This document shows, one piece after another, positions 1-64,000 of a stretch of 64,000 nucleotides of DNA. Under the pieces are notes generated by a model. That model ran no database searches and had not been told where the DNA came from. It worked only from the letters and a program-made list of their open reading frames with translations. Both the position numbers and the translations under genes were made by a program. Source of the DNA: Pseudomonadota bacterium. Lineage in GTDB: Bacteria; Desulfobacterota; Desulfobacteria; Desulfobacterales; Desulfolunaceae. Positions within the stretch are counted from its first letter, which is position 1. The number at the start of each line of letters is the position of its first letter. The DNA lies in assembly GCA_018818835.1 (NCBI GenBank), contig JAHIRD010000027.1:124001-188000 (forward strand). The letters run 5' to 3'.

Positions 1-1195
1 CCGGCACGGCTGTCAGGGCGTTATAGCCCAGAACCACGGCTGACGAGGCATGATCAATCAAAACATGGGAACTCCTTTTGGTCACGTCATAGGACACCCG
101 TGCCATATATTTGCCCGTATCCACGGTTGTATCCACAGCGCTTTTACCGGCCATGTACACCGGCGAGGCGGCGGTAAAGGCCACCTGGTTCACAGCGCCC
201 AGGCCCGCGCCTCCGGCAAGGGTCACAGGAGCTGCAACCGCGGACACAAGGGCCAGGCTTCCCAGAAATCCGGCTTCCACAGTGGGTGCGATCACATGGT
301 ATCCTGTTTTCGCGCCATAATAGAGGCTCAGCCCCGTGGCCTCAATGGTGCGACCGCTGATAACGGTCACCGCCGCACCCGGCAGAAAAAGGCCCGTGCT
401 GGCCCCTTTGGTGCCGTATTCCACCAGACTTTTGGCTCCTGGCTTGGCCAGCCCTTCATAAAATGCCTTGAGGTAACCGCTCAAAATATCCCCCAGGGCC
501 GAGAGAGTATTTTCCCGGGTCCCGGATTGCTCGTATTCGGCCTTGAAGGCAGATGCCGCATCTTCAAAGGACGCGTCCCATGACAGAGCGATATTCTCTG
601 AGACCTGACGGTTCACATCCGATGACAGATCACGAATATTCGAAAAATCCTCCTTCAGATGGGCAAAATAGCTTCCCGGCAAAGATTTCAACTCAATTAA
701 ATCCCTGCCGCTTCGTTTGACAATACTGATGTTTCCCTGTACAAAATGCTGATAGGCTTCCTGGAAATGATCACTGGCAAAATCAAATTCCGCCCCTGTG
801 AGTTCCCAGCTCCCGGCCAGAATGACTCCGCTGAGGGTGGTTCCGCCCCCCAAAATCCCTACCGATTGATCATAGCTTGTTTTTATATCCTCGCTCACAT
901 CCGAGCCCAGCTCACGGGTCCGCGAACCAATGTCCTTTGCGATCAGCTTCATGGATTCCCCGGACCGCATGAAAGATTTTTTCTTGGCATAGGCCCAGGC
1001 ATCTTTGCTGGAACTCACCACGAACCACCCCTCATCAAAAAGCATCTGATGACCCCGGATCGTGGCCATGGTAAAGGGAAGGGCCTCATCAAGGCTGGTC
1101 TTTGAAGGGCTGTTTGCCAGGGGGGCCTTTGGGCCGCCGCAGCCAAATCCCACAATCATCAGGCCCACCAGAGCCCATATCCTGAATTGTATCAT
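1..1195 (-). CDS. Putative lipoprotein, 3' end outside window
   Basis: The minus-strand frame is open from an ATG at 1195 to the window edge, giving 398 residues without a stop. An AAGGCGGT ribosome site lies just upstream. The N-terminus is a short hydrophobic signal (about residues 5-18) followed by FGCGG, a weak lipobox, so an exported lipoprotein is possible. Later come a helical region and Gly/Ala-rich hydrophobic stretches (about residues 130-145, 265-280 and 310-335). I do not recognise the family. The first gene on the opposite strand is divergent, with about 480 bases between the two starts. The reading frame is clear; the function is not known and the end is missing. Confidence 0.7.
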   Translation of the reverse strand, partial: MIQFRIWALVGLMIVGFGCGGPKAPLANSPSKTSLDEALPFTMATIRGHQMLFDEGWFVVSSSKDAWAYAKKKSFMRSGESMKLIAKDIGSRTRELGSDVSEDIKTSYDQSVGILGGGTTLSGVILAGSWELTGAEFDFASDHFQEAYQHFVQGNISIVKRSGRDLIELKSLPGSYFAHLKEDFSNIRDLSSDVNRQVSENIALSWDASFEDAASAFKAEYEQSGTRENTLSALGDILSGYLKAFYEGLAKPGAKSLVEYGTKGASTGLFLPGAAVTVISGRTIEATGLSLYYGAKTGYHVIAPTVEAGFLGSLALVSAVAAPVTLAGGAGLGAVNQVAFTAASPVYMAGKSAVDTTVDTGKYMARVSYDVTKRSSHVLIDHASSAVVLGYNALTAVP

Positions 1196-1673
1196 TGTGC
1201 ACCGCCTTTACTGTCTCAGACTAGTTTCATCACATCGGGACCACGTACGAATACAAACGTTTGGCTCACCACCAGCTGTTCAGGTAACATCATAAAGCCA
1301 TGTGATGAATACACAAATCCATCGGATTAAGTCAAATTATCTCTTCCGAATTATTGCACTGCATGAGAGATGATTCTCACAAAGACGGAAAGAGAATGAA
1401 AGCACATGACGTTCATGAATAAATACGCCTCCAGCGGCCTTATTTTATCCTTCTTCGTTTTCTTCGTGTTCTTGCGACCTTAGGGAGCGGGTGGTTAATA
1501 AAAATCTGAAAACCTCCTGAATCTTAAAAATCCTCCTTGTTATGGGGTCCTTATTCCCTTATAATGGACATAATTCTACCTTAGGGACAGACCACCTCCT
1601 ACAACAGATGCTGTTTTTAATTGCCGGATATTTCATTTTAACTTTCCAGACATATGGCACGTTCAGGATCACC
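1196..1673. other. Divergent intergenic region
   Basis: No gene is supported here. The part at 1440-1500 (CTTCTTCGTTTTCTTCGTGTTC, then GGTGGTTAATAAAA) resembles a decayed repeat and loosely matches the stretch at 19758-19805. The right end carries a good sigma-70-type promoter for the sensor kinase gene. Confidence 0.5.
1537..1565 (+). promoter_or_regulatory. Sigma-70-type promoter for the sensor kinase operon
   Basis: TTGTTA (1537-1542) and a perfect TATAAT (1560-1565) are separated by 17 bases. Transcription would start near 1572. This leaves a leader of about 100 bases before the ATG at 1674 and argues against the in-frame ATG at 1542, which would lie upstream of the transcript. Confidence 0.6.
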
Positions 1674-3536
1674 ATGGATGCGTATCAATGTAAAATTTTA
1701 TTTATCGAGGATAATCCCTTTGATTTTAAGCTGACCAGCAAGCTCCTCATGAAAAACAACGGGTACTATTTTATTGAATGGGCCAGCACACTGCTTGACG
1801 GGTCCTTAAAGCTGAAAAGCTCCTGTTTTGATGTGTTGTTGCTGGATCTAAACCTTCCTGACAGTAAAGGAATCACATCCTTATTAAAAATCCGGTCCAT
1901 TGCACCGATGATCCCTGTTATTGTCCTGACCTCCCAGGATGATGAAGAAACAGCCGTTATGGCGTTAAAATCCGGGGCACAGGATTATCTGATCAAAGGT
2001 AAATTTGACCGGTCCATTCTTGAACGGGGCATTCGCTATGCCATCGAACGCCAGCAGGCTGCTGTGCATATCAAAACACAAAACGATTTTCTCCTGTCTA
2101 TTCTTGAATCCCTCACCCACCCCTTTATCGTCATCGATGCAAAAAGTCGCGAAATAAAAATCGCAAATTCTGCGGCTCAAAGCGAGAACTTCAAGCAGGG
2201 AATCTGCTGTTACACCAACGATGGATGTTCTTCCCGGCCCTGCGTTTCAAGGGGGGACTCCTGCCCGGTGTCAACGGTGATAAACACAAAAAAACCGATC
2301 ATGGTCAAACATCATTATCTTGACGATACCGGTGAGAGCAAGTCCAATGAGATCCATGCTTTTCCCATTTTCGGAAGCCATGGGGAGGTTGATAAGGTCA
2401 CTCTGTATTTCCTTGATATCTCCGAACAGGAAAATTCAAAACGAGAATACCAGCGACTCATCAAGGTTGTTCAGCAATCCTCGGACAGCATTCTTATCAT
2501 GGATACGGATGAAATCGTCCAGTATGTGAACCCCGCCTTTGCGCAGACCACGGGTTATTTTCCTTCGGACATCACAGGGAAACCCTACAGCATTCTTCGA
2601 AGTCAAAAACACAGCGATGAATTTTTCACAACCATCCGTAGCACTCTGAACAGAGGGATCAGTTGGCAAGGCGTTCTGATCAGCAAAAAAAAGGACGCCT
2701 CCCTTTATGAAGAAGAAATCGTCATCTCACCTGTTAAGGATGAAAATAACACCATCCTGAATTTTGTTTCCACATCACGGGACATCACCTCAAAAAAAAG
2801 GCTGGAATCCATTGCCGAAGCCGCGAACCTCATGACCAATATCGGATATATTTTTTCAGGTATCCGCCATGAAATCGGAAATCCCATCAATTCTATTAAA
2901 ATGGCGTTGACTGTTTTGAATAACAACATCGACACCTACTCCATTGACATGATCAAAGAATTCACCGAACGATCCCTGGCAGAAGTGCTTCGCGTGGAAT
3001 TTCTTTTAAAGGCATTAAAAAATTTCAGCATGTACGAGCATCTGGATATTAAAAAAATAAGCATTGACGATTGCCTGAAAAACTTCATCAACCTGATCAC
3101 CGATGATTTTAAGAAAAAAAACATCGTCATCCAATCCCATTTTCCAGACCATCCGGTTTATGCCGTTGCCGATTCCAGGGCACTGCATCAGGTGCTTCTT
3201 AATCTCTTCACCAATGCGGCAGATGCCCTGACTCATAGAGAGTCTCCTGTGATCACTCTGACACTTCAAAAAAAAATTCGTCTGATTAAACTTGAGGTCT
3301 CGGATAACGGCTGTGGTATGACGGCCGAAGAACGTTCGGATCTTTTCAAACCCTTTTACACATCAAAAACAAACGGAACAGGGCTCGGACTTGTTATTGT
3401 CAAAAAAATGCTATCTAAAATGAACAGCACCATTACCATTCAAAGTGAAAAAAACAATGGAACACGTGTCATGATTTTTATTCCGGAGGACACCCTTGAA
3501 AACACCCCCCAGAAAACGGCTGTTGATCATCGATGA
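1674..3536 (+). CDS. Receiver-PAS-PAS histidine kinase
   Basis: A 620-residue cytosolic sensor kinase. The N-terminal receiver (about 4-120) has acidic residues IEDN and the phosphoacceptor Asp58 in LLLDLNLPD. A PAS region (about 138-255) carries a cysteine cluster (CC, then C, C and C within 20 residues). A second PAS lies at about 257-377. The HisKA box is GIRHEIGNPIN with His399, followed by an HATPase domain with N-box NLFTNAADAL, G1 DNGCGMT and G2 GTGLGL. There is no membrane segment. The start at 1674 is preferred because it lies downstream of the predicted promoter and opens directly into the receiver fold; TCAGGA gives a weak ribosome site. The 3' end overlaps the NtrC-type regulator gene, its likely partner. 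Confidence 0.88.
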   Translation: MDAYQCKILFIEDNPFDFKLTSKLLMKNNGYYFIEWASTLLDGSLKLKSSCFDVLLLDLNLPDSKGITSLLKIRSIAPMIPVIVLTSQDDEETAVMALKSGAQDYLIKGKFDRSILERGIRYAIERQQAAVHIKTQNDFLLSILESLTHPFIVIDAKSREIKIANSAAQSENFKQGICCYTNDGCSSRPCVSRGDSCPVSTVINTKKPIMVKHHYLDDTGESKSNEIHAFPIFGSHGEVDKVTLYFLDISEQENSKREYQRLIKVVQQSSDSILIMDTDEIVQYVNPAFAQTTGYFPSDITGKPYSILRSQKHSDEFFTTIRSTLNRGISWQGVLISKKKDASLYEEEIVISPVKDENNTILNFVSTSRDITSKKRLESIAEAANLMTNIGYIFSGIRHEIGNPINSIKMALTVLNNNIDTYSIDMIKEFTERSLAEVLRVEFLLKALKNFSMYEHLDIKKISIDDCLKNFINLITDDFKKKNIVIQSHFPDHPVYAVADSRALHQVLLNLFTNAADALTHRESPVITLTLQKKIRLIKLEVSDNGCGMTAEERSDLFKPFYTSKTNGTGLGLVIVKKMLSKMNSTITIQSEKNNGTRVMIFIPEDTLENTPQKTAVDHR

Positions 3537-4848
3537 TGACCGACTGTTCTGCGATTCAGCCATGGAATTTCTTTCAATCCTGCCCGTGGAAATCCATTTG
3601 GCAAATTCCGGGAAAAAAGGTCTTGAAATCTGTACTGAAAAAAAAATGGATATTGTTCTGCTTGACCAGAAATTACCGGACACCCGTGGAACAGATATTT
3701 ATCAATCGATTCTTTCCATAAACGAACATACAAAAATCATATTTATCACGGCTTTTCCAGACCTGAAAAGTGCGGTTCAAGCGTTGAAAGAAGGGGTTTG
3801 CGATTATATTTCCAAGCCCTTTGAGCCCGAAGAGCTGGCCCTTGTGGTAAACAAGACCATCAAGACCATCGATCTGGAACGGGTGGCACGAATTCACGAA
3901 TACACATACACTATCCAAACCAGTGACTCAGCCCTCGTGGGGTCCAGCCCCGCCATGATCGAGCTAAGAAATCTCATCGAACGCGCATCCGCAACCCAGG
4001 CACCTGTGTTTATCACCGGGGAGACAGGAACGGGTAAAAATATGGTGGCAAAGGCCATCCATTACGGAAATTCAAGTGCTGACAATCCCTTTATCATTGT
4101 AAACTGCGCCGCCATTCCTGAAAATCTCATTGAAGCCGAATTGTTTGGTGTTGAAAAAGGAGCCTTTACCGGTGCATTTCAAACCAAAAAAGGCCTGTTC
4201 GAACTCGCCGAGGGGGGCACTCTTTTTCTGGATGAAATCGGCGAATTGCCAACCCAAATCCAGTCTAAATTTCTCGGGGTTCTGGATGAAAGAAAATTCA
4301 AAAAAGTGGGCGGGAATAAAATGATTGATGTGGATGTCCGAATTATCGCGGCCACCAATATTGACATTGAACGTGCCCTCAAGGAAAAAACGTTCCGAAG
4401 CGATGTTTATTTCCGATTAAACATTATCCCCATCCATATACCGCCCTTGCGTGAACGAAAAAGAGACGTCCCGGAGCTTACCGACCATTTTATCAGCCAG
4501 TTTTCCAGAAAAATTCCCTTAAGAATTTCCGACAATGAGACTGAACGGCTGAAAGCATACGACTGGCCAGGAAATATACGGGAGCTTAGCAACATCATCG
4601 AGCGCTCTGTGATTTTGCGTAACAGCGAGGAGATCTTCCCGGCCTCGCTGATTGAATGCTCCCCACCCACTGAAAAATTCTCACCTGTTTCCGAAGGCCC
4701 GTTTTCGCCTGTTTCACTTCGAAACATGGAAGCCGCCCATATCCGGAACACCCTTTCCAGTGTATCCGGAAATTATTCACAGGCTGCAAAACGACTGGGA
4801 ATTTCCCGATCCACGCTGATGAGAAAAATCCATGTCTATCGGATTTAA
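3496..4848 (+). CDS. NtrC-family sigma-54-dependent response regulator
   Basis: 450 residues. Receiver at about 7-120 with IIDDD and phosphoacceptor Asp57. The AAA+ sigma-54 interaction domain (about 150-385) has Walker A GETGTGKN, an intact GAFTGA loop that contacts sigma-54, Walker B GGTLFLDEIGELP and R-finger region. The C-terminal Fis-type HTH includes NYSQAAKRLGISRSTL. Translation starts at a TTG, five bases after a strong GGAGGA (3485-3490), inside the last 41 bases of the kinase gene, so the two are translationally coupled. All residues needed for sigma-54 activation are present. The likely target is the -24/-12 promoter at 5019, with the direct and inverted TGACCTGA repeats at 4859-4899 as candidate binding sites. 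Confidence 0.92.
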   Translation: MKTPPRKRLLIIDDDRLFCDSAMEFLSILPVEIHLANSGKKGLEICTEKKMDIVLLDQKLPDTRGTDIYQSILSINEHTKIIFITAFPDLKSAVQALKEGVCDYISKPFEPEELALVVNKTIKTIDLERVARIHEYTYTIQTSDSALVGSSPAMIELRNLIERASATQAPVFITGETGTGKNMVAKAIHYGNSSADNPFIIVNCAAIPENLIEAELFGVEKGAFTGAFQTKKGLFELAEGGTLFLDEIGELPTQIQSKFLGVLDERKFKKVGGNKMIDVDVRIIAATNIDIERALKEKTFRSDVYFRLNIIPIHIPPLRERKRDVPELTDHFISQFSRKIPLRISDNETERLKAYDWPGNIRELSNIIERSVILRNSEEIFPASLIECSPPTEKFSPVSEGPFSPVSLRNMEAAHIRNTLSSVSGNYSQAAKRLGISRSTLMRKIHVYRI

Positions 4849-4858
4849 CATTCATAAA

Positions 4859-4899
4859 CTGACCTGAATCAGGTCAGTGACCTGAAAGGAGTGACCTAA
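4859..4899. promoter_or_regulatory. Candidate enhancer: palindrome plus direct repeats
   Basis: CTGACCTGAATCAGGTCAG (4859-4877) is a palindrome with an 8-base arm. TGACCTGA is repeated at 4860 and 4878, and TGACCTAA at 4892. The cluster lies directly after the NtrC-type gene and about 160 bases before the sigma-54-type promoter, a typical place for an upstream activator site. It has no T-tract, so a terminator is less likely. Binding by the regulator is inferred. Confidence 0.5.
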
Positions 4900-5018
4900 A
4901 ACGAGTCACATGACCATCTATCCACCGGGGTTCATTTTATGAATTTACCCTCCTTAAAAAACTCATTCTTCCCGCCCATCTGTGCTCTCCGGTGATTCTG
5001 CGTGTTCGGTCATACCCA

Positions 5019-5034
5019 TGGCACGATTTTCGCT
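5019..5034 (+). promoter_or_regulatory. Sigma-54 (-24/-12) promoter
   Basis: TGGCACGATTTTCGCT has GG and GC separated by ten bases as in the TGGCAC-N5-TTGC consensus. A start near 5045 would give a leader of about 35 bases before the ATG at 5080. Confidence 0.6.
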
Positions 5035-5079
5035 CTTACCTATACCATAATCAAAACCTGTAATCACAAAGGCACTTTT

Positions 5080-6270
5080 ATGAAGAATGTCCTGATCATC
5101 GATGACGAAAAATCTCTGCTTTTCAGCATGAAGGCAGGTTTTGAACCATTCAAGAATGAGCTTTGCATCCATACGGCGGAAAATGGGCGTGAGGCCATAA
5201 GCGTCCTTGAATCAATCCCCATTGATCTTGTGGTCACGGATCTTAAAATGCCTGAAATGGACGGCTTTGAAGTTCTTTCCCATTTAAGTGAGCACTATCC
5301 GACCATCCCCGCCATGGTCATGACAGCCTTTAATACCCCTGAAATTGAAAGCCGTCTGACCGAGGATCGCTCGTTGACCATTTTTGAAAAACCGGTCAAT
5401 TTTGACGAATTTTCCAGAGCGATTATCGAAACCGTCAACAGTGAGGCCAATGACGGGTCCCTGGGCATTTCTCTGACCAGCTTCATGCAGCTGATCCACT
5501 CGGAGCAGAAAACCTGTCTTCTCGAGGTTAAATTCCAGGATAAAACAGGCCACATCTATTTTGCCGAAGGTGAGTTGATCAACGCCGTATACTCGGGGAT
5601 AAAGGGGGAAGAGGCAGTCTATAAACTTCTTGAATTTCAAGACGCCCACATCAGCTTCAAACGTCCTCCCCAAAAAAAGGTCAAACGAATCATCAAGACC
5701 AGTCTCATGCACATTCTCATGGAAGGCATGAGGCGGATTGACGAACTCAAGGAGCAACCTGAGGAAGTCCCTTCCCAGGATTCCGAGCGTGAAAATAATT
5801 CAACCAACCCAACAAAGACTGATCACACTGTAAGTGAGCAGGCAAGTACCCAACAGCCCTTAACAAAAGGAGTTAACATGGCCAGTATCAAAGAAGTATT
5901 GGAAAAATTCAAAGCAATAGACGGCTTTATGGCCGCAGGCGCTTTTTCCCCAAACGGTGAACTGGCATCTGAAATCAACGTTGCCGGTGTCAATATCGCC
6001 GAACTGGGAGCCCTTGCCAACGACGTTTTGCTCAAAGCCCAGAAAGCCACGGAAATCATGGGTGTGGGTCGTGGGCAACTGGTGCATGTGGAAGCACCCA
6101 AGGCCCATATATTTGCCCGCTGCCTGAATGAATCCACAGACTATGCTGCAACGGCCTCGGGTAGAGCCCATGTCCATCTGGTAATGGTTATCGAAAAAGA
6201 AGGCAATGTGGCCATGGCAAAAATGCGACTGGAATCAATTATCATGGAAATCGCTGAACATTTCAGATAG
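5080..6270 (+). CDS. Receiver-PATAN(DUF4388)-roadblock-like response regulator
   Basis: 396 residues. The receiver (1-120) has IIDDE and phosphoacceptor Asp54 in VVTDLKMP. A PATAN/DUF4388 domain follows (about 130-235), with the typical HIYFAEGELINAVY segment. After a Ser/Asn/Thr-rich linker the last 130 residues form a compact alpha/beta domain resembling roadblock/LC7 proteins. AAAGG upstream of 5080 supports this start; the longer in-frame ATG at 5002 lies before the sigma-54-type promoter. There is no DNA-binding domain, so the output is probably protein-protein, of the kind seen in motility or polarity regulators. An internal ATG at 5878 has its own strong ribosome site, so the last domain may also be made alone. 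Confidence 0.85.
   Translation: MKNVLIIDDEKSLLFSMKAGFEPFKNELCIHTAENGREAISVLESIPIDLVVTDLKMPEMDGFEVLSHLSEHYPTIPAMVMTAFNTPEIESRLTEDRSLTIFEKPVNFDEFSRAIIETVNSEANDGSLGISLTSFMQLIHSEQKTCLLEVKFQDKTGHIYFAEGELINAVYSGIKGEEAVYKLLEFQDAHISFKRPPQKKVKRIIKTSLMHILMEGMRRIDELKEQPEEVPSQDSERENNSTNPTKTDHTVSEQASTQQPLTKGVNMASIKEVLEKFKAIDGFMAAGAFSPNGELASEINVAGVNIAELGALANDVLLKAQKATEIMGVGRGQLVHVEAPKAHIFARCLNESTDYAATASGRAHVHLVMVIEKEGNVAMAKMRLESIIMEIAEHFR
5865..5880 (+). promoter_or_regulatory. Internal ribosome site and start codon
   Basis: AAAAGGAG (5865-5872), five bases of spacer and ATG (5878) lie in frame inside the receiver-PATAN gene. The context is better than that of the gene's own start. It falls exactly at the domain boundary (residue 267), where separate translation would yield a 130-residue protein (5878-6270). 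Confidence 0.6.
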
Positions 6271-6296
6271 TCGTTCATCGTCCCATAGGACTTTCA

Positions 6297-6396
6297 ATGT
6301 CCTGTGGTCGGACATGACGGCATGAAAAAATTATGTAGCCTGACACTATCCGGAGGTTTTCTGGGCCGGAGATGAGTGAATATGAGCCATCTCCGG
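6297..6396. other. Two hairpins between coupled genes
   Basis: ATGTCC-7-GGACAT (6297-6315) and CCGGAGATG-13-CATCTCCGG (6366-6396) are inverted repeats in the 220 bases between the PATAN gene and the PHP gene. Neither has a T-tract. They could be RNA processing or attenuation structures or operator sites. Confidence 0.4.
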
Positions 6397-6491
6397 ATTC
6401 CAGGAATCCATAATGACTGATAAACTCGCCATGGAAGGACAGGGGGGTCTTCCCCCGGTATGATTTTTTGACCAAAACGATTTCCAAGGAT

Positions 6492-7124
6492 ATGGTCGCA
6501 ATTGATCTGCATGTTCATACGGCGTTCGGCTCACCCTGTGCCGAACTTCACAAGCCCGGAACCCTCATCGATACCATGAAAAAACGCCTGATCCACGGTA
6601 TGGTCATCACAGAGCACAACACCATGTGGCCAAAACAGGACATTGATGCCCTCAACCGATCGCTGCCCGAAGACCAGCGGATCTATTCGGGCATTGAAGT
6701 CAGTACATCCCGTCATCATGTTGTGGTCATCGGCCTTGACGATTCATCAGGTATTTTCCCGGGCATGGTCCTTGAAAAGCTCCTTGAGATTTCCAGAAAA
6801 AATAACGCTGTCACCATTCTTGTTCATCCTTTTAACACTGACGCCGGGATTGTATCATCCGGCCTCCCGGCCATTGACTGCATCGAGGTGGCGTCCACCA
6901 TGACGATCGGTGAAAAACAACAAAAAACCTGCGACTTGTGCCTGGGTCAAAAAGCCATCCCTGTGGCGGGCAGCGACGCCCATTGCCGTGAAAACATTGG
7001 AAAGGCCTATACGGCCTTTCCGAGACTTCCCCGGAATGAAAAGGAACTGGCTGAACAGATCAGAAAAGGCTTTGGTATACCCATGTTCCGGGGAAAAAAT
7101 GGCAAAGGAATCCGGGCATGCTGA
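6492..7124 (+). CDS. PHP-domain metal-dependent phosphoesterase
   Basis: 210 residues. The PHP metal-binding motifs appear in order: DLHVHTAFGSPC at the N-terminus, ITEHNT, VHPFN and GSDAHC. This is the compact single-domain form (TrpH-like), which hydrolyses phosphoesters such as nucleotides or short nucleic acids; the substrate cannot be read from the sequence. ATG 6492 is chosen because the family starts just before the HxH motif; an in-frame TTG at 6468 would add eight residues and neither start has an ideal ribosome site. The next gene starts before this stop codon (7-base overlap), so the two are co-translated. Confidence 0.8.
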   Translation: MVAIDLHVHTAFGSPCAELHKPGTLIDTMKKRLIHGMVITEHNTMWPKQDIDALNRSLPEDQRIYSGIEVSTSRHHVVVIGLDDSSGIFPGMVLEKLLEISRKNNAVTILVHPFNTDAGIVSSGLPAIDCIEVASTMTIGEKQQKTCDLCLGQKAIPVAGSDAHCRENIGKAYTAFPRLPRNEKELAEQIRKGFGIPMFRGKNGKGIRAC

Positions 7125-7624
7125 TCGATATCACCCTTGAGCAAGCACTCGAAACCCTTTGTGATACCAAAATAATTTTACATGAAATCCTCATCCCCTC
7201 GCACTGTAAAAACGCTAATTCACCATACAAGCCCGAATACGAATGGCTCTTTATGTACGAGCGAAAACTGGCTGCCTTTCTTGAAACCTGGACCGCCCAT
7301 CTTCGAAATGAACTGATCGGCGATAAAGGTATTTTGTGCGAAGCCCTTTCCAATGCCTTCTGCCATGGTCATAAAAAAGACCCTCTGCTTCCCATTGATG
7401 TTTATGTTTTTCTGGGTGAAAACGGTTTGCTTGTACGGATAAAAGATACCGGCCCCGGATTCAACCTTGATGACGTCAAAGACCAATACACAAAAGGAAA
7501 AACCTATTTCCACCTTGCCGGAAACGGCCTCCGACAAATGATCCGGAGTTCCGATTTTCAAATCTTTTACACAGATAATGGAACGGGATTTAACCTCATG
7601 TATCTTTTTGTTTTGGATAAGTAA
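7118..7624 (+). CDS. RsbW/SpoIIAB-like HATPase protein
   Basis: 168 residues. This is a stand-alone GHKL ATPase domain: N-box LCEALSNAFCHGH, G1 DTGPGFN and G2 GNGLRQM. There is no His-phosphoacceptor domain, as in anti-sigma-factor serine kinases (RsbW/SpoIIAB). The N-terminal 50 residues are extra. It overlaps the PHP gene by seven bases, with AAGGAA upstream. A natural partner would be a STAS anti-anti-sigma protein or the SpoIIE-type phosphatase domain encoded at 9102-14756, but that link is only inferred. Confidence 0.75.
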   Translation: MLIDITLEQALETLCDTKIILHEILIPSHCKNANSPYKPEYEWLFMYERKLAAFLETWTAHLRNELIGDKGILCEALSNAFCHGHKKDPLLPIDVYVFLGENGLLVRIKDTGPGFNLDDVKDQYTKGKTYFHLAGNGLRQMIRSSDFQIFYTDNGTGFNLMYLFVLDK

Positions 7625-7634
7625 CCGTGATTCT

Positions 7635-7988
7635 TTAGAGATCCACATTGATCCATTGCATGGCTTTGCATACCTGATCCTTACCGTCAATGCCTACCAC
7701 TACATCGTCACTGAACATCAGGGCCTGAATATCTGAGGCGGCCAAATCCATTCGCAGCTCTTCATACAACCCTTTGGGATAGGTTGTATTTTCAGTATTG
7801 AAAAAAGTTTTTGCCTTGACAAAAACCACCGTGGAATAAGTAAACGAATCCGTCTTGATACAAATGGTGTCGGGAAGAACAAGATCTTCGGGATCAACTT
7901 CCACAAAATCCACTGTTTTTAAATCCTCTTCCGACACAGCCACAATCAGGTTTGTCTTCACGATCACAGGGGTATCATTGATGATCAA
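7635..7988 (-). CDS. Unrecognised protein, probably 5'-truncated
   Basis: About 117 residues, convincing as coding from roughly KTQELIINDTPV to the end (QWINVDL). The minus frame stays open upstream to 8210, but that part is antisense to the radical SAM coding region and looks non-native. A TTG at 7988 is the best remaining start, without a clear ribosome site. The protein is acidic, beta-rich and without a signal peptide; I do not recognise the family. Its 5' end abuts and slightly overlaps the 5' end of the radical SAM gene on the other strand, leaving no promoter space, which suggests a recombination junction at about 7980-8030. Confidence 0.45.
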   Translation of the reverse strand: MIINDTPVIVKTNLIVAVSEEDLKTVDFVEVDPEDLVLPDTICIKTDSFTYSTVVFVKAKTFFNTENTTYPKGLYEELRMDLAASDIQALMFSDDVVVGIDGKDQVCKAMQWINVDL

Positions 7989-8815
7989 CTCTTGGGTCTT
8001 ACCGTTTGTACTTGATTCAAAGCGGGGCGGCCTTGAGACACTTCGCTTTGCCCTTGGATGGCTTGATGGAGAGCAGATCACCCGACATGAAAAAAAATGG
8101 GTGATCAACTCCTTTCTGCCCCCTTTTCCCGGAAAAGCGTTTGACAGGATGTTTGAGAATCTCCTTTCACCACGACACCTCAGCCCTGTTTCAGCGTATC
8201 TGGCCGTCACATCGGAGTGTCAGCTGAACTGTATCCATTGCAGCTTAAAAAACCGGCGATCCGCAAATCCCCGGACGGAACAATGGATTGATACCCTCGA
8301 AGGACTTGAACAACTCGGTGTTTCCCTTATCGGTTTTACAGGCGGAGAACCCCTTTTGGAAAAAGATTTACCGGTCCTTGTGAGGGAAGCATCCAAAAGG
8401 GGCATGGAGAGTATGGTTTTTACATCCGGAATGAATCTCAGCCCTGAACTGGCCATGGAACTGAAACAGGCTGGTTTGTGGGCCATTGCCGTGAGCCTTG
8501 ATCATCCTGAACCTGAAAAACATGATGAAATCCGTGGCGTAAACGGAGCCTTCCAAAAAGCCCTGGACGCTATAAGGATTTCCAAGAACGCAGGACTATA
8601 CACCATGGTCACCATGGAAACGAATGACAGAAGCCATGGGGAATCCCAGACGCAACTGCTTCATAAGAAAAAATCACGCGCTGATCAAATCATGTGCCGA
8701 CGGTTGCTATCCGCTGAGTCCTGAATCAAGCCTGAACGTTTGTGCAAAAGCCGGAAAAGAGCCGATGCCGGATTACTTTGCTCTTGTTTCAGGCAGGAAT
8801 CAGATATCAGGCTGA
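7981..8815 (+). pseudogene. Radical SAM protein gene with internal deletion and frameshift
   Basis: From ATG 7981 the frame encodes a radical SAM N-terminus (LETLRFALGW..., then CQLNCIHC for the 4Fe-4S cluster, then GFTGGEPLLEKD), up to about AGLYTMVTM near 8610. It then continues out of family sense to a stop at 8724. The expected C-terminal tail (MTEAMGNPRRNCF..., CYPLSPES..., CAKAGKEP) is found in the next frame at 8624-8815. The barrel's second half and the usual region before the tail, roughly 100 residues, are missing. CCATGG occurs several times around the joint. The gene is therefore deleted internally and out of frame. AGGGG lies about ten bases before the ATG. It was probably a peptide- or cofactor-modifying enzyme. 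Confidence 0.7.
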
Positions 8816-8845
8816 TGTGACCACCACACAAACATGGAGGATCTC

Positions 8846-9010
8846 ATGAACAGAGACATGAAAATAATATTAGCAGGGGCTTTGGCCGGAATCTTGAGTG
8901 GCGCCTGGGGATGGGTATTGGGTCAAATGAACGGCAGGGGGATGGTTCTTGGTGCTTTTCTTTCCCTGGGGCTGATCGTTATCAAACAAAGGAGAACCAA
9001 TTGGAAATGA
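8846..9010 (+). CDS. Small Gly-rich membrane protein
   Basis: 54 residues. ATG 8846 is preceded by GGAGG (8836-8840). Two hydrophobic segments (about 6-25, with GALAGILSGAWGW, and 32-47) are joined by a short NGRG turn; the C-terminus is basic (KQRRTNWK). It looks like a two-helix inner-membrane protein and I do not recognise the family. The stop overlaps the start of the next small gene, so they form a pair. Confidence 0.55.
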   Translation: MNRDMKIILAGALAGILSGAWGWVLGQMNGRGMVLGAFLSLGLIVIKQRRTNWK

Positions 9011-9180
9011 CCCTATTGCTTATATTCGTTCTCAGTTATTATATTTTGTATATTATCGTTAAAGGAGCCATAAGGCTGTTCACTGATCAATTTGATAACT
9101 TTCATGAATCAAGGGTTCTGAAGTTACAATTAAACCCCACCACCGTAACATCGTCCTGGCGGGAATTATCCCCTTGGTAA
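9001..9180 (+). CDS. Small single-helix membrane protein
   Basis: 59 residues from TTG 9001 (AAAGGAGA six bases upstream) or 57 from ATG 9007. One transmembrane helix (LLLIFVLSYYILYIIV) is followed by a polar tail. The start overlaps the preceding small gene by ten bases. The last 79 bases are antisense to the 3' end of the large kinase-phosphatase gene, so the pair converges on it. No family recognised; the tail may be partly fortuitous. Confidence 0.45.
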   Translation: MEMTLLLIFVLSYYILYIIVKGAIRLFTDQFDNFHESRVLKLQLNPTTVTSSWRELSPW

Positions 9181-12100
9181 TGCTGGAAGGCATGGAGAAG
9201 AGCTTCCTGTTGCCTGTCAAAGGGGGTTTGGCAGTTTTCCTGCAAGAGGTTATGAAATCTTTTTTTACTGAAGCGCATCCCTTTTTCTCCTCCCATTTGA
9301 TCGGAAAAGCCGTCTGTGGCCAGGTAAAATCGGTAATCGTCACCAATGGATATCCGGTGTTCATTATACGTGTAATGTAAATCCGAATGGACATATCCGA
9401 TGCTCTGTTTGTCGCCTTTAATCACGGTCAAGGCCCCATTGTCCGTGATGATAAGGGGTATTCGTGCCCCGGCAAAGGTCAGGGTGTTTGATTGGGCATC
9501 GATAAAACAAATACCCGCATCCAGGCCGTCATCCGAAAGCGCATGGCCTGTGTCTTGCTGAAGGGATTTTTTAACGATGACATTAAGCCGTTTGAGAATC
9601 TCACCCGGTGCTCTGCACCCCTCGTCATTAATAATACGGCGTAAACCGGTGGCCGCGATGATCGTCATAAATGCACCGGGAACGCCATGGCCTGTACAAT
9701 CCATAACCCCAATAATAAAACCTGTTTCAAATGTTTCGGCATAAAAGAAATCCCCCCCGATAATATCCCGGGGCTCCCAGATAACAAAGCTGTCCGGCAG
9801 CCATGTTTTAATCTGGTCCGCGTTGGGCAACAGAGACTGCTGAATCATTTTAGCGTAGCGGATGCTTTCCTGGGTATGAGCATTGGCCGCTTCGACTTTT
9901 TCAAGGGTCCGGTTCAGCTCCTGGGTTCGTTCGAAAACACGTTGTTCGAGTTCTGCATTAAGTTTAAGGATCTCTTGTTCAGCCTGTTTCCGTTTTGTAA
10001 TGTCGGTGACCATGGCGAATGAGCCTGACTCCTCGTTTCCGTGGAGCAGCGTTGCATTGAACTGGCAAATCATAACGGAACCATCCGGACGATGGAGAGT
10101 GGCCTCATAGGTGCATTTTTTGTGTTGTCTCAAGATCTCTTTCTGACGTCTCGCGATTTCAAGGCTTTGCTTATCCCAGAACTCAAAAACAGGATGCCCC
10201 ACAAGGTTATCCCGGGGACGCCCAAGAATAGTGCACATTTCAGGATTGACATCTATGGTGATGCCCGCGTTGTCAACCCGCCAGAACCCTTCATTGGCGG
10301 TTTCCAGGATATGGCTTAAATGCTCCCTGGCCTGGGTTATATGTTCATACAGCCGGGCATTTTCAATGGAGATGGCTGCCTGGGAGGCCAAAAGGTCCAA
10401 CACTCTGATCCGCTGGGGAGTAAATGCGCCGATGGTGATATTGTTTTCAAGATAAAGAACACCCACCAATCGAGATTGCCGGATAACCGGATGGCAGATA
10501 ATGGATTTGGATTGATGTTCAACCACATAGGGATCAAGGGTAAAATCGCCTTCGGCAGCGGCATGGTTGAGTATAAGTATGTCTTTTGTTCGCGCCACAA
10601 AATTAACAATGGCAACAGAGAGGCCTGTGTGATTTTGAAGCGGCTCTCCGTTAAGAACCCGAACGCCCTGATCGTCCCCTCCCCGGGCTTCGATGTACAA
10701 CTTTTTATCCGCTTCATTCTCCAGAACCAGGAAGCCTTTTTGCGCTCCGGCGTTTTCTATGGAAAGTGTCAAAACATCCACAAGCAGTTTCCCAAGATCG
10801 ATTTCACTGGAAAGGGACTGGAACGCTTTGATGATGGTCGAAAGATCAAGGGTTTGGGTTCCCGATTCTCTGCTGAACATGAATTCGGATCCCTGATCCA
10901 CGATGCGTGTGCGCCTGTCGTTAAACAGATCCGGATATGTTTCGGCCAGATCCTCTGCCTTTGCCGTCGCGCCCCAGCGTATGTAACCATAGTGCGCTTC
11001 TTTCATGAAGTGACGTGCATCGTCAATGTGATCGCATTCCAGCATGAGACGTGCGGCCAGTTCATTGGCCATGGCTTCGTTCTGGAGATACCCATTGTCA
11101 TGCGCAGATCTGATCGCACGATCATACAGGGACAAGGCTTTGTTGTGCTTCCCCTTCAGGCGTGCGCGTTCAGCCTCAACCAAAAGGTATTTGTGCTCAA
11201 AATTTTCCGGACAGTTTTTAGACCATCGCTTCATCTGACTCTGATTTCGACCCATGATGCAACTGTATTTTCTCTTTTCCCCGGACGAGAGATTTGGGTA
11301 AAGGGCCGCGATGGCAAGGGATGTGTAATAGTTTGCCTCAGCCACATGTAGGCTTGCCAGATAAACTTTATTCTTGATGAGTTCATCCAATTCCAAGAAA
11401 AGCGCAGGACACTTGGAATAATGGCCGAATAGATAATTCAATTGTAGCCGGACAAGGGAAATCAGAAAGACTCCAAGCAGATTATGGGCTTCCCGATACG
11501 CTTCAATATGCTTGTCTGTCTTGAAATTCTGTGTATCCAAATTTCCCCGCCTGTCGGTCAAGCCCTTGAGGCAGTGACAAACCTGGACAATCGCGAGGAA
11601 GTTATACTGATTAAACGGGTCGAGGCTCTCCATCTGGAAATTACGATAATGGTCATATTCTTCCAGTAGCTCATCAATATTATGACCCAGAAACAAACGG
11701 GTTTCACCCAGCAGTTTTACACTGTGGCTGCTGAATATAAGATCACCTGCATCCAGACCTTCCTTGTAGGATTTCCGGAAAAAATCCAAATTGAATTTTG
11801 CGTGTTTCGTCCAGTGCTGAATGGAAAAGGCAAACATCAGTTTTATCTGGCATTTGTTTTTTGAGGTGACAAGCTTTTCGCTGAGTTTTAACGCAGTTTC
11901 ACCGAATCTGAAACCCTGTTTAAAAAAACCAAGGGATGACCCCAAAATAGACCCAATGATTATAAAACAGAAATAGCCGTATTCCGAGGTGCCGTATTTA
12001 AGCTGAAGACTGGCACCCATGATGGATATGTAAGCAAACAAATTCGAATCACTGTAATAGGATACCGTGCCCGTATGAATGGCCAGATTGGCGTAGGCTA

Positions 12101-14756
12101 ACGCAGACGGATCGGTCATCGGTGGCAAATCAATCAAATCTTCAATTTTTCTTCGACCGAATTGGATTCTGAATTTCAAAAGTTTCATCAACACGTCCAC
12201 CTCGCTGACTTTCTCCGGAAGACTGAACCCGACGATTCTCATCCCTTCATAACCCAGCCGCAGTGCCTGCTCATAGTCCCCCTGTGATGTATATAAAACG
12301 ACCATCAGGGAATATATATTAGCCCTTTCAATATTTGATTTCACATGTTGCATGATCATCTTAAATATTTTTTCAGTCTCGCTGAAGTTCAGGTTGAGAT
12401 AAAAGCATTCGATCATTTCCCTGTGAAGGGAATAGGTGAGGTCATAATAATTGTCCCAGGCATCACCGGGAAGAAGTCCCTCTGCTGTTTTCAGATAGAT
12501 CAAAGCAGAGGCATACGCCGTGGATCTTTTGGCCTTTTGAGCGGCGCTCAAATTCAATTGCGCAAGCGTGATCTTTTCCTCCGCTCCGGTGACGAGTTGA
12601 AGGCCACTGTTGATTTGGTTCACAACATAAAAGATTTTTTCATTCAGTTCTTCGGGTTCGATCTTTTTGAGCATGGTGTGACCGATCCGGTAATGCAACT
12701 CCCTTTTTTCATTCTCGGGAATCAGAGAATAGGCCGCCTCTTGAATCCGATCATGATAAAACGTATACGAATCCCCCTGAAGACCGATTAGATCCTCATG
12801 AATCGCCACGGTGAGATCCTCAAGCGTTTCTTCAAGAGACTTCCCGGACACCATGGCTAAGGTTTCAATATCAAACCTGCTTCCGATGCATGCGCCTATC
12901 ATCAGGATCTCTTGTATTTTTTTTGTGAACCCTGATATTTTTTGAGCCAGAAACTCCACCACATTATCGGTAAACCGCATCTGTTGAATCAGATTGAGAT
13001 CCCAGGTCCATCCTGTTTTGGGATCGATCTCCAACAGCCTTGTATCATAGATATTTTTCAGAAACTGGCTGACGAAAAATGGATTCCCTGCGGTTTTCTT
13101 ATGGATCAGATCGGCAAGGGGCATGGATATTTCGGCGTCACACCTGAGCAATTCCATGGTGATTTTATTGACATGGGCTGAGTTCAGCGGTTCGAGATGG
13201 ATCCGGTTGACTGTGATCCCCTTTTGGATGATGTCAGAAAGGGTGATTTCCAGAGGAGATGACGGGCTGACCTCGTTATCCCGGTACGCGCATATCAGCA
13301 GAAGATACCTTGTTTCAGGGTGGGTTATGACGTATTTGATCAGGTTTTGACTCGCCATATCCGCCCATTGCACATCGTCAATAAAAAGCGTCAGGGGGTG
13401 TTCCTGGGTTGAAAACACATGAATGAAATTTTTAAATGCCAGATTAAACCGGTTTTGTGATTCCTCAGGATTATGTTCGGGAACATCCGGCTGTACACCA
13501 ATAACAAGCTCCAATTCTGGAATAACCTGCGTAACAACCTTACCGTTTGGTCCGAGAGCGTCAAGCAGTCGGCTTTTCCATGCCGTTACCCGGTCCTCGC
13601 TCTCGGCGATGATTTGACGCAGGAGGCCCTGAAATGCCTGAATAATCGCACTGTAGGGCACATCCCGCCTGAATTGGTCGTATTTGCCGGAAATGAAATA
13701 CCCTCTCTTGGCCACAATAGGCTTGTGTATTTCGTTGATCAACGCGGATTTGCCTATCCCCGGATGACCCAGAACACGAACCATTTCGCATTTTCCCCCA
13801 GTCACCCGATCAAAAGAATCCAGCAGTGTTTGGATCTCATTTTCACGACCCACGATAAGCTGTGGAATATTAAAACGGACGGGGATATCCCGGGTCGCTA
13901 TAGGAAAGACATCAACGGTATTTTTTTGGCTCAGTTGATTCCGGCACATGTCAATATCGGCAGCCAGACCCGTACTGTTTTGATATCTCTCTTCCGGATT
14001 TTTGGCTAAGAGCTTCATAACGATACTGGAGACAACCCGTGGAATCGCAGAATAGACACGCTCGGGAGCCACCGGATTTCGCGCGATATGCGCATGGATG
14101 AGTTCCATGGGGTCCTTTGATGCGAAAGGAACCTCACCCGTGAGCATTTCATACCATGTTATCCCGAGTGAATAGAAGTCGGTGCGGTAATCCGTGCTTC
14201 GGTTCATTCTTCCGGTCTGTTCAGGAGACATGTAGGGCAGCGTACCTTCGATAAATTCAGGGTTGAAGAGCTCGTCATTGCTATGCGTAAATGCACCAAT
14301 AAAACCGAAGTTGGTTATCTTTACCGTGTCCTGATTTTCGCTGACCAGAATATTATCAGGCTTAATATCCATGTGGATTAAACTGTTTCCATGAATCTGG
14401 GTAAGCGTTTCGGCCATCTTACCCGCCATGCTCAAAAATGATTTTAAACCGATGGTCCCTGATCGTATCAGCGCACTTAAAGGAATGCCGTCAAAAGCCT
14501 CTTCGATGATCGCGAATCTATTATCGTACTCAACCAGGGCAATGGTCCTGATGATTCCGTCGATATCGAGATTTTTTAAGCGGAGATAGTCCTGCCTGAA
14601 TCGGGCAATTTCAGATGGGGTGGGGTACCTGGTTTTTAGGATCTTGATGACCAGGCTTTGGGTCTCATGTTCTTTATGTCCCCGGTAAATCACTGAATGT
14701 CTGGTTTCATGAATTTTATCGTTGAGAAGGTAACCACCAAAAATTTCCATATTCAT
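9102..14756 (-). CDS. Ser/Thr (pseudo)kinase-AAA-GAF-PAS-SpoIIE phosphatase
   Basis: 1884 residues in one frame. Order: Ser/Thr kinase fold (about 10-270) with VIK lysine, HMDIKPDN (Asp130) and an APE-like region; STAND-like AAA ATPase (about 285-700) with Walker A GHPGIGKS and Walker B LTLFIDDVQWAD; a long helical TPR-like middle; GAF (about 1290-1450); PAS (about 1475-1595); a short coiled coil; then a SpoIIE/PP2C phosphatase with GGDFF, DCTGHGVPGAFM, DDGLDAG, LATDGFSDQ and RQDDVTVV. The kinase DFG motif is NFG: Asn149 replaces the Mg-binding Asp, so catalysis is doubtful while the phosphatase looks intact. It is a soluble sensor hub that probably controls an anti-anti-sigma type partner. 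Confidence 0.9.
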   Translation of the reverse strand: MNMEIFGGYLLNDKIHETRHSVIYRGHKEHETQSLVIKILKTRYPTPSEIARFRQDYLRLKNLDIDGIIRTIALVEYDNRFAIIEEAFDGIPLSALIRSGTIGLKSFLSMAGKMAETLTQIHGNSLIHMDIKPDNILVSENQDTVKITNFGFIGAFTHSNDELFNPEFIEGTLPYMSPEQTGRMNRSTDYRTDFYSLGITWYEMLTGEVPFASKDPMELIHAHIARNPVAPERVYSAIPRVVSSIVMKLLAKNPEERYQNSTGLAADIDMCRNQLSQKNTVDVFPIATRDIPVRFNIPQLIVGRENEIQTLLDSFDRVTGGKCEMVRVLGHPGIGKSALINEIHKPIVAKRGYFISGKYDQFRRDVPYSAIIQAFQGLLRQIIAESEDRVTAWKSRLLDALGPNGKVVTQVIPELELVIGVQPDVPEHNPEESQNRFNLAFKNFIHVFSTQEHPLTLFIDDVQWADMASQNLIKYVITHPETRYLLLICAYRDNEVSPSSPLEITLSDIIQKGITVNRIHLEPLNSAHVNKITMELLRCDAEISMPLADLIHKKTAGNPFFVSQFLKNIYDTRLLEIDPKTGWTWDLNLIQQMRFTDNVVEFLAQKISGFTKKIQEILMIGACIGSRFDIETLAMVSGKSLEETLEDLTVAIHEDLIGLQGDSYTFYHDRIQEAAYSLIPENEKRELHYRIGHTMLKKIEPEELNEKIFYVVNQINSGLQLVTGAEEKITLAQLNLSAAQKAKRSTAYASALIYLKTAEGLLPGDAWDNYYDLTYSLHREMIECFYLNLNFSETEKIFKMIMQHVKSNIERANIYSLMVVLYTSQGDYEQALRLGYEGMRIVGFSLPEKVSEVDVLMKLLKFRIQFGRRKIEDLIDLPPMTDPSALAYANLAIHTGTVSYYSDSNLFAYISIMGASLQLKYGTSEYGYFCFIIIGSILGSSLGFFKQGFRFGETALKLSEKLVTSKNKCQIKLMFAFSIQHWTKHAKFNLDFFRKSYKEGLDAGDLIFSSHSVKLLGETRLFLGHNIDELLEEYDHYRNFQMESLDPFNQYNFLAIVQVCHCLKGLTDRRGNLDTQNFKTDKHIEAYREAHNLLGVFLISLVRLQLNYLFGHYSKCPALFLELDELIKNKVYLASLHVAEANYYTSLAIAALYPNLSSGEKRKYSCIMGRNQSQMKRWSKNCPENFEHKYLLVEAERARLKGKHNKALSLYDRAIRSAHDNGYLQNEAMANELAARLMLECDHIDDARHFMKEAHYGYIRWGATAKAEDLAETYPDLFNDRRTRIVDQGSEFMFSRESGTQTLDLSTIIKAFQSLSSEIDLGKLLVDVLTLSIENAGAQKGFLVLENEADKKLYIEARGGDDQGVRVLNGEPLQNHTGLSVAIVNFVARTKDILILNHAAAEGDFTLDPYVVEHQSKSIICHPVIRQSRLVGVLYLENNITIGAFTPQRIRVLDLLASQAAISIENARLYEHITQAREHLSHILETANEGFWRVDNAGITIDVNPEMCTILGRPRDNLVGHPVFEFWDKQSLEIARRQKEILRQHKKCTYEATLHRPDGSVMICQFNATLLHGNEESGSFAMVTDITKRKQAEQEILKLNAELEQRVFERTQELNRTLEKVEAANAHTQESIRYAKMIQQSLLPNADQIKTWLPDSFVIWEPRDIIGGDFFYAETFETGFIIGVMDCTGHGVPGAFMTIIAATGLRRIINDEGCRAPGEILKRLNVIVKKSLQQDTGHALSDDGLDAGICFIDAQSNTLTFAGARIPLIITDNGALTVIKGDKQSIGYVHSDLHYTYNEHRISIGDDYRFYLATDGFSDQMGGEKGMRFSKKRFHNLLQENCQTPFDRQQEALLHAFQHYQGDNSRQDDVTVVGFNCNFRTLDS

Positions 14757-15318
14757 CTGCGTTCCGATTATTCCATGAGGTGTGAGTATACAATAAATGT
14801 CTAATGTTTGAAAAACAAAGAACTGACTGGCATTAATTTATCATCGATTGTCTTTGAACGGATAATATGATTGAGGTGCTGTTCTTGAATTCATCATTTC
14901 AGTTTCTTCACTATGACTTGAAACATTTATAAGCCTGAACAATATTTGATGATATTAACATATGCGAGTTATATTTGAAATTGTATTATTCGATTGATCT
15001 GCAATACGGCAAAGGGCTGACGAGGAACGCTCTGGGGTGAGCGTTTCAAGAGTCCAATATTAGGGGAGATTTTTTGAAAAAAAAGGTGCTTTTTCACCCT
15101 ATCGTTCGCACAGCCAACTGAAGAGAAAAAAGGGTTTTTTTATGGACATGGCTTCTCCCTGGGCCACAATTTGATTGACCCTTCCCAATCGAATTGATAC
15201 GATCAGGCAACATATTCACTGTCATATCATTATCATAGTCACAAACCACATGGGGCTTTCCCCCGAAACGATACTTACTCATAAAGGGCTCTGTTTTAAT
15301 TTCCCTGAAAGGATTCTC
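14757..15318. other. Divergent intergenic region
   Basis: No gene supported. It must hold the promoters of the large kinase gene and the acyl-CoA synthetase gene. A hairpin AACGCTC-TGGGGT-GAGCGTT lies near 15028-15048, followed by a run of A and a GGTG...CACC inverted repeat near 15085-15098. No known riboswitch was recognised. Confidence 0.4.
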
Positions 15319-16929
15319 ATGAATAAATCCCGTGTGAATTTCGATGTTCTGACCCCTGTTAATTTTCTGGTTCGAAGTGCCCAGGTCTACCCGGACAAAG
15401 TGGCTGTGGTCCATGGTGAAAAACGTTATACCTACCGGGAATTCCGGGACCGGGTCAACAGGCTTGCCAATGCCCTGACAGACAAGGGCCTGGGAAAAGG
15501 TGACAAGGTGGCCTTTTTCTGCCCCAATATCCCGCCCATGCTGGAAGCCCATTACGCCGTTCCCATGATCGGCGGTGCCCTGGTGAGTATCAACACACGG
15601 CTTTCGTCCAATGAAATCGCCTATATTATCACTCATTCAGATGCAAAAGCCGTGTTTGTAGACAATGACCTGGCCCCCTCCATTCTCCCTGTTCTTGAAA
15701 AACTCAAAGGGGTTCGGTTTTTCGTCAATATCTGTGATATCTCGCCTGAAAAACCCCTGGACGGCCCGGATTACGAATCCTTCCTGGCAGCCGGTTCTTC
15801 CCAGGATCCTGAGATCCGGGTTGATGAGGAATACCAGTTGGCCACCATCAATTACACCAGCGGAACAACCGGCCAGCCCAAGGGCGTCATGTACCACCAC
15901 CGGGGGGCCTATCTCAATGCCCTGGGTGAGATTCAGGAAGCCGGTATGACCTGTGATTCTGTCTACCTGTGGACCCTTCCCATGTTTCATTGCAACGGAT
16001 GGTGTTTCACCTGGGCCGTCACAGCCATTGGGGGAACCCATGTCTGTCTTCGCCAGCTTTCGGCCAGTGATATTTTCCGTCTTATCAATGAAGAAAAGGT
16101 CTCCCACATGTGTGCTGCTCCAACGATTCTCATCATGATGATCTCTCACCCCGAGGCCAAGCAGTTCAAAATCAAACAGTCCCTGACCATTCTCACGGCA
16201 GGGGCTCCGCCCTCGCCAACCGTCATTGAGCAGATGGAATCCATGGGCGCCCTCATCACCCATGTTTACGGCCTCACCGAAGTCTATGGACCCCACAGTG
16301 TCTGTGCCCGACAGGATTCCTGGAGTCATCTGGAAAAAGAGGAACTGGCACGGATAAAATCGAGACAGGGGGTGGCCTACATTACGGCCCAGTATATGGA
16401 TGTCATGGATATGGAAACCATGGAACCCGTACCCCGGGACGGAAAGACCATGGGAGAAATCGTCATGCGGGGAAACAACGTGATGCTGGGATACTACAAA
16501 GATCCCCAGGCCACGGAAAAAGCCTTTCATGGGGGATGGTTCCACAGCGGCGACCTGGCCGTGATCCATCCCGATGGCTATGTGCAGATCATGGACCGGG
16601 GCAAGGACATTATTATCAGCGGTGGGGAAAACATCTCATCGGTGGAGCTGGAAAACACCATCTACCGTCATCCGGATGTCCTGGAAGTGGCCGTGGTGTC
16701 ATCGCCCGACTCCAAATGGGGGGAAGTTCCCAAAGCCTTTGTGACCCTCAAACCCGGAACAAACCCCTCACCCCAGGCCATCATCGAATTCTGCAAAGAC
16801 AACCTTGCCCGGTTCAAAGCCCCCAAGGACGTTGTCTTCTGCGATCTTCCCAAAACAGCCACAGGCAAAATCCTGAAATTCAAACTCCGTGAAAAAGAAT
16901 GGGAGGGCCATGACCGTAAGGTGAACTGA
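15319..16929 (+). CDS. Acyl-CoA synthetase (AMP-forming)
   Basis: 536 residues, a full-length ANL-family ligase. It carries the P-loop TINYTSGTTGQPKG, the A5 region VYGLTEVYGP, GGWFHSGDLA, DRGKDIIISGGENISS and the C-terminal lysine motif PKTATGKILKFKLRE. It activates a carboxylic acid as acyl-AMP and transfers it to CoA. Sequence style is that of medium/long-chain fatty acyl-CoA synthetases; the exact acid cannot be told. AAAGGA sits six bases before ATG 15319; the longer frame to 15175 has no family match. It has no operon partners and appears to be a stand-alone gene. Confidence 0.9.
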   Translation: MNKSRVNFDVLTPVNFLVRSAQVYPDKVAVVHGEKRYTYREFRDRVNRLANALTDKGLGKGDKVAFFCPNIPPMLEAHYAVPMIGGALVSINTRLSSNEIAYIITHSDAKAVFVDNDLAPSILPVLEKLKGVRFFVNICDISPEKPLDGPDYESFLAAGSSQDPEIRVDEEYQLATINYTSGTTGQPKGVMYHHRGAYLNALGEIQEAGMTCDSVYLWTLPMFHCNGWCFTWAVTAIGGTHVCLRQLSASDIFRLINEEKVSHMCAAPTILIMMISHPEAKQFKIKQSLTILTAGAPPSPTVIEQMESMGALITHVYGLTEVYGPHSVCARQDSWSHLEKEELARIKSRQGVAYITAQYMDVMDMETMEPVPRDGKTMGEIVMRGNNVMLGYYKDPQATEKAFHGGWFHSGDLAVIHPDGYVQIMDRGKDIIISGGENISSVELENTIYRHPDVLEVAVVSSPDSKWGEVPKAFVTLKPGTNPSPQAIIEFCKDNLARFKAPKDVVFCDLPKTATGKILKFKLREKEWEGHDRKVN

Positions 16930-17212
16930 CATGAGGCAAATAGGTTATGTATTATCGGAATTTAAAGCCGCTCAATAGTCATGAATTTCAGGTATCCTTA
17001 TGATACGGGCATCCAAAATTGAGCAAAATTTGAAAATTAAACATTCAGGCTGGATCTTATAAAGACACATAAAAACCAGGGCTCTTTGAAGGTTTTATAT
17101 ACCTTTTAATGCAGTTTGTGAAAAGCTCATTTTTTTGAATAGTGAGCGCAAAAAAACAAAATGTTTTTTTACAGACTCGTTTTGCAAGTTGTAAAATAAT
17201 TAAGGAGAAAGC

Positions 17213-17663
17213 ATGGGTACACTCGATAATGATTTAGATCAATGGAAACCAAGGGTGATCTAAAGGCTGGGTTGAAGCTTCTATTCGAGATTACAGGCGG
17301 TATAGGCCTCGCACTGGGTGGGATTGCTCTTGCATCAAACGTTGTTCCGTTTCTTAACTCACTTGGTATCCCGATTACTATGGGCGCGGCACAGGTCCTC
17401 CTGAGACAGGCCGCTGATGCTTATTCAAAATTAGATACAGATCAACGAAAGTCAATAAGAGCTGTGGCTTCATTTGTGCGAGGTGGGCTCAGCTTTGAGC
17501 GTTTCATAGACGATTAGTTCCAACCCAGTACGGTGACAAAGAGGAGCAAATCTATCAACAGCTTTGCCTCATAGATGACGAGTGGCTTGAGGTATACAAA
17601 AAAGACAGTGTCCCGCTGCCCCCATCCTCAGGGGCTGACCCTAAAGATTATTTTTCGTCATGA
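17213..17663 (+). pseudogene. Unrecognised gene with two frameshifts
   Basis: AAGGAG (17202-17207) precedes ATG 17213, which reads MGTLDNDLDQW and stops at 17263. Good coding sequence continues in the next frame (17242-17517: GDLKAGLKLLFEITGG, two Gly/Ala hydrophobic stretches, SFERFIDD), and then in the third frame (17505-17663: LVPTQYGDKEEQIYQQL, IDDEWLEVYKKD, ending KDYFSS). Neither of the later pieces has its own ribosome site. Read together they give a protein of about 145 residues with a hydrophobic centre, like a small membrane-active or toxin-like protein. I do not recognise it. Decay by two indels is the simplest reading. Confidence 0.5.
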
Positions 17664-18610
17664 GGGGCCTTTCCGCAGGCATAAAGAATATCATTAATTG
17701 CAGCAACGGGATTGAAAGGTTTTGACAGCACAGGGTGCTTAACCATGAATTCTATAACTTCAGGCTTAAGTTTAACACCATTGCTCAGCTCTAAAGAAAC
17801 GCCTATCCGCCGACCATACATTATAACTTGGAATGGGTATTCCGACACTAATTCAAGCACGTCATCAGCCGTTTGTCTCTTTTCGGCATACCGTTTTTTT
17901 TCATTTTGATTTAATGAATCATAGAATTGTAAATAAAACTGAAAGTATTCTCTTACTGTAACAATAAATTGTATCTCTGCATACAACCCATCTTTTTCAA
18001 CGGATAAGCAAAACTCTGACCCGTTTTTTAGATAAATATTTAGGATAAGATTTTTCACTGACTCAATATGATTTGAAATATAGTCCATACCAAACGCGTT
18101 GATGAGCTCTTTAACCCATATATTCGAGTATTTTTTTCTTAATTCAGCTGTGTTTGCACTGCATTCATTTAGCGCTGAATAACTGTTTTGGTATTGAATA
18201 AATAAATTACATATACCGTCCCTATACTCAGCGGCACTGTAATTTGAAATTTCCTTTAAATATTAATCAAACCTTATATCGGAAAAATTATCTAAAAATA
18301 TTTTTACTTCTTCGGGTTTTTTGTTCTCCACGACCAAGAATACATCTAATTCCTTTGACATGGCATTGTTCACAAAACAAGCAACAAATAATGCAACAAC
18401 CATGTATACGCGAATTGATTTATTAATTTGAGCAACAGAAACAATTGTATTTAAGGTACTTGGGCTTGGTCCAAAAATATTTGCCCAGGCACCAGCTCCT
18501 ACCCCAACAGAAAGAACATTTCCAAGCTTTAACCGTTTATTAATTTCATTAATAGTGTCGATGCAGCATTTCTCCAACTTTAAATGATGAATATCCGGGT
18601 AGCGAGCCAT
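17648..18610 (-). pseudogene. Unrecognised gene interrupted by an in-frame TAA
   Basis: AGGATAG precedes ATG 18610. The frame encodes 115 residues with a membrane segment (VYMVVALFVACFV, about residues 69-81), then reaches TAA (18265-18263). The same frame then stays open for another 204 residues to 17648 without an ATG, GTG or TTG near the stop; the next ATG is at 18088. The whole is 321 codons. Both halves have the same base composition and the same charged, helical style. A nonsense mutation in one gene is more likely than two genes. Function unknown. Confidence 0.6.
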
Positions 18611-18902
18611 AACTATCCTTATCTATAGAGTTAAAATCACTAATAATCAACCATATATACAATATGGTTTTATTTGGTATTAAATATTTTATTCTTTGTA
18701 AAGTCATATTTATAATCTTTGAAATAATATGAATTTGGTAACTTTTTCAACATTCGTTCACGGGTAAACTCCACTCGGCTCCAGGTTCCGGCTTGGGATG
18801 CATAATTTTTTTATTAACCACCTGTTCCAATCGGTTGCTAAAGCACACGAAGAGCTTGAATAAGGGCAAAAGGCACGCACTATAGCTGTGCCGGGGCAGG
18901 CT

Positions 18903-18960
18903 CTTTAAAAAAGGTTGATCCGCTGTCGCCAAGGCTATGACTGGACAGGTAAATATATTT
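18903..18960 (+). repeat. Left arm of long inverted repeat
   Basis: This arm contains TTGATCCG and then GTCGCCAAGGCTATGAC (18925-18941). The 17-base core is repeated exactly in inverse orientation at 19641-19657, and similarity extends to about 50 bases either side of it, including an A-tract and GG..GG.AAATA. Confidence 0.7.
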
Positions 18961-19556
18961 TGTTTTATGGTTTCATTCGTTTGAACTTATTAAGTTGGCC
19001 GCCAATACAATCGTACTCAGTTAAAATCTTCATACATCCCATGAGTCTTATATGTCCCATAGAACCCATAGGAATTCAGAACAATCAGAGTATAAAAAAT
19101 TAAACCCAAAAGAAAAAATGCATGCACGTGTCAAAAAGATATGCTAAGGAATCATAGTCATATGATTTTTATAAACGAAACTATAAACTTTCCTCGGCAT
19201 GATTGAAATTAACTCGGGCTGGAAAAGCTGATCCGATTCGCTCTGCACCTTTTTCCATCTGGCTGTTTGCAGCGCTATACATAGTAAAAGACACCTTGAT
19301 TTATCTTCGAATATTTGGAATTCTACTGATTGCCTTTTCATGCACTTCTTTTACGGTAACGATTGAAATTGGGAGATAATGAATGAAAATAACGAAGAAA
19401 AAGTTCGAATTGGCTGTTGCAGAAAGAGCATCTTAGATAAGTCATATCCGGTTTGATGCACGGAGTCATAAAAAAAGCTCTGTGATCTTTGTGCCTCCGT
19501 GAGAGATATGTTTTTTGGTAGGGGCCGCATCGTTCGAAGGCTCTTGCCTCCAGAAG

Positions 19557-19603
19557 CATGGCTGGAGCCATGAGGTACACACTCCCAGGCAGGAGCCTGG
19601 GAG
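19557..19603. repeat. REP-like double hairpin
   Basis: CATGGCT-GG-AGCCATG (19557-19572) is followed after nine bases by CTCCCAGGC-AGGA-GCCTGGGAG (19582-19603). The arrangement resembles palindromic intergenic repeats that occur in many copies per genome. Confidence 0.6.
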
Positions 19604-19619
19604 CGAGAAGAACAAAACA

Positions 19620-19677
19620 TAATACCTATTTGCCAATCCCGTCATAGCCTTGGCGACGACGGATCAAATTTTTTTAA
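19620..19677 (-). repeat. Right arm of long inverted repeat
   Basis: Reverse complement of the arm at 18903-18960; exact core at 19641-19657. Together the arms bound about 775 bases that contain no gene, like the ends of a degenerate non-autonomous element. Confidence 0.7.
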
Positions 19678-19826
19678 GATTATCCTCGCGCTGGCGGGGA
19701 TGCCCAGCCCCCTCGTAGTAAGGGGTTTGGCTCCCGGATGGGCCGCCAGAGGAATTTCTTGCCCTTCTTCGTGTCCTTCAGTGAGCTACGCGAACGGGTA
19801 GTGAGTAAACAGTTGTCCCCAGAATG

Positions 19827-20912
19827 TCAGGGTGCGATCAGTTTATCCATTTGATCAATCAGGATATCCGTCTGATTTTCAAGAACGCTTCCGGTGTGCT
19901 TGAACGTGATGACCCCACCTTTATCGACAATAAAATAAGCGATGTCATGTTTTCCCCAATTATATGTTTTCCATCCCGTGTAAACACCGTATGTTTCCCC
20001 TGTTTTACCGTTCTTGTCATAAAAGAAAATAATTTCCCGCCCATCGACATTCAGTGACGTTGCAAAGTCCATATTCACGGCAGGCAGACTATCATTGATC
20101 CCGAGAATGCCGAAGCCCCTGGATTTAAATTCGTCCAGATTTGCTTTAAATTCACTGTACATTTGGATCCCCTCTTCGGAGGAGGTATTATCGAAGAAGG
20201 TCAGAATAAGGCCGTTTTCGCTTAATTCAAGCTGGTTATATAGTGTTAGATTTGCGCCGCACTGAGCCTGGAGGCCGAAGTCAATGGCATGATCCCCTGG
20301 CTCATTTCCATCATCGTCATGGGTGACAAGCATTCCACCAGCTGTATAGTCTTCCGGGTTGCCGGTATAATGACCCGTCATTTTATCCACTTCCATCAAA
20401 AGTGTCGCGGTCTGATTTTCAAGAAGAGTGGCCGTAGAAATATATTGGAAATGAAGTTCACGGTTTGAGTTGATAAGGTAATAGCCTCGCATCAGCTGTG
20501 ATGAAACAATTCCGTAACTATCCGACACACTGCCGTCAACATCGGAAAGAAATGTAACATCAGGAGCGATGGACTCTGCAAATTGTCTGTGGGATTCAAC
20601 CGATTCCTTATTGATACCTATGACGGCAATACCACGGCTTTTAAAATACTCAATATTTCGCTGAAACTCAGCAAATTCAGCTGTTCAGCCAGGTGAGTTG
20701 TCCAGGATATAAAAGGCAAGGACTGCGCCGTTCATCCCGTCTTCATTGATCAGGTCACTGAGTTTTACCTCAGCATTGTACTGATCCGGCATGGTAAAAT
20801 CCGGTACAGTATCTCCGATTTCAAAAATAGAACTCTGATCGCATGCGACAAAAAAAACAGTCAAAGCAATCAATACGGCGGCTGCACCTATGGCAGTCCA
20901 ATGTCGTTTCAT
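19827..20912 (-). CDS. Selenocysteine peroxiredoxin lipoprotein, tandem domains
   Basis: 361 residues if TGA (20687-20685) is read as selenocysteine 76. AAGGAGG precedes ATG 20912. The signal peptide ends in lipobox FVAC. Domain 1 is a BCP/PrxQ peroxiredoxin: GDTVPDFTMPDQ, AVLAFYILDNSPG-U-TAEFAEFQ, then GIAVIGINKESVESHRQF and FLSDVDGSVSDSYGI. The TGA falls exactly on the peroxidatic cysteine of the DNTPGCT motif, and the frame is open on both sides for the full family length. A SECIS-like hairpin follows the TGA. Domain 2 repeats the fold (FFDNTSSEEG, GFGILGINDS, AYFIVDKGG) but lacks the cysteine; both domains end in similar LENQT segments. It should reduce peroxides in the periplasm. The alternative, a broken gene with a nonsense mutation, is much less likely at this residue. 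Confidence 0.85.
20656..20687 (-). promoter_or_regulatory. UGA codon and SECIS-like hairpin
   Basis: Four bases after the TGA, GCTGAA (20681-20676) pairs with TTCAGC (20665-20660) around a ten-base loop TTTGCTGAGT. Bacterial SECIS elements sit immediately 3' of the UGA inside the coding region and present a G(U)-containing apical loop, as here. Pairing is read by eye. Confidence 0.55.
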
Positions 20913-21290
20913 ATGACCTCCTTTTTAATAAACACGTGTGACCCGTTTCTGCAGCTTCATTTATCATTCGGGGCGAAAGACTCGCACAGCAACTTATCTG
21001 AAGCCATGAACGGAAGTCTCAATGAATAAATATATTGCTGTACATGACCGGACATTAATCGAAAAGTGTTTCTAAAATGTTTCTTTAAATGTAAAATTTG
21101 TTACCGTTGGACGTTAACATCGTCATAAGTCCCATGGGTCCCATACGTCCCAGAGGACTCACAGGCCCCAGAGGAAATACGCCATTTTTATTTCAAAATT
21201 TATTTGGGTATTGTTGGAGTTTGGAAGGAGCGGTGAATAAAAACGACAGGATTTTTCCCAATTAGCAGCAAAACAATCAATAATTAAGGC
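20913..21290. other. Intergenic region with 9-base periodic repeat
   Basis: No gene is seen. The segment at 21121-21174 reads as six imperfect copies of a 9-mer based on GTCCCATRN (GTCCCATGG, GTCCCATAC, GTCCCAGAG and variants). A similar run occurs at 19029-19080. Confidence 0.5.
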
Positions 21291-21611
21291 TCAATCCACC
21301 GAAAGGTTCCGGCGGTTAATTTCCTTTTGAATCTCTTTCTGTTTCATAAGAAGGTCCAGACCGCCTTCGCCGCCCAGTAAAAAAGGAGCCTGGGATATCT
21401 CCTGGTCATGGCGGGTATAATCGGCTCGCTCACTCATATCGGCTTTGTTTCCAATATCTTTGATACGATCATTGATGCCGTGATAATAATTGACAAGATC
21501 GGTGTCCGTCATACCCTTTAGTTTGGTTTTGAACGCATCATGGGCACATGCAGCAAAGATCAAACAGGAAAGCAGGAAAAAGAAACCCGGAAAAAACCAT
21601 TTTTTTATCAT
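21291..21611 (-). CDS. Small putative lipoprotein
   Basis: 106 residues. The signal peptide has a long hydrophobic core and a good lipobox (LIFAAC, Cys22). The mature part is short, charged and helical (LKGMTDTDLVNYYHGINDRI, later LMKQKEIQKEINRRNL), suggesting a coiled-coil periplasmic protein anchored to a membrane. No family recognised. It lies alone between the peroxiredoxin gene and the chemotaxis operon, on the same strand as both. Confidence 0.7.
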   Translation of the reverse strand: MIKKWFFPGFFFLLSCLIFAACAHDAFKTKLKGMTDTDLVNYYHGINDRIKDIGNKADMSERADYTRHDQEISQAPFLLGGEGGLDLLMKQKEIQKEINRRNLSVD

Positions 21612-21707
21612 ACATTACCCCTGTGCGTTAAAGGTTTACGATTTTCAATGTCATTCTTTTTCCCATAATATCGCAGCTGTTGTCAATAAATTGAAAATCC
21701 GAACCAT

Positions 21708-21834
21708 GATGGCGTCGAAAAACGTCCCATATACGGCGTCGTGTTTGGCCGGATGTTCGACATACGCTTCACGTATGCCGTAATCCCGGCCAAACACTAT
21801 GCCTTGCCATCCGCTGACTTTTTACGAGTTCATC
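21708..21834. repeat. MITE-like inverted repeat element
   Basis: The left end GATGGCGTCGAAAAACGTC and the right end, read as complement (GATGAACTCGTAAAAAGTC), are imperfect terminal inverted repeats. Inside, GTGTTTGGCCGG pairs with CCGGCCAAACAC, with an inner CATACG/CGTATG, so the element folds into one long hairpin. The first 36 bases recur at 60229. It may also end transcription of the chemotaxis operon. Confidence 0.6.
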
Positions 21835-21860
21835 AACCTTAATATGTCCATGGTTTCATT

Positions 21861-24131
21861 TTAATATTTTTCAAAATCCTTATCCATGGGATCCCCCTCC
21901 ATGGTAAAATCATCTTTCATATCAAGGGATATCCCAACTTTACTGGCTTTAAAGCCCTTTTTATTGGTGATCATGGTGGCCGGTTGCCTGCCTTTTTTTC
22001 CCATATCAGCCACAGCCCTGTCCGGCATTGGGGCGACCGGAATCCGATTTCTATGGCCCATGTAGCCGCCGCCGTCACCAATATTGAAAAAGGAAATGAC
22101 ATCCTTGAGTTGCTCGGCCTGGGCTGCCAGTTCTTCAGCGGTGGATGACATTTCTTCGCTGGATGAGGCGTTTTGTTGAATCACCTGGTCCAATTGCTGA
22201 ATGGCCTGGTTGATCTGTGCCACGCCTGTGCTCTGTTCATTTGAGGCTGCATTGATTTCCTGAACCAGTTCTGCGGTGCGCTTAATATCAGGGACTATTT
22301 TATTGAGCATTTCGCCTGCGCTTTCCGCGATATCCACGCTGGTGGTGGACAGGGTGCCTATTTCAGCTGCCGCTGTCTGACTCCGTTCTGCAAGTTTTCG
22401 TACGGCATCTGCAACAACGGCAAAGCCCTTGCCGTGGACGCCTGCACGGGCCGCTTCAATGGCTGCATTCAAGGCCAGCATGTTGGTCTGCCGAGCGATT
22501 TCTTCGATAATATTAATTTTGTCTGCAATTTCCTTCATTGCTGTGACGGTTTTGGCCACAGCATCGCCACCCTTGGCCGCATCTTCGGCCGTGCGCATGG
22601 CGATTTTTTCGGTCTGCTGGGCATTATCCGCATTCTGCTTGATGCTGCCGGCCATTTCCTCCATGGACGAGGAAACCTGCTCCACGGATGCGGCCTGTTC
22701 TGAGGCACCCTGGGCCATCTGATCCGACGCAGAACTCAACTCCTGGCTGCCGGTGGCCACATTTTCCGTGGCTGTTTTCACTTCATGCACAACCTGTTTG
22801 AGCTTGCCAAGCATATTTTTCATGGACAACAAAAGCTGCCCCAGTTCATCTTTTCCCGGAATAATGATATCCATGGTAAGATCCCCGCCGGCCATGCCGT
22901 TTGATATCGTAACACCTTGGAACAACGGTTCCTCTACATATTTCCTGCTCATGTAAAAGACCCAGATAAAGGCCCCGATGACAAAAAGGGCAATGGTGAC
23001 AAGAATCACGAAAACCTGGCTGCGCATGGATGCGTTGAGTTGCTGTTCCTTGTTCAGGATCTGCTGATGAAGGTCGTCAATATAGACTCCGGAGGCAACG
23101 ATCCAGTTCCATTTTTTAAAATAACGCACATAGGAAAGTTTGGGTTCGGGTTTGTCCGATCCCACTTTAGCGAAATAGTATTCAATATAGGTGTCTCCTT
23201 TGGCTACCGACTCATCCACCTGATCCCGTATATAAAATTTGCCATTGGTGTCCTTGCTGTCCTGCATGTTTTTCCCTATCAGATCCTTGTTGGGATGCAT
23301 GACCATCCTATACTCTGTATCCACAATATAAAAATAATCGTCTTTCCCGTACCGCATACTTGCGATGATTTCCTTGATCCTGTTCTGCCCCTCGATTTCA
23401 GCCTGATCCACATAGATACCCGTCCCGATCACCCAGTTCAGGGGCTTAAACAACCGGACATAGGACAATTTCCGGACCTGACGTGTGGCGTCGTTGGGAT
23501 CGGGCCAGAAATAGCTGACAAACCCATCGGATGTGGGGCTGGACTGACAAACACGGACCATTTCAAGAAACAGAGGATTGGTGGTGCCTTCGGCCATCAC
23601 CACTTTCCCGTTTTTGGAATAACTGCTCAAATCCGTGCCATTCAAATCAGGTATAATCGGGTGCATGACCATGTATCCCTTGGTATCGTTGATCCAGAAA
23701 TAACCGCTTTCATCATAACGGATGCTTTCAATGGTCTTCATGGCCTCTTTTTTAATCCTGGCAAGGGCCACGTCGCTTAACTTATCAGAACCTTGGTTAG
23801 CCTGGATTTCCCGATCGTATTCTTTTTTAACCATGGAATAGGGAATGTCCACCATGGATTTCAGACTGCCACCATACTGTTGTTTGATGGCATCCACAGT
23901 GGCTGACTGCTGGTAGGTTTTTTCCAGCATGGTATAGGTGGCATCCACCAGATCCTTCAAGCTCTGCCGTGTCTGGTTCATAAGCTCGGACGTGTAGGTA
24001 CCGATGTCTGTATTGGCTTGATGAATGGTCTTGTACAGGGAATACCCCCCCACCACTCCCACGGAGGTAACAATGCTGGTGATAACAATAAAAATGATCT
24101 TGGATTTGATTTTTATATCTCTAAAATTCAT
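21861..24131 (-). CDS. Methyl-accepting chemotaxis protein, double Cache sensor
   Basis: 756 residues. Transmembrane helix at about 11-32; a periplasmic sensor with two Cache repeats, each with a YF-I-DT-GYMVMHP-like core ([17 protein letters not shown] and [17 protein letters not shown]); a second helix near 385-405; HAMP; then a signalling hairpin with the conserved tip [21 protein letters not shown]. Methylation-helix Glu/Gln pairs are present. The C-terminus ends in DFEKY, an aromatic tail that may act as a CheR/CheB tether. Double Cache sensors usually bind small organic acids or amino acids. It is the last gene of the chemotaxis operon. Confidence 0.93.
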
Positions 24132-24184
24132 GGTACCTCCTTGCTTAAACTGGGTCCTTGTTTGTCGCGTTTCTCTTTTTATAA

Positions 24185-24802
24185 TCAGACAGGCTGGTCA
24201 AAAATCACCACGTCGGTTTTTTTCTCAAGTTGTTTGGATATCCTGATAAGTTTTTTCTGCTCCAAGACAGCCAGGTGAGAGGACTTCATGGAATGGCTTC
24301 GTCTCAGATAAACATTGCCCGTATCTGTATGGAAAAACACCTTTCTTGATTTATGCCCCCCCAGATCCTGTCCCATGACCGGGATATGTTCATGGGCAAG
24401 AAACTCGAGAACGAATTCGGATATTTTTGACCCCACCGAATTGACGTGGGGAAGGCCGGGTATCACATTGGCTCCGCCAAAAACTTTTGCATTTAATTTT
24501 TGTTTTTCCCCACCCAGCTTCATCATGGCATTGATCAACAGTTCCATGGCATTGATGCTGAATCGAGCCGGTGCATTGAACTCCTGAAAACTGGCCTTAC
24601 CCGGAACAAGGATATGATTCATGCCACCGACCTTGTTCTTTCTGTCAAACAGGCAGACAGCCACGCAGGAGCCCAAAAAGGTCGTGATCACCACAGGTTC
24701 CCGGCTCGCAAAATACTCACCAATGTGGATGTCCACCTTTTTTAACTGACCATTTCCTGGCAAAATCATTTGGTGGTCACGGCCCATCTCTACCCCACTC
24801 AT
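24185..24802 (-). CDS. cheD: Chemoreceptor glutamine deamidase CheD
   Basis: 205 residues. It shows the CheD active-site elements [14 protein letters not shown] (catalytic Cys), GGMNHILVP (catalytic His) and KVFGGANVI. CheD deamidates glutamines on chemoreceptors and can be sequestered by CheY-P. It follows cheB after six bases, so the two are co-translated. The C-terminal 40 residues after VYLRR are basic and outside the core domain. Confidence 0.93.
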
Positions 24803-24808
24803 TTCGGT

Positions 24809-25876
24809 TTATGGCAAAGCACAGGCCCTTATGACATCCCCTGCAATTTTTCCAAGGGGGAGTATTTTATCAACCCCTCCATGTTTAATGGCCTCTTTAG
24901 GCATTCCAAACACCACACAGGTCTCTTCATCCTGGGCAATGGTGTAGGCACCGGCCTGCTTCATTTCCAGCATACCTTTGGCACCGTCATCCCCCATGCC
25001 CGTCATGATCACACCCACGGCGTTTTTTCCTGCGTATCGTGCCGCCGAACGGAAAAGCACATCCACGGAAGGACGATGCCGCGACACCAGAGGACCTGTT
25101 TTAACTTCAACATAGTACCTTGCCCCGCTCCGCTTGATCAGAACATGATAATTCCCAGGGGCGATAAGAACCTGACCCCGGAGAATCGTGTCATTATCCT
25201 CTGCCTCTTTCACGTTGACCTGGCAAAGGCCGTTCAAGCGGTTGGAAAACGCCCGGGTAAAATTCTCAGGCATGTGCTGGACAACAACCATACCCGGAGC
25301 ATCCGGGGGAAGGCTTTCAAGAAAAACCTTCAACGCCTCTGTCCCTCCTGTGGAAGCACCCACTGCCACAACTTTTTCCGTGGTTTTCAGCATGGCTTTT
25401 GTGGCTGGCGCCAGGATGGCATCAGCCGTACGCTTCGGTTCCACAGCCCTTTGTCTGGAAAGTTTTTTCAGATGGATTGACGCGGCAGCTTTCACACTGT
25501 CACAAATCCTGATTCTGGATTCTTCCAGAAATTGTTTGGTCCCCATGCTGGGTTTCTGTATAATCTCAACGGCTCCGTATTCCAGAGCCTTAAGGGCGGT
25601 TTCAGACTGTGCCACAGCCAGACTGGAACAAATCACCACGGGAATAGGATGCTGACTCATCAGTTTACGTAAAAAGGTAATCCCGTCCATTTTAGGCATT
25701 TCCACATCCAACGTTATCACATCCGGAACGGCATCCCTCATTTTCCGGGCGGCCACATAGGGATCCGAGGCTGTGTCCATCACTTCAATCTCTGGGTCAG
25801 ATGACAAGATATCCGATAAGGTCTGTCTTACCAGGGCCGAGTCATCAACAATTAGGACTTTAATTTTAGAATTCAT
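24809..25876 (-). CDS. cheB: Chemotaxis methylesterase CheB
   Basis: 355 residues. Receiver with VDDSALVRQ and phosphoacceptor in [11 protein letters not shown], linker, then the CheB methylesterase domain with the catalytic triad in [11 protein letters not shown] (Ser), VVQHMPENF (His) and [11 protein letters not shown] (Asp). It removes receptor methyl groups and works against CheR, encoded just upstream in the operon. Confidence 0.96.
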
Positions 25877-25908
25877 TTGTTTCCTTTTATACGAAAAGGA
25901 TTCACCCG

Positions 25909-26778
25909 TTATGCTTCAATTCGCTTGTAAATTGTTGGGGCAACGGGAACAACAGGCAGCAAGTTGCAATCAAGCAGCTCGGAATGTCCCATGAACAGAT
26001 ATCCTCCCGGAACCAGTTTATTGCAGAGTTTCACCAGTAAACGTTCCGTTGTGGGTTTATCAAAATAAATAATAACGTTTCTGCAGAAAAGAATATCCAT
26101 GTTCTGACGTATCCTGAAGTCATTATCCATCAGGTTCAACTGACGAAACATAATTTTTCTTCTGAGCTCCGGCCTGATTCGAACAAGATTCTTTGTCTTG
26201 TCTTTGCTTTTGAGGAGGTATCGTTTTCTGAATTCCATGGGAACCGGGTTTATAAGCTGTGCATCATAGATCCCTGCCAGAGCTGTGTCCAGAACCTTTG
26301 TGGAAATATCCGTGGCAAGAATGGAAAAATCAAAGCCAGGTTGAACCCTGGCGTATTCACTCAATATCATGGCAAGGGTATAAGGTTCATCGCCTCTGGA
26401 GCAGGCACTGCTCCAGGCCATAAGTTTTCTGACCACGCCCGTTCCGTTTCGGCTGACAAGATCCGGCAGTGCCGTTGACAGGAGGTATTCAAAATGGTGA
26501 GACTCCCTGAAAAAATCTGTTTTATTGGTGGTAATCACATCTATGAAATGGGAGAGCTCGTCGTCCATACCCTGATGACTGAATAAATATCTGCAATATT
26601 CCGAATAAGAATCCATACCCAGCTGACTGACTCGTTTGCGAAGCCTGGATTCAATCATGCCCCGCTTGATATCCGGCATTTTAATACCCATCCTGCTATG
26701 GATAAAATTGCCCAGATCCCTGAAATCACTTTGGGAAAGTTTCATCGTGGCAAAACCATCTGACAAGGCGTCCGGCAT
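25909..26778 (-). CDS. cheR: Chemotaxis methyltransferase CheR
   Basis: 289 residues. N-terminal helical CheR domain, then the SAM-binding domain with [32 protein letters not shown] and the downstream [14 protein letters not shown] motif. It methylates receptor glutamates. No TPR extension is present. It lies between cheW and cheB. Confidence 0.95.
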
Positions 26779-26810
26779 GAATTCATCCTTTTTTTAAAAA
26801 CATACGGCAT

Positions 26811-27353
26811 TCATATCCTCAGGGCCTGGTCGTCATCGGTTTCATTGGCCTGGCCTGGTGAATACGAACTCTCCTCATTTTCTAAGGCAATGGAGAGTTC
26901 ATCGCTTGAGAAAATTTTGTCAATATCCAGAATAATGATGAATTCATCGTTCTTTTTACCCATTCCTTTGATAAAATCGGTCTTAAGCCTCATCCCCAGT
27001 TTTGGGGCCGGTTCAATCTGATCCGGTTCAAGGTTCAGAACCTCCCGGACAGAATCGGCAAGGGCACCGATGCGTGTTGTTTCTCCATCCAGGGTCAACT
27101 CCATGATAATGATACAGGTATCGACTTTCTTTTCTGTTTTCGTCAGGCCGAATTTCAGCCTCAAATCCACAACCGGAACAACCCCACCCCGAAGATTAAT
27201 AACACCTCGCATAAACCCGGGCATTCGAGGAACCTTGGTAATTTCCGTAAAATCAAGGACCTCTCTGACCTGCTTAATATCCAATGCATAGACTTCTTCA
27301 TCCAGAGTGAATGTCAGGTATTGGCTTGTTTCAACGACGCCTTCAATGGCCAT
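26811..27353 (-). CDS. cheW: Chemotaxis coupling protein CheW
   Basis: 180 residues. CheW fold: YLTFTLDEEVYALDIKQVREVL, the FMRGVINLRGGVVPVVDLRLKFG core and the later IGALADSVREVLNL. It bridges CheA and receptors. The last 25 residues are an acidic, disordered tail (NEESSYSPGQANETDDDQ). Located between an MCP gene and cheR. Confidence 0.95.
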   Translation of the reverse strand: MAIEGVVETSQYLTFTLDEEVYALDIKQVREVLDFTEITKVPRMPGFMRGVINLRGGVVPVVDLRLKFGLTKTEKKVDTCIIIMELTLDGETTRIGALADSVREVLNLEPDQIEPAPKLGMRLKTDFIKGMGKKNDEFIIILDIDKIFSSDELSIALENEESSYSPGQANETDDDQALRI

Positions 27354-27423
27354 GGTGTTTTCCTCCTATGTTAAACGCTTTATCATCAAACCATTTACTG
27401 AGGGTATAGACTCTATCCTCCAT

Positions 27424-29535
27424 TTATTTATACGTCTCAAACTCATCATCCATAGAGTCCTCGCCTGCAACCGTCCTGACATCTATATTGATGCCTTTGG
27501 CTTTTTGCTTTATTTTTCCCGATATGGCGGCCCTGGGGCTGTCTCCTTCGTGGTGGGGTGACTTATACGCAATTGTCCCCATGGATGTGGGCACCCGCAC
27601 CGATCCGGCTCCATCCAGGCTGAAATAGGAAATGGATCTCTGGAGTTGTTCCGCCTGGGCAGCCAATGTTTCGGCGGTGGCCGACATTTCTTCAGAGGAC
27701 GAGGCATTCTGCTGGATTACCTTATCAAGCTCGATCAGGGCTTGGTTGATCTGGTCTGCCCCCGTGTTCTGTTCATAGGACGAGGCATTGATCTCCTGGA
27801 CAAGTTCAGCGGTCTTGCGAATGTCAGGCACAATCTTTTTCAGCATGTCCCCCGCATTTTCAGCGATTTCAACACTGGACACAGAAAGAGTACTGATCTC
27901 TGCCGCAGCTGACTGGCTCCGTTCGGCAAGTTTTCGAACCGCATCGGCAACCACGGCAAACCCTTTCCCGTGCTCTCCGGCCCGGGCGGCTTCAATGGCA
28001 GCATTCAAGGCAAGCATGTTGGTCTGGCGTGAGATTTCCTCGATGATGGAAATCTTTTCTGCAATTTCCTTCATGGCTGTCACTGTTTTTAAAACGGCAA
28101 TCCCACCTTTTTCGGCATCATCTGCGGCTTGTTTGGCAAGTCGTTCTGTCTGCTGGGCATTTTCCGAATTCTGCCTTATGTTGGCTGTCATCTCTTCCAT
28201 GGATGAGGAGGCTTCTTCTGCAGCAGCAGCCTGTTCCGTTGCCCCGGCAGACATTTCTTCCGCTGAGGAACTGAGTTCCTCACTTCCCGCAGCCACGTTG
28301 TCCGACCCTGATTTAACCTCGGTCACCGTGGACCTCAGATTGGTGACCATGGTATCAAGGGCGTGGCCTAGGGCATCCCTGTTTGACAGCAGTTTCACCG
28401 TGACCCCCAGATTGCCGGATGAAATCTGCTCGGCCATGTGTACCGTATCTTTCAAATTGGAGACCATGGCATCCATGGACGACGCAAGAACTCCTATTTC
28501 ATCTTTCTGATCAATGTCCATTTCAACGTTCAAATCACCCAGGGCGATGGTTTTGACTATATTCATGATTTTGTGAACAGGGCCGGTGATGCCTCTGGTG
28601 ATCACCAAGGCGAGAATAAGACCCACAACAATGGCAAATATCGAGACGACGATCAAGACGATATCGGCCCGGCGAATCTCTTTTTCCATGATGTTTTTTT
28701 GTTCGGTGTGAATTTTTTCAAGGAGTTTGTCTGCGTCATGGGCTATGCCCACCATATCCTTCTCTGCGACAAGCTTGTTATCGTTTGCAAGGGTATATTT
28801 ATCGAATGCCTCCCCGTATGCCTTGATCTTGTTGATGATCATCGATTCATTCTTAAATTCAGAACCTTGTACTGATCCGGCTTCCACCCCCCCCCCGGCC
28901 CCAAGAATAGCCTTAAGGCCCGAAAGGACTTTAATTTTGGAGGCATTCTCATTTGAAATGATATATTCCTTTTCGTTTTTTCGGACATCTAAAAATGTTT
29001 TTATCTTTTGGTTTACCTCGTTTATTTTACTTATTTTTTCTTTCAAATCGGCATTATTCTGACTTGAAGATATCTGTTTTTCCAGATCGGCAATGAAATA
29101 TTCGCCCTCTTCAAGGGCCACCCGGGCATTTTCTTCCATGGCGACCAGGTCTTCTTTCTCCATTGCATTTAAACCCATGAAGGCTTTAAATGTGGCCTGA
29201 TAATCCAAAGCCTTTTTTAAAACCTGATCCATCTGATCTTTCTCGGTTAGATCTGTAAACATGGCTTTCATTTTTACCATATGATCTGCAAGTTCGGAGA
29301 ATTTTTCGTCGAATTCATGGATATATGATACATCCCCATGGAGGAGAAAGTTACTTTCGATTTGTCTTAACTCCAGGAATGTCATATCCATCCAGCCCAC
29401 ATCATCACTTATTCCAACCTCTTCTATAACGCCTGCGAGACTGCTGTATCCCACATAGGCAACAAGAGACAGCAAGATCAAAACAACTCCAAAACCGGAT
29501 AGAATCTTTGTGCCCAACTTAAAATTTCTAAGCAT
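27424..29535 (-). CDS. Methyl-accepting chemotaxis protein, HBM-type sensor
   Basis: 703 residues from ATG 29535, which has GGGGGG five bases upstream; an in-frame ATG at 29559 would add eight residues. Transmembrane helices at about 10-30 and 295-320 flank an all-helical periplasmic domain with paired motifs ([15 protein letters not shown] and [16 protein letters not shown]) typical of helical bimodular sensors. HAMP and the tip [26 protein letters not shown] follow. The signalling domain is very like that of the double Cache receptor in the same operon. The C-terminus ends EFETYK, again an aromatic tail. Confidence 0.92.
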
Positions 29536-29562
29536 GTGATGCCCCCCTTTTTCATGCATGCG

Positions 29563-31635
29563 TCATGATTTGACAATTTTATTAACATCGATAATAAGCG
29601 CAACAGTTCCATCTCCCAGTATGGTGGCGCCGGAAATATCCTCAACATCTTTAAATGCTTTACTGAGGTTCTTGATCACGGTCTGGTGGCCTCCGATCAC
29701 ATGATCCACCACAAACCCCACCCGTTTTCCATTGACATCCATAATGACCACCTGTTCAATCGCAGGTCTCGTCTCTCGGATGCCATATTCAGTGCGCAAC
29801 TGGATATAGGGGACAATTTCCCCCCGGACATTCAAAATATGCCGCCCATTTTTCATGACCTCGGTCTCTTTGGGCAGCTCCACACATTCCTCCACAGAGG
29901 ACAGGGGCAGAACAAAAAAACCAGCTCCTATTTTAACAAGAAGGCCGTCAATAATCACCAGGGTCAGGGGCAGTTTCAGATTTATGGAGGTTCCCTGGCC
30001 TTTTTTGCTGTCAAGTTCGATGCTGCCCCTCAGGCTTTCGATACTTTTTTTAACCACATCCATGCCCACACCCCGGCCGGATAGGTCCGTCACTTTTTCC
30101 GCCGTTGAAAAACCCGGGGCAAAAAGAAGACTCTGGATCTCTTTTTCCGTCAAATCCTCATCGCCTTGAACCAGGCCCTTTTCAATGGCCTTTTTCAAAA
30201 TCAGATCAGGATCGAGTCCTTTACCGTCGTCTCGGATGTTGATCAGCACATGGGCTCCAGAGTGCACAGCGGAAAGATGGATGGTGCCTGTCTCCGGTTT
30301 CCCGGATTGCCTCCGGGTTTCTGGCAATTCGATCCCATGGTCAATGGAATTACGAATAATATGGACCAAGGGGTCCTTCAATCGTTCAATCACCGTCTTG
30401 TCCAGTTCGGTTTCACCACCCTGGGTTGTCAGCTCAATGTTTTTTCCAAGCTCATTGGACAGATCACGAACCAAACGCCGGAATGTTGCAAAGGTGGTTC
30501 CAATCTGCAGCATGCGGATGCCCATGGCATTGTCACGAAGGCCGCTGGTCAGGGTCTCCACCTCTTCTGCAATGGACACAAGATCCGGGTCTGACTGGTT
30601 CACGGCCTTCTGGCTGAGACGGGCCTGGACTGTCACCAGTTCCCCCACCAGATCCACCAGTTGATCCAATTTTTCCGCTGGAACCCTGATGCTCGAAGCC
30701 GAGGAAAGATCCGTTCGCTGTTCGATTCGTTTCTTAACCTGCGATTGCTCTGCAAGGGCCGCCTTGACGGCTGTCTTACTGGCCAGTTTTTCATTAACCA
30801 GAATCTCGCCAATCCGTTTCTGGCTTTTCAGGGCCTTTTCAAGGTTCTCCCCTGAAAGTTCGCCCCGTTTCATAAGAATTTCACCCAGTTTGTCATGGCC
30901 GCCCTCTGTCATTCCAAAACCGTCTTCCTCGGCCACCGCCTCAATGGTGATCACAGAATCATCCTCAACAAAAATAAACACATCCTTGATGGCATTTTTA
31001 TCTTTGTCAGTGGTCAGAATAATATCCCAGTAAATATAACAGGATTCGGGTCTCAATTCTTCAAGGGGAGGAATGTTTTCCGTATGGGCCACGATGGTAC
31101 ATTCGCCCAGTTCCTTAAGCTCGTTAAGCAGAAGTAGAGGGTTGGTGCCGGTTGAAAAAATCTCCGGATAGGGGGTGAACCGGATTCGATAGGTGGTCAG
31201 GATCTCCACAGAGGGATGTTGTTCGTTTATCGTTATATCATCGGCATTATCCGACTCACTCGAAGCAAGGAGTTCTTGAAGACCGTCAATGATCATTTTG
31301 GCTTGGGAATCATCCACGGTGTCTTCAGTGTCCGATGCATCCAGAAGAGCTTTAATATGATCCCTTGCTGAAAGAGTAAGGTTCACCAATGTCCGGGTGA
31401 CAGATATCTGACCGCTTCGAACGCGGTCAAAGACCGTTTCCACATTATGAGTGAAATCCGCGATTTCATCAAAACCAAACATGGCACCGGACCCCTTAAT
31501 CGTGTGCATGGCCCTGAAAACTCTCCCGATCTGGTCTTTGTCCTCTGGATTTTCCTCCAGTTCCAACAGAGATGTTTCAAGTTCAGTTAACAACTCGTAA
31601 GCCTCTTCTTTGAAGGCCTTTCTCTGGTCATCCAT
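29563..31635 (-). CDS. cheA: Chemotaxis histidine kinase CheA
   Basis: 690 residues. HPt domain with MHTIKGSGAMFGF (phosphorylated His), a middle region, an inserted piece KRGELSGENLEKALKSQKRIGEILV that resembles an MshEN-type motif, dimerisation helices (VGELVTVQARLSQ), GHKL kinase with DPLVHIIRNSIDHGIE, DDGKGLD and GRGVGMDVV, then a CheW-like regulatory domain. It phosphorylates CheY and CheB. The frame continues directly into the operon's first receptor gene. Confidence 0.96.
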   Translation of the reverse strand: MDDQRKAFKEEAYELLTELETSLLELEENPEDKDQIGRVFRAMHTIKGSGAMFGFDEIADFTHNVETVFDRVRSGQISVTRTLVNLTLSARDHIKALLDASDTEDTVDDSQAKMIIDGLQELLASSESDNADDITINEQHPSVEILTTYRIRFTPYPEIFSTGTNPLLLLNELKELGECTIVAHTENIPPLEELRPESCYIYWDIILTTDKDKNAIKDVFIFVEDDSVITIEAVAEEDGFGMTEGGHDKLGEILMKRGELSGENLEKALKSQKRIGEILVNEKLASKTAVKAALAEQSQVKKRIEQRTDLSSASSIRVPAEKLDQLVDLVGELVTVQARLSQKAVNQSDPDLVSIAEEVETLTSGLRDNAMGIRMLQIGTTFATFRRLVRDLSNELGKNIELTTQGGETELDKTVIERLKDPLVHIIRNSIDHGIELPETRRQSGKPETGTIHLSAVHSGAHVLINIRDDGKGLDPDLILKKAIEKGLVQGDEDLTEKEIQSLLFAPGFSTAEKVTDLSGRGVGMDVVKKSIESLRGSIELDSKKGQGTSINLKLPLTLVIIDGLLVKIGAGFFVLPLSSVEECVELPKETEVMKNGRHILNVRGEIVPYIQLRTEYGIRETRPAIEQVVIMDVNGKRVGFVVDHVIGGHQTVIKNLSKAFKDVEDISGATILGDGTVALIIDVNKIVKS

Positions 31636-31722
31636 GTTTAGTCCTCTGTCATTTTGGCGGTGGGTTATTCAACGACCATCCATAATGGGTATTTCGCGAT
31701 CCATTCATGCAATAGGCGTTTC

Positions 31723-32088
31723 TTATTTGAACACTTTCTTCACAACCCCGATCAACTGTTCCGGCTTGAACGGTTTGACAATCCATCCTGTGGCCCCGGC
31801 CTCTTTCCCATCCTTCTTTTTTTCGTCCTGGGATTCGGTGGTCAGAAGAATGATGGGAATAAATTTAAATGCGGGCATGGCCCGTACAGAACGAATCAAT
31901 TCTATGCCGTCCATATTCGGCATATTAAGATCTGTAATGATCATGCCGATATCCGTATCACGCAATTTTGACAAGGCATCTTTTCCATCAACCGACTCCA
32001 CCACATCGTATCCCGCTCCTTTGAGCGTGAATGTAACCATCTGGCGCATGCTCGCCGAATCATCAGCCGTCAGTATTTTTTTCCCCAT
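31723..32088 (-). CDS. cheY: Chemotaxis response regulator CheY
   Basis: 121 residues, a single receiver domain with TADDSASMRQ, the phosphoacceptor in MIITDLNMPNMDG, the switch Thr in ILLTTESQ and Lys in WIVKPFKPEQL. Start ATG 32088 shares one base with the stop of the STAS gene upstream. It would carry the signal to the flagellar motor or a pilus motor. Confidence 0.95.
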   Translation of the reverse strand: MGKKILTADDSASMRQMVTFTLKGAGYDVVESVDGKDALSKLRDTDIGMIITDLNMPNMDGIELIRSVRAMPAFKFIPIILLTTESQDEKKKDGKEAGATGWIVKPFKPEQLIGVVKKVFK

Positions 32089-32441
32089 TATCGACTATCT
32101 CCTTTCCACAAACACTGTTTGCAAGCACCTTCAGGACAACCGCCGCTTGTGTCGTAACCCGCTTCAATTAAAAACTTTTTTATCTGTTCTGAATTTTTTC
32201 CGGTTTTAACACGCAATTTTTTATTGTGATTTTCAAAGCTCCGATTGGCCGAGCAGACAAGCTGAATACATGAAATATCTATGTCTGCTACTTTTTCAAG
32301 GCTTATTGTCAGACTTTCCGATTCCAAGAGCCCTTGGGCGACTTGATTTTTTAATTCTTCAGCCATGGCGATGGTCGCATCACCCTCAATGTGGAGCACC
32401 CGTGTTTTATTCTTTTTTTCAATACGAATTCCCATCCTCAT
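32088..32441 (-). CDS. STAS-domain protein
   Basis: 117 residues. A single STAS fold: RVLHIEGDATIAMAEELKNQV, then LEKVADIDISCIQLVCSANRSF, where the Asp-Ile-Ser is the usual phosphorylatable serine position of anti-anti-sigma factors. The C-terminus has extra cysteines (GGCPEGACKQC). STAS proteins of this kind occur in some chemosensory operons, where their role is not settled. It overlaps cheY by one base. Confidence 0.85.
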   Translation of the reverse strand: MRMGIRIEKKNKTRVLHIEGDATIAMAEELKNQVAQGLLESESLTISLEKVADIDISCIQLVCSANRSFENHNKKLRVKTGKNSEQIKKFLIEAGYDTSGGCPEGACKQCLWKGDSR

Positions 32442-32447
32442 TTCTCC

Positions 32448-34256
32448 CTAGAATAATTCGATATTGTCGCCCAAATCGTCTTCCTGATCCACCATACTCT
32501 TTTTAGGCTCACCAGTTAAACCGAGACTGCTCTTATGGACCGTTCGTTCTTTTTCCATGGTAAAACGTTCTTCCAGAAGGGCATGAATTTTTTCTATCTT
32601 TCTCCCTTTGACCTCAAATGGAGAAAGACGCTCTTTTATGTTTATCAATAAACGATTCTGCACCTCCAAATCATCGGCCATAATCGTCATAAACCCAAGG
32701 TTTTGTATTGCTGTTTCGTGGGTCTCATGGATAAGATCCATTGTTTTTTGAAGCTCTCCTGTTTCTTTTTTTATTTGATCAATCATCACGGGAACCTTTC
32801 TGAGCATGTCGTTCAAGGCCTGGTCATTTTCATCGGCATTTCCGGTCATAGAGCCCTCCAGGTCTGAATCAGAAACCATATGCGTGATGATATCACCCAC
32901 ATCCCGGACAAAAACATCTGTCAAATCGGACAAAACCTTCATTTCCTCGGCCAAAACAGACAGGGTTTTTCCTTCATATCCCAGATGTGTGGCTGCAATG
33001 ATGGCGTTCAAGGCTTTGATATGGGCATCCATACTGATCTGATGGATTTTATCTACCTGCTTAGACAGGGATTCTGACGTTTGTGACGCCATGGTATAAG
33101 CCTCGTCCATGCGTTTGACAAGCTCCCCCCCCTTGGCCTGGAGTGCCATGAATCCCGACAAAGATTCTTGAAGCTGGACATTTGTATCCAATGCTTTGTT
33201 TTTCCCGAAACCTTTATCCGCACCTTGTCCCGACAGTTTCCGTGCATCCTGTTCGACCTGGTTCATAAACTGGCCCATGGAATCAAAGGCATTGGAACAC
33301 CTTTCATGGTTCTCATATATTTCCCTGATGATCTGTTCCAACTGGTCAGATAGAAGACCTGCAAGGGCATGGACCATGGCCATATTTTCCCGGACCTTTT
33401 CTTCATCGTTATCATCGGGGTCCTCGTACATGGTTAACATATCCCCAAGACCTGTTCCGATATGTTCGAGCCTCTGCCTCATGGCATCGTGGAACTGAAG
33501 GGACATGACAATTTCCCCCACCTGCACCATGATGGTTTTGTGAATATTGGCTGTCTGAACTGCTGTTTTCCCGGCCTGAGCCACCCAGCTATCGGTCTTT
33601 TTTACAGCGTCAGTGAAGGATTTATCCGCATCATGGGTCAATTGTTCCAATTGGCCCATGCCTGTTTGAATTTCCTGGTGGATAAACCCAAAACGTTTTC
33701 CTGACTCATCAACATTTTCGCGCATGCTTTTCGCAAGGGAGAGAATCGTCTCTGAAAGCTGTTTGATCTCCCCGGCAATGATTGAAAAATTATCACTTAC
33801 AGCATGGGACCGTGAGGTTTCAATGAAGATATTGAGGGCAACGGCCCTCAAGTATTTGGCCAAACGTTCGATGTCGGTATTTTTTTTTTTAAGCTCCCTG
33901 AGATGCCCCATGACGTTTTCAACTGAAAAGGAACTTGTAACAATGGTTTCTCTCTGTTTCTTGAGATGCTCAAGGGAGTGACGGATAAGATCTTTTGTTT
34001 TTACAAGGACCCGCTTTCCCATGTCACCTTCACTCAATGCAACAATATCAGAGGCTTTCCGCGCAACGACCGCGCCCTCTTCGTGGGCCTTCTGAAGGGT
34101 ATTCCCAAGGGTTACGAAACCCTGCTCTGTCCAAACGCTGATCTGTTTAAGATTTTCTCTGATTCCAGGGATGTGTGAAAGGATTTCTTTGTTTATCTCC
34201 TCGGAAACACAAAAATTATCCGTACGTTTATCGGATGGCCCTGCATGATTTTTCAT
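32448..34256 (-). CDS. Soluble MCP-like coiled-coil protein
   Basis: 602 residues without membrane segments, almost entirely helical. Two stretches look like degenerate chemoreceptor tips: LRAVALNIFIETSRSHAVSD (about 140-160) and AHIKALNAIIAATHLGYEGK (about 415-435), which aligns with the [17 protein letters not shown] hallmark. It is therefore probably a cytosolic receptor-like scaffold or signal input. It is the first gene of the chemotaxis operon and precedes the STAS gene by six bases. It could also be named as a methyl-accepting protein. Confidence 0.75.
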   Translation of the reverse strand: MKNHAGPSDKRTDNFCVSEEINKEILSHIPGIRENLKQISVWTEQGFVTLGNTLQKAHEEGAVVARKASDIVALSEGDMGKRVLVKTKDLIRHSLEHLKKQRETIVTSSFSVENVMGHLRELKKKNTDIERLAKYLRAVALNIFIETSRSHAVSDNFSIIAGEIKQLSETILSLAKSMRENVDESGKRFGFIHQEIQTGMGQLEQLTHDADKSFTDAVKKTDSWVAQAGKTAVQTANIHKTIMVQVGEIVMSLQFHDAMRQRLEHIGTGLGDMLTMYEDPDDNDEEKVRENMAMVHALAGLLSDQLEQIIREIYENHERCSNAFDSMGQFMNQVEQDARKLSGQGADKGFGKNKALDTNVQLQESLSGFMALQAKGGELVKRMDEAYTMASQTSESLSKQVDKIHQISMDAHIKALNAIIAATHLGYEGKTLSVLAEEMKVLSDLTDVFVRDVGDIITHMVSDSDLEGSMTGNADENDQALNDMLRKVPVMIDQIKKETGELQKTMDLIHETHETAIQNLGFMTIMADDLEVQNRLLINIKERLSPFEVKGRKIEKIHALLEERFTMEKERTVHKSSLGLTGEPKKSMVDQEDDLGDNIELF

Positions 34257-34766
34257 GGTGTTTATCCGTTTGACTGAAATAATCCATAATAGATGCGACT
34301 GAGACCGCCATGAAAAAGATTGTCAGAAATTATAATTTGCCTGATGACGTGATTATTCGTTGGGTATGATAAAGATTTGAAACAGCATTGATCGGGGCAA
34401 GACAATTTCTTTTTCGTTATTATTTTATCAAATGTATCCCGTGAAGGCAATTACAATTAAAAATTACTTGTTTCTTTTAATGAATGCCTCTCCAGAAGGA
34501 TTAACGGATGACCCTATAAATCGCACATTGAATATCGTGGCGACTTGGCGGAAAAAACCGAATCTAAGCCGGGTATAGCCTATATAAAGCCGGATTCTGT
34601 TCAGGGCCACAAAAACGGGCGCCGGATAAGGGATATCCGACGCCTGCCTTTTTGATAGGGTGTCATGACTGTTTCCTGTACTTACATTGAGGATTGCGGG
34701 GGAATTTTACCGTGTCTCCTTGCCCAGTCTTTTCAGCCCCATGCAGGTCTTTGGGAAGCGCCTTGA
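34257..34766. other. Intergenic region before chemotaxis operon
   Basis: No gene seen. On the minus strand a TATAAT (34334-34329) could be the -10 of the chemotaxis operon; its -35 is poor. At 34600-34655 a strong hairpin flanked by T-tracts ends the RRM gene. At 34566-34602 (minus strand) the sequence ACAGAATCCGGCTTTATA...CCCGGCTT resembles the 3' end of RNase P RNA, but the rest of that RNA is absent. Confidence 0.4.
34612..34653 (-). terminator. Bidirectional terminator
   Basis: GGCGCCGGAT and ATCCGACGCC pair with one G-T, forming a ten-pair stem with a short loop. Read on the minus strand it is followed by CGTTTTTG; on the plus strand by a TTTTT run. It would end the RRM gene. Confidence 0.65.
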
Positions 34767-35042
34767 TTAATAACGCTTTTTTTTCTGCTGACGCTTCATG
34801 CTTCGAATATCCTGCTGGGTGATTTTGATATGCTGACCCTTTATATCTGACCCGTTCAAAGCTTTGGTGGCTTTGTCCGCATCTGAATTGTCCAGCATTT
34901 CAAGAAACCCGAACCCTTTGGACATACCTGAAAAACGGTCTTTGATAATTTTCACACTGGCCACTTCTCCGAACCGGGAAAACGCATTTCTCAAATCATC
35001 TTCTGTTACATTCATATTCAGATTCCCGATATAAAAATTCAT
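34767..35042 (-). CDS. RRM-type RNA-binding protein
   Basis: 91 residues from ATG 35042, preceded by AAAGGA; the longer frame to 35090 lacks support. A single RRM: RNP-2 NFYIGNLNMNV at the start and RNP-1 SKGFGFLEM in the middle, followed by the usual last strand and a Lys/Arg-rich tail (MKRQQKKKRY). Small RRM proteins of this type in bacteria bind RNA, often under cold or stress conditions. It is monocistronic with its own terminator. Confidence 0.92.
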   Translation of the reverse strand: MNFYIGNLNMNVTEDDLRNAFSRFGEVASVKIIKDRFSGMSKGFGFLEMLDNSDADKATKALNGSDIKGQHIKITQQDIRSMKRQQKKKRY

Positions 35043-35257
35043 AAGCCATCCTTTCGTTTTATAAAAAATAAACCGTGCTAAAACCTTCAATCCTTATATC
35101 TCAGCCGGTCTCGTCCGTTTTCAAATCGTACAATCTTCGTTATTTCACGGCCAGATGGAAATCATGATGAAAGCAACCATTGATCAGGAACAAAAAAAAC
35201 ACACTCCCTTTATAGGGAATAATAGCCCCATTTACAACGTTTCTTTATGATTTTTAG

Positions 35258-36574
35258 ATGAATACGCCCCTTTTAAACATTTATTTGACACTGATTCAAC
35301 CAGAGGGTATGTTTTTCAAGGATTCCTTACCATACCACGAACACTTAACTCCGGATAACAATGCCATGACACGTAAACGCCAAAAAAAAACGAAAGACCA
35401 GCCATTAATAAATGGACGCCCTGCACATCAGACGCCTGTTAATTTGGTCACCCCACCAGAGCCTTCTTATGAAAAAAAGAGTGAGACCTTGAATACCCAT
35501 TATTTTCTTTTTTTCCTGATGGTTGTGGTCTTTGTGGGTTGTTTTTCCATGCTCAGACCCTATATCCATACCATCTTGCTCGCCGTGATTCTTTCATTTA
35601 CGGTCAGTCCGGTTCATGCCCGTGTTGAAACCATGGTGGGCAACAGAAAAAATCTTGCCGCGGCCGTTACCTGCCTTCTGATCACCATTGTGGTTGTGAT
35701 TCCCCTGGGTCTTACCTTTATTGCCCTGATCCACCAGGGTATTTTATCCGTTAATGCCATATATGAATGGATCGCCTCGGGAAAATACCATGTTCTTATG
35801 AGTCATCCCATTGTCACCGGGGTGACCACCTGGATTGATGCTACACTTCCGGACATCCAGAAACTTTTCCCAACCCTTGACCTTAACCAGATCAAACTGG
35901 ACAAAATTGTGATGGACACCACCGCCAGCCTGGGTAAAAATCTCCTCAATCAAGGGGGCCAGCTGGCAGGTGACATTGGATCCCTGATCGGGAAATTCGG
36001 TCTTATGATTGTTGTCTTTTTCTTTATCATCCGTGATGAAGCTCGAATTTTAGACCGTTTGCTCCACCTGATTCCCTTGAGCAGTAGCCAGGAAGAACAG
36101 ATTATAACAAAAATAAAAGACGTGGCCAAATCAGCCCTTCTGGGAACCTTAGCCACGTCTCTGGCCCAGGGCGTAGCCGGTGGAATAGCCTTTGCTATCT
36201 GTGGACTTCCCGCTTTGTTCTGGGGAACAGTCATGATGTTTACCTCCCTTGTCCCTGTTGTGGGAACAGCGCTGATCTGGATTCCTGCCAGTCTGTATCT
36301 TTTGGTGTCAGGCCACTGGGGTCTGGCAATCTTCATGGTGGTCTGGTGTGGAGGTATTGTGGGAGGCATCGATAATTTCTTAAGGCCCCTGTTTATGCAA
36401 GGCGGCGCGTCCATGAGCACCCTTTTGATCTTTTTGTCGATCCTCGGGGGCATCAGCCGATTCGGGCTCATGGGGCTCCTTTACGGTCCCTTGATCTTTG
36501 GCCTGGCCATGGTTCTGCTCTATATCTATAGCATGGAGTTCAAGGAGTTCCTCAGTCACCAGGATCAACGTTAA
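35258..36574 (+). CDS. AI-2E family transporter (PerM-like permease)
   Basis: 438 residues. After an unusually long polar N-terminus (about 85 residues), transmembrane helices begin at FLFFLMVVVFVGCFSML, with seven to eight in total, including the C-terminal cluster with the family motif GGIDNFLRPLFMQGG. AI-2E/PerM proteins include autoinducer-2 exporters and Na+/H+ antiporters; which this one is cannot be told. The start is uncertain: 35258 has no clear ribosome site, and 35309 or 35367 are alternatives that still precede the first helix. The 3' end overlaps dinB by 23 bases in convergent orientation. Confidence 0.85.
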   Translation: MNTPLLNIYLTLIQPEGMFFKDSLPYHEHLTPDNNAMTRKRQKKTKDQPLINGRPAHQTPVNLVTPPEPSYEKKSETLNTHYFLFFLMVVVFVGCFSMLRPYIHTILLAVILSFTVSPVHARVETMVGNRKNLAAAVTCLLITIVVVIPLGLTFIALIHQGILSVNAIYEWIASGKYHVLMSHPIVTGVTTWIDATLPDIQKLFPTLDLNQIKLDKIVMDTTASLGKNLLNQGGQLAGDIGSLIGKFGLMIVVFFFIIRDEARILDRLLHLIPLSSSQEEQIITKIKDVAKSALLGTLATSLAQGVAGGIAFAICGLPALFWGTVMMFTSLVPVVGTALIWIPASLYLLVSGHWGLAIFMVVWCGGIVGGIDNFLRPLFMQGGASMSTLLIFLSILGGISRFGLMGLLYGPLIFGLAMVLLYIYSMEFKEFLSHQDQR

Positions 36575-37730
36575 AATCTTTTGAAACGGCACGCTTCACC
36601 GTGTTTTTACCATACTTACCCAGAATGGAATCCATGGCACGTTCTGCCTTTTCCCATTTTTCAGTGCCGTTTTTATCGCTATCTGCAAACAATAATGCCT
36701 GGACAGGCTGATCTTCAGGGATCAGGCCTGAGGTTCCAAGGCCTATCAAGCGTAAAAAAAGAGGCAGGTGTTCCTTCTCAAACAGAGCAAGGGCCTCTTT
36801 GTATATCTCCCGTGCACTCTGGATGGGTGTTTGAACCGTATGCCTCCGGGTATGTTGTTTAAAATTTGAAAAGGTAATTTTCAAGGACACGGTCCTGGCC
36901 TTTACCTTTTTTTGCCGAAGTTGACGGGCCACGTCATCGGCTTGCATCAGAAGCATTCGTTTAAGCTGTTCCCTGTTGCCCGTGTCCTTATCCAGGGTCT
37001 GTTCCGTGCTGATTGATTTTCGTTCGGCCAAAGGGATCACGCAAGTAGAGTCAATACCCTGACTCAAGTCTTTCAAACGTAGTCCAAAAACACCGATACG
37101 ATTTTTCAGTGTTTCTGCGGAAACGCGTTTGATATCTCCCAGGGTGCGGACCCCCAGCTGCTCAAGGTATTTGAATGTGGTCTCCCCCACACCCGGCACC
37201 TTTCTGATGGGAAGGTCATGGATCACCCCCTGAACCTCGTCGACACCAATTATCGTGATACCATCGGGCTTGTTCATATCTGACGCAATTTTTGACAGAA
37301 ATTTCAAAGGAGAAATTCCAATACTGCAGGTCAGGCCTTCTTTTTGTCGGATTGTATCTTTGATGGTCTGTGCCATAAAAAGAGGGGAACCCATAATTCT
37401 TTCGCACCCCCTTATATCCAGGTAGGCCTCATCAATGGATACCGGCTCCACCTGGGGCGAAAAATCCTGAAGAATGTTGAAAATGCTCTGGGAGACATCC
37501 TTGTAACGCCCCATTCGTCCCTGGATCACCGTGGCCTGGGGGCACAGCTTTACAGCCTGAAACAGGGGCATGGCCGAACGGACACCAAAGACCCGGGCCT
37601 CATAACTCGCTGTGGATACAACAGCCCGCATGGACCGCCCGGATATAATCACGGGTTTTCCTCGAAGTTCCGGATGATCCTGTTGTTCCACCGATGCAAA
37701 AAAAGCATCCATGTCAAGATGAAGAATCAT
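36552..37730 (-). CDS. dinB: DNA polymerase IV
   Basis: 392 residues, usual family length. Y-family polymerase: catalytic DMDAFFASVEQ at the N-terminus, YKDVSQSIF, and PVSIDEAYLDI in the palm; thumb HhH region VPGVGETTFKYLEQLG; little finger to the end. It performs translesion synthesis and is normally SOS-inducible. No clear LexA box was recognised upstream. The last bases overlap the permease gene. A C-terminal clamp-binding motif is not obvious. Confidence 0.95.
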   Translation of the reverse strand: MILHLDMDAFFASVEQQDHPELRGKPVIISGRSMRAVVSTASYEARVFGVRSAMPLFQAVKLCPQATVIQGRMGRYKDVSQSIFNILQDFSPQVEPVSIDEAYLDIRGCERIMGSPLFMAQTIKDTIRQKEGLTCSIGISPLKFLSKIASDMNKPDGITIIGVDEVQGVIHDLPIRKVPGVGETTFKYLEQLGVRTLGDIKRVSAETLKNRIGVFGLRLKDLSQGIDSTCVIPLAERKSISTEQTLDKDTGNREQLKRMLLMQADDVARQLRQKKVKARTVSLKITFSNFKQHTRRHTVQTPIQSAREIYKEALALFEKEHLPLFLRLIGLGTSGLIPEDQPVQALLFADSDKNGTEKWEKAERAMDSILGKYGKNTVKRAVSKDFNVDPGD

Positions 37731-37763
37731 GACCTGTAAAACACCCCCTATGGGACATAAAGA

Positions 37764-38693
37764 TCAGCGTGTTGATCCTATGTAGTGACCGGCAATGGCA
37801 GCCCAGGCATCTTTTTTTATGATTACTGCTACCTTAAAACCTTTTTCTTTCATTTTTAGGGCAACACGATCGGCTTTTTCTTCCAGGATACCCGAACATA
37901 TAAAAATACCATTTTCTTCCATGATACTACCCAGATCATCCAACAGCTCAAGAATCACATCTGCCAGTATATTGGCTGCCACAAGGGGAAATCGTTTTTT
38001 CACCTGCCCGGACAAATGCCCTGTGATCAGCTGGAATCGTTCACCTGGAATGTTATTCAAAACCAAATTTTTTTCTGCTGTTTCAACAGCCACAGGATCA
38101 AAATCCGTCCCTGTCAAATGACCGGCACCCAACTTAGCCGCCGCAATCATCAGAATACCGGAGCCGGTTCCAATATCCAAAAAGCTGTCACCTGGTTTAA
38201 GATGCGTCTCAATCAGTTGGACACACATAGAGGTGGTGGGGTGGGTGCCTGTGCCAAAGGCCATGCCCGGATCGATTTCAAGAACAATTTCTCCGGAAGA
38301 TGGCTGATAATCCCTCCAGGTCGGCTTGACAACAATGTGCTTTCCTATTTTTTCGGGCCTGAAATACTCTTTCCATGTTTCGGACCAGTCTTCGTCGGCC
38401 AGACTGCCGTAAATCAACTCAAGGTCAAGGCCCTGGCTCTTCAGCCCGGCAATGCCCTGTTCGATGATACGGCATGCTGCCTCTGCCTTATCATCCGCAG
38501 GGATATATCCCTTCACACAGTAGAGGTCCGGTTTGCTCACAGGACCAGGGTCCCAGCCTTCCAGGGGTTCCATGTCCGGTCTCTCCACAGCAACACCACC
38601 GGTATTCGCATCCTCAAACACCGATGCAATTAATTCCTCCACCAGGACATGTTCCTTGGGTTCAAAAACAACCTTTATTTCTATCCACTTCAT
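37764..38693 (-). CDS. prmA: Ribosomal protein L11 methyltransferase PrmA
   Basis: 309 residues. N-terminal substrate-binding domain with WSETWKEYFRPEKIGKHIVV, then the methyltransferase core: PGMAFGTGTHPTTSMC (family hallmark), LDIGTGSGILMIAAAKLG for SAM binding and VAANILADVILELL. It trimethylates L11. A second PrmA-like gene lies at 47826-48641 but lacks this N-terminal domain, so this copy is the canonical one. It may be co-transcribed with the radical SAM gene upstream. Confidence 0.94.
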   Translation of the reverse strand: MKWIEIKVVFEPKEHVLVEELIASVFEDANTGGVAVERPDMEPLEGWDPGPVSKPDLYCVKGYIPADDKAEAACRIIEQGIAGLKSQGLDLELIYGSLADEDWSETWKEYFRPEKIGKHIVVKPTWRDYQPSSGEIVLEIDPGMAFGTGTHPTTSMCVQLIETHLKPGDSFLDIGTGSGILMIAAAKLGAGHLTGTDFDPVAVETAEKNLVLNNIPGERFQLITGHLSGQVKKRFPLVAANILADVILELLDDLGSIMEENGIFICSGILEEKADRVALKMKEKGFKVAVIIKKDAWAAIAGHYIGSTR

Positions 38694-38713
38694 TGTCTGT
38701 TTCCTGAATGTAA

Positions 38714-40045
38714 TTAAAATCGCTCTTTGGGCGGGTTAAAATACCCGTGCTTCATGGTTGGAAAATGCTTTTTAAGTGTTGCCATCAGACGATCCATGCC
38801 CAGGGGCTCTCCCTGGTCATCTGCCTTTGTCATGGCCTCGTAGTAACGCAAGGGATCATAATTCAAATTTCGCCATTGAATCAAATTCACTGGATGTTTT
38901 GTTAAAAAATCCAGCAGTGCTGCCACCTCCTGGGGTGAATCGGTAATTCCCGGGCAGTTCAGATAGTTGATGGCCAGAAACCGCCCTTTTGCCCTTGCAA
39001 TATCCATGGATTCAACCACGTTGCCGAAGCTGTATCCCTGGGGCCTGAAATATTTCGTGTAACACGGCTCCCTGACACTGTTCATACTCACACGCATGCT
39101 ATCCAGGCCCGCATCAAACAAACGTTCCACTTGTCCGGGAAGGCTGGCGTTGGTATTCATGTTAATGGTACCGCTGTGTGTTGACTTCCGGATTAGTATA
39201 ATGGCTTCCCTTATGACATCCCCAGAAAGAAGGGGGTCGCCTTCGCATCCCTGGCCAAAGCTGACCACCCCTTGTTCCACCTTGCCGATATGTTCCAAGG
39301 CCACCTCGGCGATTTCACGGGCAGTAGGGGTAAAGGCGATGCGCTCCTGGCAGCAGGACAACCCGGGTGTTTTCTGCAATGAAATACACCCCAGGCATCG
39401 GGCATTACATTGCTGGGACGTGGGAAGCGGTGCTTCACAGCGACCAATAAAAAAATTTTTAGCTGCCGGGCAGCCGCTGACCAGGGCACAGTGCTCCAGA
39501 TGAAGCCGCAGTCTATTTTCCGGATACTTTTTCCTCAGCTTATTGACACCACTTTGGACCTTTTCCAGGGGCATAAGCCGCAAATCCTGACGCCGCTCTT
39601 TATCCACATGAATCACGGCAGATTTGAACCCTCCTGATCCCCAACCGGCAGCGCTGTAAGAAAAAAGGGGAAGATACCCTGCATTATTTCTCTCTTCGTA
39701 TGCACACGCATACGCATTGACATAACCCGGAGAATTAAACATGGCCACCGGAAATATTTTCTCTCCCGGTAGATAGGGGTTCTCCGTGAGAGTTTCCACG
39801 CATTGCTTTGAGATATTAAAAACACGTGGCTTTCGATCCGGCAAGAGCATCATTTCACTTCCGAGGGGCATTAAAAGCGTATTGTTTTCAAAAAGAGGAA
39901 CAAGGGTGTTTCCTGACATCCCGAGTGCCCCATACCCTTCAAGCTCGAAAACCTCTCCGTTTTCTGTGGCCACCAAGGCTTTAAGATACTCGGGAAACGG
40001 CTTTACCTGTCTGCGCCCGTACTTTTTTTTCTTATTTTTTGTCAC
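38714..40045 (-). CDS. Radical SAM protein of unknown function
   Basis: 443 residues. An N-terminal region of about 200 residues precedes the radical SAM core, which carries CNARCLGC (CxxxCxxC, 4Fe-4S), GCEGDPLL (the GGEP equivalent) and INMNTNAS. The N-terminal part has a further Cys pair (EHCALVSGCPAAK). The basic start MTKNKKKKYGRR follows no clear ribosome site but is the only good ATG. The stop is 20 bases before prmA. Substrate cannot be inferred; the style is that of radical SAM proteins conserved among Deltaproteobacteria. Confidence 0.85.
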   Translation of the reverse strand: MTKNKKKKYGRRQVKPFPEYLKALVATENGEVFELEGYGALGMSGNTLVPLFENNTLLMPLGSEMMLLPDRKPRVFNISKQCVETLTENPYLPGEKIFPVAMFNSPGYVNAYACAYEERNNAGYLPLFSYSAAGWGSGGFKSAVIHVDKERRQDLRLMPLEKVQSGVNKLRKKYPENRLRLHLEHCALVSGCPAAKNFFIGRCEAPLPTSQQCNARCLGCISLQKTPGLSCCQERIAFTPTAREIAEVALEHIGKVEQGVVSFGQGCEGDPLLSGDVIREAIILIRKSTHSGTINMNTNASLPGQVERLFDAGLDSMRVSMNSVREPCYTKYFRPQGYSFGNVVESMDIARAKGRFLAINYLNCPGITDSPQEVAALLDFLTKHPVNLIQWRNLNYDPLRYYEAMTKADDQGEPLGMDRLMATLKKHFPTMKHGYFNPPKERF

Positions 40046-40390
40046 CGAAATCTATCCTGTGTTTAATTATCATCTTATGATTCTATTTTACGTTAACTAC
40101 CATAAAACAGGCTCATGCAACAATGAATTCTGCACAGACATCCTCCATGGGATACCTTACTTCGAAGTGATCCGACAGTCCTTGCTCTTTGCCGCTTTAT
40201 TTTTTCTTGTAATTGTCCTTCAATGGTGATTATATTTGTGAAATGCTTAGTGTGAGTTCTTCGGGATTTATTTCAAAATTCCTTCTCGTTTTACCGCATT
40301 TTTAAATATTATTTAAGTGCAACTTGGGCTGGATTGAAATATTTCTTTTGTTAACCTTTTGAATGTGGATTTGAAAAACATAGGTATCAG
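40046..40390. other. Divergent intergenic region
   Basis: No gene supported. It separates the radical SAM and helicase genes, which are divergent, and is AT-rich at 40280-40390. No clear promoter or structured RNA was recognised. Confidence 0.4.
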
Positions 40391-42091
40391 GTGATAAGAA
40401 ATTTTTTTAGCAAAATAAAAAACGTATTCAAAAAACGTAAATCAGGCGCCATTCCCTTTGCTGAACGCTCACGGGAAGCCGTCAAGGATGTGCCTTTTTC
40501 AATCAGGGACGTCAAAGAACGCAAAAGTAAATTTGAAATCCGGAAGCCTGGCCCAAAACCGTCAAGACCAGATCGTCCCCAAGGAGGCAAACCGTCAAGA
40601 CCCGATCGTCCCCAAGGGGATAAATCGTCGAGACCCGCTACCAATAGAGCCCCACGACCCATTAAGGAAAAACTTCCCCCTGTACCAAACTGGAATATGT
40701 CTGACTTTCCGGTTCCTGAAGTGGACGGTAAACTAAGGTTCCAGGATCTTAACCTTGCGGACCCTATTCTCCACGCCATCGCTGATTTAAACTTTCAGTA
40801 TTGCACTCCTGTTCAAGCCGGAATTCTTCCCGATGCCCTTAACGGAAAAGATGCCATTGGCAAAGCCCAGACAGGTACTGGAAAAAGTGCGGCGTTTCTC
40901 GTTACCATTTTCACCCATATTCTGCGAAATCCGATCACGGGCGGCCCACCCAAAGGTCAACCCCGCGCACTTATTTTAGCCCCCACCCGGGAGTTGGTTC
41001 TTCAAATAGAAAAGGATGCCTTAGGCCTCTGCAAATACACCCCCATCAAAATTTTATCGGTTTTCGGGGGTATCGGTTATGACAAGCAAATGCGTTTTCT
41101 TAAAGAACGGTCTTTTGATGTGATCGTCGCCACACCAGGACGGTTGATTGATTTTAAAAACAAAAATCTCATCAAACTCGACAAGATCGAAATTCTTGTT
41201 CTTGACGAAGCGGACCGTATGCTGGATATGGGTTTTATGCCTGATGTACGTAATATTGTCTACAGTACGCCCCACAAGAATAAGCGCCAAACGTTTTTTT
41301 ACAGCGCAACGGTTTCACCGGAAGTGACCCGCATGGCCGAGCAATGGACCACGGATCCGGTAAAAATTGAAATCGAACCGGAACAGGTGGCGTCGGATTC
41401 GGTAAAACAGGTCATTTATATCACCACGTCCAAAGAAAAATTTCCCCTTTTATATAATCTCATCACCAAAGAAAATCTTGAACGGGTTCTTGTTTTTACA
41501 AATAGACGGGATCAGGCCAGAGATCTTGCGTTGAAACTCAGCCGCTATGCCATTACAACATCCCTGATTTCAGGGGAGATTCATCAAAACAAGCGAATCA
41601 AAGCATTGGAAGACTTCCGTGAGGGTAAATGCCGCGTTCTCGTGGCCACAGATGTTGCTGCCCGGGGGCTTCATGTGGATGATATCAGCCATGTCATAAA
41701 CTTCAATCTACCCCAGGATGCTGAAAATTATGTGCATCGAATCGGAAGAACCGGGAGAGCCGGTACAAAAGGCATTTCCGTCAGTTTCGCCTGTGAGGAT
41801 GATTCCTTTCACATTCCTGATATCGAGGCTTTTCTTGGAAACGATCTGATTTGTGAGCATCCGGACGACGAGCTTCTTAAAACGCTTCCCCCTCCGTCCC
41901 GTAGTGTTGCGGAAGTTGTTTCTGATGACAAACCCCAGCAAAGGAAAAGCCAGTCCCGTAATAGAACCGGTTCACGCCCAAACGAAAGGCCCCCTGGTTC
42001 ACGAACAGGACGGCCCAGAAGACCCCGAACAGCGGGTAAGCCCAGAAACCCGGCTAAACCCGGAAACAACGCACCCACGTCCGGGGACTGA
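40391..42091 (+). CDS. DEAD-box RNA helicase
   Basis: 566 residues from a GTG start. All motifs are present: Q motif FQYCTPVQAGILPDAL, I AQTGTGKS, Ia PTRELVLQI, II VLDEADRM, III SAT, and VI HRIGRTGRAG. Closest in style to RhlE/RhlB. The N-terminal 95 residues are basic and include a tandem 11-residue repeat (KPSRPDRPQGG, KPSRPDRPQGD, then KSSRPA), encoded by 33-base DNA repeats. The C-terminus (about 505-566) is Arg/Pro/Gly-rich and likely binds RNA. It acts in mRNA turnover or ribosome assembly. Confidence 0.94.
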   Translation: MIRNFFSKIKNVFKKRKSGAIPFAERSREAVKDVPFSIRDVKERKSKFEIRKPGPKPSRPDRPQGGKPSRPDRPQGDKSSRPATNRAPRPIKEKLPPVPNWNMSDFPVPEVDGKLRFQDLNLADPILHAIADLNFQYCTPVQAGILPDALNGKDAIGKAQTGTGKSAAFLVTIFTHILRNPITGGPPKGQPRALILAPTRELVLQIEKDALGLCKYTPIKILSVFGGIGYDKQMRFLKERSFDVIVATPGRLIDFKNKNLIKLDKIEILVLDEADRMLDMGFMPDVRNIVYSTPHKNKRQTFFYSATVSPEVTRMAEQWTTDPVKIEIEPEQVASDSVKQVIYITTSKEKFPLLYNLITKENLERVLVFTNRRDQARDLALKLSRYAITTSLISGEIHQNKRIKALEDFREGKCRVLVATDVAARGLHVDDISHVINFNLPQDAENYVHRIGRTGRAGTKGISVSFACEDDSFHIPDIEAFLGNDLICEHPDDELLKTLPPPSRSVAEVVSDDKPQQRKSQSRNRTGSRPNERPPGSRTGRPRRPRTAGKPRNPAKPGNNAPTSGD

Positions 42092-42114
42092 CGTTTTTAA
42101 AGGAGGTGAGATCC

Positions 42115-42717
42115 ATGAACAGTCCAACCTTAATGTTCGATCTGGGTGGAGTTTTCATAGAGCTCACCGGCGTTACAAAGATGCTCGAATGGACCCAAAA
42201 CAGGTTGAGTGTCGATGATCTCTGGGATATCTGGTTTGCATCAGACCATGTCAAAGGCTTTGAAACAGGCCAGATGGATGATCTAACATTTGCACGTGGA
42301 ATTGTGGATGAATTTGATTTGGCCATCAATTCCCATGAGTTTCTTTTTCATTTTTCATCCTGGTCCAATCACCTGTTTCCCGGTTCGCGTAAGCTGCTTT
42401 CCCATCTAAAAGAAAACTATACACTGGCATGTTTATCCAACACCAACGCCATCCATTGGAAAAACATGTGCGATAAATTTAACATTGATCGCTATTTTCA
42501 TTTCAATTTTCCATCCCACATGATCGGCAAGGTCAAACCTGAACTCGATACGTTTACGTTTGTGATTGATCAACTGGCAACTCCCCCTGACCAGATATAT
42601 TTTTTTGATGACAATCCTGATAATATCCAGAATGCCGCAAAGGCCGGGTTAAAAGCATTTCGTGTTGTAGGCATTCAGGAACTGAATGAAACCCTGTCCA
42701 GGCTTTCTCTCGTCTGA
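42115..42717 (+). CDS. HAD-family hydrolase
   Basis: 200 residues. ATG 42115 has a perfect AAAGGAGGTGA eight bases upstream. HAD motifs: FDLGGVFIE (nucleophile Asp, second Asp replaced by Gly as in YihX-type phosphatases), CLSNTN, the Lys in GKVKPE, and FFDDNPDNIQNA. It is likely a small-molecule phosphatase, for example for sugar phosphates. It follows the helicase gene after 24 bases and may be transcribed with it. Confidence 0.88.
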   Translation: MNSPTLMFDLGGVFIELTGVTKMLEWTQNRLSVDDLWDIWFASDHVKGFETGQMDDLTFARGIVDEFDLAINSHEFLFHFSSWSNHLFPGSRKLLSHLKENYTLACLSNTNAIHWKNMCDKFNIDRYFHFNFPSHMIGKVKPELDTFTFVIDQLATPPDQIYFFDDNPDNIQNAAKAGLKAFRVVGIQELNETLSRLSLV

Positions 42718-42741
42718 TGCGTCAGGCCCATGTGTTATCTG

Positions 42742-42770
42742 TTGACCTGGGGATTCAATCTCATTATATT
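42742..42770 (+). promoter_or_regulatory. Sigma-70 promoter of the ABC importer
   Basis: TTGACC (42742-42747) and TATATT (42765-42770) are spaced by 17 bases; transcription would start near 42777, 70 bases before the first gene. Confidence 0.65.
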
Positions 42771-42846
42771 TCTCTTTTCAAAATGCTTATTTCCCAATGA
42801 TTCTTTGCAATTTCATAGACCTTTTTGTAACCAAGGAGAATGCACC

Positions 42847-44043
42847 ATGGCCACTAAACCTTTTGTGAAGATCTTTTTTGTCATAACCTTGTTTTTTTTA
42901 TTTATATCCGGATCCCCGGCTCTTTCAGCCCAACCCGATCAGACCTTTACCTTCGGTCTTCTTTTAGTCGGCCCCATGAATGACCATGGATGGAGCCAGG
43001 CCCATTTTGAGGCTGGAAAATATGTTGAGGAGCATCTCAAATCAAGCAAGATGTTATATATCGACAAGGTAAATCCAGCGGATCGTCCCGGCATAACAAT
43101 CCCCCAACTTGCCGATGATATGATTGAAAAAGGTGCACGTCTTATCATTGCAAATTCCGATGATATGAGCGACGGCATCATTGAAGCCGCCACCATGCAT
43201 CCTGATATTTACTTCATCCATGTGTCGGGTGACGGGGCACTGACCGGAAAAGCACCAAAAAACCTGAGTAATGTTATGGGGCGCATGGAATACGGTAAAA
43301 TGATGGCCGGTTTTGCCGCTGCCATGACCACCAAGACAGGAAAAATTGCCTACCTTGGCCCCCTGATCAATGATGAAACGCGTCGCTTGACCGTATCCTG
43401 TTATCTTGGTGCTCGTTATGCCTGGGAGCATGTTCTCAAGAGAAAACCCTCCGAGCTTCAATTCGAAGTCTCCTGGATTGGATTCTGGTTTAATATTCCC
43501 GGAGTTACCTCTGATCCGACCCAGGTCACCGGTTCATTCTTTAATTCGGGTTACGATGTTGTTATTTCAGGAATCGATACATCCGAAGCATCCATTGTCG
43601 CTAACCAAAAACGCATGGCCAAAAAAGATGTCTACGCCATTCCCTACGATTATAAAAATGCCTGTGACGGGGCATCTGCTGTCTGCTTGGGTGTCCCCTA
43701 TTACAACTGGGGACCCAGTTATGTGGACTTAATCAGTCAGACCATGAAGGGTAATTTGAAACAGCAGTGGCTCTGGCTCTCTCCCAATTGGCAGGATATC
43801 AACAATCCGGATACCAGCCATGTTGGATTTATCAAAGGACCCGCTCTTTCAGATATCGCATCCAAAGCCCTGGATCTATTTATCTCTGATATGGGTACTG
43901 GAAAAATTCAATTATTCAAGGGACCCTTGAATTACCAGGATGGCTCTGTTTTTCTTGCACCCGATGAAGTGGCAAATGATAAAAAAATCTGGTATATGGA
44001 ACAACTTCTTAGTGGTATGAAAGGCCAAAGCCGGGTTCAATAA
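42847..44043 (+). CDS. BMP-family ABC substrate-binding protein
   Basis: 398 residues from ATG 42847 with AAGGAG upstream. Sec signal peptide (FFVITLFFLFISGSPALSAQ). The mature protein starts QTFTFGLLLVGPMNDHGWSQ, the BMP hallmark, and continues with FIHVSGDG and a type 1 periplasmic-binding fold. In the BmpA/PnrA family such proteins bind purine nucleosides. The next three genes encode the ATPase and two permeases of the same importer. Confidence 0.92.
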   Translation: MATKPFVKIFFVITLFFLFISGSPALSAQPDQTFTFGLLLVGPMNDHGWSQAHFEAGKYVEEHLKSSKMLYIDKVNPADRPGITIPQLADDMIEKGARLIIANSDDMSDGIIEAATMHPDIYFIHVSGDGALTGKAPKNLSNVMGRMEYGKMMAGFAAAMTTKTGKIAYLGPLINDETRRLTVSCYLGARYAWEHVLKRKPSELQFEVSWIGFWFNIPGVTSDPTQVTGSFFNSGYDVVISGIDTSEASIVANQKRMAKKDVYAIPYDYKNACDGASAVCLGVPYYNWGPSYVDLISQTMKGNLKQQWLWLSPNWQDINNPDTSHVGFIKGPALSDIASKALDLFISDMGTGKIQLFKGPLNYQDGSVFLAPDEVANDKKIWYMEQLLSGMKGQSRVQ

Positions 44044-44065
44044 TACCTGACTACAGGTGTAATGT

Positions 44066-45535
44066 GTGATTGAAATCATAGACATCCACAAACATTATGG
44101 TCATGTTAAAGCCAATAATGGTATTTCAATGACCATCAAAGACGGCTCCATTCATGCCATACTTGGAGAAAATGGTGCAGGGAAAAGCACCTTGATGAAA
44201 ATTCTTTCCGGTTATATTCATCAAAATTCCGGATTGATCAAAATCAATGACCAAATTGTTGATTTCTCTTCCACCTCAGTCGCCGCAACATTCGGCATAG
44301 GTATGCTCTACCAGGATCCAATGGATTTTCCCCAACTTTCTGTCATCGATAATTTTATGATCGGGCAGGCTAAAGGAATTTTCATCAAAAAACGCACGTT
44401 TTTAAATCGATTTTATCACCTTTCACAATCTCTTGGTTTTTCATTGGAGCCTGATTGTCTGGTTAAAACCCTGACCGTAGGTGAACGACAGCAACTCGAA
44501 ATCCTACGTCTCTTGTCCCTTGGAACCCAGGTACTTATTCTTGATGAACCCACCACTGGAATCTCAGATCTCCAGAAGGACACTCTTTTTTCAGCCCTCA
44601 CCCGTTTAACCCGTGATGGTAAAAGTATTGTGCTTGTTTCTCACAAACTCGAAGACGTTGAAACGCTTTGTGACACGATTACTGTCCTTAGACAAGGCAG
44701 GGTCAGCGGTCATATGGTGAAACCCTTTGATACAAATAAACTGCTTGATTTAATGTTTGAAACACGGTCTTCTCCTCCCGGACGACTTGTGACAAGCCAA
44801 GGCCCTGTTTTTTTCTCTCTTAATCAGGTTTCAGCCAAGGGTGGCCGTGTGGGTCTTAAAAACCTGAATCTCAAAATTCATCAACACGACGTTATCGGTC
44901 TGGCTGGACTGGAAGGAAGCGGACAAAGTGTTTTCCTTAAGGTTTCATCCGGTTTATTGCCTGTTCAATCCGGGACCATTTGTCTGGACAATAAAAACAT
45001 TGTTGGCAAAAGCCACGTCTATTTTCAAAATTCCGGCATTACTTATCTCCCGTCCTCTCGTCTTGAAGAAGGATTGGTACCCGGTTTAAGTATTACGCAG
45101 CATGTTTCACTGAGCGCTCGGCCCAAACCCCTTATTGTTAACCACAAAAAAGCGCTTATCTCTTCCCGGGATGCCATTGACACCTTTCACATTAAAGCCC
45201 GACCAGACTCCTATGTAGAAACACTTTCCGGGGGAAACCAACAGCGCCTTTTGCTCTCTTTGCTGCCCTTAAAACCACGGCTTCTCCTCCTTGAGAACCC
45301 CACCAGAGGACTTGACCTTTCGTCTGCATATTTCGTATGGAACCATCTTCAGGCGTTTTGCAAAACCGATCACACCTCCATACTGTTCACCTCTTCAGAA
45401 ATTGATGAAATTATGATGGTATCAAACCGTATCCTCGTATTTTACGACGGCAAGGTGGTTCTTGATAAAAAAACCGCCGAAACAACCATTCATGAAATCG
45501 GTGCAGCCATTGCCGGAAAGAGCGTACACCTATGA
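44066..45535 (+). CDS. ABC importer ATP-binding protein, duplicated
   Basis: 489 residues from GTG with CAGGTG upstream. Two ABC domains, RbsA/YufO-like. First: Walker A GENGAGKSTLMKIL, signature TVGERQQLEI (LSGGQ replaced), Walker B VLILDEPTTG. Second: degenerate Walker A GLEGSGQS, good signature LSGGNQQRLLL and LLLLENPTRGLD. Typical of the nucleoside/simple-sugar class, where one site is weak. It energises the two permeases that follow. Confidence 0.92.
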   Translation: MIEIIDIHKHYGHVKANNGISMTIKDGSIHAILGENGAGKSTLMKILSGYIHQNSGLIKINDQIVDFSSTSVAATFGIGMLYQDPMDFPQLSVIDNFMIGQAKGIFIKKRTFLNRFYHLSQSLGFSLEPDCLVKTLTVGERQQLEILRLLSLGTQVLILDEPTTGISDLQKDTLFSALTRLTRDGKSIVLVSHKLEDVETLCDTITVLRQGRVSGHMVKPFDTNKLLDLMFETRSSPPGRLVTSQGPVFFSLNQVSAKGGRVGLKNLNLKIHQHDVIGLAGLEGSGQSVFLKVSSGLLPVQSGTICLDNKNIVGKSHVYFQNSGITYLPSSRLEEGLVPGLSITQHVSLSARPKPLIVNHKKALISSRDAIDTFHIKARPDSYVETLSGGNQQRLLLSLLPLKPRLLLLENPTRGLDLSSAYFVWNHLQAFCKTDHTSILFTSSEIDEIMMVSNRILVFYDGKVVLDKKTAETTIHEIGAAIAGKSVHL

Positions 45536-45557
45536 TTTTATTTATTATTTTTCACAT

Positions 45558-45573
45558 TGTTTCATGTGAAACA
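45558..45573. promoter_or_regulatory. parS-like ParB site
   Basis: TGTTTCATGTGAAACA matches the parS consensus TGTTTCACGTGAAACA at 15 of 16 positions. It lies in the 49-base gap between the ATPase and first permease genes. ParB would bind here near the chromosome origin; parA/parB are not in the window. Confidence 0.7.
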
Positions 45574-45584
45574 CCGGAGCACCT

Positions 45585-46667
45585 ATGAAACGTCGTATGG
45601 AGTCTTATGGAAAGATGGTTCAGCTATTATTTATGAACCCTGTTTTTTTTATTGGAATATCCTTGCTGCTGGTTTTCATTATGACCAGCATGGTTCTTAT
45701 ATTAACCGGTGCCCCCCCTTTTTCTGTTTATAAGCAAATTTTTTTGGGGTCCCTGTCCACCGGTTCAAAATTTGGACATGTCATTAAAGCATGGATACCT
45801 CTGACGTTATGCGCCATCGGACTTCTGTACACTTTCCGAATTAATCTTTGGAATATTGGTGTTGAAGGTCAAATGATCATAGGCGCTGTATTTTGCACCT
45901 TTATTATTCGCCTCTTTCCAAACAGCCCTTATCCTATCATGATTCTTTTTTTGGCTTTTTTTTCATCCATGATGGGAGGAGCCCTGTGGGCCTTGTTGGC
46001 TGGTTTTTTAAAAACAAAAGGTGGCGTCAATGAAATATTTGCGGGTTTGGGTTTAAATTTTGTGGCCCAAGGATTGATTCTCTGGCTTATCTTCGGCCCA
46101 TGGAAACGTCCAGGTGTCGCGTCAATGAGTGGAACAGAAATTATTCCCAAGGGATTGTGGCTTTCTTTAATTGAAAGAACTGCAATCCCCCCAGCCGGCC
46201 TTATCCTCACTTTTCTGGCACTTTTTGTTACGTATTTACTTCTTAAATACACTAAAATCGGACTTGGATTGAAAGCCATCGGATTAAACCCAAAGGCGTC
46301 ACTTCTTTTTGGATTAAAACCTTCCCTCTACATGCTCCTGGCTATGGTTTTCGGAGGAGGTCTTGCCGGTTTTGCCGGATGCATACAGGTGACCGGGGTT
46401 TATCATAGGCTTATTCCATCCATATCAAGCAACTATGGCTACCTTGCTCTTCTTGTCGTCATGTTGTCAAATTATGATATTAGGCTCGTTCCCATCGTCT
46501 CATTTTTCTTCTCCTGCCTTAATGTGGGAAGTATACAACTTCCCATGGTCTTACACATAGACTCTTCTCTCAGCGGTGTTATTCAGGGGTCTCTTGTTTT
46601 GACATTTCTTGCACTCCATGCTCTACACAGAAGACTATCAACACCCAAGGAGATACAGCCATCATGA
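45585..46667 (+). CDS. ABC importer permease 1
   Basis: 360 residues with about ten hydrophobic segments. Family markers: FRINLWNIGVEGQMIIGA near the middle and GGLAGFAGCIQVTGVYHRL, as in the YufP/NupP class of nucleoside permeases. GGAGC precedes ATG 45585. The stop overlaps the next start by four bases (ATGA), so the two permeases are translated together and should form a heterodimer. Confidence 0.91.
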   Translation: MKRRMESYGKMVQLLFMNPVFFIGISLLLVFIMTSMVLILTGAPPFSVYKQIFLGSLSTGSKFGHVIKAWIPLTLCAIGLLYTFRINLWNIGVEGQMIIGAVFCTFIIRLFPNSPYPIMILFLAFFSSMMGGALWALLAGFLKTKGGVNEIFAGLGLNFVAQGLILWLIFGPWKRPGVASMSGTEIIPKGLWLSLIERTAIPPAGLILTFLALFVTYLLLKYTKIGLGLKAIGLNPKASLLFGLKPSLYMLLAMVFGGGLAGFAGCIQVTGVYHRLIPSISSNYGYLALLVVMLSNYDIRLVPIVSFFFSCLNVGSIQLPMVLHIDSSLSGVIQGSLVLTFLALHALHRRLSTPKEIQPS

Positions 46668-47641
46668 ATGATTTTAGTGCCATGATGATCCTTTCAAGTA
46701 TTATTGCCGCCGCCTGCCCCATTATATTTGCTGCCATCGGTGAAACCATTACCGAAAAATCAGGCGTCATCAATTTATCTTTGGATGGAACCATTCTTTT
46801 ATCGGCCATGACGGCTTTTGTCATATCCTATTCAACCGGTTCTGTCTTTCTTGGATTTTTCATGGCCTCTTTGGTGGGTGGTTTTGTGGCCTTGATTGTT
46901 GTTTTTTTTAGTATTTATCTTCGAGTATCCCAGGTGGCTGTGGGTTTTGTTTTAACCTTAACCTGCAGAGATCTCGCTTACTTTATCGGAAACCCTTATT
47001 CGCGTCTCCTTGGCCCACAGGTTCAACCCCTTCCTATCCCTTTTTTGTCCGACCTGCCATTTATTGGTACTGCTTTTTTCTCACATAATGTTGTTGTTTA
47101 CGTTTGTTATATATTTTTTTTCTTTAGCTGGTTCTATATTGAAAAAACGCCCATGGGGCATATTCTTAAAGCCGTTGGAGAACATCCCCACGCAGCCTAC
47201 TCTCGAGGCATACATCCCCATCGAATTCAACTTATATATGGTTTTGTGGGTGGTGTTTTTGTGGGCATTGCGGGTGCTTCATATTCCCTGTTTATGAAAG
47301 CAGGTTGGGGACGCCCCCAGGGATGTGAAGGAATTGGCTGGATTGCCTTGGCCCTTGTTATTTTCGGGGGTTGGAATATTTCAAGGGTTGTCATAGGATG
47401 TTATCTTTTCTCTTTTTTACAGGTCATGGGAATTTTCTTCCAGCAATGGTTTCCGACCTTTCCCTCACCTGTTTTCCAGGTCGCCCCTTTTCCATTGATG
47501 ATTTTTTCTCTGGTGATCATTCATGTTTCTCAAAATGATAAAATTCGTGAGTGGTCTAAAGATAAAAACGTTATTCTATTTTTTCTAAATCGATTTTCTC
47601 ACTCAGCGCCAGCCCATCTGGGAAAACGTTTTCATGTATGA
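46664..47641 (+). CDS. ABC importer permease 2
   Basis: 325 residues, about eight to nine membrane helices. Starts with IIAAACPIIFAAIGETITEKSGVINLSLDGTIL, the hallmark of YufQ/NupQ-type permeases, and has VGGVFVGIAGASYSLF further on. It completes the BMP-type importer. A possible hairpin (AGGCCC...GGGCCCT, 47761-47795) lies downstream. A 63-codon frame starting at 47638 overlaps this stop but has no family and a strange composition. Confidence 0.91.
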   Translation: MNDFSAMMILSSIIAAACPIIFAAIGETITEKSGVINLSLDGTILLSAMTAFVISYSTGSVFLGFFMASLVGGFVALIVVFFSIYLRVSQVAVGFVLTLTCRDLAYFIGNPYSRLLGPQVQPLPIPFLSDLPFIGTAFFSHNVVVYVCYIFFFFSWFYIEKTPMGHILKAVGEHPHAAYSRGIHPHRIQLIYGFVGGVFVGIAGASYSLFMKAGWGRPQGCEGIGWIALALVIFGGWNISRVVIGCYLFSFLQVMGIFFQQWFPTFPSPVFQVAPFPLMIFSLVIIHVSQNDKIREWSKDKNVILFFLNRFSHSAPAHLGKRFHV

Positions 47642-47760
47642 AAATTACAAGTGATCATGATAAATCAGAGGAATTTAAATCCCAGGCATCCGAAAAATGG
47701 CCCCGAAAAAGCCATCAAAACCGACGATCTCCCGCGCCTGAATACCAAACCATACAAAGC

Positions 47761-47795
47761 AGGCCCGGGTGTATAAAAAGTTATATTTGGGCCCT
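47761..47795 (+). terminator. Possible terminator of the ABC importer operon
   Basis: AGGCCC and GGGCCCT flank an inner TATAA-AAAG-TTATA stem. The T-tract follows only 17 bases later, so it is a weak candidate. Confidence 0.35.
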
Positions 47796-47825
47796 ATTTC
47801 AGGGCAGTCATATTTTTACACTCTT

Positions 47826-48641
47826 TTAATACCTAAAAACAAGGGCACACCACCCTGACTCTGATTTTTCCCAGATTAATTTTCCGTGATTGAATTTATA
47901 GGCATTCATTATTTTTTCTTTTTCTTCGTTTTTTATTCCGGATAAAACAATGAGTCCCTTTGGGGAAATCATCCGGGCAATGGGCTCTTGAAAATCCAAA
48001 AGTGTCGGAAAACGTAAATTGGCAATAATCAGATTGTACATCTCAAAATCTATAAATTTATCGCTAACCGTGATATTTTCCGACAGATGATTAATTTTTA
48101 CATTTTCTTCCGCTTCACTGACAGACACAGGATCAATATCAATGGCCAGAACGTGTTTTGCACCAAGTTTTGATGCCACAATAGCCAAAACACCGGTTCC
48201 TGTTCCAATATCCAAAGCATGTGTAATTGAATGATTTGTTTTTTCGTTCATTTCAAAAAGAAAGCTAAGGGCTAAAATTGATAGTCGAGTGGTGGGGTGG
48301 GTTCCGCGACCAAAGGCGATTCCCTTATGGAGACTTACAACGTTTTCACCGAAATCGGATGAATATTCCACATCCGGGGGTTTAAGAATGACGTTGGCGG
48401 ATATTCGAACAGGGCGGCTAAATGAGATGGACAGACAGGTTCTTCCATATAAATCCTGATATTCAATATCTCCCTGGGACACAAGTTTATTAATGATAGC
48501 CCGTGACTGTTTTCGATCAAAGCCCCAAGTATTTCTTATCTCCATACAAAGCTCGGATGGGGTCATGACCTTTTGTCGTTCTTTCATATAATCAACAACC
48601 CAGGCATGAATCACGTCTGCCGACACACTGTGATCCATCAC
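47826..48641 (-). CDS. PrmA-like methyltransferase with winged-helix N-terminus
   Basis: 271 residues. N-terminal 90 residues read as a small helical/winged-helix module (MTPSELCMEIRNTWGFDRKQSRAIINKLV). The C-terminal domain matches PrmA: KGIAFGRGTHPTTRLS, LDIGTGTGVLAIVASKLGA and IIANLRFPTLL. Because the canonical L11-binding domain is missing, L11 may not be its target. It overlaps the 117-residue gene by four bases. Confidence 0.8.
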   Translation of the reverse strand: MMDHSVSADVIHAWVVDYMKERQKVMTPSELCMEIRNTWGFDRKQSRAIINKLVSQGDIEYQDLYGRTCLSISFSRPVRISANVILKPPDVEYSSDFGENVVSLHKGIAFGRGTHPTTRLSILALSFLFEMNEKTNHSITHALDIGTGTGVLAIVASKLGAKHVLAIDIDPVSVSEAEENVKINHLSENITVSDKFIDFEMYNLIIANLRFPTLLDFQEPIARMISPKGLIVLSGIKNEEKEKIMNAYKFNHGKLIWEKSESGWCALVFRY

Positions 48642-48991
48642 TCCAACTCACTGCCTTCTTTTTTAAGAAGATCAGCATACCAAAGGGAGAATTCAAACAT
48701 TCCACGGTATTTATCATTATTGTTCATCAAGGCAAGGGCCATTTCAAAAACACCCTCTCCAAAAGAGACAGAACTTGTTTCTTCCCTGCGTGTCTGAAGA
48801 AACTCATGAACCAGCTCATGAATCGTGCGCTTAGTGATATCTTTGCGAATATCCAGGGGGTCTTTGGGCTCTTGAAAGGGGTCCCACTGATCATATCCCT
48901 GTCTTACAATTCTCTTTTGACCCCGTTTTCCCATGGAATCAAAAATGGCTTTTTTTCTTTGTTCAATAACGTCTTTGCTTAATGCTTCCAT
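48638..48991 (-). CDS. Conserved-looking hypothetical protein
   Basis: 117 residues, soluble, charged and helical (ALSKDVIEQRKKAIFDSMGK, then WDPFQEPKDPLDIRKDITKR). No motif recognised. Tight packing between the YkgJ-type gene (stop at 48994) and the PrmA-like gene (ATGA overlap) suggests a shared operon, so it is likely real. Confidence 0.7.
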   Translation of the reverse strand: MEALSKDVIEQRKKAIFDSMGKRGQKRIVRQGYDQWDPFQEPKDPLDIRKDITKRTIHELVHEFLQTRREETSSVSFGEGVFEMALALMNNNDKYRGMFEFSLWYADLLKKEGSELE

Positions 48992-48993
48992 GA

Positions 48994-49653
48994 CTAATCC
49001 ACAACCTTTAAACTTGGCAAACCCAGGTATTCTTCGTTATAATCCGTCAGAAGACACATGGACACGGGAACAAGAACATCCCCCATTTTCTTGAATTTTG
49101 ATTTTATGTCAAAAACCATGCTGTTCGAAATACTATAAAGTTGTTTGTAGACACTATCCATATTTAACGTCGGATACGGTGTACCTTTTACAAATCCTGA
49201 AAGGCCGCAGGTGTGCCCTATGCCAGCCGCTGACGTGGGAATGCCGTAAACCCTGCATGCAATGGGTCTGTATTCATACATCATACAGGTATTGGTATCA
49301 TCCAGTAAGGGGCAGGCAATTTTTTCCTTTGAAATCCTTTCGATGATTTTATGACTATTTATACCCATCTTATCGGCTTCACTGGCATCTTTTTTTAGTT
49401 TAAATATTTTTCTGTCGGCTTTATCAGCATAGGTGATAATCTCGTGTTTTATTTTTCCGGCAAAATTTTCATCAAATTTCTGTTTAATATACATGGCCTC
49501 AATGAGGGTCAGATCAAAAAGTGCATGACAGCAATCGGCACAACCGGGTTTACAGACAACGCAATCCCCATATTCATTTTTAACCTTGGCGCATACATCA
49601 TCGATATTTTTAACCAAGGTTTCATATTTCTTGAAATAACTTGAAAAATCCAT
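48994..49653 (-). CDS. YkgJ-family cysteine cluster protein
   Basis: 219 residues. Eight-cysteine pattern of the YkgJ (CxxCxxxC) family: CVVCKPGCADCCH near the start, CPLLDDTNTCMMYEYRPIACRVYG in the middle. The cysteines probably bind Zn or an Fe-S cluster; the function is unknown in the family. It starts at 49653, right after a parS-like site. Confidence 0.85.
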   Translation of the reverse strand: MDFSSYFKKYETLVKNIDDVCAKVKNEYGDCVVCKPGCADCCHALFDLTLIEAMYIKQKFDENFAGKIKHEIITYADKADRKIFKLKKDASEADKMGINSHKIIERISKEKIACPLLDDTNTCMMYEYRPIACRVYGIPTSAAGIGHTCGLSGFVKGTPYPTLNMDSVYKQLYSISNSMVFDIKSKFKKMGDVLVPVSMCLLTDYNEEYLGLPSLKVVD

Positions 49654-49666
49654 ACATCCTCTCTAT

Positions 49667-49682
49667 CGTTTCACGTGAAACA
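49667..49682. promoter_or_regulatory. parS-like ParB site
   Basis: CGTTTCACGTGAAACA has the perfect 14-base palindrome GTTTCACGTGAAAC and fills the 29-base gap between mnmE and the YkgJ-type gene. Confidence 0.8.
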
Positions 49683-51062
49683 TCATTTACCAATACAAAA
49701 CGAATGAAATATTCGATCTAATATATCATCATGGACAAAACTACCAATAATTTCTCCGAGACAATTTATACACTCGTTTAAATCTATTGCGATCAATTCA
49801 CAGCCCCGATCTCCTTTAAGGCCATCAATGATTTGTTCATATAACTGCAAGGCCGATTCAATCAACTGAATGTGTCGAACATTGGGAACAATGCTGCTCC
49901 TGTTTTCGGGCAATTCATCAAGGACAGCCTCGCATATTTTCTTTTTTAATTCATCGAGTCCTATTTTTTCCAAAACCGACAATCGAATATCAGGTTTAAT
50001 TTTATTAAAAAGGGCTCCATGGGATGAATGTAAATCAATTTTATTTTCAACAACAACTATTTTTTTTATTTGACGGTATTCATTGTAAATGTCTATCAAT
50101 GATTTCTGTTCTTTTTCATTCAGAGACTGGGATCCATCAAACATGAGTATAATCAAATCGGAAAGCTTCATACGATCAAAGGTCCTGAGAATACCGAGTT
50201 GTTCAACCTGATCCTGGGTATCCTGGATACCTGCCGTATCCGTTATTTCAAAAGGAATGCCTTCAATATTAATTAAATCATCAATTAAATCGCGTGTGGT
50301 CCCCGGAACAGGTGTTACGATGGATTTTTCTTTATTTAAAAGAGCATTCAACAAACTCGATTTTCCAGAATTAGGGGGACCGGCAATGACAATTTTTATA
50401 CCATCCCTGAAGATATTACTGTCATCAAAATTCTGTTTTAATTTCCGGAGGGGATTATAAACAAGCGTTTGCAGGCGATCAACCATCTGACGCTGATCAA
50501 GAATATCTCCAACATCATCCGGAAAATCAATGATGGCTTCGATCCTTGCACGATCATCTGAAAGAACATTTATAATTTCGTTTAATTGATCTTTGAGTTG
50601 CCCGCTGACCTGGGAAACTGCCATATCAAGGGATGTGCTTGTCCGGGCGTTAATAATATCAATTACGGCTTCAGCTTGGGTAAGATCGATGCGTCCATTT
50701 AAATACGCTCGCTTTGTAAACTCACCGGGTTCAGCAAGTTCAGCGCCGCATTTTAGAATTAAATCAAGAATTTTTCTTAAGACGATGGGGCTTGAATGGG
50801 ATTGAATTTCGACAACATCTTCAGCCGTGTATGACTGAGGTCCATTCATATAGAACAACAGGACTTCATCGATGTATTTGCTATTTTTATCAATTATATA
50901 CCCATAATGGATGTGACGAGGCTTAATAAACCGTGGAGGGGTTTTATCGGGATAGACAAAAATTTTTATAGCAATACCAAGGGCATCAATACCGGAGATC
51001 CGGATAATACCAATCCCTCCGCGTCCGGAAGGTGTGGCAATTGCTGTTATGGTCGTATCCAT
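49683..51062 (-). CDS. mnmE: tRNA modification GTPase MnmE
   Basis: 459 residues from ATG 51062 (MDTTITAIATPSGRGG, the family N-terminus; a TTG at 51095 would add 11 residues). Formyl-THF-binding domain, helical domain, G domain with GPPNSGKSSLLNALL (G1), DTAG (G3) and ENKIDL (G4), and C-terminal CIGK with the catalytic cysteine. With MnmG it makes the cmnm5 modification at U34 of tRNAs. Position next to jag/yidC is standard for origin-proximal clusters. Confidence 0.96.
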   Translation of the reverse strand: MDTTITAIATPSGRGGIGIIRISGIDALGIAIKIFVYPDKTPPRFIKPRHIHYGYIIDKNSKYIDEVLLFYMNGPQSYTAEDVVEIQSHSSPIVLRKILDLILKCGAELAEPGEFTKRAYLNGRIDLTQAEAVIDIINARTSTSLDMAVSQVSGQLKDQLNEIINVLSDDRARIEAIIDFPDDVGDILDQRQMVDRLQTLVYNPLRKLKQNFDDSNIFRDGIKIVIAGPPNSGKSSLLNALLNKEKSIVTPVPGTTRDLIDDLINIEGIPFEITDTAGIQDTQDQVEQLGILRTFDRMKLSDLIILMFDGSQSLNEKEQKSLIDIYNEYRQIKKIVVVENKIDLHSSHGALFNKIKPDIRLSVLEKIGLDELKKKICEAVLDELPENRSSIVPNVRHIQLIESALQLYEQIIDGLKGDRGCELIAIDLNECINCLGEIIGSFVHDDILDRIFHSFCIGK

Positions 51063-51146
51063 AAAGTATTCCATAAAATAAAGAACCTGCTCCAATGATA
51101 ATATTCACCAGAGCAGGTTTCACGTTTCATAAATACTATCAAATAA

Positions 51147-52022
51147 TTATGACTTTTTCTTCCTAATGCGACCCTTCTTAGGAAAAATAACAAGTCTTCG
51201 ATAATAACCTTCACCCATGCTCTGGGTCCTTACATTTTTATTGTCTTTCAAAGCAAGATGAACGATTCGTCTGTCCTGGGAAGACATTTGGCTGATTGTA
51301 GAAGGTTTACCGGTTTCCTGGACCTTTTCAGACATTCGAATGGCCATTTTTTCTAAGTTTTCACGACGTTTTTCAAGATATCCTTCGACGTCAATCAAAA
51401 CACGCTTTCTTTCCAGCGAATGTTTATTTACAATTTTATCGACGATATATTGAATCGCTTCGAGATTTTGACCACGTTTTCCAATGATAACGGCCGAATC
51501 TTCACTTGAAACGTGGTAAATTAAACTTTCACCGTCAGACTCAATGTTAACATCAAATACATCAGTAATATACTTGAGCATCAGGACAATGACTTCTTTC
51601 CCAATATCCTCAGGGGATTTGCCTTTATAAAAGTCAGATACAACACGTTCTTTTACCACAACCGGTTGATCAAGATTCTCATCGCTCAAATTATGTTGAT
51701 TGCTTTGAGATTCTTTTCTGGGTTTTGGCTGCACAGGTCGAGTGCTTTTTTCTTTTCGTGGTACGTCGGTTTTTTCAACCTTCTGTTTTTTTACACCAAA
51801 AGCTTCATCCACAAGGTTTGAAACTTTTTGTCTGTTTCTATTCGCTGTTTCAACGCTAACTCTGATTTTAGCTTTTTTATTTCTTATAATCGAAAATATA
51901 CCACTTGAACCATTAGAAATAACGTCATATTTGATTTGATTTTTTGAAATATTGAGAGTCTGGCAAGCCAGCTCAACAGCTTTTTCAACATTCTTGCCTT
52001 CAAATTCTCTACAAGAATTCAT
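51147..52022 (-). CDS. jag: Jag/KhpB RNA-binding protein
   Basis: 291 residues. Jag-N domain (GKNVEKAVELACQTLNISKNQI), a charged linker, KH domain with VIIGKRGQNLEAIQYIV, then R3H domain (SSQDRRIVHLALKDNKNV). It binds RNA and works with the SpoIIIJ/YidC insertase system and with KhpA in other bacteria. It follows yidC after 14 bases. Confidence 0.94.
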   Translation of the reverse strand: MNSCREFEGKNVEKAVELACQTLNISKNQIKYDVISNGSSGIFSIIRNKKAKIRVSVETANRNRQKVSNLVDEAFGVKKQKVEKTDVPRKEKSTRPVQPKPRKESQSNQHNLSDENLDQPVVVKERVVSDFYKGKSPEDIGKEVIVLMLKYITDVFDVNIESDGESLIYHVSSEDSAVIIGKRGQNLEAIQYIVDKIVNKHSLERKRVLIDVEGYLEKRRENLEKMAIRMSEKVQETGKPSTISQMSSQDRRIVHLALKDNKNVRTQSMGEGYYRRLVIFPKKGRIRKKKS

Positions 52023-52036
52023 TAATTCCTCCAGTA

Positions 52037-53674
52037 TTAAGCGTACTTTTTCATGATGTAGTACTGCTGTAAAATCGAAACGATATTGTTAACCAGCCAG
52101 TACAAAACAAGACCTGAAGAAAAATTCATAAAAATAAAAGTCATGAATACAGGCATAAACATCATCATTTTTGCCTGTGTCGGATCACCTGCAGGAGGGG
52201 ACATTTTCTGCTGTAAAAACATTGAAGCGCCCATCAACAGGGTTAAAACAGGTATCCCGGTTGGGGGTTCAAAATAGGGAATGGTGAAATTGAATTGCAA
52301 CAAACGATCCGGAGCTGACAGGTCTGTAATCCAGGCCACGAAGGGAGCGTGGCGAAGTTCTATTGCCGAATAAAGCATTCTGTAGAACGCAAAGAATATG
52401 GGCATCTGAACCACCATAGGTAGACACCCGCTTAATGGATTGACTTTGTATGTTTTATACAAATTCATCATTTCTTCGTTCATTTTTTGCTTGTCACTCT
52501 TATGTTTTTCACGAATTTCAGCAACCAGGGGTTGAAGTTTTTTCATGTCATTCATTGATTTGTAGCTCTTGTTTCCCAAGGGCCACAAAACCAGTTTGAA
52601 AAGAATGGTCAACATAATTATGGCAACCCCATAGTTTCCAATTATTCGTTCATAAATGAAATCCATGAGCATCAGGCATGGTTTTGCAATGATATCAAAC
52701 ATGCCGAAATCGACGACTTTATCCATTTTAAAGCCGATCTTTTTCATGATCGATAAACTTTTTGGCCCTGAATAAATCGAATAATGAAATACTTTTTGTG
52801 ATCCCGGAACCATGGTTCCTGTGTTTTCTAAAAACTGGGCGTTAATAATCTCACTATCTTTTGAATAAGACAAAAACACATCTGATTCAGACTGTTCATC
52901 GGGAATCAAACTCATCAAGAAATAACGGTCTTGGATAGCAACCCAGCGTATATCACCTTTAAAATGATTGCTGTCCTCAATTTTACTTGGTTTAATTTCT
53001 TCTAATTTATTATTTAGATAGACAGAAGGACCTTCAAAAGAAATATTGCTTTTTTCAATAAGGCGATTGGTGAGATTAATAACAAGGTCATCATTAAAAT
53101 TTTGATCTGACGCATTATTTAATGTTACTTTGTAATCAATAAGATAGGTATCTGGCTTAAATTCAAACGTTTTTTGAACGATGAATCCATTGTCGGATAC
53201 CCATGTGTAGGTCAGTGTGCGGCTGCCCTCCTGAATATCGACCACATCATCCGTTTCTGATACGGAAAAGACGGCATTCTCCATACCTTTCATACCATGG
53301 TTTTTAAATTCAATTCCATATGTCCCAACGGGTAATCCGGGATCAATTAATGATTTTAAATCAGACTCGGGAGAATTGTTTTCTTTAAACTTTTTCAGCC
53401 TGATCTGCTTTACAACGGCACCATAATTTGAAATTGAAATTTCATAAAGGGGGGTTATAACCGTTGTAATCTTGAGTTTTTCAGTGGGCTGAACCGCAAT
53501 TGTTTCATCTTTTTTTTCAAAAGTCGTGATTGTATCTTTAGTTGGATTTATCACCTCCTTTTGTGTGTTTTCAACCGGTTGCACATCCGGTTGAGCAGGC
53601 ATAAAAAAATAATTCCACACCACAAATACAATAACTGAAAGTATTATGGCTGTGAACAAATTCTTCTGTTCCAT
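52037..53674 (-). CDS. yidC: Membrane protein insertase YidC
   Basis: 545 residues, gram-negative type. N-terminal helix (FTAIILSVIVFVVWNYFF), a large periplasmic domain (about 30-335), then five helices with YRMLYSAIELRHAPFVAWITDLS and ASMFLQQKMSP. It inserts membrane proteins alone or with SecYEG. The large periplasmic domain excludes a gram-positive SpoIIIJ. Confidence 0.96.
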   Translation of the reverse strand: MEQKNLFTAIILSVIVFVVWNYFFMPAQPDVQPVENTQKEVINPTKDTITTFEKKDETIAVQPTEKLKITTVITPLYEISISNYGAVVKQIRLKKFKENNSPESDLKSLIDPGLPVGTYGIEFKNHGMKGMENAVFSVSETDDVVDIQEGSRTLTYTWVSDNGFIVQKTFEFKPDTYLIDYKVTLNNASDQNFNDDLVINLTNRLIEKSNISFEGPSVYLNNKLEEIKPSKIEDSNHFKGDIRWVAIQDRYFLMSLIPDEQSESDVFLSYSKDSEIINAQFLENTGTMVPGSQKVFHYSIYSGPKSLSIMKKIGFKMDKVVDFGMFDIIAKPCLMLMDFIYERIIGNYGVAIIMLTILFKLVLWPLGNKSYKSMNDMKKLQPLVAEIREKHKSDKQKMNEEMMNLYKTYKVNPLSGCLPMVVQMPIFFAFYRMLYSAIELRHAPFVAWITDLSAPDRLLQFNFTIPYFEPPTGIPVLTLLMGASMFLQQKMSPPAGDPTQAKMMMFMPVFMTFIFMNFSSGLVLYWLVNNIVSILQQYYIMKKYA

Positions 53675-53745
53675 ATTAACTCCTGATTTTAATACAGGTG
53701 AAGTAACAAAAAAAATCGGCGGGTTTTTTAAAAAGAAATGAATTT

Positions 53746-53973
53746 TTATGGTACAGGATCAAAGCCCCCAGGATGAAATGGATGACACTTGAATATTCGC
53801 CTGATAGAAAGGTAGGCGCCTTTAAGTAAACCGTGTCGTTCAAAAGCCTGATAAGCGTATTCTGAACAAGTAGGATAAAAACGACAAGAAGGACCTGTTA
53901 AAGGCGACAAAAATGTTTGATATATTCTGATCAACATCAGTATCGGTATGTTTAATACAGATTTAATTGTCAA
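53746..53973 (-). CDS. yidD: Membrane insertion efficiency factor YidD
   Basis: 75 residues. Hallmark [32 protein letters not shown] and [12 protein letters not shown]. It helps YidC-dependent insertion. It overlaps rnpA by 11 bases, as in many bacteria. Confidence 0.95.
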
Positions 53974-54307
53974 TTTTTATAGTAACTTCCTTCAGAGACT
54001 TAAACAGGTTATGACTTTGTTTAAATGATGCGGATTTTTTTGCAATAAAATTTAAATCCACATGTTTAAAAAGCATAGACCTGTTTATTCGAAAAAATTC
54101 ACGTATTATTCTTTTTATTCTGTTTCTTTCAACAGCGCAGCCGACTTTTTTTGATACGGTAATTCCCAAGCGTGAATTAATTAATTCATTGATTTTATAA
54201 ACAAGAATAAAATCCTTGTTTTCAATTTTCTTTCCGCTAAATCGAAGTACCTGATATTCCTTCGATTTTAATAATTTATCTTGTTTATTTAAAGAAAATT
54301 CACGCAA
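53963..54307 (-). CDS. rnpA: Ribonuclease P protein component
   Basis: 114 residues. RNR motif in [16 protein letters not shown], plus [12 protein letters not shown] at the centre; basic throughout. It is the protein subunit of RNase P for 5' tRNA maturation. It follows rpmH after 23 bases. Confidence 0.95.
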
Positions 54308-54330
54308 TGACCTATGTCCGTAATACGAAA

Positions 54331-54465
54331 TTAAGCGGAAAGTTTCTTTCGTCCTCTGGCACGACGTCTGTTAATGACCCTTCTACCAGCAGCAGATGCC
54401 ATTCTGATTAAAAAACCGTGTTTTCTTGACCGTTTGATTTTGCTGGGCTGATATGTTCTTTTCAT
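54331..54465 (-). CDS. rpmH: Ribosomal protein L34
   Basis: 44 residues, full length: [18 protein letters not shown]..., ending GRKKLSA. Very basic, with the family core [10 protein letters not shown] and RRRARGRK. It is the first gene of the rpmH-rnpA-yidD-yidC-jag operon on this strand. A TTGACA promoter lies upstream. Confidence 0.97.
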
Positions 54466-54522
54466 TTTTTAAGACCTTTATCCCTTATATATTATAGAAT
54501 ATCTCATTGTAATAGTTATATT

Positions 54523-54531
54523 TTATCCACC
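54523..54531 (+). promoter_or_regulatory. DnaA-box-like site
   Basis: TTATCCACC differs from the consensus TTATCCACA in one base. It lies between the rpmH promoter and its start codon. A single box is not an origin. Confidence 0.4.
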
Positions 54532-54543
54532 AGTTAACCTGAA

Positions 54544-54573
54544 GATATAAACATACTTTTTTAATTTTGTCAA
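54544..54573 (-). promoter_or_regulatory. rpmH promoter
   Basis: On the minus strand TTGACA (54573-54568) and TATATC (54549-54544) are 18 bases apart. It overlaps the 3' end of the ribonuclease G gene and gives a leader of about 70 bases. Confidence 0.6.
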
Positions 54574-56093
54574 TATTGAATTTTTTCAGTTATTTCAAAT
54601 TCTTCAATATGATAATTGGCGTTTTTTTGTATTCTGATATGGCGTCCCAACTCTTTTTCAAGTCGCAATACAATATTGGACTCTTCTCTCAAAATATAAT
54701 CAGCCATTTCAGGATTAACACGGACGATAAATTCAGACCCGGCCATATCCCTGCAGTGCCGATTTATCTCCCTATATATTTTCTGCACAACGGTTTTTTT
54801 GGATAAAATAAATCCATCTCCACCACAGTTAGGACAGTTTTCACATAAAATTTTGTTCAGGGATTTTCTTACCCTTTTTCGTGTCATTTGAATCAGACCA
54901 ATTTCAGACATGGGTAAAATATTGGTTTTACTTTTATCGTTTTTAAAGACCTCTTTGAGTTCTTCAAAAATACGAAGTTTATTTTCTTCGTTTTCCATAT
55001 CTATGACATCAAGAATGATAATACCACCAATATTTCGGAGTCTGATCTGGTAAGCAATCTCTTTGATGGCTTCCAGGTTTGTTTTAAATATGGTTTCTTC
55101 AAAATTCTGCTTACCCACATATCTCCCCGTATTGACATCGATGGATGTCAAGGCTTCGGTATGCTCTATAACGATATAACCACCTGATTTAAGCCAAACT
55201 TTCTTTTTTAAAGCACGAGATATGTCACCTTCGATATTGTAAAAATCATAAATGGGCTCCTGACCATCGTAAAGTTCAACTTTTACTTTGAGTTCAGGCA
55301 TTATTTTCCGTAAAAAACTTTTTATGGATTCATAACCGATACTTGAATCAATGATCAGTTTATTGGCCTCATGGGTGATCAAATCCCTGATGGCCCTGAA
55401 TGTTACTTTTAAATCACGGTGGAGTGTGTACGGGGCACTATACTGTCTGTATCGTCTTTTTATATTTTCCCATGAATTGACAAGTAAGTCTATTTCAGTG
55501 CTTAGCTGGTCATCATCTATCCCTTCACTGGCCGTTCTAAATATATAACCATATTTGACCTTACGGTTTGTAAACAGTATTTCTTTGAGACGAGTTCTTT
55601 CCTCTTCATTATTAATGCGTTTTGAAATACCAATATGATCCACATTGGGCATAAGAACCAGATATCGTCCCGGAATAGAAATATACATGGAAACGCGTGC
55701 TCCTTTTGTGCCTATTGGAGCTTTAACGATTTGTACCATGATCTGCTGACCATCACGGAGCAGTTGTTCAATGGGTATATTTCGTGATGTATTATCAGGC
55801 AGGAAATCTTCTTTATCCTGAATAACAATTCCGTTTTCCGGGGGTTCATCCGCATCAAGATTCTGTTTTTTAATAACATCATCCACATATAAAAATGCGG
55901 CTTGTTTTAAACCTATATCCACAAAGGCGGCCTGCATGCCTGGGAGAACACGCTGAACCGTCCCTTTATAAATATTCCCTGTGATGTTTTCTTCATCACC
56001 ACGCTCAATGAATAATTCCGTGATATTACCATCTTCAATTAAGGCGACACGGGTTTCATTTTCTGTAACGTTTACAATTAACTCTTTATACAT
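54570..56093 (-). CDS. rng: Ribonuclease G
   Basis: 507 residues. S1-like RNA-binding domain in the N-terminus (ERGDEENITGNIYKGTVQRVLPGMQAAFVDIG), then the RNase E/G catalytic core with IILDVIDME (Mg-binding Asp) and CENCPNCGGDG for Zn. No long RNase E C-terminal scaffold, so RNase G is the better name. It matures 16S rRNA and processes mRNA. It follows the radical SAM/DUF2344 gene after five bases, a common pairing. Confidence 0.94.
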   Translation of the reverse strand: MYKELIVNVTENETRVALIEDGNITELFIERGDEENITGNIYKGTVQRVLPGMQAAFVDIGLKQAAFLYVDDVIKKQNLDADEPPENGIVIQDKEDFLPDNTSRNIPIEQLLRDGQQIMVQIVKAPIGTKGARVSMYISIPGRYLVLMPNVDHIGISKRINNEEERTRLKEILFTNRKVKYGYIFRTASEGIDDDQLSTEIDLLVNSWENIKRRYRQYSAPYTLHRDLKVTFRAIRDLITHEANKLIIDSSIGYESIKSFLRKIMPELKVKVELYDGQEPIYDFYNIEGDISRALKKKVWLKSGGYIVIEHTEALTSIDVNTGRYVGKQNFEETIFKTNLEAIKEIAYQIRLRNIGGIIILDVIDMENEENKLRIFEELKEVFKNDKSKTNILPMSEIGLIQMTRKRVRKSLNKILCENCPNCGGDGFILSKKTVVQKIYREINRHCRDMAGSEFIVRVNPEMADYILREESNIVLRLEKELGRHIRIQKNANYHIEEFEITEKIQY

Positions 56094-56098
56094 AATAA

Positions 56099-58630
56099 TC
56101 AGCTTAAATGCTTAATTTTTAAAATATCTGCCTGATTCATTTTCTCATCAGGAATGTGAAAAATATGTTTAACCACATCTTCCGGTCGAATGTTTATGCC
56201 ATGGATGCAGTGTATTTCAAAGCTGATTTTTCCGGTGTCTTCAATTTTAAGGGAATGAACGAACTCTTTTAAATTAATTATTTTCACAATTCCCTTTTTG
56301 TTAATTTTTTCAAACGTCACATGATCTTGTTTTTTAAATTCATCAATACAGGACTGGGAAAATTCAAAATTCTTAATAAAAACGGAAAAAAGCTTGTTTG
56401 GTTTTTCAAGTGCGTCAAATTTATTTTTTACAGTGCTTGAATCTATAATTTTCAAACCCATGGGAATTTGATCATTTAATTCGGACACGAGTCTATTAGT
56501 ATCAAAATCATCATGAACTTCAATGATAAAAAATTCATCAAGACTTTCATAACCCACAGGTATGGGATTACTGAAGACAATTTTTATTATTTTATGGTAG
56601 CCGCTTGTGTATTTAACCGGTATTCCAGCTCGTCTTATGGCCTTACAAAATGTATTTACCATTTCAAGATGACCGTAAAACCTGGCATCTCCGATTTTTT
56701 CAAATCTGCATTTTATTTTTTTAAAAAATTTAACACTTTTTTCTGTATCTATCTTTTCCGGCGACTCATAATTTATTTTTTTTTCTATACGAGGATAAAT
56801 ATCTTTAAAATTACAGATACCACAACCTGAACACTCCCCATTTCTGCAATCTTCGGTTAATTCACCTATAAGGGACCGTTCATATTCACGAATCATAAAC
56901 TCTTTTTTTATTCCCGAATCAATATGATCCCAGGGTAATGGTTCATCACATAAACGCAATCGGGTTGAAAATTCATCCGGGTTTATATTTTCTTCTGAAA
57001 TGGCTTCTTTCCAAAGATCATATTTGAAATATTCACTCCATCCATCAAGACGACACCCTTTGTTGTAGGCTCTTATTATAACAGGTGTTATCCTTCGGTC
57101 TCCCCGTGACATAAGGCCTTCTAAAAAACTGATCTGAGTTTTTCCCCATTTAAAAATAACGTTTCTCATGTTCAAATTATCTTTAAGCCACATTATTCTT
57201 TCCCAAGCTTCCTGTTCATTCAGTTGTTTTTCCCACTGAAAAGGACTATGAGATTTGGGTATAAACGTAGACACACTGACATTGATCTGTCGTTTTTTTC
57301 CTTTGGAACAACTGATTTTAGAAAGCTTTCTGACCAGTTCAACCATCTGGTCAAGGTCATCTTGATTTTCTGTGGGAAGCCCGATCATAAAATAAAGTTT
57401 AATCACAGACCAGCCCAGATCAAATGCACTTTGAACCGTTGTGATGATATCTTCTTCATTAATACCTTTGTTAATAACATCCCTTAAACGCTGTGAACCG
57501 GCTTCAGGAGCGATTGTAAATCCTGTTTTTCTAACCCTTTTTATGGTTTCCATCATTTCTTCATTCAATTTACCGGCCCGGATGGATGGCAAAGAAAATG
57601 ACAAATGTCCGCTGGTGTATTTTTGCTGGTCGGATGCATCCATCAATTTTAGCATCAAGGTGTTAAGATTGACATAATCACCGGTGCTCAAGGATAAAAG
57701 AGAAAGATCTTCATGACCTGAATTGCGTACGGCTGTTCCGGTCAGTTCAAGAAGGGTGTCTGTTTTTCTTTCTCTAACAGGTCTGTATATCATACCTGCC
57801 TGACAGAATCTGCATCCTCGACTACACCCCCTTGAAATCTCAAGGCGTAGTCTTTCATGTATAGGTCTTCCACAAGGAATAACCGGAGAATCAGGAAAAT
57901 CAGCCGTTTCAAGGTCAGGGAGTATGGCTCTTTTTACGCTCTGATAGTGATCATACAAAGGACGCAGATCCTGGATAAAAACCCCATTAATATTTTTATA
58001 ATCAGGTTTAAAAAATGAAGGGATGTAAACGCCTTGAATCCTGGACCATGAAAGGAGAAGTTCATGTTTTGGAGCCCCTGTTTTCTTCCAATCCATATAT
58101 GACTGGGAAACGCTTAAAATAACCTCTTCCCCATCGCCTATTATCATGGCATCGAATAGATCGGCAACAGGTTCAGGATTAAATGTACAAGGACCCCCGG
58201 CTATAATAACAGGATACCGATCATCCCTCTGTGAGGACAAAAAAGGAATACCGGCCAAATCCAATATTGTCAAAATATTGGTATAATTAAGTTCATAAAG
58301 AAGGCTGAAACCAATAATATCAAAATCATTCAGAGGTGTTTTTGTTTCACGTGAAAATATGGGAATCTGGTTTTCACGCAACTCTTTTTCCATATCAGGG
58401 GCCGGTGTATAAACACGTTCCGCTAATATATGGGGATTCTTATTTAATATGTGATACAGAATCTGTATACCAAAATGTGATGTCCCGATTTCATACAAAT
58501 CAGGAAAAGCGAGAACCATTTTAAGGTCATACGTCTGATTCTTTTTTATAATTGCATTAAATTCAGCACCTGCATAACGGCTTGGCTGATCGACAGATTT
58601 GATGACTTCTTGTATACTTTTAAAACCCAT
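56099..58630 (-). CDS. Fused radical SAM and DUF2344 protein
   Basis: 843 residues. N-terminal part is a B12-binding-like and radical SAM protein (TIGR03960 style): IIAGGPCTFNPEP, then CSRGCRFCQAGMIYRP with the CxxxCxxC cluster, SFSLPSIRAG. A CRNGECSGCGIC stretch gives extra cysteines. The last 220 residues match the separate DUF2344 (TIGR03936) family, with RFYGHLEMVNTFCKAIRRAGIPVKYTSGYH. Both parts are commonly encoded next to RNase G; the substrate is unknown. A parS-like site (58343) is inside this gene. Confidence 0.9.
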   Translation of the reverse strand: MGFKSIQEVIKSVDQPSRYAGAEFNAIIKKNQTYDLKMVLAFPDLYEIGTSHFGIQILYHILNKNPHILAERVYTPAPDMEKELRENQIPIFSRETKTPLNDFDIIGFSLLYELNYTNILTILDLAGIPFLSSQRDDRYPVIIAGGPCTFNPEPVADLFDAMIIGDGEEVILSVSQSYMDWKKTGAPKHELLLSWSRIQGVYIPSFFKPDYKNINGVFIQDLRPLYDHYQSVKRAILPDLETADFPDSPVIPCGRPIHERLRLEISRGCSRGCRFCQAGMIYRPVRERKTDTLLELTGTAVRNSGHEDLSLLSLSTGDYVNLNTLMLKLMDASDQQKYTSGHLSFSLPSIRAGKLNEEMMETIKRVRKTGFTIAPEAGSQRLRDVINKGINEEDIITTVQSAFDLGWSVIKLYFMIGLPTENQDDLDQMVELVRKLSKISCSKGKKRQINVSVSTFIPKSHSPFQWEKQLNEQEAWERIMWLKDNLNMRNVIFKWGKTQISFLEGLMSRGDRRITPVIIRAYNKGCRLDGWSEYFKYDLWKEAISEENINPDEFSTRLRLCDEPLPWDHIDSGIKKEFMIREYERSLIGELTEDCRNGECSGCGICNFKDIYPRIEKKINYESPEKIDTEKSVKFFKKIKCRFEKIGDARFYGHLEMVNTFCKAIRRAGIPVKYTSGYHKIIKIVFSNPIPVGYESLDEFFIIEVHDDFDTNRLVSELNDQIPMGLKIIDSSTVKNKFDALEKPNKLFSVFIKNFEFSQSCIDEFKKQDHVTFEKINKKGIVKIINLKEFVHSLKIEDTGKISFEIHCIHGINIRPEDVVKHIFHIPDEKMNQADILKIKHLS
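58343..58358. promoter_or_regulatory. parS-like ParB site inside a coding region
   Basis: TGTTTCACGTGAAAAT matches the parS consensus at 14 of 16 positions. It lies in the 5' third of the fused radical SAM gene. Confidence 0.55.
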
Positions 58631-58847
58631 GATATATTTATACTTTATATAGTTTCAGACGCATAAAAAAAATTAAAATAACCATTCATTATATTAATTT
58701 ATTTAAAAATTGCAAATTTTATTATTTTAATTTCCTGTTGACGTCATTGAAAATATAAAAAATTTCTTTTTATATGGAGTTTATTCTACTAATACAAATA
58801 GACCTCTTTATCACAATCAACCAACACTCTAATATGGACCATATCAC

Positions 58848-60230
58848 ATGAAACGTATTAAAATTGCGGATATATGGAAAGATCAAAGAATTTCAGGTCC
58901 CGTTCTTGTTAAAGGGTGGATCAGGACCTTGAGAAATTCAAAACATTTTTCATTTATTGAACTTAATGATGGTTCATGCCTGACAAATATTCAAATTATA
59001 GCGGATAACACGCTCTTAAATTACACGGATGTTGAATCACTGACCACTGGATCAGCGCTTGCTGTATCCGGGACACTACGTAATTCTCCAGGACAAGGCC
59101 AGTCCGTTGAAATTCATGCCGATACCATCACAATTATCAATAAAACCCCTGACTCCTATCCTCTCCAAAAGAAAAGGCATAGCGATGAATTTCTTCGATC
59201 TATTGCCCATCTGAGACCGCGATCAAATAAATATGGAGCCATGTTCCGAATCAGATCCCATGTGTCCATGTTTATACACAATTATTTTCAAAATAAAGGT
59301 TTCTTTTACATTCATACTCCCGTCATCACAGGATCTGATTGTGAAGGTGCCGGAGAAATGTTCAGGGTGTCCAATATAAAACCAGGCCAAATGATTACGC
59401 AAAATGGAAAGCCTGATTTTTCATCTGATTTTTTTGGAAAAGAAACCAATCTAACTGTATCAGGACAACTTTCTGCTGAAATGTTTGCCTTGTCACTGGG
59501 AGATGTTTACACCTTCGGTCCGACATTCAGGGCTGAAAATTCAAACACAAGCCGTCATGCTGCCGAATTCTGGATGGTCGAACCGGAAATGGCCTTCTGT
59601 GATCTGACAGATACAATGACAATTGCTGAAGAATTTATAAAATATGTGGTGAAATCTTATCTTGAAACGTGTCAGGAGGATTTTTCTCTATTTTCGCGCT
59701 TTGTGGATACTGAACTTCCACATGTTATGAATACCATTCTATCTTCTGATTTTGAACGTATCTCTTATCTTGAGGCTGTAAATATTCTTATAAATTCAGG
59801 TAAATCATTTGAATTCAAAGTTGAATTCAATTCCGATCTTCAATCGGAACATGAACGTTTCTTATCCGAGGAATATTTTAAAAAACCTGTTTTTATTTAT
59901 AATTATCCTAAAAATATAAAACCCTTTTATATGAGAATGAATGATGATGATCAAACCGTTGCTGCCATGGATCTTCTGGTTCCCAATATTGGAGAATTAA
60001 TTGGAGGCAGCCAGAGGGAAGAGCGGCTGGATTATCTAATTAAACGTATGAAAGACATGGGTTTAAAACAAGAGGATTACTGGTGGTATATAGATTCCCG
60101 AAAATATGGTTCTGTTCCCCACAGCGGATTTGGACTTGGTTTTGAACGGTTGTTGATGCTTTTAACCGGTGTGACAAATATCCGAGATGTCATCCCGTTC
60201 CCTAGAACACCTGGACATATTGAATTTTGA
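58848..60230 (+). CDS. asnS: Asparaginyl-tRNA synthetase
   Basis: 460 residues. OB-fold anticodon domain (KGWIRTLRNSKHFSFIELNDG), then the class II core with motif 2 FRAENSNTSRHAAEFWMVEPEM and motif 3 GFGLGFERLLML, ending PRTPGHIEF, the typical AsnRS tail. It charges tRNA-Asn. The 217 bases upstream are about 80% AT. It stands between minus-strand genes. A repeat begins at its stop codon. Confidence 0.96.
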   Translation: MKRIKIADIWKDQRISGPVLVKGWIRTLRNSKHFSFIELNDGSCLTNIQIIADNTLLNYTDVESLTTGSALAVSGTLRNSPGQGQSVEIHADTITIINKTPDSYPLQKKRHSDEFLRSIAHLRPRSNKYGAMFRIRSHVSMFIHNYFQNKGFFYIHTPVITGSDCEGAGEMFRVSNIKPGQMITQNGKPDFSSDFFGKETNLTVSGQLSAEMFALSLGDVYTFGPTFRAENSNTSRHAAEFWMVEPEMAFCDLTDTMTIAEEFIKYVVKSYLETCQEDFSLFSRFVDTELPHVMNTILSSDFERISYLEAVNILINSGKSFEFKVEFNSDLQSEHERFLSEEYFKKPVFIYNYPKNIKPFYMRMNDDDQTVAAMDLLVPNIGELIGGSQREERLDYLIKRMKDMGLKQEDYWWYIDSRKYGSVPHSGFGLGFERLLMLLTGVTNIRDVIPFPRTPGHIEF

Positions 60231-60264
60231 TGGCGTCGTAAAAAGGTCCATATACGGCGTTATG
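60229..60264. repeat. Half copy of the MITE-like element
   Basis: GATGGCGTCGTAAAAAGGTCC, then ATATACGGCGTTATG match the first 36 bases of the element at 21708 with few differences. Only the left end is present; it starts in the asnS stop codon and reaches the end of the gene on the other strand. Confidence 0.6.
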
Positions 60265-60269
60265 GTGTT

Positions 60270-61082
60270 TTACATCTCAAGGATACGTCCAATTTCCTGG
60301 GTCAGTTGTTCCATTTTAAATGGTTTCTGAATAAATGAACTTCTGCCCTCCCTGATAATGGCGTCAACATCCAGATTTTTCCTGTATCCGCTGGAAAAAA
60401 GTACTTTTATTTCCGGATTGATTTTTTTTAATTCATGATAGGTTTCTATACCGTTCATACCAGGCATAATTAAATCCAGAATAACCATATCAATTTTTTT
60501 ATAATCTTTTATATATATATCCAAAGCTCGTTGACCGCTTTTTGCCACAATCACTTCAATTCCGGTTCTCTCCAACATCTGTTTACCAACATCAATAATC
60601 ATACTATCATCGTCAACCATAAGAACAGTATTTGAACCCGAATACACTTTTTCATAGACTTTCAATGCCTGGATTCCAGGAGGGCCATACGTATTTTTTA
60701 TCAACTGACTGTTGATTGTTTTTTTTATTTCACTTTTCAGTCTGTTTATATTTGTAAGGGGTATCTCTTTGTATTTTAGATTGGGTTCATAGACCCCTTC
60801 ATTTAAAAAATCAAAGAGTTTTTCGGTGATTTTCACACCACCTTCCACATTTTTTTCAATATCTTTCAGTTTAGTGAAAAGTTTATCCGTTTGATTCATA
60901 TCTAAAAAAATAAGGGATAAATTACCTTGTATACCCATTAATAAATTATTGAATTCATGACCAATACTTCCAATAATTCTATTTCTTTCCATGCGCTTTT
61001 CATAGGATTCATTATACCCCTGGCTCTCTTTTAATTGCCTTATTAGTTCTTCAAGTTCTTCGTATGTGGGTTTGTTATCCAT
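60270..61082 (-). CDS. HisKA-receiver protein without ATPase domain
   Basis: 270 residues from ATG 61082 (a GTG at 61094 is possible). A short coiled coil, then a HisKA box IIGSIGHEFNNLLMGIQGN with the phosphoacceptor His typical of hybrid kinases, a linker, then a receiver with VDDDSMI and MVILDLIMPGMNG. The GHKL ATPase domain that should sit between them is absent. It would need phosphorylation from another kinase or works as a His/Asp shuttle. It lies between asnS and gyrB and may not belong to either operon. Confidence 0.85.
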   Translation of the reverse strand: MDNKPTYEELEELIRQLKESQGYNESYEKRMERNRIIGSIGHEFNNLLMGIQGNLSLIFLDMNQTDKLFTKLKDIEKNVEGGVKITEKLFDFLNEGVYEPNLKYKEIPLTNINRLKSEIKKTINSQLIKNTYGPPGIQALKVYEKVYSGSNTVLMVDDDSMIIDVGKQMLERTGIEVIVAKSGQRALDIYIKDYKKIDMVILDLIMPGMNGIETYHELKKINPEIKVLFSSGYRKNLDVDAIIREGRSSFIQKPFKMEQLTQEIGRILEM

Positions 61083-61171
61083 GAAAATATCCACGCCATT
61101 ATTTTTCTTTTATATTTTAAATATCGGTTTTATTACATATCCTATTAAGAATTTTTTATTATTCAGTCAAA

Positions 61172-61207
61172 AAAAAACGGGTTTTTAATAAAACCCGTTT
61201 TTAAATT
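61172..61207 (-). terminator. gyrB terminator
   Basis: AAAACGGGTTTT and AAAACCCGTTTT form a stem; read on the minus strand it ends in a run of nine T. It can also work on the plus strand. Confidence 0.8.
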
Positions 61208-61231
61208 TAATAAATATATGTTTTTTTTCTA

Positions 61232-64000
<2,769 letters not shown>

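Follow-up and report, generated by a model that had tools for sequence, protein, structure and literature searches.

Peroxiredoxins that carry selenocysteine (Sec) are already known; they fall in PF00578 with the motif TxxU, and include the E. acidaminophilum enzyme and PrxU (NF040737). As far as the excerpts of these sources go, Sec peroxiredoxins are listed for several Deltaproteobacteria (PMC1794560) and given as a family (PMC13188914). A second related group is BCP/PrxQ (NF006960, PRK09437; Bcp1, 3drn), in which the peroxidatic residue is the cysteine of DNTPGCT. The gene described here has a UGA codon at the peroxidatic position in an S/TxxU motif, as the Sec peroxiredoxins do, and its DNSPGU stretch corresponds to the DNTPGCT of BCP/PrxQ, the group that supplied both the best NCBIfam model and the best fold match. 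However, the protein differs from the Sec peroxiredoxins in that it is a predicted lipoprotein, has Ile in place of the motif's Pro, contains no resolving Cys in domain 1 and bears a second, inactive domain; its score with PrxU was 33.7 bits against a cut-off of 270. It differs from BCP/PrxQ in scoring below the cut-off, belonging to a subfamily separated in the tree, having a predicted export signal and lacking a Cys five residues after residue 76.

We conclude from the sequence comparisons that the gene very probably encodes a predicted lipoprotein peroxiredoxin with selenocysteine as the peroxidatic residue 76. Sec peroxiredoxins being known, what sets this gene apart is a lipoprotein-type, apparently one-Sec subfamily with a conserved hairpin, together with a tandem arrangement with a dead second domain. 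A literature search, whose coverage was thin for subscription journals, returned no paper with a lipoprotein or periplasmic Sec peroxiredoxin in its title. The initial annotation had proposed selenocysteine in a periplasmic BCP-type peroxiredoxin. Beyond that proposal, the analysis brought out a SECIS-type hairpin, a lipobox-like signal peptide and a degenerate second domain in the gene, and a second tRNA/SelB pair in the same genome.

Gene layout and the codon for residue 76

The gene lies at 19827..20912 on the minus strand of the window, by which we mean the whole 64-kb stretch of DNA that was analysed, and consists of 361 codons and a TGA stop. The frame starts with the ATG at 20912-20910, behind a ribosome-binding site AAGGAGG read from the sequence (20917..20923, minus strand), runs through 75 codons to the TGA at 20687-20685, and continues through 285 codons to the TGA stop at 19829-19827. 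This layout is as the initial annotation had it. Its expectation that automatic gene calling would break the gene at the internal TGA was also borne out, as evidenced by the ORF list, which contains an ATG stub of 75 aa (20685-20912) and a GTG fragment of 233 aa (19827-20528). The Pfam model AhpC-TSA (PF00578) matched the joined 361-residue protein in two stretches with 131.7 bits (gathering score 26). The best stretch covered residues 32-153 and was unbroken across residue 76, and the first 206 residues alone gave an E value of 4.5e-27. Pfam and structure comparison place the first peroxiredoxin domain at residues 32-178 (20379..20819, minus strand), which hold Ser73, residue 76 and Arg142. 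Of the active-site pattern, Ser73, UGA76 and Arg142 are present, and Ile69 replaces the Pro of the published motif PxxxTxxU. Scanning the window for TGA-joined frames listed 13, among which the peroxiredoxin gene ranked eighth by its shorter side. By eye, the larger ones, such as those at 29565 and 37766 (minus strand), appeared to join the tail of one gene to the gene that follows it.

We compared 77 loci, namely the window's own locus and up to 30 best matches from each search (96 relatives, the order and the phylum). A domain-1 alignment was obtained for 76 of the 77, L038 giving none. Once the window itself had been set aside, along with L092, whose sequence is a domain 2 and shows Asn at this position, 74 relatives were counted. 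Among these best-match relatives the codon aligned with residue 76 was TGA in 32/74 and TGC or TGT in 42/74, with no other codon, so every sense codon found there encodes Cys. Of the solved Bcp-type chains shown, the best two have Cys opposite residue 76 and the third (3drn) has Ser. The structure alignment and the homologue codons agree with the earlier proposal that the UGA (20685..20687, minus strand) occupies the place of the peroxidatic Cys of BCP/PrxQ. Eleven loci (L093-L097, L111-L113, L118, L122 and L123), picked by coverage and a common FxEFQ stretch after the UGA, form a close subfamily. They are 29-44% identical to the window's protein, depending on the alignment, align with it to about residue 178, and have TGA at codon 76 in 11/11 cases. 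As a separate observation, six of the 42 Cys cases (L022, L031, L034, L035, L037 and L107) are of a UxxC type, with a TGA of their own three codons before the residue-76 Cys.

Selenocysteine machinery and a SECIS-type hairpin

The initial annotation had named selA, selB and selC as the genes to look for. All three are present in the window's genome (G000; 6.75 Mb in 334 contigs, 97.96% complete, 2.45% contaminated), and selD is as well. There is one selA (607 bits), and two matches each exceeded the cut-off for selB (366.1 and 298.4 bits) and for tRNA-Sec (74.1 and 56.6 bits). The tRNA on C317 is a canonical tRNA-Sec with UCA, G73 and CCA. The selD gene (363.5 bits) has its own in-frame TGA in RAAGUAAK, so a second gene, of a classical selenoprotein family, carries an in-frame UGA in the same genome. 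The search for tRNA-Sec covered 28 genomes with a TGA peroxiredoxin and gave a match above 70 bits in 23 of them, each with UCA and G73-CCA. No tRNA-Sec over the cut-off was found in the other five (G311, G154, G085, G009 and G039). G009 and G039 are 92-93% complete, and this small result counts slightly against the Sec reading unless the assemblies miss the gene. Within the close subfamily, a tRNA-Sec was found in 10/11 genomes, the exception being G311, which is 73% complete.

Folding and comparison across relatives identified a SECIS-type hairpin 17 nt after the UGA (20657..20675, minus strand), with a stem of 8 bp and the loop GUU. The excerpt of PMC13188914 gives the limits of bSECIS elements as a loop of 3-9 nt, a stem of 4-16 bp, a G early in the loop, a spacing of 16-37 nt and a free energy of -7.5 kcal/mol or lower. 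The window's hairpin (-9.0 kcal/mol) lies within all of them, and 5 of the 11 relatives (L096, L112, L113, L118 and L123) have folds weaker than the energy limit. The same 8-bp hairpin is formed in 12/12 sequences, the window and its 11 close relatives. In the 10 distinct hairpin sequences 80/80 cells are paired, with both-sided changes in 2/8 pairs, and when the partner strand was slid, pairing fell to 35-60%. In shuffles the covariation score was reached in 4/500 and the two pairs with both-sided changes in 36/500. Single-sequence folding after the window's UGA gave a z of -1.5, which is not significant against shuffles. When synonymous codons were redrawn with the protein kept, all 8 pairs appeared in 6.3% of the window's draws and in 2.0-25% of those for the others, indicating that the protein sequence favours the pairing without forcing it.

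The unbroken domain across the UGA, the restriction to TGA or Cys codons in 74 relatives, the presence of selA, selB, tRNA-Sec and selD, and the conserved hairpin together argue for Sec. We therefore regard Sec at residue 76 as well supported, short of proof, and the proposal of the initial annotation on this point gains by these results. Decoding would proceed by the canonical SelB bringing Sec-tRNA(Sec) to UGA76 via the hairpin.

Other readings of UGA76

A third known system bears on the reading of this codon, the selC*/selB* tRNA-Cys pair (Mukai 2017, via excerpts of PMC7609411 and PMC9437257). The window's genome has a second tRNA with UCA on G000:C160 (L046 11977-12068, minus strand), directly upstream of the second selB (10001-11926, minus strand). 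This tRNA is tRNA-Cys-like, with an acceptor stem AGGGGCAA/UUGCCCCU of 8 bp, A1:U72, U73 and an encoded CCA. Its likeness to the known pair lies in A1:U72, U73, UCA, the 8-bp acceptor stem and the selB copy directly downstream; these are features that the excerpt of PMC7609411 gives for selC*/selB* of Desulfobacterales. Since tRNA-Sec function requires G73, according to the excerpt of PMC5330540, the U73 tRNA of C160 is probably not a tRNA-Sec. At selenocysteine UGA codons, selC*-type tRNAs bring in Cys, a role posited for conditions of selenium scarcity (PMC9437257, in excerpt). Given these features of the C160 pair and this property of such tRNAs, Cys at UGA76 is possible.

Two readings follow. 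It is conceivable, but rather unlikely, that UGA76 is dual-coded, as Sec by the canonical SelB and tRNA-Sec when selenium is available and as Cys by the second SelB with its selC*-type tRNA when it is scarce. If so, both SelB proteins would use one hairpin, and selC*/selB* would have a natural target in this peroxiredoxin. We consider it improbable that the codon is read wholly or partly as Cys by the C160 tRNA and the second SelB. The tRNA and the selB stand side by side in the window's own genome, as this reading would have it, but among the 11 close-subfamily genomes, which keep the UGA and the hairpin, a second tRNA of the exact U73-CCA type was found only in G180. Unlike the described pair, the C160 locus has no adjacent cysS*, and a CysRS* without the anticodon-binding domain was not found in the genome (97.96% complete), where two of the cysS matches were long (1-464 and 2-459 of 466 profile positions) and four were partial. 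Cys as the normal reading is also opposed by the tRNA-Sec above 70 bits in 23/28 genomes with a TGA peroxiredoxin.

The remaining UCA tRNAs of the close subfamily were read from the matches to the tRNA-Sec family, whose cut-off is 47 bits, so that pairs scoring lower would be missed. In G688, G515 and G630 (L172, L174 and L186) a second UCA tRNA exceeds the cut-off; it has a U beside the acceptor stem and no encoded CCA. G199 has a second tRNA-Sec copy of the canonical type at a contig end. No second match above 47 bits was found in G225, G234, G611, G454 and G610, their next best matches being ordinary Leu, Trp or Ser tRNAs. With the next-best matches read, the UGA and the hairpin are kept without a detected U73 UCA tRNA in 6/11 close-subfamily genomes. 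The relatives without a detected selC*-type pair thus favour Sec. With a selC*/selB*-type pair in the host genome, this gene offers a specific case in which the replacement of Sec by Cys through such pairs can be examined.

One of the two long cysS matches, a CysK-CysRS-like fusion on C100, was considered as the missing CysRS* and was rejected; the match spans positions 2-459 of 466, and the anticodon domain is not missing. The fusion is a 763-aa ORF (G000:C100; L139 2855-5146, plus strand) in which a putative cysteine synthase is joined to a near-full-length cysteinyl-tRNA synthetase.

It is very improbable that the gene is a pseudogene, or that UGA76 is a real stop arising from a private nonsense mutation or a sequencing error. 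In favour of this reading, the active-site residue is gone from domain 2, and the nearest relatives, the own-family genomes G001-G007, are without the gene, the sole hit among them being a weak one in G007 (1.9e-4). However, TGA stands at the same codon in 11/11 close relatives and in 32/74 relatives in total. Because the close relatives come from other genomes, an error or a private mutation is unlikely. In addition, 285 open codons with an intact domain follow the UGA, and the hairpin is conserved. A scan of genome contigs gave one weak relative (L080, 30% identity), and a scan of viral contigs gave none. Finally, readthrough without Sec machinery, for example as Trp via a near-cognate tRNA, is a general possibility that we regard as least credible here, since only Cys or TGA occurs at this position among the 74 relatives and the Sec machinery is present.

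The lipoprotein-type subfamily and the second domain

For the Sec peroxiredoxin favoured above, the location proposed by the initial annotation needs amending. The protein is better described as a predicted lipoprotein than as periplasmic; by eye, a putative signal peptide of residues 1-23 is followed by a lipobox-type Cys24 in VFFVAC (20841..20912, minus strand). By eye, 10/11 close relatives carry a Cys where the signal peptide ends, L112 being the exception. Each of the 11 relatives has one domain and about 180 residues, and by eye the mature part before the stop has no other Cys in any of them, which suggests a one-Sec enzyme. The label BCP-type likewise needs qualifying. BCP is the nearest class, and PRK09437 (NF006960) is the best NCBIfam model for the window's protein, but its 72.3 bits fall short of the cut-off of 140; the subfamily is therefore better called a sister group of BCP. 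No NCBIfam model reached its cut-off for the four members scanned (the window, L093, L111 and L113). In a tree of 26 rows, including 12 chosen Bcp rows, the 11 lipoprotein relatives grouped together at 96/96 and the Bcp rows stood apart at 100/100. The best PDB match of the AlphaFold model was Bcp1 of S. solfataricus (3drn), with a TM-score of 0.86 by target length. These proteins would constitute a subfamily of one-Sec peroxiredoxins, predicted to be anchored in the membrane, which has no NCBIfam name at cut-off in the four scanned and is split by table-11 gene calling.

We propose that the protein is exported and lipid-anchored, and that Sec76, held by Ser73 and Arg142, would attack hydrogen or organic hydroperoxides to form a selenenic acid. 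The subfamily is expected to act by a single Sec, with an external thiol regenerating the enzyme. For the window's protein, Cys218 of the dead second domain may serve for resolution, or the domain may offer a surface for docking; this is the weakest step of the scheme.

The second domain, delimited by Pfam and domain comparison, is a degenerate peroxiredoxin domain at residues 206-358 (19839..20297, minus strand) with Gly248 at the active-site position. Residue 76 aside, the predicted mature part contains just two Cys residues, Cys24 and Cys218 (the latter at 20259..20261, minus strand). A single comparison of the two domains gave 28% identity over 128 columns (E 4e-17), and domain 2 alone scored 36.3 bits with AhpC-TSA, over the cut-off of 26. 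Both domains share an exact 16-nt repeat, at 20410-20425 and 19870-19885. G261 has a 58% identical domain 2 (residues 215-360) with Asn at the active-site position and Cys218 kept in QAQCGANLTLY; the G261 contig breaks off at the point where a domain 1 would adjoin. No full two-domain homologue was found among 96 relatives, 389 genomes of the order, 395 of the phylum and the 30-genome G261 family, which are overlapping sets, the last three thinned by E-value limits; the G261 domain 2 was the only match. The tree places domain 1 with the two domain-2 rows at 85/77, which gives moderate support to a duplication of the domain within this lineage. The AlphaFold model (mean pLDDT 66.8) is fairly good for domain 1 and poor for domain 2. 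It is too poor there for a Sec76-Cys218 distance, pLDDT being <50 at 191-227 and 273-318. The tandem has kept a second domain that is dead at its active site.

Seven of the 11 close relatives adjoin OhrR-like (4) or UGA-containing AhpC-type (3) genes. The OhrR-like gene is divergent beside the peroxiredoxin in G311, G234 and G199, and G225 has OhrR-like and Ohr genes downstream on the same strand. The OhrR-like calls scored 172-189 bits, under the NCBIfam cut-off of 200, and the L093 neighbour matched OhrR structures with E 9.4e-44; Ohr scored 144.5 bits against a cut-off of 88.85. If the predicted anchoring is right, selenium chemistry at the cell envelope would follow, near organic-hydroperoxide regulators in several genomes. 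Just upstream of the peroxiredoxin in G454, G515 and G688, on the same strand, an AhpC-type frame has TGA at its active-site codon (FTFVUATE); from the sequence, these frames lie at L112 740-1129 (plus strand), L118 1352-1741 (minus strand) and L123 2322-2711 (minus strand). Beyond this frame, G688 has an EncB-type gene for an encapsulin ferritin-like cargo (L123 2878-3192, minus strand; 93 bits, cut-off 90). Other neighbours are a rubrerythrin-like gene in G611 and a sigma factor in G180.

The window's own copy has neither an OhrR-like nor a UGA-containing AhpC gene beside it. A 106-aa lipoprotein-like ORF without a Pfam match and putative chemotaxis-type genes lie upstream, and small ORFs lie downstream. 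Over the whole window, Rfam gave nothing at gathering scores and ARAGORN gave no tRNA. A promoter and terminator scan yielded 13 promoter-like sites against 3.9 expected and one terminator-like site, on the opposite strand. About 210 nt upstream of the gene, at 21124-21159, there is a 9-nt-spaced repeat (CATGGGTCC-like) in three imperfect copies.
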